From an uncultured Burkholderiales bacterium (GTDB lineage: Bacteria; Pseudomonadota; Gammaproteobacteria; Burkholderiales; Burkholderiaceae_C), in NCBI GenBank assembly GCA_903935585.1, contig CAIZSE010000013.1:1-34307 (forward strand): a stretch of DNA of 34,307 nt, in the 5' to 3' direction. The position numbers and the translations under genes are program-made. How positions within the stretch are numbered: the first letter of the stretch is position 1; each line of letters starts with the position of its first letter. Below the pieces are notes generated by a model that saw only the letters and a program-made list of their open reading frames with translations, was not told the DNA's origin and did no database searches. Shown here piece by piece: positions 1 through 34,307 of this stretch.

Positions 1-5
1 GGGGT

Positions 6-116
6 TCAAGGGCGGTATTGAAAGCCCAATTTATCACCCAGACGCAACAAGCCCAGTCGTGTGCGGGATAGCCCGGCGATGCCGCCCGAGCGCATGGAAT
101 GGGGTGCACTGGCCAT
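6..116 (-). CDS. possible 36-residue ORF, unrecognised
   Basis: A short leftward ORF (MASAPHSMRSGG..., ending ...LGFQYRP) starts at an ATG at 116, ten bases after a perfect AGGAGG (complement of 127-132), 28 bases beyond the end of the PagL-like gene. The good ribosome-binding site is the only real argument for it. No domain, signal peptide or membrane segment is visible. A second frame through the same bases stays open to the window edge, so the site might instead serve a larger gene truncated by the border. I do not recognise the product. Confidence 0.25.
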   Translation of the reverse strand: MASAPHSMRSGGIAGLSRTRLGLLRLGDKLGFQYRP

Positions 117-143
117 GCCAATTGCACCTCCTGTCATGCAGAC

Positions 144-662
144 TCAATAGTCGTATCCCCAGGTAAGTCTGATGGCTTCAAGACCGTGGTTCGGCTCCTT
201 GTAGCCCCCGTTGCTGATGTGCATCAAACCAATGCCCAGCTTTGTTTTTTGGTTGAGCCGGTACATGACATCAAAGGTGGTTCTGAAATTGAAGCTGCCA
301 CTCAGAGAGCGCACTCTGTCATCCCCCTTGATGGACGAGTAAGAGGGATAGATGAAAAGCGTCATGTCCAGACCTTTGACGTCAATGGTCTTGCCAACAC
401 CTGGCCCGAACATGTAGGTGCCTTGTGCATTGAGCATCGCCGAGGCACCGTACCTCAGCCCATAAAAGCTTGTCGGCTTGGACTGGTAAGACACATCGAT
501 GACACTTTTATCTTTGGTCAACGACAGATCCCACTCCTTTTTGTGGACATCCGTCATGTAAGAAAAGGTCACTGTTTCTTTGTTGACCGTGGTGGGCTCA
601 GGTACGGCAGTAAACCATGCAGACCCCAGAATGACCGCCATGGCGGCGGCGCTGTCGAACAT
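144..662 (-). CDS. pagL: acyloxyacyl hydrolase, PagL-like lipid A 3-O-deacylase
   Basis: A 172-residue protein with a hydrophobic N-terminus (about residues 5-19, AAAMAVILGSAWFTA) that can act as a signal peptide, followed by alternating beta-strand-like segments as in a small outer-membrane barrel. Near the C-terminus it has His148-Ile-Ser150-Asn-Gly and Glu162, matching the His-Ser(-Glu) catalytic pattern of PagL. PagL removes the 3-O-linked acyl chain from lipid A in the outer membrane. Length fits the family. The start at 662 is preceded by an A-rich AAGAAAG-type site. It lies downstream of the ccdA remnant on the same strand with a gap of about 90 bp, so it may be transcribed separately. 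The family call rests on the C-terminal motif and overall architecture; the exact substrate is inferred. Confidence 0.65.
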   Translation of the reverse strand: MFDSAAAMAVILGSAWFTAVPEPTTVNKETVTFSYMTDVHKKEWDLSLTKDKSVIDVSYQSKPTSFYGLRYGASAMLNAQGTYMFGPGVGKTIDVKGLDMTLFIYPSYSSIKGDDRVRSLSGSFNFRTTFDVMYRLNQKTKLGIGLMHISNGGYKEPNHGLEAIRLTWGYDY

Positions 663-754
663 TTTTTTCTTTCTTGATTTGGTGGATTTGGAATATCAAA
701 TTTGGTAATAATCATACACTTTTTACCCTGTCAAAAGCCCGGTTCGTTGCTCGC

Positions 755-1471
755 TCAAAATCGGGAAATCACCTGCAGCCACTGCACGGGAAGCAAGGTC
801 AAAACCAACGCTTCCAGGCGTTTGTCTGCGCCTGTGGCGATGGCCAGGCCCGTCAAAAAAGTCAAAGCCCCCACAATTTTTTTGGCCTGCTCGCCATGGG
901 CTTGAACACGGTGTTGCACAGTCGCAAAAAAATGGCGAGAGGCATACGCGGCCGCTACCAGCGGAGTGGCAGCACCTAACCCAAAAAACCCAAGCACCAC
1001 CGTCCCTTGCCACGCCCCCCCTCGCTGGCGGCCATGATCAATGCCGAAGCCAACAACGGCCCTGAACAAGGACTCCAGACCAAGCCCAGCACGGCCCCCA
1101 GCAGTAAGGCGCCCCAAAAAGTATCGCCATGAAGACGCTCAGACAAAGCATTGGCGGCGCTGGCCACAGGCGTCATCCACTGCGTGAATCTCTCGTTCAG
1201 GGCGGGCACCCAGATCAGCACACCCAGTGACATCAGCAACACGGCACCCAGCATGCGAACATGGTCGCTGTTCAGCCCTGTGGCGGGGCCAACTGCCCCC
1301 AGCAACAAACCCAGGAAGGACCATCCCCATCCCCATGGCCAACGGCCCCCAGCGACTGCGTTGGACCGCCCCCCCCAGCACCATGGGCAACAAGGGAAAG
1401 ACACAAGGCGACAGGATGCTCAGGCTGCCCGAAAGCCAGCTTAATCCCCAGTGAGACACGGCAAGGTCCAT
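755..1471 (-). pseudogene. ccdA: ccdA/DsbD-type membrane thiol transporter, two frameshifts
   Basis: Three reading frames join into one normal CcdA-like polytopic protein of about 235-240 residues. Frame one starts at 1471 with LSILSPCVFPLLPMVLGG, containing the first conserved Cys. It switches near 1316-1322 into a frame reading SFLGLLLGAVGPATG and later LGLVWSPCSGPLL, with the second Cys. It switches again in a seven-C run at 1015-1021 into VVLGFFGLGAATPL, ending at 755. CcdA carries electrons across the inner membrane to periplasmic thiol proteins. One extra base in the C run would repair the second break; the first falls at the end of tandem GGGGAT units. Both are typical slippage or sequencing-error sites, so the gene may be intact in the organism. 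The secreted thioredoxin gene immediately upstream is the natural partner. Confidence 0.75.
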
Positions 1472-1485
1472 GCCGCCCGCCTAAC

Positions 1486-1872
1486 TCACTGACCGGCCTG
1501 CAAGGCCGCTCTCAATGTCCTTGGATCGGTCAAGCCCCCGGAGCGGTGCAGTTCACTGTGCCCTTTGAAAACAATCAGGGTTGACTGTGCATGCACATGA
1601 AGTTTCTGCATGATTTTTCGGGATTTGTCATAGTCCACCACCAACAACGTGCCAGGCACAGTGGCATCACCCTTGAAACTGTGAAATGCTTTTTCCTGCA
1701 GCAAACACGTTGTGCACCATTTGGCAAAAAAGGACAGCGCCACCAGTTCACCCGCGCGCTGCCTTTTCAGCAAGCCCTCAGGGGTGTAGGTTTCGATGTC
1801 GATCGCATGCGCTGAAACCCATGAATGGGACAGCAAAACCATCATGACAATTTTCATGAATGCGTGTTTCAT
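1486..1872 (-). CDS. secreted thioredoxin-fold protein
   Basis: A 128-residue protein with an N-terminal signal sequence (MKHAFMKIVMMVLLSHSWVS, cut probably after AHA near residue 23) and a thioredoxin-like core with the redox motif Trp-Cys53-Thr-Thr-Cys56, preceded by ALSFFAKWC. The later segment VVDYDKSRKIMQKLHVHAQSTLIVF matches the thioredoxin beta3-alpha3-beta4 part with a Ser-Thr in place of the usual cis-Pro context. It ends 14 bp before the ccdA-like start, so the two are probably co-transcribed: CcdA would supply electrons to this periplasmic thioredoxin, as in SoxW/SoxV or CcmG/CcdA pairs. The substrate is unknown; the general thiol-disulfide role is well supported by the CxxC motif and the neighbour. 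Confidence 0.75.
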   Translation of the reverse strand: MKHAFMKIVMMVLLSHSWVSAHAIDIETYTPEGLLKRQRAGELVALSFFAKWCTTCLLQEKAFHSFKGDATVPGTLLVVDYDKSRKIMQKLHVHAQSTLIVFKGHSELHRSGGLTDPRTLRAALQAGQ

Positions 1873-2554
1873 GGCCAGGCCTTTTGACTAGTCGTGAGGG
1901 GCTTTCAGAATGCATTGGGTTTTAGCCGGGGTCTGCTAAGCCCCTCACACGGCGAATGACCGGATAAGGCAAAAGAATGGCCGCACCCCGTCGTCAAGCT
2001 GGCCTTGGGCGACTTTGCCCATGCGATTGCGATGGCATCGGATACTTCTTGTAAAACCGGATTTGACTTCGTTATCGAATCTGGTGATTCAACAATCATC
2101 TCCCCCACATATGATTTCAGAATTATTTTAATTTATAAGTATCTATATTTTATTATTTTTAAATAAATGAAATTCCCTGGCCCATTCGGATGGTCCGGAT
2201 TATCAGAACGACATCGCATCGCTATTTTTGAGGCATCGGATGGATCTTTTGTGCGATGCCACACACAAGAACGTCAGTTTTGGTTAAGATACCGCCACTT
2301 GCAGAGATCTTGAATAGGTAGTCCTCTGATGCCGGGGCAGCGATCAAAACCCAAATGCAGGCAGATCTTCCAGACACCAATTTGCAACCTGAGAAACGAC
2401 AAACAGCATTTTGATAATAAAGCCACTAAAGTATTATTAATAAATAAAGTTTATATGTTCGGTACGGAACAAAACTAAAATTAAATCACTTTTTCGTGAC
2501 GAAAAATTATCATCTGATTTGAATCTGTATTTAATTCGTTAAAATTTAACAATC
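1873..2554. other. 682-bp intergenic region, partly strongly AT-rich
   Basis: No convincing gene lies here. The part nearest the thioredoxin gene (1894-1948) contains a long inverted repeat. From about 2105 to 2175 and again from 2395 to 2550 the sequence is strikingly AT-rich compared with the GC-rich surroundings, with runs such as TTTTATTATTTTTAAATAAA. The right-hand AT-rich block probably contains the promoter of the winged-helix regulator gene starting at 2555; I could not assign -35 and -10 boxes with confidence. A 67-residue reading frame at 1905-2108 on the minus strand is considered spurious. Confidence 0.6.
1894..1948 (-). repeat. inverted repeat in leader of thioredoxin gene
   Basis: GTGAGGGGCTT at 1894-1904 is the exact reverse complement of AAGCCCCTCAC at 1938-1948, an 11-bp GC-rich stem with a 33-nt loop. 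It lies just upstream of the thioredoxin start (1872), so if transcription begins further right the leader RNA would carry this hairpin. It has no following T-run on the minus strand, so it does not look like a simple intrinsic terminator; an attenuator-like or protein-binding role is possible but unproven. Confidence 0.45.
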
Positions 2555-2923
2555 ATGGAAACACCTAACAGCCCGTTTGCAACTGCTTATTTGCGGTTTT
2601 TGCAACTTACAAGAATCGTGCAGGCTCTGCCCGAAGGCATGGAAATGGATGCCAACGAAAGCGCTTTGCTGGAAGCCGTGGTGCTGCGCTGGCATGAAAA
2701 TCAACCCATGACGGTGCGCGAGGCGATAGCAATCGCGGCTTTGGGCTCTCCGGCCACCTTGCACAAACGCATTACGCGATTGCGCGACAAGGAAATGCTC
2801 AGCACCCTGAACACGCCAAGTGATCGACGAGCCAAGTTTCTGATTCCAACGCAGCGAACACTCGATTATTTCAACAAGCTTGGCCAGTCCATGCAACAAG
2901 CCGGTAACAATCAGGCCGGATGA
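2555..2923 (+). CDS. MarR-like winged-helix transcriptional regulator
   Basis: A 122-residue protein with a helical N-terminus and a central winged helix-turn-helix: residues about 50-95 (MTVREAIAIAALGSPATLHKRITRLRDKEML) read as a DNA-binding HTH, followed by a basic wing (NTPSDRRAKFLIPTQRT) as in MarR-type regulators. It lacks the long C-terminal dimer helix of full MarR proteins and so is on the short side. The start at 2555 follows a very AT-rich leader with no strong Shine-Dalgarno sequence. Its stop overlaps the next gene's start by four bases, so the membrane protein downstream is probably its co-regulated partner. Ligand and targets are unknown. Confidence 0.65.
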   Translation: METPNSPFATAYLRFLQLTRIVQALPEGMEMDANESALLEAVVLRWHENQPMTVREAIAIAALGSPATLHKRITRLRDKEMLSTLNTPSDRRAKFLIPTQRTLDYFNKLGQSMQQAGNNQAG

Positions 2924-3480
2924 AGATCCCGATCCAGATTGCTCTTGAATCCGCTGCATTGACCTTGGGCAGCGCTGTTTTATTTGCGAGCTTCTTCCAG
3001 TTCAATGGCTGGCTTTTCGCCGATTGGGCTTACCGGGAAAACGTGACCTGGGTGTTTTTGCCTGCCGGTTTTCGCATCATTTTGGTCTTGGTTCTGGGTC
3101 TGCCAGGGACCTTGGGCATCATGTTGGGCACTTGGTACCTTGACCGCGAATTGCTGAGCACTGGCACCTCGTGGCTGGTCTTGCTCAATGGCGTGGTTTC
3201 AGGATTCATGCCTTATGTGGTCATGAAGGTCATGGGCAAAGGCAAGAGTTCAGACCAACTGATGCAAGAGTTGACCTCACACCGTTTGCTCAATTGCACC
3301 CTTATTTTTTCAGCCGCCAATTCGGTCGCGCACCAACTGGTCTGGATGCTGCATCAAGGGTCTACTGTCAACATCTTGGTCGATGTTTGGCCCATGTTCA
3401 TGGGCGACACCCTCGGCGCTTTGTTGATGCTTTACGGTTTGAAACTGGTGCTTTCCCGACTTCACATCAAACAAGTTTGA
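2920..3480 (+). CDS. uncharacterised polytopic membrane protein
   Basis: A 186-residue protein with about five hydrophobic segments: near 10-28, 45-75 (VTWVFLPAGFRIILVLVLGLPGTLGIMLG), 83-100, 125-145 and 155-178. The pattern vaguely recalls the MASE1-type sensory membrane domain without any attached output domain, but I see no diagnostic motif and do not assign a function. The ATG overlaps the stop of the winged-helix regulator (ATGA), indicating translational coupling. It converges with hemW, with only 22 bp between the stops and no clear terminator hairpin there. Confidence 0.6.
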   Translation: MKIPIQIALESAALTLGSAVLFASFFQFNGWLFADWAYRENVTWVFLPAGFRIILVLVLGLPGTLGIMLGTWYLDRELLSTGTSWLVLLNGVVSGFMPYVVMKVMGKGKSSDQLMQELTSHRLLNCTLIFSAANSVAHQLVWMLHQGSTVNILVDVWPMFMGDTLGALLMLYGLKLVLSRLHIKQV

Positions 3481-3502
3481 GTCCTGCTGCAGGTTGAACG
3501 TG

Positions 3503-4714
3503 TCAGTCTGTCTCGGACAAGAAAAGCGCCTGCAAATCGCTCAAGAAATCAAAGCCCTTTTCTGTCGGCCAAACGCGGTGCAGATCTCGGCCAATCAAGC
3601 CCATTTTTTCGGCTTCTTGCAAAGCCTTTTGCACGCTGGTCACGGCCTGCCCTGTGCGGTCCACATAATCGGCCAGGTCAAAACCACCGCGCAAGCGCAA
3701 GGCATTGAGCATGAACTCAAACGGCAGGTCCTGGCGTGAGACCTCGGTGCTTTGCGTGACCGGCTCGCCCTTGATGGCTTGTTGCATATACAGGCCAGGT
3801 TCGCGGTAACGCACCTGTCGAATCACGCGGTGCGCAAAACTGAGCTTGCTGTGTGCCCCGGCGCCAATGCCCAGGTAATCACCAAACTGCCAGTAATTCA
3901 GGTTATGGGCACACTGATGGCCCGCTTTGGCATAAGCAGACACTTCGTAACGCGCCAAGCCCTGGGCCAAGGTCAACTCGGTGATGCGGTCCATCATGTC
4001 GTAAGCCAGATCGTCTTCGGGCAAGGTCGGCGGAAACTTGGCAAACACCGTGTTGGGCTCGATCGTCAGGTGGTAGATCGAGATGTGTGGTGGCGCAAAT
4101 GCCAGCGCGGTCTGAATGTCTTGGGTCAAGCCCTCAAGCGTCTGCCCCGGCAAGGCGTACATCAGATCCAGATTGAAGGTATCGAACACCTGCGCAGCTT
4201 CTGTGACAGCGGCCAGCGCCTGATCGCGGTCGTGCACACGGCCCAGAGCCTTGAGGTGCGCATTGTCAAAACTTTGCACCCCAATGGACAAGCGGGTGAT
4301 GCCGGCCTGACGAAAGGCCCTGAAACGGTCTTTTTCAAAGGTGCCAGGATTCGCTTCCATGGTGATTTCGGCATCAGGCGCCAGCCGTAACCGGGCGCGG
4401 ATGCCGCTCAAAAGTCGGTCAATCGCTTCTGGCGAAAACAGACTGGGCGTGCCGCCCCCCAAAAATACCGTCTGGACACTTCGGCCCCAGACCATGGGCA
4501 AACTGGCTTCCAGGTCAGCAAACAGGGCATCGATGTACGCGTCTTGTGTGGACGACGCATCGGCGCCTTCACGAAACTCGTGCGAGTTGAAGTCGCAATA
4601 AGGACATTTCTTGATGCACCAGGGCAAATGCACATAAAGCGACAAGGGCGGCAAGGCATTGAGCTGCAACAAGCCCGGGCGCATGGCATGCACCGGATCC
4701 AGGGTGGGGTTCAT
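3503..4714 (-). CDS. hemW: HemW, radical SAM haem chaperone
   Basis: A 403-residue radical SAM protein. The 4Fe-4S ligand motif CxxxCxxC is present as Cys33-IKK-Cys37-PY-Cys40, preceded by SLYVHLPWC, and is followed by GGGTPSLF (SAM-binding) and the HemN-C-type region TRYEVSAYAKAGHQCAHNLNYW. HemW was long annotated as an oxygen-independent coproporphyrinogen oxidase but is now regarded as a haem chaperone for membrane cytochromes. It has the HemW-type CxxxCxxC without the additional N-terminal features of true HemN. Its start overlaps the rdgB stop by four bases (ATGA), so it is the last gene of an rph-rdgB-hemW unit. Confidence 0.92.
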   Translation of the reverse strand: MNPTLDPVHAMRPGLLQLNALPPLSLYVHLPWCIKKCPYCDFNSHEFREGADASSTQDAYIDALFADLEASLPMVWGRSVQTVFLGGGTPSLFSPEAIDRLLSGIRARLRLAPDAEITMEANPGTFEKDRFRAFRQAGITRLSIGVQSFDNAHLKALGRVHDRDQALAAVTEAAQVFDTFNLDLMYALPGQTLEGLTQDIQTALAFAPPHISIYHLTIEPNTVFAKFPPTLPEDDLAYDMMDRITELTLAQGLARYEVSAYAKAGHQCAHNLNYWQFGDYLGIGAGAHSKLSFAHRVIRQVRYREPGLYMQQAIKGEPVTQSTEVSRQDLPFEFMLNALRLRGGFDLADYVDRTGQAVTSVQKALQEAEKMGLIGRDLHRVWPTEKGFDFLSDLQALFLSETD

Positions 4715-5325
4715 GCTGGGGTGCTGTCCAGCCAGCGTTCACGCATCAGCGCCAGCATGGCCTGTGCGGCCCGGCCCCGGTGGCTGTTGGCGTTTTTCAC
4801 CTCAGCCGGTAGCTCGGCGAAAGTCTTGCCAAACTGGGGCAGGTAGATGACCGGGTCAAAACCAAAGCCATTCGTTCCTTGACGCTCTCGCGTGATCTCG
4901 CCCACCACACGGCCCACGGCAATCAGGGGCTCCGGGTCGTCGGCGCTGCGCAAGGCCACCAAGGTGCTGACCATGGCTGCACGGCGGTTGGTGATGCCCT
5001 GCATCTGCGCGAGCAGCGCCGTCACGTTGTAATCGTCGCCCTTTGGGTAGCCAAAGCGCATGGCGTAATAAGCCGTGTCCACCCCGGGCTGTCCCCCAAA
5101 AGCATCCACGCACAAACCAGCGTCGTCGGCCAGGGCGGGCAAGCCACTGAGTCGCGCTGCATGGCGCGCTTTGGCCAGGGCGTTTTCAACAAAGGTTTTG
5201 TAGGGCTCTTCGGCTTCGGGAATATCCAGCTCGGACTGCCGCACCAGTGTCATTTGCAGCGGTGCAAACAGGGTTTGCAGCTCAGCCAATTTGCCGGCGT
5301 TGTTGGAAGCAAGAACGATTTTCAT
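4711..5325 (-). CDS. rdgB: non-canonical purine NTP pyrophosphatase (RdgB/HAM1)
   Basis: A 204-residue Ham1/RdgB family protein that hydrolyses dITP, XTP and related deaminated purine nucleotides to monophosphates, protecting nucleic acids. Family signatures are the N-terminal VLASNNAGKLAELQTLF (substrate-binding SNN-K), the metal-site stretch LADDAGLCVDAFGGQPGV, and the C-terminal NGFGFDPVIYLP and SHRGRA. Length is normal. It starts 10 bp after rph and overlaps hemW by four bases, an arrangement common in Burkholderiales. Confidence 0.94.
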   Translation of the reverse strand: MKIVLASNNAGKLAELQTLFAPLQMTLVRQSELDIPEAEEPYKTFVENALAKARHAARLSGLPALADDAGLCVDAFGGQPGVDTAYYAMRFGYPKGDDYNVTALLAQMQGITNRRAAMVSTLVALRSADDPEPLIAVGRVVGEITRERQGTNGFGFDPVIYLPQFGKTFAELPAEVKNANSHRGRAAQAMLALMRERWLDSTPA

Positions 5326-5335
5326 GAACGCGGTT

Positions 5336-6097
5336 TCAGGCGCTGAAGCTCAGGGTCTTGGGCTCGTCGTGCGCTTGCTTTTGCAACTTCACCAACTGCG
5401 CAATCCCCTTTTCGGCCAAGGCCAGCATGCGGTCCATCTCGACACGGGTAAAAGCCACGCCTTCGGCTGTACCCTGCACTTCCACAAAGTTGCCAGCGCC
5501 AGTCATGACCACGTTCATGTCGGTGTCACAGGCTGAGTCTTCGGGGTAGTCAAGGTCGAGCAAGGCAGTGCTGTTTTTCAACCCCACAGAAATGGCTGCC
5601 ACCCGGTCAAGAATAGGGGATTGAGTGAGTTTGCCAGTGGCCATCAACCAATTGACGGCATCTTGCGCTGCCACAAAAGCGCCCGTGATGCTGGCAGTCC
5701 GCGTGCCCCCATCGGCTTGCAGGACATCGCAATCGAGGTGGATGGTGCGCTCACCCAGCTTCTTCAAATCAAACACGGCGCGCAGTGACCGTCCGATCAG
5801 GCGCTGGATTTCCTGGGTGCGGCCGCTTTGCTTTCCCCGGGCAGCTTCTCGGTCGCCACGGGTGTGTGTGGCACGGGGCAGCATGCCGTATTCAGCGGTC
5901 ACCCAGCCTTCACCGCTGCCTTTTTTGTGACCCGGCACTTTTTCTTCGACCGAGGCGGTGCACAGCACGCGGGTCTGGCCAAATTCAATCAGAACCGAGC
6001 CCTCGGCGTGGACGGTGTAGCCCCGGGTGATGCGAACGGGGCGCAAAGCGTCATGGGCGCGACCGGAGCGGACATAAGAGGCAGTCGTGGTGTTCAT
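5336..6097 (-). CDS. rph: ribonuclease PH
   Basis: A 253-residue phosphorolytic exoribonuclease that trims tRNA 3' ends. The body matches RNase [24 protein letters not shown] near residues 19-40, the phosphate/RNA-binding stretch [40 protein letters not shown], and [23 protein letters not shown]. It is the first gene of rph-rdgB-hemW and diverges from yicC, itself implicated in RNA turnover, with 162 bp between the starts that must hold both promoters. I could not define either promoter with certainty; a GATAAT hexamer near 6153-6158 is one candidate -10 for yicC. Confidence 0.95.
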
Positions 6098-6259
6098 GGT
6101 GTGTCAGAGTATGTTGGCAGCTTGCAGGGTCTGAGGGCAAGCCAGAGAGTTTGCGATAATCCACGGTTTGGTGTTCGCACCTTGTGCGGCCCCTATGCAG
6201 CGCTCAAGCCTGATTCTTGCAATCGAAGAAGGGCTGTGCTGCTCCAAGGAATTTGACCG

Positions 6260-7177
6260 ATGCCAGTTTACAGTATGACCGGGTACGCCAGCGTGCAGCA
6301 CAGCCCGCAGGCCACCCCTGGTGAGAGCCCTGCCAGCACAAGCCCGACCGCGCGATTGGGCCTTGAAATTCGCTCGGTCAACAGCCGTTTTTTGGACCTG
6401 AGCTTTCGATTGCCCGAAGAGCTGCGACAGCTCGAACCTGGCTTGCGCGAATTGATCACCCGACAGATCAAGCGCGGCAAAGTCGAAGTGCGTGCCAGTC
6501 AGGACGCCGGTGACGGCGCCACACTTCAGGCACCCGGCCACCAGACCCTGCAAAAAATTGCGGCTCTGCAAGACAAAATTCACGACTGGCTGCCAAATGC
6601 GCCCGCTTTGAGCGTGTCCGATGTGCTGCGCATGACCGCTGGCAGCTCCGGGCAGGCCGCGCCCGATGAAGCGGCCTGGCTGAACCTGGCGGCCCAGGTG
6701 GTCAAGGCCCTCAGCGAAGCCCGTGCGCGTGAAGGCGCCCGCTTGACCGAGATGCTGCAAGGGCACATCGTCCAACTGCTGCGCTTGAGCGAGCAGGCTG
6801 TTCCCTTGGTCCCGCAATTGGTCGAGCAACAGCGCCAGCGTTTTCTGGAGCGCTGGAAAGACGCCATGGCGCTGGCCGATGGGAGCCACCTGCCCGAAGC
6901 GGCCCAAGACCGCGCACTGACCGAGGCTACGGCCTTTGCCATTCGCATTGACGTGGCTGAAGAATTGACCCGCCTGCGTTCGCACCTGGAAGAAATCTCC
7001 CGCTTGCTGAAAAAGGGTGGGGACATCGGCAAACGTCTGGACTTTTTGATCCAGGAACTGCACCGTGAAGCCAACACCCTGGGCTCCAAATCGGCAGCGC
7101 TTGAAATGACCCGTATTTCGGTGGACATGAAAGTGCTGATTGAGCAAATGCGCGAACAAGTCCAGAACATCGAATAA
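6260..7177 (+). CDS. yicC: YicC family endoribonuclease-like protein
   Basis: A 305-residue member of the YicC (YloC) family, beginning [11 protein letters not shown], the diagnostic SMTGY N-terminus. It continues with [21 protein letters not shown] and ends with the conserved C-terminal part [22 protein letters not shown]...[18 protein letters not shown]. Members are reported to act as endoribonucleases or to influence RNase-mediated sRNA decay. The ATG at 6260 follows AAGGAATTTGACCG, a good ribosome-binding site. It is 11 bp upstream of gmk and likely heads a yicC-gmk-rpoZ(-spoT) operon. Confidence 0.92.
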
Positions 7178-7188
7178 AGAATCAGCCC

Positions 7189-7809
7189 ATGGATTACCCC
7201 GGAAACCTATTTGTCGTGGCGGCTCCCAGCGGGGCTGGCAAGTCCAGCCTGGTCAAGGCATTGATGGAACTGGACTCGCGCGTCCAACCCACCGTGTCAC
7301 ACACCACCCGAGCCCCTCGCGGTCAGGAAAAGCACGGTCGCGAATACTTTTTTGCATCGGTTCAGGAATTTGACGCGATGGTGCTGGCCGATGCGTTTGT
7401 CGAGTGGGCCCATGTGCATGGTGAGCGCTATGGAACCTCCAAAAAGACGATCGAGGACCGCATGGCCCAGGGCACCGACGTGGTGCTGGAAATCGATTAC
7501 CAAGGTGCGCTGCAGATCCAAAAGATGTATGCCAACGCGATACTGATCTTCATCTTGCCGCCCAGTTGGGAAGAGTTGCGCTCTCGCCTGGAGCGCCGTG
7601 GCGAGGACAGCCCCGAAATCATCGAGTTACGCCTCCAAAATGCGGCCATTGAGATGTCTCAGGCCAAGGAATTTGACTTCGTTATAATCAACGAAGTCTT
7701 TGACCGAGCCCTGTTTGACCTCAAAGCGGTCGTTCACGCTCAGCGTCTCAAGTACCACGTCCAGCGCCGAACACGGCCTGACACCTTCCAAGCACTCAAA
7801 ATTGCTTGA
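7189..7809 (+). CDS. gmk: guanylate kinase
   Basis: A 206-residue guanylate kinase (GMP + ATP to GDP + ADP). The P-loop is [14 protein letters not shown] at about residues 11-24, followed by the GMP-binding stretch [20 protein letters not shown] and the [19 protein letters not shown] segment. The lid/core region [16 protein letters not shown] is present. Length is typical. It sits between yicC and rpoZ, the usual proteobacterial order linking nucleotide metabolism, RNA polymerase and (p)ppGpp metabolism. Confidence 0.96.
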
Positions 7810-7840
7810 GTCACGCGCAGAAATTTTCAAGGAAAACATC

Positions 7841-8041
7841 ATGGCCCGCATCACTGTTGAAGATTGCCTGGAAAAGATCCCGAACCGTTTTCAGTTGGTT
7901 TTGGCCGCCACTTACCGTGCACGCATGCTGAGCCAGGGTCACACCCCCCGCATCGAAAGCAAAAACAAGCCTGGCGTGACCGCTTTGCGCGAAATCGCCG
8001 CTGGCAAAGTCGGTATCGAAATGCTCAAACGCGTTACCTGA
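7841..8041 (+). CDS. rpoZ: RNA polymerase omega subunit
   Basis: A 66-residue omega subunit: [17 protein letters not shown] at the N-terminus, then the conserved [10 protein letters not shown] and [20 protein letters not shown]. Omega stabilises beta' assembly and, in proteobacteria, contributes to the ppGpp-binding site. The start at 7841 follows AAGGAAAACATC. An upstream extension in the same frame to 7700 overlaps gmk and is not part of the protein. A strong intrinsic terminator follows 30 bp after the stop. Confidence 0.96.
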
Positions 8042-8073
8042 ACAACATCCTGTTCGGCACTTGCCGAATCCAC

Positions 8074-8101
8074 AAAAGCCCCACTCATGGGGCTTTTTTT
8101 T
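8074..8101 (+). terminator. intrinsic terminator after rpoZ
   Basis: AAAAGCCCC at 8074-8082 pairs perfectly with GGGGCTTTT at 8089-8097 around a six-base loop (ACTCAT), and the T-run continues to 8101. It lies between rpoZ and spoT, so spoT is transcribed by read-through or from its own promoter in 8102-8144. Confidence 0.9.
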
Positions 8102-8144
8102 GTCCGCGATAAATGCCTGCAACAGCTTGCGTTACATTGATGTC

Positions 8145-10415
8145 ATGAGCAGTGCCACGTCCCCCCCCTCGCAAGCGAGCCCCCGCCACCCCAAGGCGAT
8201 GGCTCCTGCTGCGGCCAATGCGGCGGCGGCCAGCTTTGCGGTGCTGGAGGCTCAACTCGGTTACCTGAGCGAAACCGAGACCACCATGGTGCGCAAGGCT
8301 TACAAATTTGCCGATGAAGCTCACCTGGGCCAAATGCGCAAAAGTGGCGAGCCCTACATCACCCACCCGATCGCTGTGGCTGTTTTGTGCACCGAATGGA
8401 AGCTGGATGCCCAGGCTCTGGCTGCAGCTTTGTTGCACGACGCCATGGAGGACTGCGGTGTAACCAAGCCCGAGCTGATCCAGCGTTTTGGCTCTCCAGT
8501 GGCCGAGTTGGTGGATGGTCTGACCAAGTTGGACAAGCTGGAGTTCAATACCCACGAAGAAAACCAGGCTGAATCGTTCCGCAAAATGCTGTTGGCCATG
8601 GCGCGCGATGTCCGTGTCATCCTCATCAAGCTGGCCGATCGCACCCACAACATGCGCACCATGTCCGACATGCCGCGCAGCAAATGGGGCCGCATTGCCT
8701 CAGAAACCCTGGAAATTTACGCCCCCATAGCCCACCGCCTGGGTTTGAACCAGATTTACAGGGAACTGCAAGACCTGTCTTTCAAACACTTGCTGCCCTG
8801 GCGCTATGCAGTACTGACCAAGGCCGTGTCCCGGGCACGCAACCGCCGACGTGATCTGATTCAAAAGGTCAAGTCGGATGTGGAGGCCGTTTTTGTTCAC
8901 GCCAAGCTCGATGTCCGCATCAGCGGTCGCGAAAAAACGCTTTATTCGATATACAAGAAGATGGATGAAAAGCACCTGAGCTTTGCCCAGGTGACCGACA
9001 TTTATGGCTTTCGGATCATCGTGCCTTCGGTGATCGATTGCTACACCGCATTGGGATGGTTACACCAGATTTACAAGCCTGTTCCCGGCAAGTTCAAAGA
9101 CCACATCGCCATCGCCAAGGTCAACGGTTACCAGTCCTTGCACACGACCCTGGTGGGGCCATCGGGCGTCAACGTCGAGTTCCAGATGCGCACCGAAGCC
9201 ATGCACCTGGTGGCGGAATCGGGTGTGGCAGCACATTGGCTTTACAAAGAACATGCGTCAGCCAGTGCCCAATCGAAACGTTTGGGCACTCAGTGGCTTC
9301 AATCGCTGCTGGATATTCAAACAGAAACCCGCGATGCCGCCGAGTTCTGGGACCACGTCAAGGTTGATCTGTTTCCTGATGCGGTCTATGTCTTCACACC
9401 GAAGAGTCAGATCATGGCTTTGCCTCGGGGCGCCACGGTGGTGGACTTTGCCTACGCCATACACAGTCGGGTGGGCGACCACGCCATGGCCGCACGCATC
9501 AATGGCGATCAGGTGCCGCTGCGTACGGAGCTCAAAAATGGCGACGTGATCGAGGTGATCACGGCCCCAGTGTCTGCCCCCAATCCGGCTTGGCTGGGTT
9601 TTGTGCGCACTGGCCGGGCCCGGTCCAAAATCCGCCATCACCTCAAAACCATGGCACAAAGCGAGTCGGTGGAATTGGGCGAAAAACTGCTCACGCAATC
9701 GCTTCGCGCAGAGGGCATCGACAAACTGCCTGCAGACGATGCCGCAGGTCATGTATTGTGGGAAAAACTATTGCGCTTCACGGGCAACCGCAACCAACAA
9801 GATTTGTTGATGGACATCGGCTTGGGTAAGCGCATCGCCACCATTGTGGCCAAACGCTTGGCGGCCTTGCTGTCAGAGCTTGGCCAAAAACCCGATGCAC
9901 TGCTGATGACCCGTGAGCGTTTTACAGCCCACGAATCCATCTCTCAAGGTGCCATCACCCTGGACGGCAGCGAAAACGCATCGGTGGTCTATTCACGCTG
10001 CTGCCGCCCCTTGCCGGGGGACGATATTGTGGGATACCTGGGCCGTGGTGAAGGCCTCGCTGTGCACACCCGCGACTGTGCCATCGCCAAGAAACTCGAA
10101 CACAAGGACCGCGAGCGCTTCATCGGCGTTGAATGGTCCGATGAATTGAATCGAAATTTTGAAACCGTCATCAACGTCACGGTGGTCAATGGCAAAGGCG
10201 TATTGGCCAGAGTTGCTGGCGCACTGGCCCATTGCGAGACGGACATTGTTCACATCGACATGGGACAAGAACTGCCACAGGACACGGCCGAGTTGAAGTT
10301 CTTGATCGCCGTGCGTGATACAGCCCATCTGGAACAAGTGCTTCGCCAACTGAAACGCACACCCTCCGTTATCCTGGCGGATCGGCAAACCAACAAAGGC
10401 AACTCAGCCTCTTGA
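8145..10415 (+). CDS. spoT: bifunctional (p)ppGpp synthetase/hydrolase (SpoT/Rel)
   Basis: A 756-residue RelA/SpoT homologue. Domains in order are an HD hydrolase domain with ALLHDAMEDCG (HDxxED motif intact), a synthetase domain with SGREKTLYSIYKKM, TDIYGFRIIV, KFKDHIAIAKVNGYQSLHTT and EFQMRT, a TGS domain (VDLFPDAVYVFTPKSQIMALPRGATVVDFAYAIHS), and a C-terminal ACT domain after the Cys-Cys-containing CCRPLPGDDIVGY region. Both catalytic sites look intact, so it probably makes and degrades ppGpp. I chose the ATG at 8145 because the upstream in-frame TTG at 8061 lies inside the rpoZ terminator. It converges with greB. Confidence 0.95.
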   Translation: MSSATSPPSQASPRHPKAMAPAAANAAAASFAVLEAQLGYLSETETTMVRKAYKFADEAHLGQMRKSGEPYITHPIAVAVLCTEWKLDAQALAAALLHDAMEDCGVTKPELIQRFGSPVAELVDGLTKLDKLEFNTHEENQAESFRKMLLAMARDVRVILIKLADRTHNMRTMSDMPRSKWGRIASETLEIYAPIAHRLGLNQIYRELQDLSFKHLLPWRYAVLTKAVSRARNRRRDLIQKVKSDVEAVFVHAKLDVRISGREKTLYSIYKKMDEKHLSFAQVTDIYGFRIIVPSVIDCYTALGWLHQIYKPVPGKFKDHIAIAKVNGYQSLHTTLVGPSGVNVEFQMRTEAMHLVAESGVAAHWLYKEHASASAQSKRLGTQWLQSLLDIQTETRDAAEFWDHVKVDLFPDAVYVFTPKSQIMALPRGATVVDFAYAIHSRVGDHAMAARINGDQVPLRTELKNGDVIEVITAPVSAPNPAWLGFVRTGRARSKIRHHLKTMAQSESVELGEKLLTQSLRAEGIDKLPADDAAGHVLWEKLLRFTGNRNQQDLLMDIGLGKRIATIVAKRLAALLSELGQKPDALLMTRERFTAHESISQGAITLDGSENASVVYSRCCRPLPGDDIVGYLGRGEGLAVHTRDCAIAKKLEHKDRERFIGVEWSDELNRNFETVINVTVVNGKGVLARVAGALAHCETDIVHIDMGQELPQDTAELKFLIAVRDTAHLEQVLRQLKRTPSVILADRQTNKGNSAS

Positions 10416-10432
10416 GCGCAGGACCCGCTCAA
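10412..10432. other. hairpin at spoT/greB convergent ends
   Basis: TTGAGCG (10412-10418) and CGCTCAA (10426-10432) form a 7-bp stem with a 7-base loop spanning the stop codons of both convergent genes. There is no T-run on either side, so it is at best a weak bidirectional terminator or mRNA 3'-end structure. Confidence 0.35.
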
Positions 10433-10986
10433 ACGGGGGATGGGTAGCAGACCTGCAAAACCTCAATGTCCACAATGCCTGCTGGTGTGACCAACTTGAG
10501 TTCGTCCCCTTCACGCGATTTGAGCAAAGTGCGCGCAATCGGCGAAACCCAGCTGACCTGCGCTTGTGAGCTGTCGACTTCATCGATGCCCATGATGGTG
10601 ACCGTGCGCTTTGTACCGGAAGCCTCCACATACGTGACGGTCGCACCAAAGAACACCTGTTCACTGCCATGGTTCACTGAAGGGTCCACCACTTGCGCCA
10701 CTTCCAGTCGCTTGGTCAGGAACCGGATACGCCGATCGATCTCACGCAAACGCTTTTTGCCGTAGATGTAATCGCCATTTTCCGAGCGATCGCCATTGCT
10801 GGCGGCCCAATGCACGATCTCAACCACTTTGGGCCGTTCATCATCGATCAGGGAGAACAGTTCAGCCCTCAAGCGGGCATAGCCTGCTGGCGTCATGTAG
10901 TTGCGAGCACCCGTGGGAATGGCGGGCAATTCCAGTTCATCATCCTCAACACCGTCGTCAGTTTCTTTGGTGAATGCTTTGCTCAT
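10429..10986 (-). CDS. greB: transcription elongation factor GreB
   Basis: A 185-residue GreA/GreB family protein. It has an N-terminal coiled-coil with the acidic tip: ENYMT-like ARNYMTPAGYARLRAELFSLIDDERPKVVEIVHWAASNGDRSENGDYIYGKKRLREIDRRIRFL, followed by the globular FKBP-like domain (VFFGATVTYVEASGTKRTVTIMGIDEVD). GreB binds the RNA polymerase secondary channel and stimulates cleavage of backtracked RNA. The GDYIYGKKRLREID stretch is typical of GreB rather than GreA. I place the start at MSKAFTKETDD (10986); the 36 upstream in-frame residues overlap the tRNA terminator region and look non-coding. Confidence 0.9.
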   Translation of the reverse strand: MSKAFTKETDDGVEDDELELPAIPTGARNYMTPAGYARLRAELFSLIDDERPKVVEIVHWAASNGDRSENGDYIYGKKRLREIDRRIRFLTKRLEVAQVVDPSVNHGSEQVFFGATVTYVEASGTKRTVTIMGIDEVDSSQAQVSWVSPIARTLLKSREGDELKLVTPAGIVDIEVLQVCYPSPV

Positions 10987-11083
10987 GTCGTGATGCTCAA
11001 AGGTGCGGTTGAATGATGGGTTTAGAGGCTCGGGGGGTTCTGACGCGTGAATTTGGTTTGTGAAATGAGCTTGCCAAAAATAG

Positions 11084-11113
11084 AAAAAGCCCACAACTTT
11101 CGTTGTGGGCTTT
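11084..11113 (-). terminator. terminator downstream of tRNA-Arg
   Basis: A perfect 12-bp stem (AAAGCCCACAAC at 11086-11097 with GTTGTGGGCTTT at 11102-11113) around a TTTC loop. On the minus strand it is followed by a T-rich stretch (TTTTTCTA). It lies between the tRNA and greB and ends the tRNA transcript; it could also shield greB from upstream transcription. Confidence 0.85.
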
Positions 11114-11121
11114 CTGATTTT

Positions 11122-11198
11122 TGGTGCGGCTGGCAGGAATTGAACCCACGACCCCTTGGTTCGTAGCCAAGTACTCTATCCAACTGAGCTACAGCCGC
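11122..11198 (-). tRNA. tRNA-Arg (anticodon ACG)
   Basis: A 77-nt cloverleaf on the minus strand: acceptor GCGGCTG/CAGCCGC, D-arm TAGCTCAGTTGGATAGAG, anticodon stem CTTGG/CCAAG enclosing CTACGAA (anticodon ACG; A34 would be deaminated to inosine by TadA), T-arm GTGGG-TTCAATT-CCTGC, discriminator A and an encoded CCA. All stems pair. It has its own -10 box and terminator, so it is an independent transcription unit between the peptide-transporter operon and greB. Confidence 0.96.
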
Positions 11199-11210
11199 AC
11201 TTCGAGGGGA

Positions 11211-11216
11211 ATTATA
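11211..11216 (-). promoter_or_regulatory. -10 box of the tRNA-Arg promoter
   Basis: A perfect TATAAT on the minus strand, 12 bases upstream of the tRNA 5' end, with a weak -35-like TCAAAC about 17 bases further up (11234-11239). A GC-rich stretch follows the -10, as expected for a stringently controlled stable-RNA promoter. The -35 assignment is tentative. Confidence 0.65.
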
Positions 11217-11251
11217 GCAAGCTTTTCCAGGCGGTTTGAGCCGCTCCAGAT

Positions 11252-12769
11252 TTATTGCCAGGACGCCGCTGCCATGTCGTTTGCAAAAATTGGCGAGCTG
11301 GACCATAGGCCTTTCAGGCCTTTGCGGTAGACGGCCGTATTGGAAGCATTGAACAAAAACACGTTCACGGCATCCTTGGCGATCATCCGCTGCATATCGC
11401 CAAACAGTTGGGTTCTCTCTTTGGCCGCTGTTGTAGACGAATGCTTGGCCGCCAGATCGCGAAAGGCCTTGCTGTCATAGCCCCAGTAATACTGTGCGTT
11501 GGCATAGTTCATGTAATCAAGCGGCTCCACATGGTTGATGACCGTGAGGTCGAAGTTGCCCTTGAAGGTGCCCCCCAGCCACTGGGCCCATTCCACGTTT
11601 TCGATCTTGGCTACGATGCCGACCTTGGCCAGTTGCGCCGCCAGGATCTCGCCCCCCTTGCGCGCATAGGGCGGTGGAGGCAAAGTCAATGTGACATTCA
11701 GGGGGGTCTGCACGCCAGCCTCCTTCAGCAGGGCTTTCGCTTTTTCGGGGTCGTAGGCATACAAACCACTCAATTCAACATAACCCGCATCGGTGGGCGC
11801 CATGTGACTGCCAATGGGTTTGGCCAGACCTTCAAATACGCCGTCTATGAACGCTTTTTTATCGACAGCATGCGAAAGGGCACGGCGCACACGCACATCG
11901 TCAAATGGTTTTTTGCGGTTGTTGATGGTCATGATGCCTTTGCCTGCCGTGCTGCCCATCTCCACCACAAAACGCTTATCGGCTTGGAACTGTTTGAGGC
12001 TCTGCGGTGATTGAAACCGTGGCATGCCATCAATGTCACCTGCCAACAAGGCGGCCACCTGAGCTGCCGAGTCATTGATGAAACGGAAAGTGACCTTCTT
12101 TAGCTTGATGGCGTTGGCATCGCGAAAGCCATCCCATTTGGACAAAGTCACCGCCGTGCCTTTGGCCCAGCTGTCGAGTTTGTAGGGGCCCGTGCCAATG
12201 GGTTTGGTGGCGGCACTGGCCGCACTGTCAGGGTGCAGAATAACCGCTGTGTTTTCACCCATTCTGAACAGGAAGTTGCCATCGGGGTTGTTCAGCACCA
12301 GGACCACCGTGTGTGCGTCAGGGGTGGCGATGTGGCTGATGTTGTTGAAGACGGCCCCTTTGGCCTTGTTGGTGCTTTTGGGGTCTTTGGCACGGTCAAA
12401 GCTGAACTTGACCGCCGCAGAATCAAATGGTGTACCGTCCTGAAACTTGACGCCCTTGCGCAACTTGAAGGTGTAGGCCTTGCCATCGGCGTCCATTTTC
12501 CAGCTCTCTGCCAGCAAAGGGCTGATGGTCCCATCCACATTGATCTTGGTCAGCCCTTCCAGGATGTTGTAGTGCACCACTTCGCCAATAGCAGCCGCAG
12601 GCGCCATGGTCGGGTCCAGGCTGGTGGGCTCCAGAATCATGCCCAAAATGACGCTGTCCTTGCGCGACTGGGCCTGGGTCTGCCAGGGCGCCAAGCTGAG
12701 GCTTGCCGCCAACAATGCCGCGATACCCCAAGGGATCGATCGACGTTTCATGGGAAATTGAATGCTCAT
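11252..12769 (-). CDS. peptide ABC transporter substrate-binding protein (DppA/OppA family)
   Basis: A 505-residue periplasmic binding protein of the family 5 (SBP_bac_5) type. A signal peptide precedes a probable cleavage at AQA/S (IAALLAASLSLAPWQTQAQS). The diagnostic N-terminal block is ILEPTSLDPTMAPAAAIGEVVHYNILEGLTKINVDGTISPLLAESWKMDADGKAYTFKLRKGVKFQDGTPF, followed by GTGPYKLDSW and VRRALSHAVDKKAFIDGVFEG. It would deliver oligopeptides or a similar solute to the adjacent permeases. Start 12769 is chosen for its strong CAGGAGAAAAC site; upstream in-frame codons lack support. It is last in the operon, 13 bp after the second ATPase. Confidence 0.92.
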   Translation of the reverse strand: MSIQFPMKRRSIPWGIAALLAASLSLAPWQTQAQSRKDSVILGMILEPTSLDPTMAPAAAIGEVVHYNILEGLTKINVDGTISPLLAESWKMDADGKAYTFKLRKGVKFQDGTPFDSAAVKFSFDRAKDPKSTNKAKGAVFNNISHIATPDAHTVVLVLNNPDGNFLFRMGENTAVILHPDSAASAATKPIGTGPYKLDSWAKGTAVTLSKWDGFRDANAIKLKKVTFRFINDSAAQVAALLAGDIDGMPRFQSPQSLKQFQADKRFVVEMGSTAGKGIMTINNRKKPFDDVRVRRALSHAVDKKAFIDGVFEGLAKPIGSHMAPTDAGYVELSGLYAYDPEKAKALLKEAGVQTPLNVTLTLPPPPYARKGGEILAAQLAKVGIVAKIENVEWAQWLGGTFKGNFDLTVINHVEPLDYMNYANAQYYWGYDSKAFRDLAAKHSSTTAAKERTQLFGDMQRMIAKDAVNVFLFNASNTAVYRKGLKGLWSSSPIFANDMAAASWQ

Positions 12770-12782
12770 GTTTTCTCCTGCT

Positions 12783-13607
12783 TCAAAAAAGATCATGCTG
12801 ACCGGGAACAGCTGAAACCAGCATCCGGGTGTACGGGTGCACCGCATGCTGAAAAACCTGCTGCGCCGGGCCTTTTTCTACCACACAGCCCGATTGCAGC
12901 ACCAAAACATCGTCACACATCAGGTTGACAACAGCCAGGTCATGGCTGACCAACAAATAGCTCAGGCCATACCGGTCTTGCAAGTCCATCATCAGATTCA
13001 GTACCTGCGCCTGCACCGATACATCCAGAGCACTCACCGGCTCATCGGCCACGATCAGCGCCGGACGGGTGATCAGGGCACGTGCAATGGCAATGCGTTG
13101 TCGTTGCCCGCCTGAAAATTCATGCGGGTATTTATCCAGGTCAGGGGTTCTCAGGCCCACTTCGTTCAAGGCCTGTGCCGCGCGATCGCGCAACTCAGAT
13201 CGGCCATCCGAGGGCTTGCGCAAGGTCTGGATTGGTTCGGTCACGACGTTGAATATTTTTTGTCGAGGGTCAAGCGATCCGTAGGGGTCCTGGAAAACCA
13301 TCTGGAAACCGCTGCGCAAATGCCGCAGCGCCTCCCCTCGGGTCTGATGCACATCCACCCCCTTGAACAAGACCTGCCCCTGCGTGGGTGCGTCCAAGGC
13401 CATGACCAAACGCGCCAGCGTGGACTTGCCCGAGCCCGATTCGCCGACAATGCCCAGACTTTTACCCGCCTGCAAGCAAAAACTCACATCGGACAAAGCC
13501 TGCAGGCTTGCGGCAGGTCCCCACAAACGAGAGCGGGGCATCTCGAAACGCCGCCCCAGATGCTGCACTTGCAACAGCGGAACATCCTGCACTGGAAGCG
13601 GAGTCAT
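12783..13607 (-). CDS. peptide ABC transporter ATP-binding protein (DppF/OppF-like)
   Basis: A 274-residue ABC ATPase with Walker A GESGSGKSTLARL, signature FSGGQRQRIAIARAL and Walker B ALIVADEPVSALDVSVQAQ, ending with the peptide-transporter-type tail HPYTRMLVSAVPGQ. It hydrolyses ATP to drive uptake together with the preceding ATPase. The ATG at 13605-13607 shares one base with the upstream stop (TGATG), and GGAG lies at normal spacing within the upstream gene. A longer frame to 13724 runs antiparallel in sense to the coding content of the upstream ATPase and is rejected as the start. Confidence 0.92.
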   Translation of the reverse strand: MTPLPVQDVPLLQVQHLGRRFEMPRSRLWGPAASLQALSDVSFCLQAGKSLGIVGESGSGKSTLARLVMALDAPTQGQVLFKGVDVHQTRGEALRHLRSGFQMVFQDPYGSLDPRQKIFNVVTEPIQTLRKPSDGRSELRDRAAQALNEVGLRTPDLDKYPHEFSGGQRQRIAIARALITRPALIVADEPVSALDVSVQAQVLNLMMDLQDRYGLSYLLVSHDLAVVNLMCDDVLVLQSGCVVEKGPAQQVFQHAVHPYTRMLVSAVPGQHDLF

Positions 13608-14611
13608 CAAGGCAGGCTCCAACGGGGACAACTCACCTTGTGGGGTTCGGACGCCAGACTGTTCGGTGCAATGCTTTCGGGCATCGGGGGCGTTAGCCGA
13701 CAGTCCGCCACAGCCCAGGCACATCGGTCACAAAATGCACAGCCTGCGGGGAAATCCATCAACTCGGGCACGCTGCCAGAAATGGTGGTCAAGCGGGTTC
13801 CCCGCGCCAACCCAAGGCGCGGACGTGCTGCAAAAAGTCCTCGGGTGTAGGGATGCGCCCGATGCGCAAACAGCGCCGATGTGGAAGCGCTTTCCACCAC
13901 CGACCCGCCATACATCACCATGACCCGGTCAACCTGGTCTTGCATGAGTCCCAAGTCGTGGCTGATCAACAAAAGGCCCATACCGTCTTCGTTCACCAAT
14001 TGCTTGATCAGCGCCAGCACTTCTTTTTGCACGGTGACATCGAGCGCCGTGGTGGGCTCATCAGCAATCAGCAAGTCGGGGCTGCAAGCCAACGCGATCG
14101 AGATCATGACGCGCTGCCGTTGGCCACCAGACAATTGGTGCGGGTAGGCCTCCAGCCGTTCGCGTGCGCGGGGCAATTGCACCCTTTCCAGCAATTCGAG
14201 CGCACGGGCTTTGGCCTCGGTCACACCCATGCTTTGATGCAAACGCAAAGGCTCTGCAATTTGTTTCCATATCGGGTGCAGTGGGTTGAGCGCAGTCATC
14301 GGCTCCTGGAAAATCATGGCCATCCGCGCCCCCCTCAGCTGACACAGTTGTGGCTCGGGCAAGTGAACCAACTCCTGGCCTTGTAATTTAATCGAACCAC
14401 TGACTTGCGCACGTTCGGGCAACAAGCCCATCAGGGCCAGCGCCGTGAGCGATTTGCCACAGCCGCTTTCGCCAATCAGACCGACCGTATCACCGCGTTC
14501 CATGTGCAAAGATACGCCCCTCAAAGCCTGCGCCCAACCACGGGCTGTGGGCAAAGTCACCCGTAAATCGGTCACCTGAAGCAAGGGGGCTTGTGTGGTC
14601 ATTTCAGTCAT
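13607..14611 (-). CDS. peptide ABC transporter ATP-binding protein (DppD/OppD-like)
   Basis: A 334-residue ABC ATPase: Walker A GESGCGKSLTALAL, Q-loop FQEPMTALNPLHP, signature LSGGQRQRVMISIAL, Walker B LLIADEPTTALDVTVQ and H-loop ISHDLGL. The C-terminal extension holds a Cys-rich cluster (AGCAFCDRCAWAVADC), the oligopeptide_HPY/4Fe-4S-type motif found in OppD/DppD-class ATPases. It pairs with the second ATPase immediately downstream as a heterodimer. It starts 6 bp after the second permease. Confidence 0.93.
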   Translation of the reverse strand: MTEMTTQAPLLQVTDLRVTLPTARGWAQALRGVSLHMERGDTVGLIGESGCGKSLTALALMGLLPERAQVSGSIKLQGQELVHLPEPQLCQLRGARMAMIFQEPMTALNPLHPIWKQIAEPLRLHQSMGVTEAKARALELLERVQLPRARERLEAYPHQLSGGQRQRVMISIALACSPDLLIADEPTTALDVTVQKEVLALIKQLVNEDGMGLLLISHDLGLMQDQVDRVMVMYGGSVVESASTSALFAHRAHPYTRGLFAARPRLGLARGTRLTTISGSVPELMDFPAGCAFCDRCAWAVADCRLTPPMPESIAPNSLASEPHKVSCPRWSLP

Positions 14612-14617
14612 GCCAAT

Positions 14618-15463
14618 TCACCGCTGCCTTGCCAGCCGGGGGTCGAGCACATCGCGCAGGCCATCCCCCATGAGGTTCAGTCCCAACACAGCCAACGCAA
14701 TCGCCACACCCGGATAAACCGCGAGCATCGGGGCCTGAAACATCTGTGACTGCGCCTCATTGAGCATGCGGCCCCAACTGGGCTGCGGTGGCTGCGTCCC
14801 CAATCCCAGATACGACAAGGCCGCCTCGGCCAGGATCGCGATCGCAAACTGGATGCTTGACTGCACGATCAGAACGCTCGCGATGTTGGGCAATACATGG
14901 GCCAGTGTGATGGCCATTGGGCCTTTGCCCGAAGCCCGTGCAGCGGCCGTGAAGTCACGCGACCAGACCGCGTTGGCAGCGCCACGCGAGATGCGTGCGA
15001 ACACCGGTATGTTGAAAATCCCTATCGCCACAATGCTGATGACCAGACCCGGCCCGTAAATCGCAGTCAGCATGATGGCCGACAGCAAGGCTGGAAAAGC
15101 AAATGTGAAGTCCGATGCCCGCATGATGACTTCTTCTACCCAACCCCTGCGGGCCGAGGCCAGCAAACCCAACGGCACACCGACCCCCAGGCCAATGCCA
15201 ACCGCAATGAATCCGACGAGCAGGGAGTTCTGGCAGCCCGCCAGCAACAAAGCGCCGATGTCACGCCCCAGGCTGTCTGTGCCCAGCCAGTGGGCGGCGC
15301 TGGGCAAGGCCAGCTTGTTGGGGATGTCTATGTCGCCCACCGGGTAAGGCGACCAGAACAAGGACAAGCACGCACAGAGCAAAAGCAGCAAGACCATGGC
15401 ACCACCCAGCACAAAACTGGGGTGCTTCAAGGCACGGCGCCACGCCTTGTTTTTATCCTGCAT
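14618..15463 (-). CDS. peptide ABC transporter permease (DppC/OppC-like)
   Basis: A 281-residue inner-membrane permease. The N-terminal cytoplasmic segment and first membrane helix (FVLGGAMVLLLLLCACLSLFW) are typical of OppC/DppC, followed by HWLGTDSLGRDIGALLLAG, the hallmark N-terminal motif. The ABC-contact EAA-like loop is AARASGKGPMAITLAHVLPNI. It ends ...LMGDGLRDVLDPRLARQR, the canonical family C-terminus. Its start overlaps the first permease by 11 bases. Confidence 0.93.
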   Translation of the reverse strand: MQDKNKAWRRALKHPSFVLGGAMVLLLLLCACLSLFWSPYPVGDIDIPNKLALPSAAHWLGTDSLGRDIGALLLAGCQNSLLVGFIAVGIGLGVGVPLGLLASARRGWVEEVIMRASDFTFAFPALLSAIMLTAIYGPGLVISIVAIGIFNIPVFARISRGAANAVWSRDFTAAARASGKGPMAITLAHVLPNIASVLIVQSSIQFAIAILAEAALSYLGLGTQPPQPSWGRMLNEAQSQMFQAPMLAVYPGVAIALAVLGLNLMGDGLRDVLDPRLARQR

Positions 15464-16418
15464 GGCCTGCCTTCAAACGTGGATCGATCAACGCATAAAG
15501 AACATCGATGAAAAAGTTGATCAGCACCACCAAGGCCGACAGCAACATGACCACATCACGCACCACGATGAGATCGCGGTTTGCAATGGCCTGGAAAATC
15601 AGCCGACCAATGCCCGGCAGCACGAAAACGTTTTCAATCACGATGGCACCAGTAATCAGGTTGCCAAACTGCAAGCCCATCACGGTGAGCACGGGAATCA
15701 TGGCGTTGCGCAGCACATGGCCCCACAGTACCTGGCGGCGAGACAAGCCCTTGGCCCGCGCAGTGCGGACAAAATCTTCACGAAGGGTGTCGAGTACCGC
15801 AGAGCGTGTGACCCGCGTCAAGATGGCTGTCTGTACCGCCGCCAAAGCCAATGCTGGCAACAGCAAGGCCTTCAGGGCCTCGCCCACACCACCACCATCA
15901 TCGGCCGACCAGCCCGGAAACCCACCGGCACTGAGCCACTCCAGGTGCACCGCGAACAGCAAAATCAGCAAGATCGCCAACCAGAAATTGGGCACGGCCA
16001 ATCCGACCTGGCTGAGCACCATGACGCCGACATCGCCTGCTTTGTTTTGCTGCGAAGCGGCATAAATGCCAAGTGTCAAAGCCAACGCCACCGTCAGGAA
16101 CATGGCCATCACTGCCAAGGGAATCGACACCTGCATGCGTTCAGCCATCAACTGGGCCGTGGGTGTGTCATAAGAAATGCTCAGGCCTGTTTGCCCTTTC
16201 AACAGGCCGCCAATCCAGTTCAGGTAACGGGTGCTGGCGGGCTGGTTCAAGCCCATCTTGGTTTCCATCGCAGCAATCGACTCGGACGTCGCGGTTTCCC
16301 CCAAAATCACCTGTGCTGCGTTTCCGGGCAAGAACTCCAGCACGGCAAACACCACGACCGATGTGGCCAGCAGGGTCAAAATAAAGCTCAGCAGCCTTTT
16401 GATTAAAAACAGGGGCAC
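15453..16418 (-). CDS. peptide ABC transporter permease (DppB/OppB-like)
   Basis: A 321-residue permease beginning at a GTG with the family-typical FLIKRLLSFILTLLATSVVVFAVLEFLPGN. It continues with RYLNWIGGLLKGQTGLSISYDTP and the EAA-like loop VRTARAKGLSRRQVLWGHVLRNAMIPVLTV, ending ...VLYALIDPRLK. It is the first gene of the five-gene uptake operon, preceded by CGAGGATAGC as ribosome-binding site. Only 43 bp separate its start from the divergent P1 peptidase gene. Confidence 0.93.
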   Translation of the reverse strand: MPLFLIKRLLSFILTLLATSVVVFAVLEFLPGNAAQVILGETATSESIAAMETKMGLNQPASTRYLNWIGGLLKGQTGLSISYDTPTAQLMAERMQVSIPLAVMAMFLTVALALTLGIYAASQQNKAGDVGVMVLSQVGLAVPNFWLAILLILLFAVHLEWLSAGGFPGWSADDGGGVGEALKALLLPALALAAVQTAILTRVTRSAVLDTLREDFVRTARAKGLSRRQVLWGHVLRNAMIPVLTVMGLQFGNLITGAIVIENVFVLPGIGRLIFQAIANRDLIVVRDVVMLLSALVVLINFFIDVLYALIDPRLKAGHAG

Positions 16419-16461
16419 ACGCTATCCTCGGGTCAACGAGCCACAATGAAGAGGGTTTTAA

Positions 16462-17484
16462 ATGGCATACGAAATGATTGTAAACAGCGCCAGAGACATT
16501 GAGCTTGGCAGCATCGTCGATGTCGACGGCTTGCAAGTCGGGCACTTTACGCTCAGCGAGCGACTGACCGGTTGCTCGGTGGTGCTGGCAGTGGACGGCG
16601 CTGTGGGGGCTGTGGATGTTCGGGGTGCGGCACCTGGCACTCGGGAAACCGATTTACTGGACCCCTCCAACCTGGTGGACAAAGTACATGCCGTGGTGCT
16701 GAGCGGTGGCAGCGCTTTTGGTCTGGATGCAGCCACAGGTGTGATGCGCTGGCTGGACGAGCAGGGCATTGGTTTCGAAACCGGATACGGCCGGGTTCCC
16801 ATTGTGCCGGCTGCCGTGTTGTTTGACCTGCCCGTGGTCTGCCCTGGCAACGACCCCAAAGCCAGGCCAGGCGCCGATGCAGGTTATGCCGCATGTCTGG
16901 CCGCAACACGCAACAAACCGGCAGCCGGCAACGTGGGCGCAGGCGCAGGCGCCTGTGTGGGCAAACTGTTTGGCCTGCAACGCTGCATGAAAGGAGGCAT
17001 CGGCAATGCCAGTGTGCGTGTGGGCCCTTGGGTGGTGGGCGCCTTGGTGGCCTGCAACGCCGTGGGCGATGTCATCGACCCGGCGACCGGACAAGTCATC
17101 GCCGGGGCCCGTTCAGCCGATGGCAACCGCCTGATCGACACCCAGCGTGCCTTGCTGAACGGCGAGAGCAGCAACCGCCCCCTGCCCGGCACCAACACCA
17201 CCCTTGGTGTGGTTGCAACCAATGCCACCCTGAACAAAGCCCAGGCCAAACGCATGGCCATGAGTGCCCATGATGGTCTGGCCCGAAGCATCCGCCCCGC
17301 CCACACCACCTTGGACGGAGACACCTTGTTTGCCATGGCCACTTGCACTGAAAGCAGCCCGGCAGATTTGATGCTGCTCACGGTGATGGCGGCACAGGCC
17401 ACGGCGCTGGCAACGGTTGATGCGGTCAGACAGGCGCAGGCCATCTCGACCGTCTGGGGTCATGTGCCTGCAGCCAATCTGTAA
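16462..17484 (+). CDS. P1 family peptidase (DmpA/BapA-like aminopeptidase)
   Basis: A 340-residue member of peptidase family P1 (DmpA-like, self-cleaving N-terminal-nucleophile hydrolases of the ArgJ fold). Early motifs are VDGLQVGH and VVLSGGSAFGLDAATGVMRWL, followed by GNVGAGAGACVGK. The autoproteolysis region GTNTTLGVVATNA is at about residues 243-255, with Thr246 or Thr247 the probable nucleophile exposed after cleavage. Family members are D- or beta-aminopeptidases or amidases. The divergent peptide transporter suggests that imported peptides or beta-peptides are its substrates, which is inference. It ends at a bidirectional terminator. Confidence 0.9.
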   Translation: MAYEMIVNSARDIELGSIVDVDGLQVGHFTLSERLTGCSVVLAVDGAVGAVDVRGAAPGTRETDLLDPSNLVDKVHAVVLSGGSAFGLDAATGVMRWLDEQGIGFETGYGRVPIVPAAVLFDLPVVCPGNDPKARPGADAGYAACLAATRNKPAAGNVGAGAGACVGKLFGLQRCMKGGIGNASVRVGPWVVGALVACNAVGDVIDPATGQVIAGARSADGNRLIDTQRALLNGESSNRPLPGTNTTLGVVATNATLNKAQAKRMAMSAHDGLARSIRPAHTTLDGDTLFAMATCTESSPADLMLLTVMAAQATALATVDAVRQAQAISTVWGHVPAANL

Positions 17485-17500
17485 TAGCCCTCTGGACAAG

Positions 17501-17527
17501 AAAAAACCGCTTTGCAGCGGTTTTTTT
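17501..17527. terminator. bidirectional intrinsic terminator
   Basis: AAAAAACCGCT at 17501-17511 pairs with AGCGGTTTTTT at 17516-17526 around a four-base loop. T-runs occur on both strands, so it can end the P1 peptidase transcript from the left and the photosynthesis block (last ORF stop at 17549) from the right. Confidence 0.88.
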
Positions 17528-17548
17528 GGGGGCAAGATTATCCGCAAA

Positions 17549-17644
17549 TCACTTGCGTGGGCCTTTGGGTCGGTTGAACCAGTTGGCCAGCATGAACAGG
17601 CCAAAGACCACGAACATGATGATGAGGATGTGTTTGATTTCCAT
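17549..17644 (-). CDS. 31-residue single-span membrane microprotein at end of puc genes
   Basis: A short ORF begins MEIKHILIIMFVVFGLFM and ends ...NRPKGPRK. It has one hydrophobic helix (about residues 5-21) and a basic C-terminal tail. The ATG is preceded by AAAGGAAAAACC, a good ribosome-binding site, and the stop lies 22 bp before the bidirectional terminator, so the ORF fills the end of the pucBAC transcript. Its size and topology recall small accessory polypeptides of light-harvesting complexes, but I recognise no family and it should be treated as unknown. A cytoplasmic basic tail would place the N-terminus in the periplasm by the positive-inside rule. Confidence 0.6.
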   Translation of the reverse strand: MEIKHILIIMFVVFGLFMLANWFNRPKGPRK

Positions 17645-17692
17645 GGTTTTTCCTTTGCTTTGGGGTGAATGATGAATGAACGCTGAGTCCGA

Positions 17693-19072
17693 TTATGCAG
17701 AGATGAGCGAAGGTCGTACAGGGCGCATCAACGGACCCATGGCCCAAAGGGTCAGCCCCAGCAAGACAATTTCGAGGCTGTAAACGGCCGAGTAACCCAT
17801 GACAGAGCTGCTGACAAGCGCCACCCCATCGCGCACCACGCCGCCCAGTGCCATGCCCACGCCTGCTGCGGTGGCCTGTACCGCGCCCCAGGCGCCCATG
17901 GCCAGACCGGTTTGCTCGGGCGGGGCCAGTTGCATGGTGGCTGTCAGAGTGCCGTGGGCAAACAAGCCGCCACCAAGACCGATCAGGAAAATGCCCACAG
18001 AAAAAAGCACCGGGGAGACCAAGGGAGCCGAGGCGATCACCGCCACAAATGCAGGCACCCCCACCCAGGCACCCCAACTGGACATGCGGTAGGCATCGCC
18101 CCCCCGACCCAGCACACGCGATGCCCATGCAAATCCGATCAAACCACCCGAGGCCAGGGTCGCGGTGAGCAACGTGGTCGCGGACACGCTGAGGCTCAGA
18201 ATTTCTCCACCATAAGGCTCCAGCAAGACATCTTCCATGGTGAAAGCCATGGTGCCCAGACCCACCGCCAACAAGCGGCGCAGGGTGTTCGGGCCTTTGC
18301 AAAAGGTTTGCCAGGCTTGCTGAAAATTTTGCTCAAGGGGTGTGCCCGGCTTGCGCAAACGGCTGCGGGGCTCTTGCTTCCATAAAGCGATCACGTTCAG
18401 CGCCAAGGTCATCACGGCCACGGCTTGCACCACCCGGATGAGCTGCCCCGGGCTGTAGTCGTGCAGCAAATGGCCCAGCATCAATGCGCTGCCGATCATG
18501 CCCAGCAACTGCATGACATACATGAGCCCGACCACTTTGGGCTGGCTTTCGACCGGCGCCAAATCAGTGGCCAGGGCCAGTCCGGCAGTTTGCACCGTGT
18601 GCATGCCGATGCCCACCAAAATGAAGGCTCCCGCCGCACCAACCAACCCCACCCAGGCTGGCGCCTGACTGGACTGCCCTGCTCCGGCCAACACCAGCAA
18701 CGCAAACGGCATGATGGAAAACCCGCCGAATTGCAGCAAGCTGCCCATCCAGATGTAGGGCACGCGGCGCCAGCCCAATTGAGAGCGGTGGTTGTCAGAA
18801 CGGAAACCGATCAACGCCCGAAAAGGCGCCACCAGCAAAGGCAAGGCCACCATGAGAGACACCAGCGTGGCTGGAACTTTCAGCTCCACGATCATCACGC
18901 GATTGAGGGTGCCCACCAGCATGACCATGGCCATGCCGACAGAAATTTGGAAAAGCGACAAGCGCAGCAGGCGCGACAGCGGCAGGTCTTCGCTGGCAGC
19001 GTCGGCAAACGGCAAAAAGCGTGGGCCCAGGCTGGCCAGGGTCGTCGCCCAATTGGAGCGTGATTTGTTCAT
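17693..19072 (-). CDS. pucC: PucC-family light-harvesting complex assembly protein
   Basis: A polytopic protein of about 459 residues with some twelve hydrophobic segments, belonging to the BCH/PucC branch of the major facilitator superfamily. Characteristic stretches are MVMLVGTLNRVMIVELKVPATLVSLMVALPLLVAPFRALIGFRSD, LGWRRVPYIWMGSLLQFGGF and MAFTMEDVLLEPYGGEILSLSVSATT. PucC and LhaA are needed for assembly of LH2 or LH1. Position directly after pucBA favours PucC. The start is uncertain: the ATG at 19072 has a poor ribosome-binding site, while a GTG at 19120 would put the intercistronic hairpin inside the coding region. I prefer 19072. Confidence 0.88.
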   Translation of the reverse strand: MNKSRSNWATTLASLGPRFLPFADAASEDLPLSRLLRLSLFQISVGMAMVMLVGTLNRVMIVELKVPATLVSLMVALPLLVAPFRALIGFRSDNHRSQLGWRRVPYIWMGSLLQFGGFSIMPFALLVLAGAGQSSQAPAWVGLVGAAGAFILVGIGMHTVQTAGLALATDLAPVESQPKVVGLMYVMQLLGMIGSALMLGHLLHDYSPGQLIRVVQAVAVMTLALNVIALWKQEPRSRLRKPGTPLEQNFQQAWQTFCKGPNTLRRLLAVGLGTMAFTMEDVLLEPYGGEILSLSVSATTLLTATLASGGLIGFAWASRVLGRGGDAYRMSSWGAWVGVPAFVAVIASAPLVSPVLFSVGIFLIGLGGGLFAHGTLTATMQLAPPEQTGLAMGAWGAVQATAAGVGMALGGVVRDGVALVSSSVMGYSAVYSLEIVLLGLTLWAMGPLMRPVRPSLISA

Positions 19073-19080
19073 GAGAGAAG

Positions 19081-19104
19081 GACCAGACGCTTGCGCGTCT
19101 GGTC
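19081..19104 (-). terminator. pucA-pucC intercistronic hairpin
   Basis: GACCAGACGC (19081-19090) and GCGTCTGGTC (19095-19104) form a perfect 10-bp stem with a TTGC loop, about 20 bp after the pucA stop. There is no T-run on the minus strand. By analogy with purple-bacterial puc and puf messages, such a hairpin would stabilise the abundant pucBA transcript or partly terminate before pucC. Confidence 0.7.
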
Positions 19105-19123
19105 GTTCGGCGGGTTGCACCCG

Positions 19124-19315
19124 TTACTTCTTCACCGCAGCATCCGCAGGTGCCGTGGCGACGACTTTGGCGCTGCCATTGAGGAAGTTTTTCACCCAAG
19201 TGGTGTTCATCGTCAGGGCCAGGTGCACGCTGAATGACGCAATGGCCACTGCTGCAATGAACACTGGGATGCCGACCGAAGGCTTCACCACGCACCACAT
19301 TTTCGAATAGATCAT
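19124..19315 (-). CDS. pucA: LH2 alpha polypeptide
   Basis: A 63-residue light-harvesting 2 alpha chain. It aligns without gaps to Rhodopseudomonas/Rhodoblastus acidophilus LH2-alpha: Trp7, Pro12, Gly15-Ile-Pro17, the B850 ligand His31 (in FSVHLAL) and TTW at 38-40. At the positions of Tyr44-Trp45, which hydrogen-bond the B850 acetyl groups, it has Phe44-Leu45, the pattern associated with blue-shifted LH3 (B800-820). A flexible Ala-rich tail (SAKVVATAPADAAVKK) extends the C-terminus. It follows pucB by 12 bp, with a hairpin after it. Confidence 0.95.
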   Translation of the reverse strand: MIYSKMWCVVKPSVGIPVFIAAVAIASFSVHLALTMNTTWVKNFLNGSAKVVATAPADAAVKK

Positions 19316-19327
19316 GTTGTGCCTCCT

Positions 19328-19480
19328 TTATTTGAGCCAGGGTGAATAGATGTAGGCCAGCAGATGGGCAAACGCGGCAATCATGCCGAATATCTGCGTA
19401 CCCTGGATGAGATTGCGGTGAATCTCTTCCGATTCGGCCTCGGTCAGTCCCGTTGGCCAGACTTTGTCTGAGTTAGACAT
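19328..19480 (-). CDS. pucB: LH2 beta polypeptide
   Basis: A 50-residue LH2 beta chain: acidic N-terminus (LTEAESEEIH), one membrane helix with the B850-binding His in AAFAHLLAY, and the C-terminal SPWLK. The conserved N-side His (EEIH) is kept. The position equivalent to Arg20 of the acidophilus beta chain (DGTRVF), which contacts the B800 acetyl group, is Gln here (QGTQIF). The start at 19480 is set by AAGGAGAAAACT; twelve upstream in-frame codons are ignored. It follows crtC by 136 bp that contain no other gene. Confidence 0.95.
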   Translation of the reverse strand: MSNSDKVWPTGLTEAESEEIHRNLIQGTQIFGMIAAFAHLLAYIYSPWLK

Positions 19481-19616
19481 AGTTTTCTCCTTGCAGAAGA
19501 CGTGCACGGCCCGCACGAGGGCTATTCATGGCCACCATGGCCAGGAATGGGGGGCACTGAAACCGCGCGCACCCAGGCAGCAGCGCCCGGGTTGAACAAG
19601 TTTCAGGCAAATCATT

Positions 19617-20480
19617 TCAAGCCCGCCTAGGCATGCGCCAGGGCAGCATGGCTTGAACCACCGGTGACACCAAACGCGGCACCGACAGGGTTTCGTGAAA
19701 GGCGACCAAAGGCTCGCCTGCGTAATCAAATTGCAGCAAGGCACGCTGGTAAAAAGGCGTGTCCTCCAACTGCTCGTGCACCTTCACAGCTTGCGCGCTG
19801 CGCATGCGGCGGTTGATGCGCCAAGCGGTTTTGGGCAAAGCCTGAACCGGAGGCGCTGCGATCGGCTCAACCGTGCCTTTCGGCGTGAAACGCAGCGACA
19901 AAACGCGGTCATCTGCGCCAGGGGCTTGCATGTCATAAAACACCAGGGTGCTGCCATCGCGCATGCGCGCGCGCGACCAGTCCCAGGTGTGAAAGCCCCG
20001 CTCTACCGGTTCCGTGCCTTCGTTCGAGTCGAGGTAGGCGTGGCCTTGCCACTGCAGGTCGGGCGCATTCAGATCAACCTCGATGCGTGATGACGGCGCC
20101 AACGGCCCCCAACGGTGCTTTTCGGCGGCATCCAGCGGTGTTGAATACGCAAACAACTGCTGGGGCCAGAGTTTGATGCGTCCTTGAATGCGGTGCGGAA
20201 AGGGCACACACACTTCGTTGATGTCAATGCTCAGGCAATCGCCATCCCAGGACAACTGGCTCGGGCCAATGGTGAATTGGTTGGCGCTGCGGGCGCAGTG
20301 GCGCTGGCCCCGCTCGGTCATGGCCCAGCGGCGCTGGCCTTTGCTGTAAATCGCCACATTGAGTGCGCAATGGTTTTCCGGGTCAGCGCGGCCACGTTTT
20401 CTGGCCCAGGCGTAATAAGGCGAGAACACACTTCCGACAAAGGCAATGAGTGTGATGCCGTGCTGTCCGTCGTCACTCAT
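19617..20480 (-). CDS. crtC: carotenoid 1,2-hydratase (hydroxyneurosporene synthase)
   Basis: A 287-residue CrtC that adds water across the terminal double bond of neurosporene or lycopene in the spheroidene pathway. Family signatures are ITLIAFVGSVFSPYYAWARKRG, CALNVAIYSKGQRRWAMTERG, and the later AYLDSNEGTEPVERGFHTWDWSRAR. The ATG at 20480 overlaps the crtD stop (ATGA). Ten codons just upstream in the same frame read GGYLWWYVDA, which resembles the N-terminus of longer CrtC proteins, but no ATG, GTG or TTG precedes them nearby. The short form has a length close to that I recall for the Rhodobacter enzyme. Start confidence is therefore moderate; the gene identity is firm. Confidence 0.9.
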   Translation of the reverse strand: MSDDGQHGITLIAFVGSVFSPYYAWARKRGRADPENHCALNVAIYSKGQRRWAMTERGQRHCARSANQFTIGPSQLSWDGDCLSIDINEVCVPFPHRIQGRIKLWPQQLFAYSTPLDAAEKHRWGPLAPSSRIEVDLNAPDLQWQGHAYLDSNEGTEPVERGFHTWDWSRARMRDGSTLVFYDMQAPGADDRVLSLRFTPKGTVEPIAAPPVQALPKTAWRINRRMRSAQAVKVHEQLEDTPFYQRALLQFDYAGEPLVAFHETLSVPRLVSPVVQAMLPWRMPRRA

Positions 20481-22009
20481 GGCGTCGACATACCACCAAA
20501 GGTAGCCCCCATCGGGAACGTGCTGGTCGAAACGAGGCTCGCCATCACGGCCTCGGCCGCCCGCTGCCCGGACAGCGCCGCCATCGGTACGCCCGGCCCC
20601 GGGTGCACGCTGCCCCCTGCCAGATACAGGCCCTGCAGGGGCGTTGTGGAGCCAGGTCTGGAGAAGATGCTCGTCCAGCCGTGCGTCGCCTGCCCGTAAA
20701 GAGCTCCCCCGCTCGCCGGGAATCGCTGATGAAAGTCCTGCGGCGTGGTCCTGATGCATTGGTTCGTCGTTGGCTGCAGGTGCAGGCCCAACTGACGCAG
20801 ATGGTTGAAGGTATGTGTTTGGCATTGCTCCAGGGCCTCCTCGGTGATGCCGTTGCCATCACCACAGGCGGGGGCGTTGACCAGACAAAAAATTCTTTCG
20901 GCCATGCCAGGGGTCACCCCGGCAGGTCGGTCTTGTGCACAGACATACACCGTGGGCTGCTGCGGCAAGCGTTGGCGGTCAAAGATGTCTTCGAACTCGC
21001 TGGCATAAGTATTTTGAAAAAACACGTTGTGACGGTCCAGCGCCACACCTTCGGCAGGCGTGTGCATTGACCAGGTCAAGGCCGACAGAGAACGAGGCGG
21101 CGCGGCCTTTGGAATCGCATCGCGAGCGGCATCGCCCAGCAAGCCTTGCCGCAAGGCGGCGGCATCGCCATTGAAAATCACACGGTCCGCAGGCAAAAAT
21201 TCGCCCGATTGCAACTGCACCCCGCACACCCGACCATGGCGCTTTTCGATGCATCGGACGGTGCTGTTGTAGCGAAATGCAGCGCCATGGCGCCGGGCCA
21301 CACGCGCCAGAGACTCGGCCATGCCGACCATCCCGCCCTCCACCGACCAGACCCCGTCCATCTCGACCTGAGCGATCAACATGAGTGTGGCGGGCGACTG
21401 CCAGGGCGAGGAGCCGCAATAGGTGGCGTAGCGTGCAAACAGCTGACGCAGGCGCGGGTCGGTGAACTGGTGACCCAGTTGTTGCCACAGGCTGCGCATA
21501 GGCCCCAGCCGGGCCAACACACCCAAACCGCCCATGCCCAGATCGGCCATGAAACCGCCCATGTTCGGGCGTTGTGCCCGGATCATCGGGCCTTCAAGGG
21601 TGGCATAAAGTTGACGGGTGGTTTTGCAAAATTCCCCAAAGCGCCGCGCCTCGTCGCCACCCGACCAGGCGGCAATGGCCGATTCGCTTTCTTGTGCATC
21701 GGCCGACAAATCAAGCTGGCTGCCATCGGGCCAGAAATGCCGCGCCAGCACCTTCAGTGGGCTGATCTGCATTTCGGCTTCAACACGGGTGCCCACACTT
21801 TGGAACAAGGCATCAAACACCCAGCGCATGGTGAACACCGTGGGGCCGCTGTCGATGTGAACGCCTGCGACTTCACGGCTGTGCACCTTGCCTCCCGGTA
21901 CGCCTGCGGCTTCGACCACGGTCACATCCAGGCCTTGATGCGCCAACAGCATGGCGCTGCTCAAGCCCCCCATGCCTGCGCCCACAATGACCACCTTGTG
22001 TTCAGACAT
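20477..22009 (-). CDS. crtD: hydroxyneurosporene/methoxyneurosporene desaturase CrtD
   Basis: A 510-residue FAD-dependent desaturase of the CrtI/CrtD family with the dinucleotide-binding start VVIVGAGMGGLSSAMLLAHQGLDVTVVEA, the CrtD-like HIDSGPTVFTMRWVFDALF and the C-terminal GLYLAGGSVHPGPGVPMAALSGQRAAEA. It introduces the 3,4 double bond of hydroxy- or methoxycarotenoids. CrtD rather than CrtI is favoured by these motifs and by position between crtA and crtC. A C-terminal extension of about 20 residues overlaps the reading frame of crtC. The start overlaps the crtA stop by 8 bases. Confidence 0.92.
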   Translation of the reverse strand: MSEHKVVIVGAGMGGLSSAMLLAHQGLDVTVVEAAGVPGGKVHSREVAGVHIDSGPTVFTMRWVFDALFQSVGTRVEAEMQISPLKVLARHFWPDGSQLDLSADAQESESAIAAWSGGDEARRFGEFCKTTRQLYATLEGPMIRAQRPNMGGFMADLGMGGLGVLARLGPMRSLWQQLGHQFTDPRLRQLFARYATYCGSSPWQSPATLMLIAQVEMDGVWSVEGGMVGMAESLARVARRHGAAFRYNSTVRCIEKRHGRVCGVQLQSGEFLPADRVIFNGDAAALRQGLLGDAARDAIPKAAPPRSLSALTWSMHTPAEGVALDRHNVFFQNTYASEFEDIFDRQRLPQQPTVYVCAQDRPAGVTPGMAERIFCLVNAPACGDGNGITEEALEQCQTHTFNHLRQLGLHLQPTTNQCIRTTPQDFHQRFPASGGALYGQATHGWTSIFSRPGSTTPLQGLYLAGGSVHPGPGVPMAALSGQRAAEAVMASLVSTSTFPMGATFGGMSTP

Positions 22010-22829
22010 GGCTGACCTCCGGGGTGGGCATCACCAGGGCGGATGCGCTTTGCAAAGCCGGTGTATCGCCCAAGGGCCGCGTACTTTGCAAATGGAAGGG
22101 CTTGCCTTGCCAAACCCCGGCCATCTGCAGCACCTGCATGCGCACGAACAGTGACTCTGAAAAAAACTGGTGCTTGGCGGCCGCCGCACTGGCCACCTGG
22201 TGCGCGCCCTTGTGGGCGTACTGGCGCATGGCCTCAGTGTCTTGCCACAAACTAAACGTGCATTGACGAACCAACGGTGCTTCGCCCAAGCCCATGGCCA
22301 GCAGGCAACCGGTGGCCTGGCCGAGGTCGGCCTGAGCCGCCGGGGCATAACGCCAGAAAGCCATGGCTTTGGATGGGACGATGCTGGCGCGCGTCAGCAC
22401 GGCAAACGGCGCCGTAGCCTTCAAATGATTTTCTCCCTGCTCGCCCAGCGCTTGCACGCTGCTGGCTTGCCAGGCTTGTTTGTCCCAGTGGCCCCTGGCC
22501 GATTGCACCGCCATCACGCCTGTCCAGCACTCGCGGGCTCGGCTGCGGTAGGCCTGCACGGCCGGGCTGTCCAGAAACTTCAACGCCAAATCAAAGTGAC
22601 TGAAGGTGCAAATCAGGCCTTGGTGGGTCGCACTGGGGCGCAGGCTGAAGCCACCGCCGTGGCCGCTGCCCATGACCTTGACCGTGGTCAGTCCCGGCAC
22701 ATCCTTGTAGGGTGTGGCACCCGCCACCAGCCGCAGCCAGCCCCATCCCTGATGCTGGCGCAAAAAGTCGGCCAGCAACACCACCACCACGCCGGACAAG
22801 GGGTCATGAGCAGGGACAATGGCTTCCAT
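22002..22829 (-). CDS. crtA: spheroidene monooxygenase
   Basis: A 275-residue CrtA that oxidises spheroidene to spheroidenone in the presence of oxygen. Recognisable segments are VKVMGSGHGGGFSLRPSATHQGLICTF, the helix KAMAFWRYAPAA and the CrtA-type CTFSLWQDTEAMRQYAHKGAHQ. It is the first of crtA-crtD-crtC placed directly behind pufC, the arrangement I recall for Rubrivivax. Ribosome-binding sequence upstream of the ATG is weak, consistent with translation coupled to the puf genes. Only 37 bp separate it from pufC. Confidence 0.9.
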   Translation of the reverse strand: MEAIVPAHDPLSGVVVVLLADFLRQHQGWGWLRLVAGATPYKDVPGLTTVKVMGSGHGGGFSLRPSATHQGLICTFSHFDLALKFLDSPAVQAYRSRARECWTGVMAVQSARGHWDKQAWQASSVQALGEQGENHLKATAPFAVLTRASIVPSKAMAFWRYAPAAQADLGQATGCLLAMGLGEAPLVRQCTFSLWQDTEAMRQYAHKGAHQVASAAAAKHQFFSESLFVRMQVLQMAGVWQGKPFHLQSTRPLGDTPALQSASALVMPTPEVSHV

Positions 22830-22866
22830 GACTGAAGGTCCGGCAAGTTGGGCAAGCTGTTGCTGA

Positions 22867-23946
22867 CTACTTGGACGCGACTTTGGCGGCTGCCAGAGCA
22901 GGTTTCAGCAATTCAGGAAAGTCTTTGGCCATCGGTGCGCCATTGAGCGGCTTGTAGGCGCCCTGATGGCAAGTGGCGCAATTGAGCTTGGCCACATCGC
23001 CTGTCGGCCCCTTGCGGTGCGCTGGAAAGACCTCGGTCAAGGGCTCCATGTAGGTCAGGTTCAGGTCTCGCGCCATGCGGATGCCATGCCAGGCCGTCAC
23101 GCGTTGGGGCGGGCTGTTTTCCCAGTTCTGGAACGACTGGGTGTTATGGCAATAGGTGCAGTTCACGCCCAACGATGTCGACATGTGCGTCATCAACCCA
23201 TAAGTCCATTCGGCTTGCTTGATCGACTGCCGGTTACCCGAAGGCAAAGCCGTAGGCCCGTTGACGCGGATTTTTTGATCGCCGAGCAAAAACGGCGTGA
23301 AGGGATCGTTGGGCAGCGAGGACAAGTTGACCACTGGCGAGGGTTCGTTTTGTCCTGCCTTGTCGCCCATGAAGTTCGAACCATAGGGTTGTGGGTCAGA
23401 CTTGAACCAGATCGCATTGGGCACGGGCTCGCCGCGGTGGCAGGTGTAGCAGGTCACGCCGGTCTGGGCCACATGGGGCTGCCAGTCAGCGTTGATGTGC
23501 TGCGTCATCTCGACCATGCGGCGCGCCACCACCTTGGTGTATTTGCTGTCGTCTTCAAAATTGGGCAGTTGATGGCAATAGGCGCAGCCTTCCTTGGGTG
23601 CAACCCAGTTGGTCATGGAGACCATGAGCCGGTTGAATTCGCCCACGCTCAGATCACCCAGCACCTTGACGTTCTTGTAGGCTTGCGATGCCTTGGGACC
23701 ATCCGAGCCCGGTGAAGGGATCACCACGGGCGGCTGGTTTTTTTCGGTTTTGACTTCAAGCAGACGGGCGTTGTAGACCTGCACCATGCCCGTGCCCCGA
23801 TAACCGCTTTGCACAGATTCCGGACTGGGGCGCTCGCAACCGGCCAGCACAAGGCCCATGAATGCCAAGCCCAAGGACTTGAGCAAACGGCCAGCCCAAG
23901 CGGAGTTCAGCCCCGCCTTGTGGATGTTCAGAGTGTGCATGCTCAT
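22867..23946 (-). CDS. pufC: reaction-centre tetrahaem cytochrome subunit
   Basis: A 359-residue lipoprotein. The signal sequence ends in the lipobox LVLAGC (Cys37, site of lipidation). Four CxxCH haem motifs lie at residues 121-125 (CAYCH), 166-170 (CYTCH), 263-267 (CTYCH) and 323-327 (CATCH). Methionines upstream of the motifs supply axial ligands in the family. It re-reduces the photo-oxidised special pair on the periplasmic side. The start overlaps the pufM stop (ATGA). All four haem sites are intact. Confidence 0.96.
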
Positions 23947-24920
23947 GGCTTGGCTCCGGTGCTCAGCGCGGGATCAACCATCGCTGGGAATATTTCTGGG
24001 TAAGGGGGTGCCACGCCATGCTTGATGGCCCACAGGTACCAGTTGTCCACCACGGTGCCCGTCAGCAAGATGCCAATGCCACCGGTGATGGGGCACAACA
24101 CGGCAAACCACCAGGCCCAGCGGTGAATCGATTCCATGGTCGCGTTGAAGCCCATGGTCCAGCGCCAGAACAAGGCAGCCCGCTCGGAGGCTGTCCCGCG
24201 GTCGGTGATCTGCTCGATCTCGCGCTCACCACCAAAACGGGTGACCGCCAAAATGGTGGCACCGTGCATCGCAAACAACAGAGCTGAGCCATAAAGAAAC
24301 ACGATGGACAGCGCATGGAACGGGTTGTAAAACAGGTTGCCATAGCGCAATGAAAACGCTGCTGTCCAATCGAGGTGGGAGAAGATGCCGTAGGGCACAG
24401 CCTCACCCCAAGAACCCATCAGGATCGGGCGAAACAAGCCCAACACCAGGAAAAGCCAAATAGCCGCCGCAAATGCCCAGGCGACGTGTGTGCCCATGCC
24501 CAACTCGACCGCACGGCGGTAAGTGCGGACCCACCAGAACATGATGGATGCCGTGAGGAACAAGCCCACGATCAGAAACCAGCCGCCTTGGTTAAGAGGT
24601 GGCATGCTCAAGCCATAACTGGGCGGTGGTGGCTCCAGTGACAGCCAGAACAACTGGCGCACAAACTGGATCGGGTCGTAGTTGACCGAGGCCAACATGT
24701 TCATGCCGATCAGGGTGAAGGCGATCATGCCGAAGACGAGCGAGGCCAGCCCCAGCCCCCCCAGATAGATGGGCCCCAGCTGGGCATTGCCCAGCTTGCC
24801 AACCCAGTAATTGATCAGGGGTTGTCCGGTTCGCGGGCTGTTGCCGTGTCCGAGTTCTACCCCTAGGTGCACCGGACCCACAGCTTGCACCGTGGTGAAC
24901 AGGTTTTGATAGTCGGCCAT
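23943..24920 (-). CDS. pufM: photosynthetic reaction centre M subunit
   Basis: A 325-residue five-helix reaction-centre core subunit. Characteristic parts are [69 protein letters not shown] with the special-pair and iron-binding His residues, and [23 protein letters not shown]. It pairs with PufL to bind the special pair, bacteriopheophytin, quinones and the non-haem iron. GAGGAGTACAGCGA precedes the start. Order pufL-pufM-pufC is standard. Confidence 0.97.
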
Positions 24921-24969
24921 TCGCTGTACTCCTCAATTCTTTGGATTCGGGCTCTGATTGCAGTCCGAC

Positions 24970-25806
24970 TCAGACGGGCCACTGGGACCAGATCGGCATG
25001 TTCAACCACCAGCTCCACCACTCGGGCCAGCCACGGCTCCAGAAGGGGCCACTGAGCACGATGCACAGGGCGCTGAACAGCACGGCAGCCAGCGCAAGAA
25101 ACAAGCCCAGACGGTGGATGCCAAGGGTGCCGATCGAATAACCAATGATGTCGCGGAAGAACGTGTCTTCGTGCTCGGGTGTTTTGACGAACTGGCCAGG
25201 CTGCGGATTGGTGGACGACAAAATCAGACCACCGTGCAGCGACAAGGCAAACACACTGGCAAAGAAGAAGCTCACGGCAATCATGTGTGCCGGGTTGTAG
25301 TGAAAGTGCAGGTACTGGTAGCCCACGTTGGACACCCAGTCAAGGTGGCTGTAGATGCCGTAGGGAAAGCCGTGTCCCCAGGCGCCCATCAGCACTGGTC
25401 GCACAACCACCAAAGTGACATAGGCAGAGATGGCCACACCAAAAGCCACGGGCACATGAAAGCCCATACCCAGCTTGCGGCAGATCTCGACCTCGCGCAT
25501 CATCCAGGAGCCGAACGCCCCAATCGCGCATACCGTGATGAGCTGCCACAGGCCGCCTTCCATCAGGGGCGCAAAGCGCAGGCCATACGACAGATCAGGC
25601 GGTGCGATGCTGATCTGCCAGATGTTCCAGGTTGGGCCTTGTGAGGCACCCCACAAAATCAGGGCCGTACCCAGGAACGAAAAAAACAAGGTTGTGACGC
25701 CGAAAAACCCAACGTAAAAAGGACCGACCCAGAAGTCGAACAAATCGCCACCCAGCAGGGTACCACCGCGAACGCGGTACTTTTTCTCAAAACTCAGCAT
25801 GGCCAT
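24970..25806 (-). CDS. pufL: photosynthetic reaction centre L subunit
   Basis: A 278-residue five-helix subunit: N-terminus [34 protein letters not shown], central [59 protein letters not shown] and [15 protein letters not shown] with the conserved His ligands. Together with PufM it forms the photochemical core. Either ATG at 25806 or 25800 could be used; AGGAGG lies upstream of both. It is separated from pufA by a structured 83-bp gap with two hairpins. Confidence 0.97.
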
Positions 25807-25835
25807 GGCTTGGTCCTCCTGCTTGTGTGGATGAA

Positions 25836-25899
25836 CAGATGCCGCATTGAAACGGGTTCAATGACAGCATCTGGATGACAAGTCCTGAATCAGGACTTG
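25836..25899 (-). other. tandem hairpins between pufA and pufL
   Basis: The first hairpin on the transcript pairs CAAGTCCTG (25879-25887) with CAGGACTTG (25891-25899) and includes the pufA stop codon in its loop and stem. The second pairs CAGATGC/GCATCTG (25836-25842 with 25867-25873) and, after a small internal loop, CATTGAA/TTCAATG (25845-25851 with 25857-25863). In Rhodobacter, intercistronic hairpins at this place protect pufBA mRNA from 3' decay and so raise LH1 over reaction centre; the same role is inferred here. Confidence 0.75.
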
Positions 25900-26099
25900 G
25901 GCGCGGCCAGCGAAGCCACCGCCGTCGGCAGCGGCGAGTTTTGCGCCGATGCCGCTACCGGTTTTTTCGCACCGTCAAGCCAGTTGAATTTGTTGGTACT
26001 GAGCAAGATGAGGTGAATCATCGCGGCCAGCCCGAACAAGAAAATACCCTGCAGCACCATGGCACGCAAAGGGTCGTACAGTCGCCAAATTCTCCACAT
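25890..26099 (-). CDS. pufA: LH1 alpha polypeptide
   Basis: A 69-residue LH1 alpha chain: [20 protein letters not shown] at the cytoplasmic side, the bacteriochlorophyll-binding His in [11 protein letters not shown], and Trp at His+11 (NKFNW), the residue that hydrogen-bonds the acetyl group in B875-type LH1. The C-terminal tail after DGAKK is extended ([23 protein letters not shown]) and low in complexity. AGGAG lies upstream, overlapping the stop of the preceding 74-residue ORF. The start is 10 bp after that ORF rather than directly after pufB. Confidence 0.96.
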
Positions 26100-26109
26100 G
26101 GTGAATCTC

Positions 26110-26334
26110 CTAAATGATGTGGGACATGAAGGTGTACACCGCAGCTTTCACGCCTTGGCTCATGCTCTTGGCATCTTCTGCGCCGGGCAACAGATCCCGC
26201 CAGTGAACGCCGACCAGCTTGGCCAGTACGACGACCACGAACAGACATCCAAAACCGATGAGGAAGATGGACCAAAATGCCGGGGATTCATCCGCACGCG
26301 AATGGTCCTCGTTGAGGTGAGTTGTGTTTTGCAT
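26110..26334 (-). CDS. unknown 74-residue single-span protein between pufB and pufA; LH-beta-like
   Basis: The gene sits inside the usually adjacent pufBA pair. It has its own ribosome-binding site (GGAG nine bases before ATG). The protein has a polar, acidic/His-containing N-terminus (to about residue 18), one membrane helix ([20 protein letters not shown]), then VHWRDLLPG and an amphipathic C-terminal helix ([18 protein letters not shown]). Aligned by eye without gaps to the LH1 beta chain encoded next door, it shares F, G, V, V, L, A, W and R over 28 positions, but Lys replaces the bacteriochlorophyll-ligand His (VLAK for VLAH), and the second beta His is absent. A diverged, pigment-free beta-like or PufX/gamma-like subunit is possible; function is not known to me. 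Confidence 0.85.
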
Positions 26335-26378
26335 GACAGTGACTCCGTCAATCTATGGGTGAAAAAACAGGCTCTGAA

Positions 26379-26522
26379 TCAGAACCAGGGACGCCACGCC
26401 CAGACCAGGATGTGGGCCAGTACAGCGACTGCTGTAAAGCCTACGGTGCCTTGCATCCAGTAGTGGTGGAACTCCTGGGCTTCCTCATCGGTAAGTCCGG
26501 AAATTGATGTCTTGGTTGACAT
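26379..26522 (-). CDS. pufB: LH1 beta polypeptide
   Basis: A 47-residue LH1 beta chain: [19 protein letters not shown] at the N-terminus, the bacteriochlorophyll-binding His in AVLAHILVW, and the C-terminal WAWRPWF with Trp at His+9, as in B875-type LH1. AGGAGC lies six bases before the ATG. It is preceded by a 44-codon ORF that fills the gap to bchZ and is followed, unusually, by the 74-residue ORF before pufA. Confidence 0.97.
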
Positions 26523-26534
26523 TTTTTGCTCCTG

Positions 26535-26669
26535 TTAACGAGGCCTTGCGACCCGGGGTGCGCACAGCCCGCGCAGATAGGCATCCGCAGCCAAAGGCCA
26601 CGACATCCTGTGCAAGGCAACGACCGTGTCGGCACCTGCGTGTTGATTCAATGTCAGCAAAGCTTTCAT
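26535..26669 (-). CDS. possible 44-residue ORF between bchZ and pufB
   Basis: An ATG overlapping the bchZ stop (GCATGA) opens a frame of 44 codons ([20 protein letters not shown]...) that ends 12 bases before the pufB start. It occupies the place where pufQ lies in Rhodobacter, but it has no membrane helix and does not resemble PufQ. The coupling-type overlap and exact fit to the gap support translation; lack of any recognisable domain and the GC-rich composition argue caution. It may be a leader peptide, a degenerate pufQ or chance. Confidence 0.35.
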
Positions 26670-28198
26670 GCTGCGACCCCCATTCCCAGCTCTCGGCTGG
26701 CGGCATTCACATGGGCTTCAGTGACTTCGTCTTGGCCTTCGGCCTGCGACAGTTGCTCGGCCTGATCGCGCAAGCGCTTGGCCGCAGAAATCTGCACCAA
26801 CACCGGCTGGCTTTGCACCACATCGCGCAGGCGCTGATGGGCCTGGTCTTGCCAGCTGGCATTGGGGGCCACCACACCACGCGCGGCCGTGGCCTCGACC
26901 TTGTCCATCTCGGTGCCCAGCGGCAGGATGTGAAACAACGCGTCAAACAGTGCGTTGCAAACTTCTTGCACCACATAAGTGGCACCGCTGTAACCCATGA
27001 ATGGCGTGCCGGTATGGCGGCGGATGATGGCGCCCGGAAACGAAGCCGGAATGAAGGCTGCCCGCATCGGGCTGCCGCCGGATATTTCACTCAGGTACAT
27101 GCGTTCGTTGTAGCTGCCAAACATGATCAGCGGGGTTTGGGTTTTGACCAATTCGCGCACGGTCACGTTGTCGGTCTTGTTGCCTGCCGTGCGTGAAACG
27201 CTGAAGCGACAAGGCAAGCCCATTTCGGTTTCAAGGAAATTTTTCAGGCCACGCGCATAGGTCTCACCGGCCACCACCGCAAAGCTGGCTGTGGCAAAAA
27301 AGTCTTGTGTCACCGAGCGCCACAGATCCCACATGGGCTTGAGGGTTGTGTGCTTTTCACGCTCGATGAAAGGCTCGGGGTCGAGGTTCAGCAACTCACC
27401 CAGCTTGCGCAGGAAATTAGTGGTGCTGTGCAGCCCGATGGGGGCCTGCAGGTAAGGACGCTCCAGCGCCTCACACAGCATGCGGCCAAACTCGCGGTAC
27501 ATGCAAATGTTCACATCGGCCTCCACCAGGCGCGACACATCGGCCAGGTGGCTGCCCAGCGGGAAGACCATGTTGACCTCGGCACCAATGCCCTGCACCA
27601 GACGACGGATCTCGGCCAGGTCGCTGGCACTGTTGAAGGTGCCATAACAGGGGCCAATGATGTTGACACGCGGCTTTTCACCAGCGGGCCGTTCGTCAAA
27701 GGGCTTGCGCGCAGGCACTTTGCGCAGGCCGTATTCACTCCACAGCCAGTACATCGCGCGGTTGGCGCACTGCCACTGGTCTTCGTCGATGGTGCGTGGC
27801 AAAAAGCGCGCGATGTTGGTGCCCTCGGGTGTGACGCCGCCGCCGATCATCTCGGCAATCGAGCCTGTCACCACCACAGCGGGCAACTCGGGGTCCAGGG
27901 TGGCGTGGGCACGTTTCATGGCGCCTTCGGTGCCTTCGCGACCCAATTGTTCTTCTGCCAGCCCGGTCACCACAATCGGCAATTCGTGCGGCGGCAATGC
28001 ATCGGTGTAATGCAGCACCGAGGTCACGGGCAGGTTTTCACAACCCACCGGGCCATCGATGACCACTTGCAAACCCTTGATGGCGGTGAAGACATAGACC
28101 GCCCCCCAGTAACCGCCTGCGCGGTCATGGTCCAGGATCAAAGGCGACTTCGCTTTGGGCAAAGTGTTGGGCGCTGGGCTTTGAGTCGTGTCGCTCAT
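26666..28198 (-). CDS. bchZ: chlorophyllide reductase subunit Z
   Basis: A 510-residue nitrogenase-like subunit. Together with BchY it forms the catalytic component reducing the C7-C8 bond of chlorophyllide a towards 3-vinyl bacteriochlorophyllide a. Recognisable stretches are [58 protein letters not shown], with the Fe-S ligand Cys in GPVGCE, then [18 protein letters not shown], and the later [20 protein letters not shown]. The start overlaps the bchY stop (ATGA). Length is normal. Confidence 0.96.
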
Positions 28199-29748
28199 GA
28201 TCCCATCTCCTCGGCTTTGCGCTTTTTGAGAATCTTTTCCATCTGGCGGCGCGTTTCGGCCTTGAATTCGGGTCGGTCTTTGGGCACCGATTCCCAGACG
28301 CCTGCCGCATGGCCCACGCCGACATCGCCAAAAAAGGATTTCATGGCGTCAAAGCGGGCCTGGTTGCCCATGGCCGCCTGCACCACCTGCACCAGTGACC
28401 CTGCACCCGCCACGCCCATGAGCGGCCGGGCCGAAATCAGGTTGGTGAAGTACAACGAGGGCACGCTGTTTTGCTTGGCAATTTGAACCACCGGGGTGGT
28501 GCCAATGGCCAACTGGGGCCGGTATTCGTACATGGCGTTGAGGTCTTGCTCCAGCGAGGCACGCATTTGCACCTGCACGCCTTTGGCCTTCAACCACGCG
28601 ATATCCTGGGCGTTCCAGTCCGTCGCCGGACAAGCAGAGCCCACATAACGCAAGTCGGCACCGCACTCAATGAGCAAGCGGCCCACCAGCAATTCGGAGC
28701 CTTCGTAACCGCTCAGGGTGATGCGGCCAGAGATCGGCTTTTGCATGAGCAAGCCACGCATTTGCGTGAGCGCCTGGTTGCGCGCCAAATCGATCTGCGA
28801 TTGTGCAATGCCCGCTGCCTGGCCAATGTTTTGCAGCCAGTCCTGTGTGCCCTCAAGGCCTACAGGGGCCGAACCCACCACAGGGCGGCCTGCGGCCTTG
28901 AATTCGCGCACACTGGCGGTGTAAAAAGGGTGAATGGCAGCGGCCACCGAGCAGTCAAGAGCGGCATAAAGCTCACGCCATTCACGCGTGGGCACCACCG
29001 GGCCGGCAGCCAGGCCCATGGGCGCCAGCATCTGACCAATGATGACCGGATCAGCAGGGAACATTTCACCCAGCAAGGCCACGGTGGGTTTATCCCCCCG
29101 TCCGGCCTTTGGAGCGGCCACCGGGCCACTCATGATTTCTTCACGGGCGTATTTCAGCATCGCCCCGGCCAACACGTCTTTGGCTTCAGCGTGGGTGGGC
29201 ACGCCAAAACCTGGCACATCGATGCCGATGATGCGCACCCCGTTGATTTCTTTGGGCAGCAGTTGCAGTGGCACCCCACTGGCAGTAGGCACGCACAGGT
29301 TGATGATGATGATCGTGTCGAACTTGGACGGATCGGCCTCGGCGTGGACCGCTTCGCGGATGTCTTCAAACAACTTGCCAGTGACCAGCGACTCCGAATT
29401 GAAAGGCACATAACCCACGCTGCGGCGTGCGCCGTAAAAATGCGAGGTGAAGGTCAGGCCGTAAACGCAGCAGGCTGAACCCGACAAAATGGTGGCAGTG
29501 CGCTTCATGCGCAAGCCCACACGCAGCGAGCCAAAAGCCGGGCACATGCTTTGCGGTTGGTCGTGCGGACCTGCATCGGGCTGGCGCGGGTAATCTCGGG
29601 CGTACTGGTCGAGCACCTCGGACTTGCCGGCCTGTTTGGCTGCGGCCACCATGGTCTCGGTCCCGGCGTGGCAACCCATGCCATCGCCTTGCAAGCCCGC
29701 AGGGTTGCTCGGCTGTGGGCTGGGATGGATCGGGATGGTGCGTGTCAT
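28195..29748 (-). CDS. bchY: chlorophyllide reductase subunit Y
   Basis: A 517-residue BchY, partner of BchZ in the NifDK-like catalytic component. Recognisable are [58 protein letters not shown] with the conserved Cys residues, [46 protein letters not shown] and [17 protein letters not shown]. The ATG at 29748 follows an AGGA at normal spacing; a long open extension in the same frame to 30258 lies over bchX in another frame and is not coding. It starts 35 bp after bchX. Confidence 0.95.
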
Positions 29749-29783
29749 GGCCAGTTCCTGTTCGGTGTCTTCAGGTGCTGCGT

Positions 29784-30788
29784 TCAGGCGGCGTCGTAGA
29801 CGACTTCCAGCGAGGGCTTGATGTCTTCGTTTTTGCCCACCATGTCGAACAAGGTGGCTGGCTCCAGCACCACGTTTCGGCCCACCACATCGGCACTGAA
29901 CAAGCCCAGCAATTGGTCTTGGGTCTGAGGTTTCGGACGCATCGGGGGGGCTTCTGCGACGTTCTTGGCCAGCTCTGCGAACAAGGGGCCCCACTCGCCA
30001 TCCGGGCGGCCGATGATTTCGTAACTGGCACTCTTGCGGCGAATGTCTTCGTTGGCCGGAATGGCGGCCAACACCGGAATGCCGGCATTGGTGGCAAAAG
30101 CCTGCGCCTCTCCCGTGCCGTCGTCCTTGTTGATGACCATGCCCGCCACGCCGACGTTGCCGCCGAGCTTGCGGAAATACTCCACAGCCGAGCACACGTT
30201 GTTGGCCACATACAAGGACTGCAAGTCGTTGCTGGCCACCACGATCACCTTCTGGCACATGTCACGGGCAATGGGCAGACCAAAGCCGCCGCACACCACG
30301 TCGCCCAGAAAGTCGAGCAGCACAAAGTCAAAACCCCAGTCGTGGAAACCCAGTTTCTCGAGGGTCTCGAAGCCGTGGATGATGCCTCGACCACCGCAGC
30401 CACGGCCCACTTCGGGGCCACCCAGTTCCATGGCGAACACGCCATCGCGCTTGAAGCAGACATCGCCAATGCTCACGGCCTGGCCGGACAGCTTCAGGCG
30501 TGAAGAGGTTTCGATGATGGTGGGGCAAGCCTTGCCGCCAAACAGCAAACTGGTGGTGTCACTCTTGGGGTCACAGCCGATCAACAGCACTTTTTTGCCC
30601 TGCTGCGCCATCATGTAAGACAGGTTGGCCAACGTAAAGCTTTTGCCAATGCCCCCCTTGCCGTAAATGGCAATGATTTGGGTTTCTTTGGTCACCTCGC
30701 TGGTGCTGACGGCATCGGGCTCCACATCGGCCTCGCGGCGCAGCAACTCGACAAATTTGATGGGCTGAGGGGTGGTTTCGGTGTTCAT
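29784..30788 (-). CDS. bchX: chlorophyllide reductase iron protein BchX
   Basis: A 334-residue NifH-like ATP-dependent iron protein that passes electrons to BchYZ. The P-loop GKGGIGKS is at residues 43-50; LIGCDPKSDTTSLLFGG follows. The 4Fe-4S ligand regions are FAMELGGPEVGRGCGGRG and LDFLGDVVCGGFGLPIA. The N-terminus (about 35 residues before the nucleotide-binding domain) is typical of BchX compared with BchL. I chose MNTETTPQP at 30788, which overlaps the bchC stop (ATGA). Confidence 0.96.
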   Translation of the reverse strand: MNTETTPQPIKFVELLRREADVEPDAVSTSEVTKETQIIAIYGKGGIGKSFTLANLSYMMAQQGKKVLLIGCDPKSDTTSLLFGGKACPTIIETSSRLKLSGQAVSIGDVCFKRDGVFAMELGGPEVGRGCGGRGIIHGFETLEKLGFHDWGFDFVLLDFLGDVVCGGFGLPIARDMCQKVIVVASNDLQSLYVANNVCSAVEYFRKLGGNVGVAGMVINKDDGTGEAQAFATNAGIPVLAAIPANEDIRRKSASYEIIGRPDGEWGPLFAELAKNVAEAPPMRPKPQTQDQLLGLFSADVVGRNVVLEPATLFDMVGKNEDIKPSLEVVYDAA

Positions 30789-31738
30789 GCAGTGGCACTC
30801 CAATCAATGATCATCTTGAGACAGCTCGCATCTCCGAACGCGGTCTCGTAAGCGGAACCAGCTTGTGTCGATGGCTGGGTATGGGTGATCAAACCGTCAA
30901 GAGACAAGCGGCCGGAGTGCACCAGCTCGTTGACAGCCAGCAAGTCAGGGCGCTTCCATTCGGCAGCAATGCGCATCCGCGCTTCGCGCATGAAGGCCGG
31001 GGCGTATGCAAATTTCAGGTCTTGTTTGTAAAAGCCGGCCAACACCAGCTCGCCGCCGGGGCGCAGGCGCTGGATCAGGGTGTCGAGCAGACTGCCATCG
31101 CCGCTCACGTCGTAAATCGTGCCGTAGTCGCGCCGCGGGTCGTCTTGCGGCCGCACCACGGTGTAGCCGTGTGCACCGGCAAAGCGCTCGGTCTGGGTTT
31201 CCCACACAGTGGGGGCAGGCATGCCTGCAGCCACGGTGAGTCGAGCCAGCAAACGGCCCATGACGCCGTGGCCAACGATCAGTTCCGGCGGGGCAAAGGG
31301 GTCTTGCTGACCCCCGCCCGACACAGCGTGGTAGGCCGTGGCAGCCAAGGCCAACAGCACCGCCTGGGCGCCCAGGTGCTCTGAAACCGGCATGACTTTG
31401 TGTTCGTTGACCACGAGGCGCGAGGCCGTGCCCCCGAACAGGCTTTTGACCCCGGTGAAACAGTTGGCACCCGGTACAAAAACCCGCTGACCAGCCTTTA
31501 AACCCGAATCAGATGCAGCGCGGACCACACGGCCCACCGTTTCATAGCCTGGCACCAGCGGATAACCCATGCCCGGGAAAGGCGGCATGCTGCCGTCCCA
31601 GAGCATGCGCTCGGTTCCGGTGCTGATGCCACTGAACTCGACCGCCACTTCCAGCTGGCCGGCTTGCAGCTCTGGCAAGTCCAGGGCCTGCAAGGACAGG
31701 TGCCTGGGACTGTTGAATACAACGGCTTGGGATTTCAT
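30785..31738 (-). CDS. bchC: bacteriochlorophyllide a dehydrogenase BchC
   Basis: A 317-residue medium-chain dehydrogenase-like enzyme that oxidises the 3-hydroxyethyl group to the acetyl group of bacteriochlorophyllide a. It reads SGISTGTERMLWDGSMPPFPGMGYPLVPGYETVGRVV near the N-terminus and the nucleotide-binding part ELIVGHGVMGRLLARLTVAAG. The zinc-ligand pattern of true alcohol dehydrogenases is reduced, as in the family. The start MKSQAVVF at 31738 follows ACAGGC. The crtF-bchC gap of 37 bp, plus the end of crtF, carries a PpsR-type palindrome. Confidence 0.95.
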   Translation of the reverse strand: MKSQAVVFNSPRHLSLQALDLPELQAGQLEVAVEFSGISTGTERMLWDGSMPPFPGMGYPLVPGYETVGRVVRAASDSGLKAGQRVFVPGANCFTGVKSLFGGTASRLVVNEHKVMPVSEHLGAQAVLLALAATAYHAVSGGGQQDPFAPPELIVGHGVMGRLLARLTVAAGMPAPTVWETQTERFAGAHGYTVVRPQDDPRRDYGTIYDVSGDGSLLDTLIQRLRPGGELVLAGFYKQDLKFAYAPAFMREARMRIAAEWKRPDLLAVNELVHSGRLSLDGLITHTQPSTQAGSAYETAFGDASCLKMIIDWSATA

Positions 31739-31767
31739 GCCTGTATTCTTTGCCTTACAGCACAACA

Positions 31768-31785
31768 TGTCAAAGTTAATTTACA
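31768..31785. promoter_or_regulatory. PpsR/CrtJ-type operator at the crtF/bchC junction
   Basis: TGTCAAAGTTAATTTACA is a perfect TGT-N12-ACA site, the recognition pattern of the aerobic/light repressor PpsR (CrtJ) in purple bacteria. It overlaps the crtF stop and lies 30 bp upstream of bchC. The leftward strand also presents a TTGACA hexamer (31773-31768), but the only -10-like AAGAAT at proper spacing would start transcription almost at the bchC ATG, so the promoter it controls is not defined. Confidence 0.7.
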
Positions 31786-32984
31786 CTATTTGTCCAAACG
31801 GAGGGTAAACACTGAGATTTGCGTCCCAAAAGGATGCGGGCGTGGATCGGCATGGCGTTGGGCACCCGCTCCACATGGGTAAATCCGGCTTCTTCCATCA
31901 GGCTTTGCAACTCTTGCGGGGTGCGCAGACGCCCTGCCCCCATGGCCAGCAGGTAAAAATGGAAATACGCATCTGCCGATGCGCTGGGCTGTCCAGCCTC
32001 TTCGTCGGGCTGAGCCATGGGTTCGGCCAGCAACAAGACCCCGCCCACAGGCAAAGCGGCATGGGCCTTTTGCAAAATCTGGCGAACCACTGCATCCGGG
32101 TGGTCGTGGGCCACACGCACCAGAGTGATCAGGTCAGCGCCTTCAGGCAAGGGATCGTCCAGAAAGCTGCCGGGGTGCAATGCCACACGCTCGCTCAGAC
32201 CCTTGGCTTTCAGGCCTTCACGGGCGAGATCGAGCACGGGGGGCAGGTCAAACATCTTGAACTTCAGGTGTGGCGCGTGCGCGGCCAATTCGCCTACAAA
32301 TCGCCCCTGACCGGCACCGACATCGAGCACGCATCGGTGCTCATCGAAAAAGTAGGACGACAGGATTTCCTGCACCACAAAGCCTTGCGATGCCGCCATC
32401 AGTTGTGAATACCGGGTGAACTTGTCCAGGTCAGGCGCTGCTGGCGTGGGCTTCTCATGGGCGTAGGGCCAGTACTCGGCCATGCCGCCACTCCAGGCGT
32501 TGTTCAGGAACTGCAAGGGGTCTTGCATGTCCTGGTACAGCAAATGGTTGTGCTCGATCATTTGAGCAATGCCCTCGTGCTGCGCCAGCGGAACTCCCAG
32601 CGGGCCCAGGCCAAACCGCCCCTGACTGCGGTGCTCCAGCAGGCCCAGGGCCACGGCCGACAGCAGCAAGCGCTGCAAGACAGCAGGGGCCAGACCTGTG
32701 CGACGGGCCAGCTCGGTCAAAGAGGCGGGTGCTTGGTGCAGCGCACGGAACAGGTCCAGCCGCACACAGCCGAGCAGTACCTGGCTGTGCACAAAACCAG
32801 CCATCAAATCGAACAATTTACGGGTGCGGCGACGCGTGAGCCAACGCGTCAACGGGTTGCCCAGCGACCAGCGGTAAAGACCGGGGTGTGCGTACCAGCG
32901 TTCCAGTCGGGCTTGCCAGGCATCTTTGAACGAGGTGGGAACGGCATGGGTCGCGATGGCGGCCAGATCCAGGTCCTGGGACAT
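31776..32984 (-). CDS. crtF: demethylspheroidene O-methyltransferase
   Basis: A 402-residue SAM-dependent methyltransferase acting on the 1-hydroxyl group of carotenoids. An N-terminal helical dimerisation/winged-helix part (HSQVLLGCVRLDLFRALHQAPASLTELARRTGLAPAVLQRLLLSAVALGLLE) is followed by the Rossmann-type SAM site VLDVGAGQGRFVGELAAHAP and the catalytic region LITLVRVAHDHPDAVVRQILQKAHAALPVGGVLLLAEP. A tail of about 16 residues (ending PSVWTNSVN) extends past the usual family end, and its codons include the PpsR-type operator. Start follows AAGGA. Order crtE-crtF-bchC is conserved in purple bacteria. Confidence 0.93.
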   Translation of the reverse strand: MSQDLDLAAIATHAVPTSFKDAWQARLERWYAHPGLYRWSLGNPLTRWLTRRRTRKLFDLMAGFVHSQVLLGCVRLDLFRALHQAPASLTELARRTGLAPAVLQRLLLSAVALGLLEHRSQGRFGLGPLGVPLAQHEGIAQMIEHNHLLYQDMQDPLQFLNNAWSGGMAEYWPYAHEKPTPAAPDLDKFTRYSQLMAASQGFVVQEILSSYFFDEHRCVLDVGAGQGRFVGELAAHAPHLKFKMFDLPPVLDLAREGLKAKGLSERVALHPGSFLDDPLPEGADLITLVRVAHDHPDAVVRQILQKAHAALPVGGVLLLAEPMAQPDEEAGQPSASADAYFHFYLLAMGAGRLRTPQELQSLMEEAGFTHVERVPNAMPIHARILLGRKSQCLPSVWTNSVN

Positions 32985-33022
32985 GTTGATTCCTTCGCGG
33001 TCTCAAGGGCAGGAGAAAGCGC

Positions 33023-33937
33023 TCAATGCTTTTCGCTGATGCGACCGGAAGCCACGCCGGAATGGGTCTTGAAATAGCCCTCGTACACGGCCTTTGGCAC
33101 CAGCCGTTCGGCCTCAAGCTGCACCAGTTGACACAGCATGTCGCGGCACGAGCACATCGGAATCGATGCCGCGGCCTGGTCGATCAGGTGGTCAAAATGG
33201 GCAATGGCACCGTCCAGGCCCAAGGCTTGGGCTGAGCTGGGCCGGGAGTGCAAGATGTCTTGCCCCACGGGCTTGCCCAGACTGGCGGCATCGGCAATCA
33301 CATCCCGGATGTCATCAGCGACCTGGTAAGCCTCGCCCAGAAAAGCTCCCAATGGCGCCCAGGGTTCGGGTTCGAAGCCGCAGCTGAGCGCCCCGGCACG
33401 GGTGGCCGACACGAACAAGGCCCCTGTCTTGGCGCGCTGGTATTGGCCCATATCGGCACTGGTCTCGCACTCCCAAGCCTGCCCGGCCACGATGCCATCC
33501 GGCAAGCCCACACCGGTGGTCATGTTGTCCATCAGTGCCAAAACTCGTTCGGGGTGCTGGACACCGGATTGAAGCAAAACCCGATAGGCCATGACGATCA
33601 AGCCGTCGCCCGCCAGCAGTGCCAGCGGCTCGCTGAAGGCTTTGTGCACCGTGGGATGGCCGCGCCGGGTGTCGGCATTGTCAAAGGCAGGCATGTCGTC
33701 GTGCACCAGTGAGGCGCAATGCATCAGCTCCAGGGCGACCGCAGCGGCATTGGTGAGTTGGGGCACATCGTCGCCACAAGCTGTGGCCACGGCCATGCAA
33801 AGTTGGGGGCGGATGCGGGCACCCCCCGAAAATACCGCGTGCCGCATGGCAGCGACCAGGCGGGGGGGCGCGCCCACACCAGCCGCTTGCTCAAAATGGG
33901 TGCTCAAGGCTTGTTCTGCGCGTGTCAACAGACTCAT
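33023..33937 (-). CDS. crtE: geranylgeranyl diphosphate synthase
   Basis: A 304-residue trans-isoprenyl diphosphate synthase. The first Asp-rich motif is DDMPAFD (residues 80-86) with downstream NADTRRG, and the second is YQVADDIRDVI. It makes GGPP for carotenoids and for the phytyl tail of bacteriochlorophyll. GGAGG precedes the ATG. It is the first gene of the leftward photosynthesis block and has a well-formed promoter with a PpsR-type operator upstream. The gap to crtF is 38 bp. Confidence 0.95.
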   Translation of the reverse strand: MSLLTRAEQALSTHFEQAAGVGAPPRLVAAMRHAVFSGGARIRPQLCMAVATACGDDVPQLTNAAAVALELMHCASLVHDDMPAFDNADTRRGHPTVHKAFSEPLALLAGDGLIVMAYRVLLQSGVQHPERVLALMDNMTTGVGLPDGIVAGQAWECETSADMGQYQRAKTGALFVSATRAGALSCGFEPEPWAPLGAFLGEAYQVADDIRDVIADAASLGKPVGQDILHSRPSSAQALGLDGAIAHFDHLIDQAAASIPMCSCRDMLCQLVQLEAERLVPKAVYEGYFKTHSGVASGRISEKH

Positions 33938-33988
33938 GGAACCTCCGAAAGTAAGACCCGTCTGTCCAAACTGACGGGCATGGGTGTC

Positions 33989-34016
33989 AATATAGCCATA
34001 TTTAAATAACTGTCAA
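33989..34016 (-). promoter_or_regulatory. predicted sigma70 promoter of crtE
   Basis: On the minus strand a perfect TTGACA (34016-34011) is followed after 16 bases by TATATT (33994-33989), five of six matches to the -10 consensus. Transcription would start near 33982, giving a 5' leader of about 45 bases before crtE. The -35 hexamer lies inside the PpsR-type palindrome, so repressor binding would block polymerase directly. Confidence 0.7.
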
Positions 34017-34028
34017 TTCTTGTTGACA
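34011..34028. promoter_or_regulatory. PpsR/CrtJ-type operator upstream of crtE
   Basis: TGTCAATTCTTGTTGACA is a perfect, extended palindrome TGTCAA-N6-TTGACA, fitting the TGT-N12-ACA consensus of PpsR/CrtJ. A further half-site TGTCAA lies at 33985-33990. It covers the crtE -35 box and, on the opposite strand, offers a TTGACA in the direction of the small membrane protein gene at 34152, although no good -10 follows there. Confidence 0.82.
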
Positions 34029-34151
34029 GCCAGAGGCATGACCCATTCTAAGACTTGTGCAGGCATCCAAGCTGCCGATAGGCCTTCAAACCCACCGCAC
34101 GGTCGACAGAGGCTAGGATGTGCTGGTCAATTAGTTAGCAGGAGAAATACC

Positions 34152-34307
34152 ATGGGCATCTGGTTAGAGCTGGGCATTTTCGGACTGGTGTTTGTGTTTG
34201 CCTTTTGGCAAATGCACGATGTGCGCCAGGCGCAAGAACAAACTCGCCAGCAGCGGGCGCGGGAAAAAGCCCAGCAAGAAGCTGAAGGCCCAACCGCCGA
34301 CGACAAA
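34152..34307 (+). CDS. small membrane protein, incomplete at window edge
   Basis: Fifty-two codons are visible, starting MGIWLELGIFGLVFVFAFWQ; the frame is still open at the last base. One membrane helix (about residues 4-20) is followed by a charged, probably coiled-coil segment rich in Arg, Gln, Glu and Ala (VRQAQEQTRQQRAREKAQQE). AGGAG lies ten bases before the ATG, so translation is credible. I do not recognise the family. It diverges from crtE across the PpsR-type operator; whether it belongs to the photosynthesis cluster cannot be decided from this fragment. Confidence 0.7.
   Translation, partial: MGIWLELGIFGLVFVFAFWQMHDVRQAQEQTRQQRAREKAQQEAEGPTADDK

Follow-up and report, generated by a model that had tools for sequence, protein, structure and literature searches.

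What kind of protein is encoded by a small gene lodged between pufB and pufA, the genes for the beta and alpha polypeptides of the LH1 antenna? The window, which is the whole stretch of DNA analysed here (34,307 nucleotides from an uncultured Burkholderiales bacterium), carries on its minus strand a Limnohabitans-type puf operon with the gene order bchZ, pufB, ORF74, pufA, pufL, pufM and pufC, where ORF74 is a 74-codon, ATG-initiated reading frame that occupies the space between pufB and pufA, with 10 bases separating its end from the latter. A GGAG motif stands 8 bases 5' of its ATG, as in its relatives, which confirmed the original prediction of an ORF with its own ribosome-binding site at this place, and one copy was found in the source genome. 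The features of the region are the following:

26666-28198, minus strand: bchZ, named by position and likeness
26379..26522, minus strand: pufB, short LH1-beta of 47 aa with C-terminal WRPWF (PF00556, NF040862)
26370-26386, minus strand: terminator-like hairpin overlapping the pufB stop (one found versus 0.9 in shuffles; also present in locus L159)
26343..26346, minus strand: ribosome-binding site GGAG of ORF74, read from the sequence
26110..26334, minus strand: ORF74, a probable 74-aa LH1-beta-like paralogue (homologues, synteny, profiles, dN/dS)
26191..26286, minus strand: predicted transmembrane helix of ORF74, residues 17-48 (AlphaFold2 and alignment)
26218-26220, minus strand: Lys39 of ORF74 at the position of the beta His (alignment; W45-R46 as in beta)
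26113..26196, minus strand: C-terminal tail of ORF74, residues 47-74, beginning LLPGAE (conservation, dN/dS, tail-only hhalign)
25890..26099, minus strand: pufA, LH1-alpha (PF00556, NF040861)
24970..25806, minus strand: pufL (Photo_RC match)
23943..24920, minus strand: pufM (Photo_RC; PDB reaction-centre M chains)
22867..23946, minus strand: pufC, multihaem cytochrome subunit (assigned by its position and CxxCH motifs)

Two other elements were observed in the region. A strong palindrome occurs at the pufA stop (window 25880-25898, minus strand), and a stretch of ~65 bases located 5' of pufB (window ~26541-26606, minus strand) hardly varies among 31 Limnohabitans-like loci, whichever codon position is considered. 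Because of this invariance the stretch is probably non-coding, despite a 44-aa ORF running across it, and it is probably a leader, promoter or processing element; it gave no Rfam match at E ≤ 1, and its fold was no better than those of shuffles.

A reading frame between pufB and pufA was already known. Excerpts of PMC12817894, which cites Nagashima 1994, describe in Rubrivivax gelatinosus an ORF2 upstream of pufA without assigned function, remark on its missing central His and compare it with PufA-type polypeptides only. ORF2 occupies the same operon place as the window ORF74, and its likeness was tested by sequence in loci L064, L065 and L067. In this regard, the gene had been presented as unexpected, which holds against textbook operons only, an ORF at this place being already in print. 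What would be new, as judged from the sequence comparisons below, is its identity as a beta paralogue and its relation to tailed betas, neither of which was found in the open-licence PMC literature among the matches listed; the terms pufB and pufA are absent from the main text of the Rhodoferax antarcticus genome paper (PMC5374385).

A protein search returned 90 homologues of ORF74 at E ≤ 1e-3, of which 84 are 74 residues long, several labelled as 'light-harvesting complex 1 beta chain' (JGI) and others as 'hypothetical protein'. Scanning species genomes yielded 97 relatives, of which 80 were kept for their loci; their titles include Limnohabitans, R. gelatinosus (L064, L067), R. benzoatilyticus (L065), Methylibium and Piscinibacter. 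One record, a MAG titled Akkermansia muciniphila (L015), carries a Limnohabitans-type puf operon and is probably mislabelled or a mixed bin. In the fetched loci pufB was found upstream in 79/80 and pufA downstream in 80/80, the sole locus with no recognised pufB (L078) being one whose sequence starts 39 bases before the match. Moreover, dN/dS was 0.099 in 33 distinct Limnohabitans-like sequences, compared with 2.4 and 2.0 in the shifted frames of the same relatives, which together with the synteny rules out a chance ORF. By way of comparison, the values were 0.029 for pufB (27 sequences) and 0.007 for the first 50 codons of pufA (28 sequences). Split by parts in the 33 close relatives, dN/dS of ORF74 was 0.236 for residues 1-18, 0.092 for residues 19-46 (the membrane span) and 0.016 for residues 47-74 (the tail). 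A second, more diverged clade of 14 sequences gave 0.242 overall (0.388, 0.208 and, for the tail, 0.159), and three Rubrivivax sequences gave 0.251, a value resting on few changes. In this line, the mean share of the commonest residue across genera (83 sequences) was 0.35 in the N-terminus, 0.57 in the membrane span and 0.73 in the tail. These patterns show that the tail is the most conserved part of the predicted protein, under strong purifying selection. A functionless duplicate of pufB, be it a relic or in decay, which could be suspected from the loss of the His and the variable N-terminus, would have to be squared with the dN/dS of 0.099, the still lower value in the tail and the maintenance of the gene in 87/103 operons; we give it practically no credit, and decay as a pseudogene is refuted by the selection observed. 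The earlier suggestion of a conserved, subunit-like gene is supported by synteny and purifying selection, and the conservation between pufB and pufA that it proposed to look for in relatives extends to those 87/103 Burkholderiales operons and to R. gelatinosus.

The relationship with beta had initially been drawn from the adjoining pufB product, to which the membrane span aligns without gaps with 8/28 matches (F, G, V, V, L, A, W, R) and a His to Lys replacement, a description that is accurate. Neither Pfam nor NCBIfam matched the window protein at E ≤ 1, its neighbours matching the LHC, pufB and pufA models, and single sequences from 41 family members matched Pfam LHC (PF00556) in 0/41 cases; in a wider set 15/79 did so at E ≤ 1, with a best value of 4.4e-6, in a range that unrelated membrane families attain as well (1e-5). 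A profile of the 41 members searched against all PDB chains (E ≤ 1) matched LH1-beta chains, namely 8z81_B (E 6.8e-14, ungapped over residues 10-63), 9m8m_B (6.7e-11), 7xxf_B and 6z5s_2. There were 37 matches at this threshold, the last two being antibodies and the typed remainder beta, several described just as 'alpha/beta subunit', and none of the 37 was named as an alpha chain, PufX, protein W or gamma. The five aligned beta matches all retain the His, and no solved structure containing ORF74 was recognised in the PDB, the best matches being His-bearing betas.

Direct comparison of profiles with hhalign was done with 124 ORF74 rows (some of them near-identical), 84 short beta, 74 extended beta, 98 alpha, 5 PufQ and 7 PufQ-like sequences. 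The extended betas, such as those of L244, L280 and L240, have 27-28 residues after WRPWx, and the chains of PDB 8z81_B and 9m8m_B look like members of this kind. Over the full length ORF74 scored 99.3% against extended beta (E 1.4e-19), 92.9% against short beta (E 5e-8) and 0.28% against alpha, on which grounds an alpha paralogue was rejected; reversed-profile controls stayed below 0.2%, except for PufQ-like (1.7%). The homology with extended beta is ungapped and comprises both parts of the protein: the ORF74 core alone gave 98.3% (0.9% reversed) and the tail alone 97.4% with E 1.4e-11 (0.25% reversed), the core against short beta reaching 96.4%. A recent copy of the adjoining pufB was rejected because extended beta fits ORF74 better than short beta does. 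These comparisons therefore point to a beta derivative nearer to the tail-bearing kind, and in all likelihood ORF74 would be an LH1-beta paralogue descended from a tail-bearing beta. The original idea of a beta paralogue is in this way supported by both the PDB profile search and hhalign. With the neighbouring short LH1-beta (pufB, NF040862) the protein has in common the core helix and the W-R at its C-terminal end, but the short beta has the His and no tail, whereas ORF74 shows the reverse. Extended LH1-beta, on the other hand, keeps the His and is followed directly by pufA, with no ORF74, in 12 Burkholderiales operons.

The tail had been described as absent from beta, which is true for the adjoining short beta but not for the related extended betas, which carry a homologous tail. 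The likeness can be read in the letters themselves when WRPWLPGSEGYTSMYEGIKAAVYNVVPYAFMG (extended beta of L244) and WRPWLPGAEGYTSMLDGVKAAANTITPYMMS (extended beta of L280) are set against the ORF74 tail of Rubrivivax L064. Two AlphaFold2 predictions placed the membrane helix at residues 17-48 in one case and 14-47 in the other, followed by a C-terminal helix (residues 59-73 or 58-73), with pLDDT of 79-89 only over residues 21-40, 51-62 in the tail and a mean of 63-64; the second run, with 79 alignment rows, was no better than the first. The amphipathic character initially ascribed to the C-terminal helix is weakly favoured in the window tail, its moment of 0.304 being reached by 7.6% of shuffles. 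Alignment, dN/dS and AlphaFold2 agree on a layout with one helix, a conserved C-terminus and a variable N-terminus, and homology suggests that the protein adopts the beta topology, with a cytoplasmic N-terminus and a periplasmic C-terminus.

Would such a protein bind pigment? The window ORF74 has Lys at the ligand position, as do its close relatives, and the original prediction took this residue as a feature of the gene, although Lys is a local variant only and Gln is the commonest residue across relatives (56/76). In the 76 genome-derived sequences counted (another 7 of 83 are gapped at this position), the remaining residues are T in 5, K in 4, L in 3, A in 3, S in 2, and G, C and H in 1 each, the sole His-bearing homologue being L175. 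Gln can ligate chlorophyll in other proteins, for which reason we consider ORF74 probably, rather than provenly, pigment-free. The pigment-free character proposed for it from the start is likely, the His being replaced in nearly all homologues, and is weakened by a Gln that may bind pigment and by the one homologue that keeps the His.

The distribution of tails among operons offers a further view of the protein. Reaction-centre genes were found in 64/399 genomes of a family sample and in 48/399 of an order sample, 44 of the latter being new; together these are 108 genomes, whose puf regions were compared, the window being used for its own genome. A readable pufB was present in 103/108 (G575, G740, G814, G907 and G1056 were excluded), and pufB and ORF74 were grouped by motif searches, six regions missed by motif being read by eye, with L267 classed as short pufB plus ORF74. 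In two loci, L153 and L214 (G740), pufL and pufM are present, but pufBA was not recognised upstream, nor did the genome give a beta-like match at E ≤ 1e-3. A short pufB followed by ORF74 was found in 87/103 Burkholderiales operons, an extended pufB (27-28 extra residues) without ORF74 in 12/103, and a short pufB without ORF74, accompanied by a PufQ-like ORF of 75-90 aa between bchZ and pufB, in 4/103; extended pufB and ORF74 occurred together in 0/103. A PufQ-like profile, with those four sequences among its rows, matched exactly those 4 of 103, the next E value being 0.98. Moreover, the gap between bchZ and pufB measures 207 bases or less in 79/87 ORF74 operons and in 11/12 extended-beta operons, which is too short for a PufQ-like gene; among the other nine, four (all with ORF74) have too little upstream sequence to judge. 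The search for PufQ-like proteins came up empty in all 12 extended-beta Burkholderiales operons. Counts and gap lengths together indicate exactly one tail carrier in 99 operons, with 4 undecided. A quick tree of PufL+PufM requires 8 changes among the three states, 3 of them forced by supported branches for ORF74; an independent-pairs (tree-corrected) test of complementarity went in the expected direction but, with only 3 supported pairs, carries no statistical power. The rule is restricted to the Burkholderiales sample and fails elsewhere: in 19 operons from outside the order, which include L155, L156 and L158, an extended beta coexists with a PufQ-like ORF in 8 (L300 included), and in 3 a short beta is accompanied neither by ORF74 nor by a PufQ-like ORF. 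Counting PufQ-like proteins as tail carriers is the weakest step, which may perhaps hold, their tail scoring 88.6% against extended-beta tails and 5.6% against the ORF74 tail (hhalign). The PufQ-like ORFs recorded were:

between bchZ and pufB, across various groups of proteobacteria: L155 (1578-1823), L156 (1604-1858), L158, L180, L243, L246, L249, L292, L294, L299, L300, L301 and L306

As a group (12 sequences), these ORFs are related by profile to extended LH1-beta (98%); some keep the W-R and L155 alone keeps the His. A search with a single PufQ-like protein gave 1 match, and their score against PufQ was 47% only. PufQ itself may be a beta derivative.

The same proteins raise the possibility that ORF74 is the Burkholderiales counterpart of PufQ, steering bacteriochlorophyll synthesis or delivery and forming no lasting part of the core complex; in excerpts of PMC5725709, the Rhodobacter PufQ acts on ferrochelatase, to which it binds. 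ORF74 shares the size class and layout of PufQ as described in partial sources (variable N-terminus, one helix, conserved C-terminus), PufQ-like proteins share the layout and resemble it in profile (96.7% with 7 sequences, 98.2% and E 3e-14 with 12 sequences of several classes, 97.5% when pooled with PufQ), and in the Burkholderiales sample they stand in exactly the 4 short-beta operons without ORF74. Unlike ORF74, however, they lie elsewhere in the operon, have mostly lost the WR-LPGAE motif and sometimes sit beside an extended beta. The place of the PufQ gene, between bchZ and pufB, is not that of ORF74, and Rhodobacter-type PufQ, represented by only 5 sequences, scored 0.9% against it. Identity with the PF05398 PufQ family was rejected, with no match in G000, G107 or G459, none among 15 families for the 41 members and none in the best 25 of 39 families for the 79-member set. 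Furthermore, the 12 extended-beta operons that lack ORF74 showed no PufQ-like protein either, and the hhalign score of ORF74 is 106 to extended beta versus 54-71 to PufQ-like. Altogether, a PufQ-type role in biosynthesis or assembly is the main rival to the reading that we prefer, possible though rather improbable.

The expected amount of the protein bears on another alternative. Median Shine-Dalgarno (SD) energies in 79 loci were -8.5 kcal/mol for pufB, -7.6 for ORF74 and -7.3 for pufA, against a mean of -2.8 in random stretches; medians are given because one failed pufB energy distorts the mean, and a few start codons were wrongly chosen (one of these a 34-codon case). The site of ORF74 is weaker than that of pufB in 47/79 loci and than that of pufA in 36/79. 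In Roseateles depolymerans, excerpts of PMC10037100 report an ORF74 between pufB and pufA on their major 1-kb transcript, the three genes topping the list of those lost in a sigma-factor mutant and changing most under starvation; judging from place and length alone, this ORF74 very probably belongs to the same family. Location on the pufBA message and a ribosome-binding site of similar strength suggest that the protein is made in quantities similar to those of alpha and beta, and not as a single regulatory copy. Through the window hairpin after pufB, the levels of ORF74 and alpha could fall below that of beta. As a general device such hairpins found no support: in 92 loci the sequence following pufB shows no unusual degree of structure (mean energy -7.8 versus -11.0 kcal/mol for random stretches).

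These data speak against a once-per-core subunit that opens or closes the ring to leave a quinone channel in the manner of PufX or protein W. A pigment-less homologue of the ring polypeptides could be a natural chain terminator, and a review, in its accessible part, describes open rings with single extra helices. PufX, protein W and protein U/Y are, like the predicted helix of ORF74, single-helix accessory polypeptides of core complexes, with none so named among the PDB matches. They are encoded at other gene places. One copy per ring is at odds with the strong ribosome-binding site and the pufBA message, and extended betas would place a tail on every subunit. Ring capping or quinone gating, both put forward in the original prediction, is not specifically supported and looks unlikely; taken as a whole, that prediction is partly supported. 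The resemblance to LH1-gamma of Blastochloris or the gamma-like polypeptide of Rhodopila would be one of function only, as extra polypeptides of the LH1 ring; the latter, in the partial source, has 22 residues and is inverted, unlike ORF74, and no PDB match carried such a name. Less likely still is a transient assembly chaperone or insertion factor, pairing with nascent alpha until the beta-bacteriochlorophyll replaces it: the gene lies directly before that of alpha, to which a beta-like helix could bind, yet such a factor has no need for a conserved tail and nothing specific favours it.

The reading that we prefer, to which we grant about an even chance, is that ORF74 is a tail-carrying, probably pigment-free beta paralogue working in trans within the LH1 core complex or during its assembly. 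The two jobs of an ancestral beta would have been divided between two proteins, the short pufB product retaining bacteriochlorophyll binding and ORF74 retaining the C-terminal tail and giving up the His. ORF74 would insert by its one helix beside alpha/beta and join the core complex in trans, where its tail, packed on the periplasmic side against LH1-alpha, the reaction centre or the cytochrome PufC, would stabilise or shape the ring. A structural role is favoured over a PufQ-type one because of the closer likeness to beta, the place on the pufBA message and the absence of the gene where beta has the tail. The origin is well supported by the profiles, and the function is the part that we infer.

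A broader extension, rather doubtful for the moment, would see betaproteobacterial LH1 as composed of alpha, a short pigment-binding beta and a many-copy, tail-carrying, pigment-free beta, with PufQ-like proteins and perhaps PufQ as further pigment-free beta derivatives. If true, this three-polypeptide reading would give PufQ an origin. The architecture of RC-LH1 complexes bearing ORF74 looks untouched, because no chain in the PDB was recognised as a member of the family and the nearest solved reaction centre comes from neither Limnohabitans nor R. gelatinosus; among PDB PufM chains, 9m8m_M is the nearest to that of the window and also to that of R. gelatinosus, and is identical to neither. 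The beta origin proposed here would account for a reading frame that, according to partial sources, has lacked an assigned function since 1994, and predicts an extra LH1-type polypeptide in R. gelatinosus. This species is a genetically tractable model. Moreover, operons that carry the tail in cis on beta and those that would carry it in trans on ORF74 may offer a natural series for probing the role of the LH1-beta tail.
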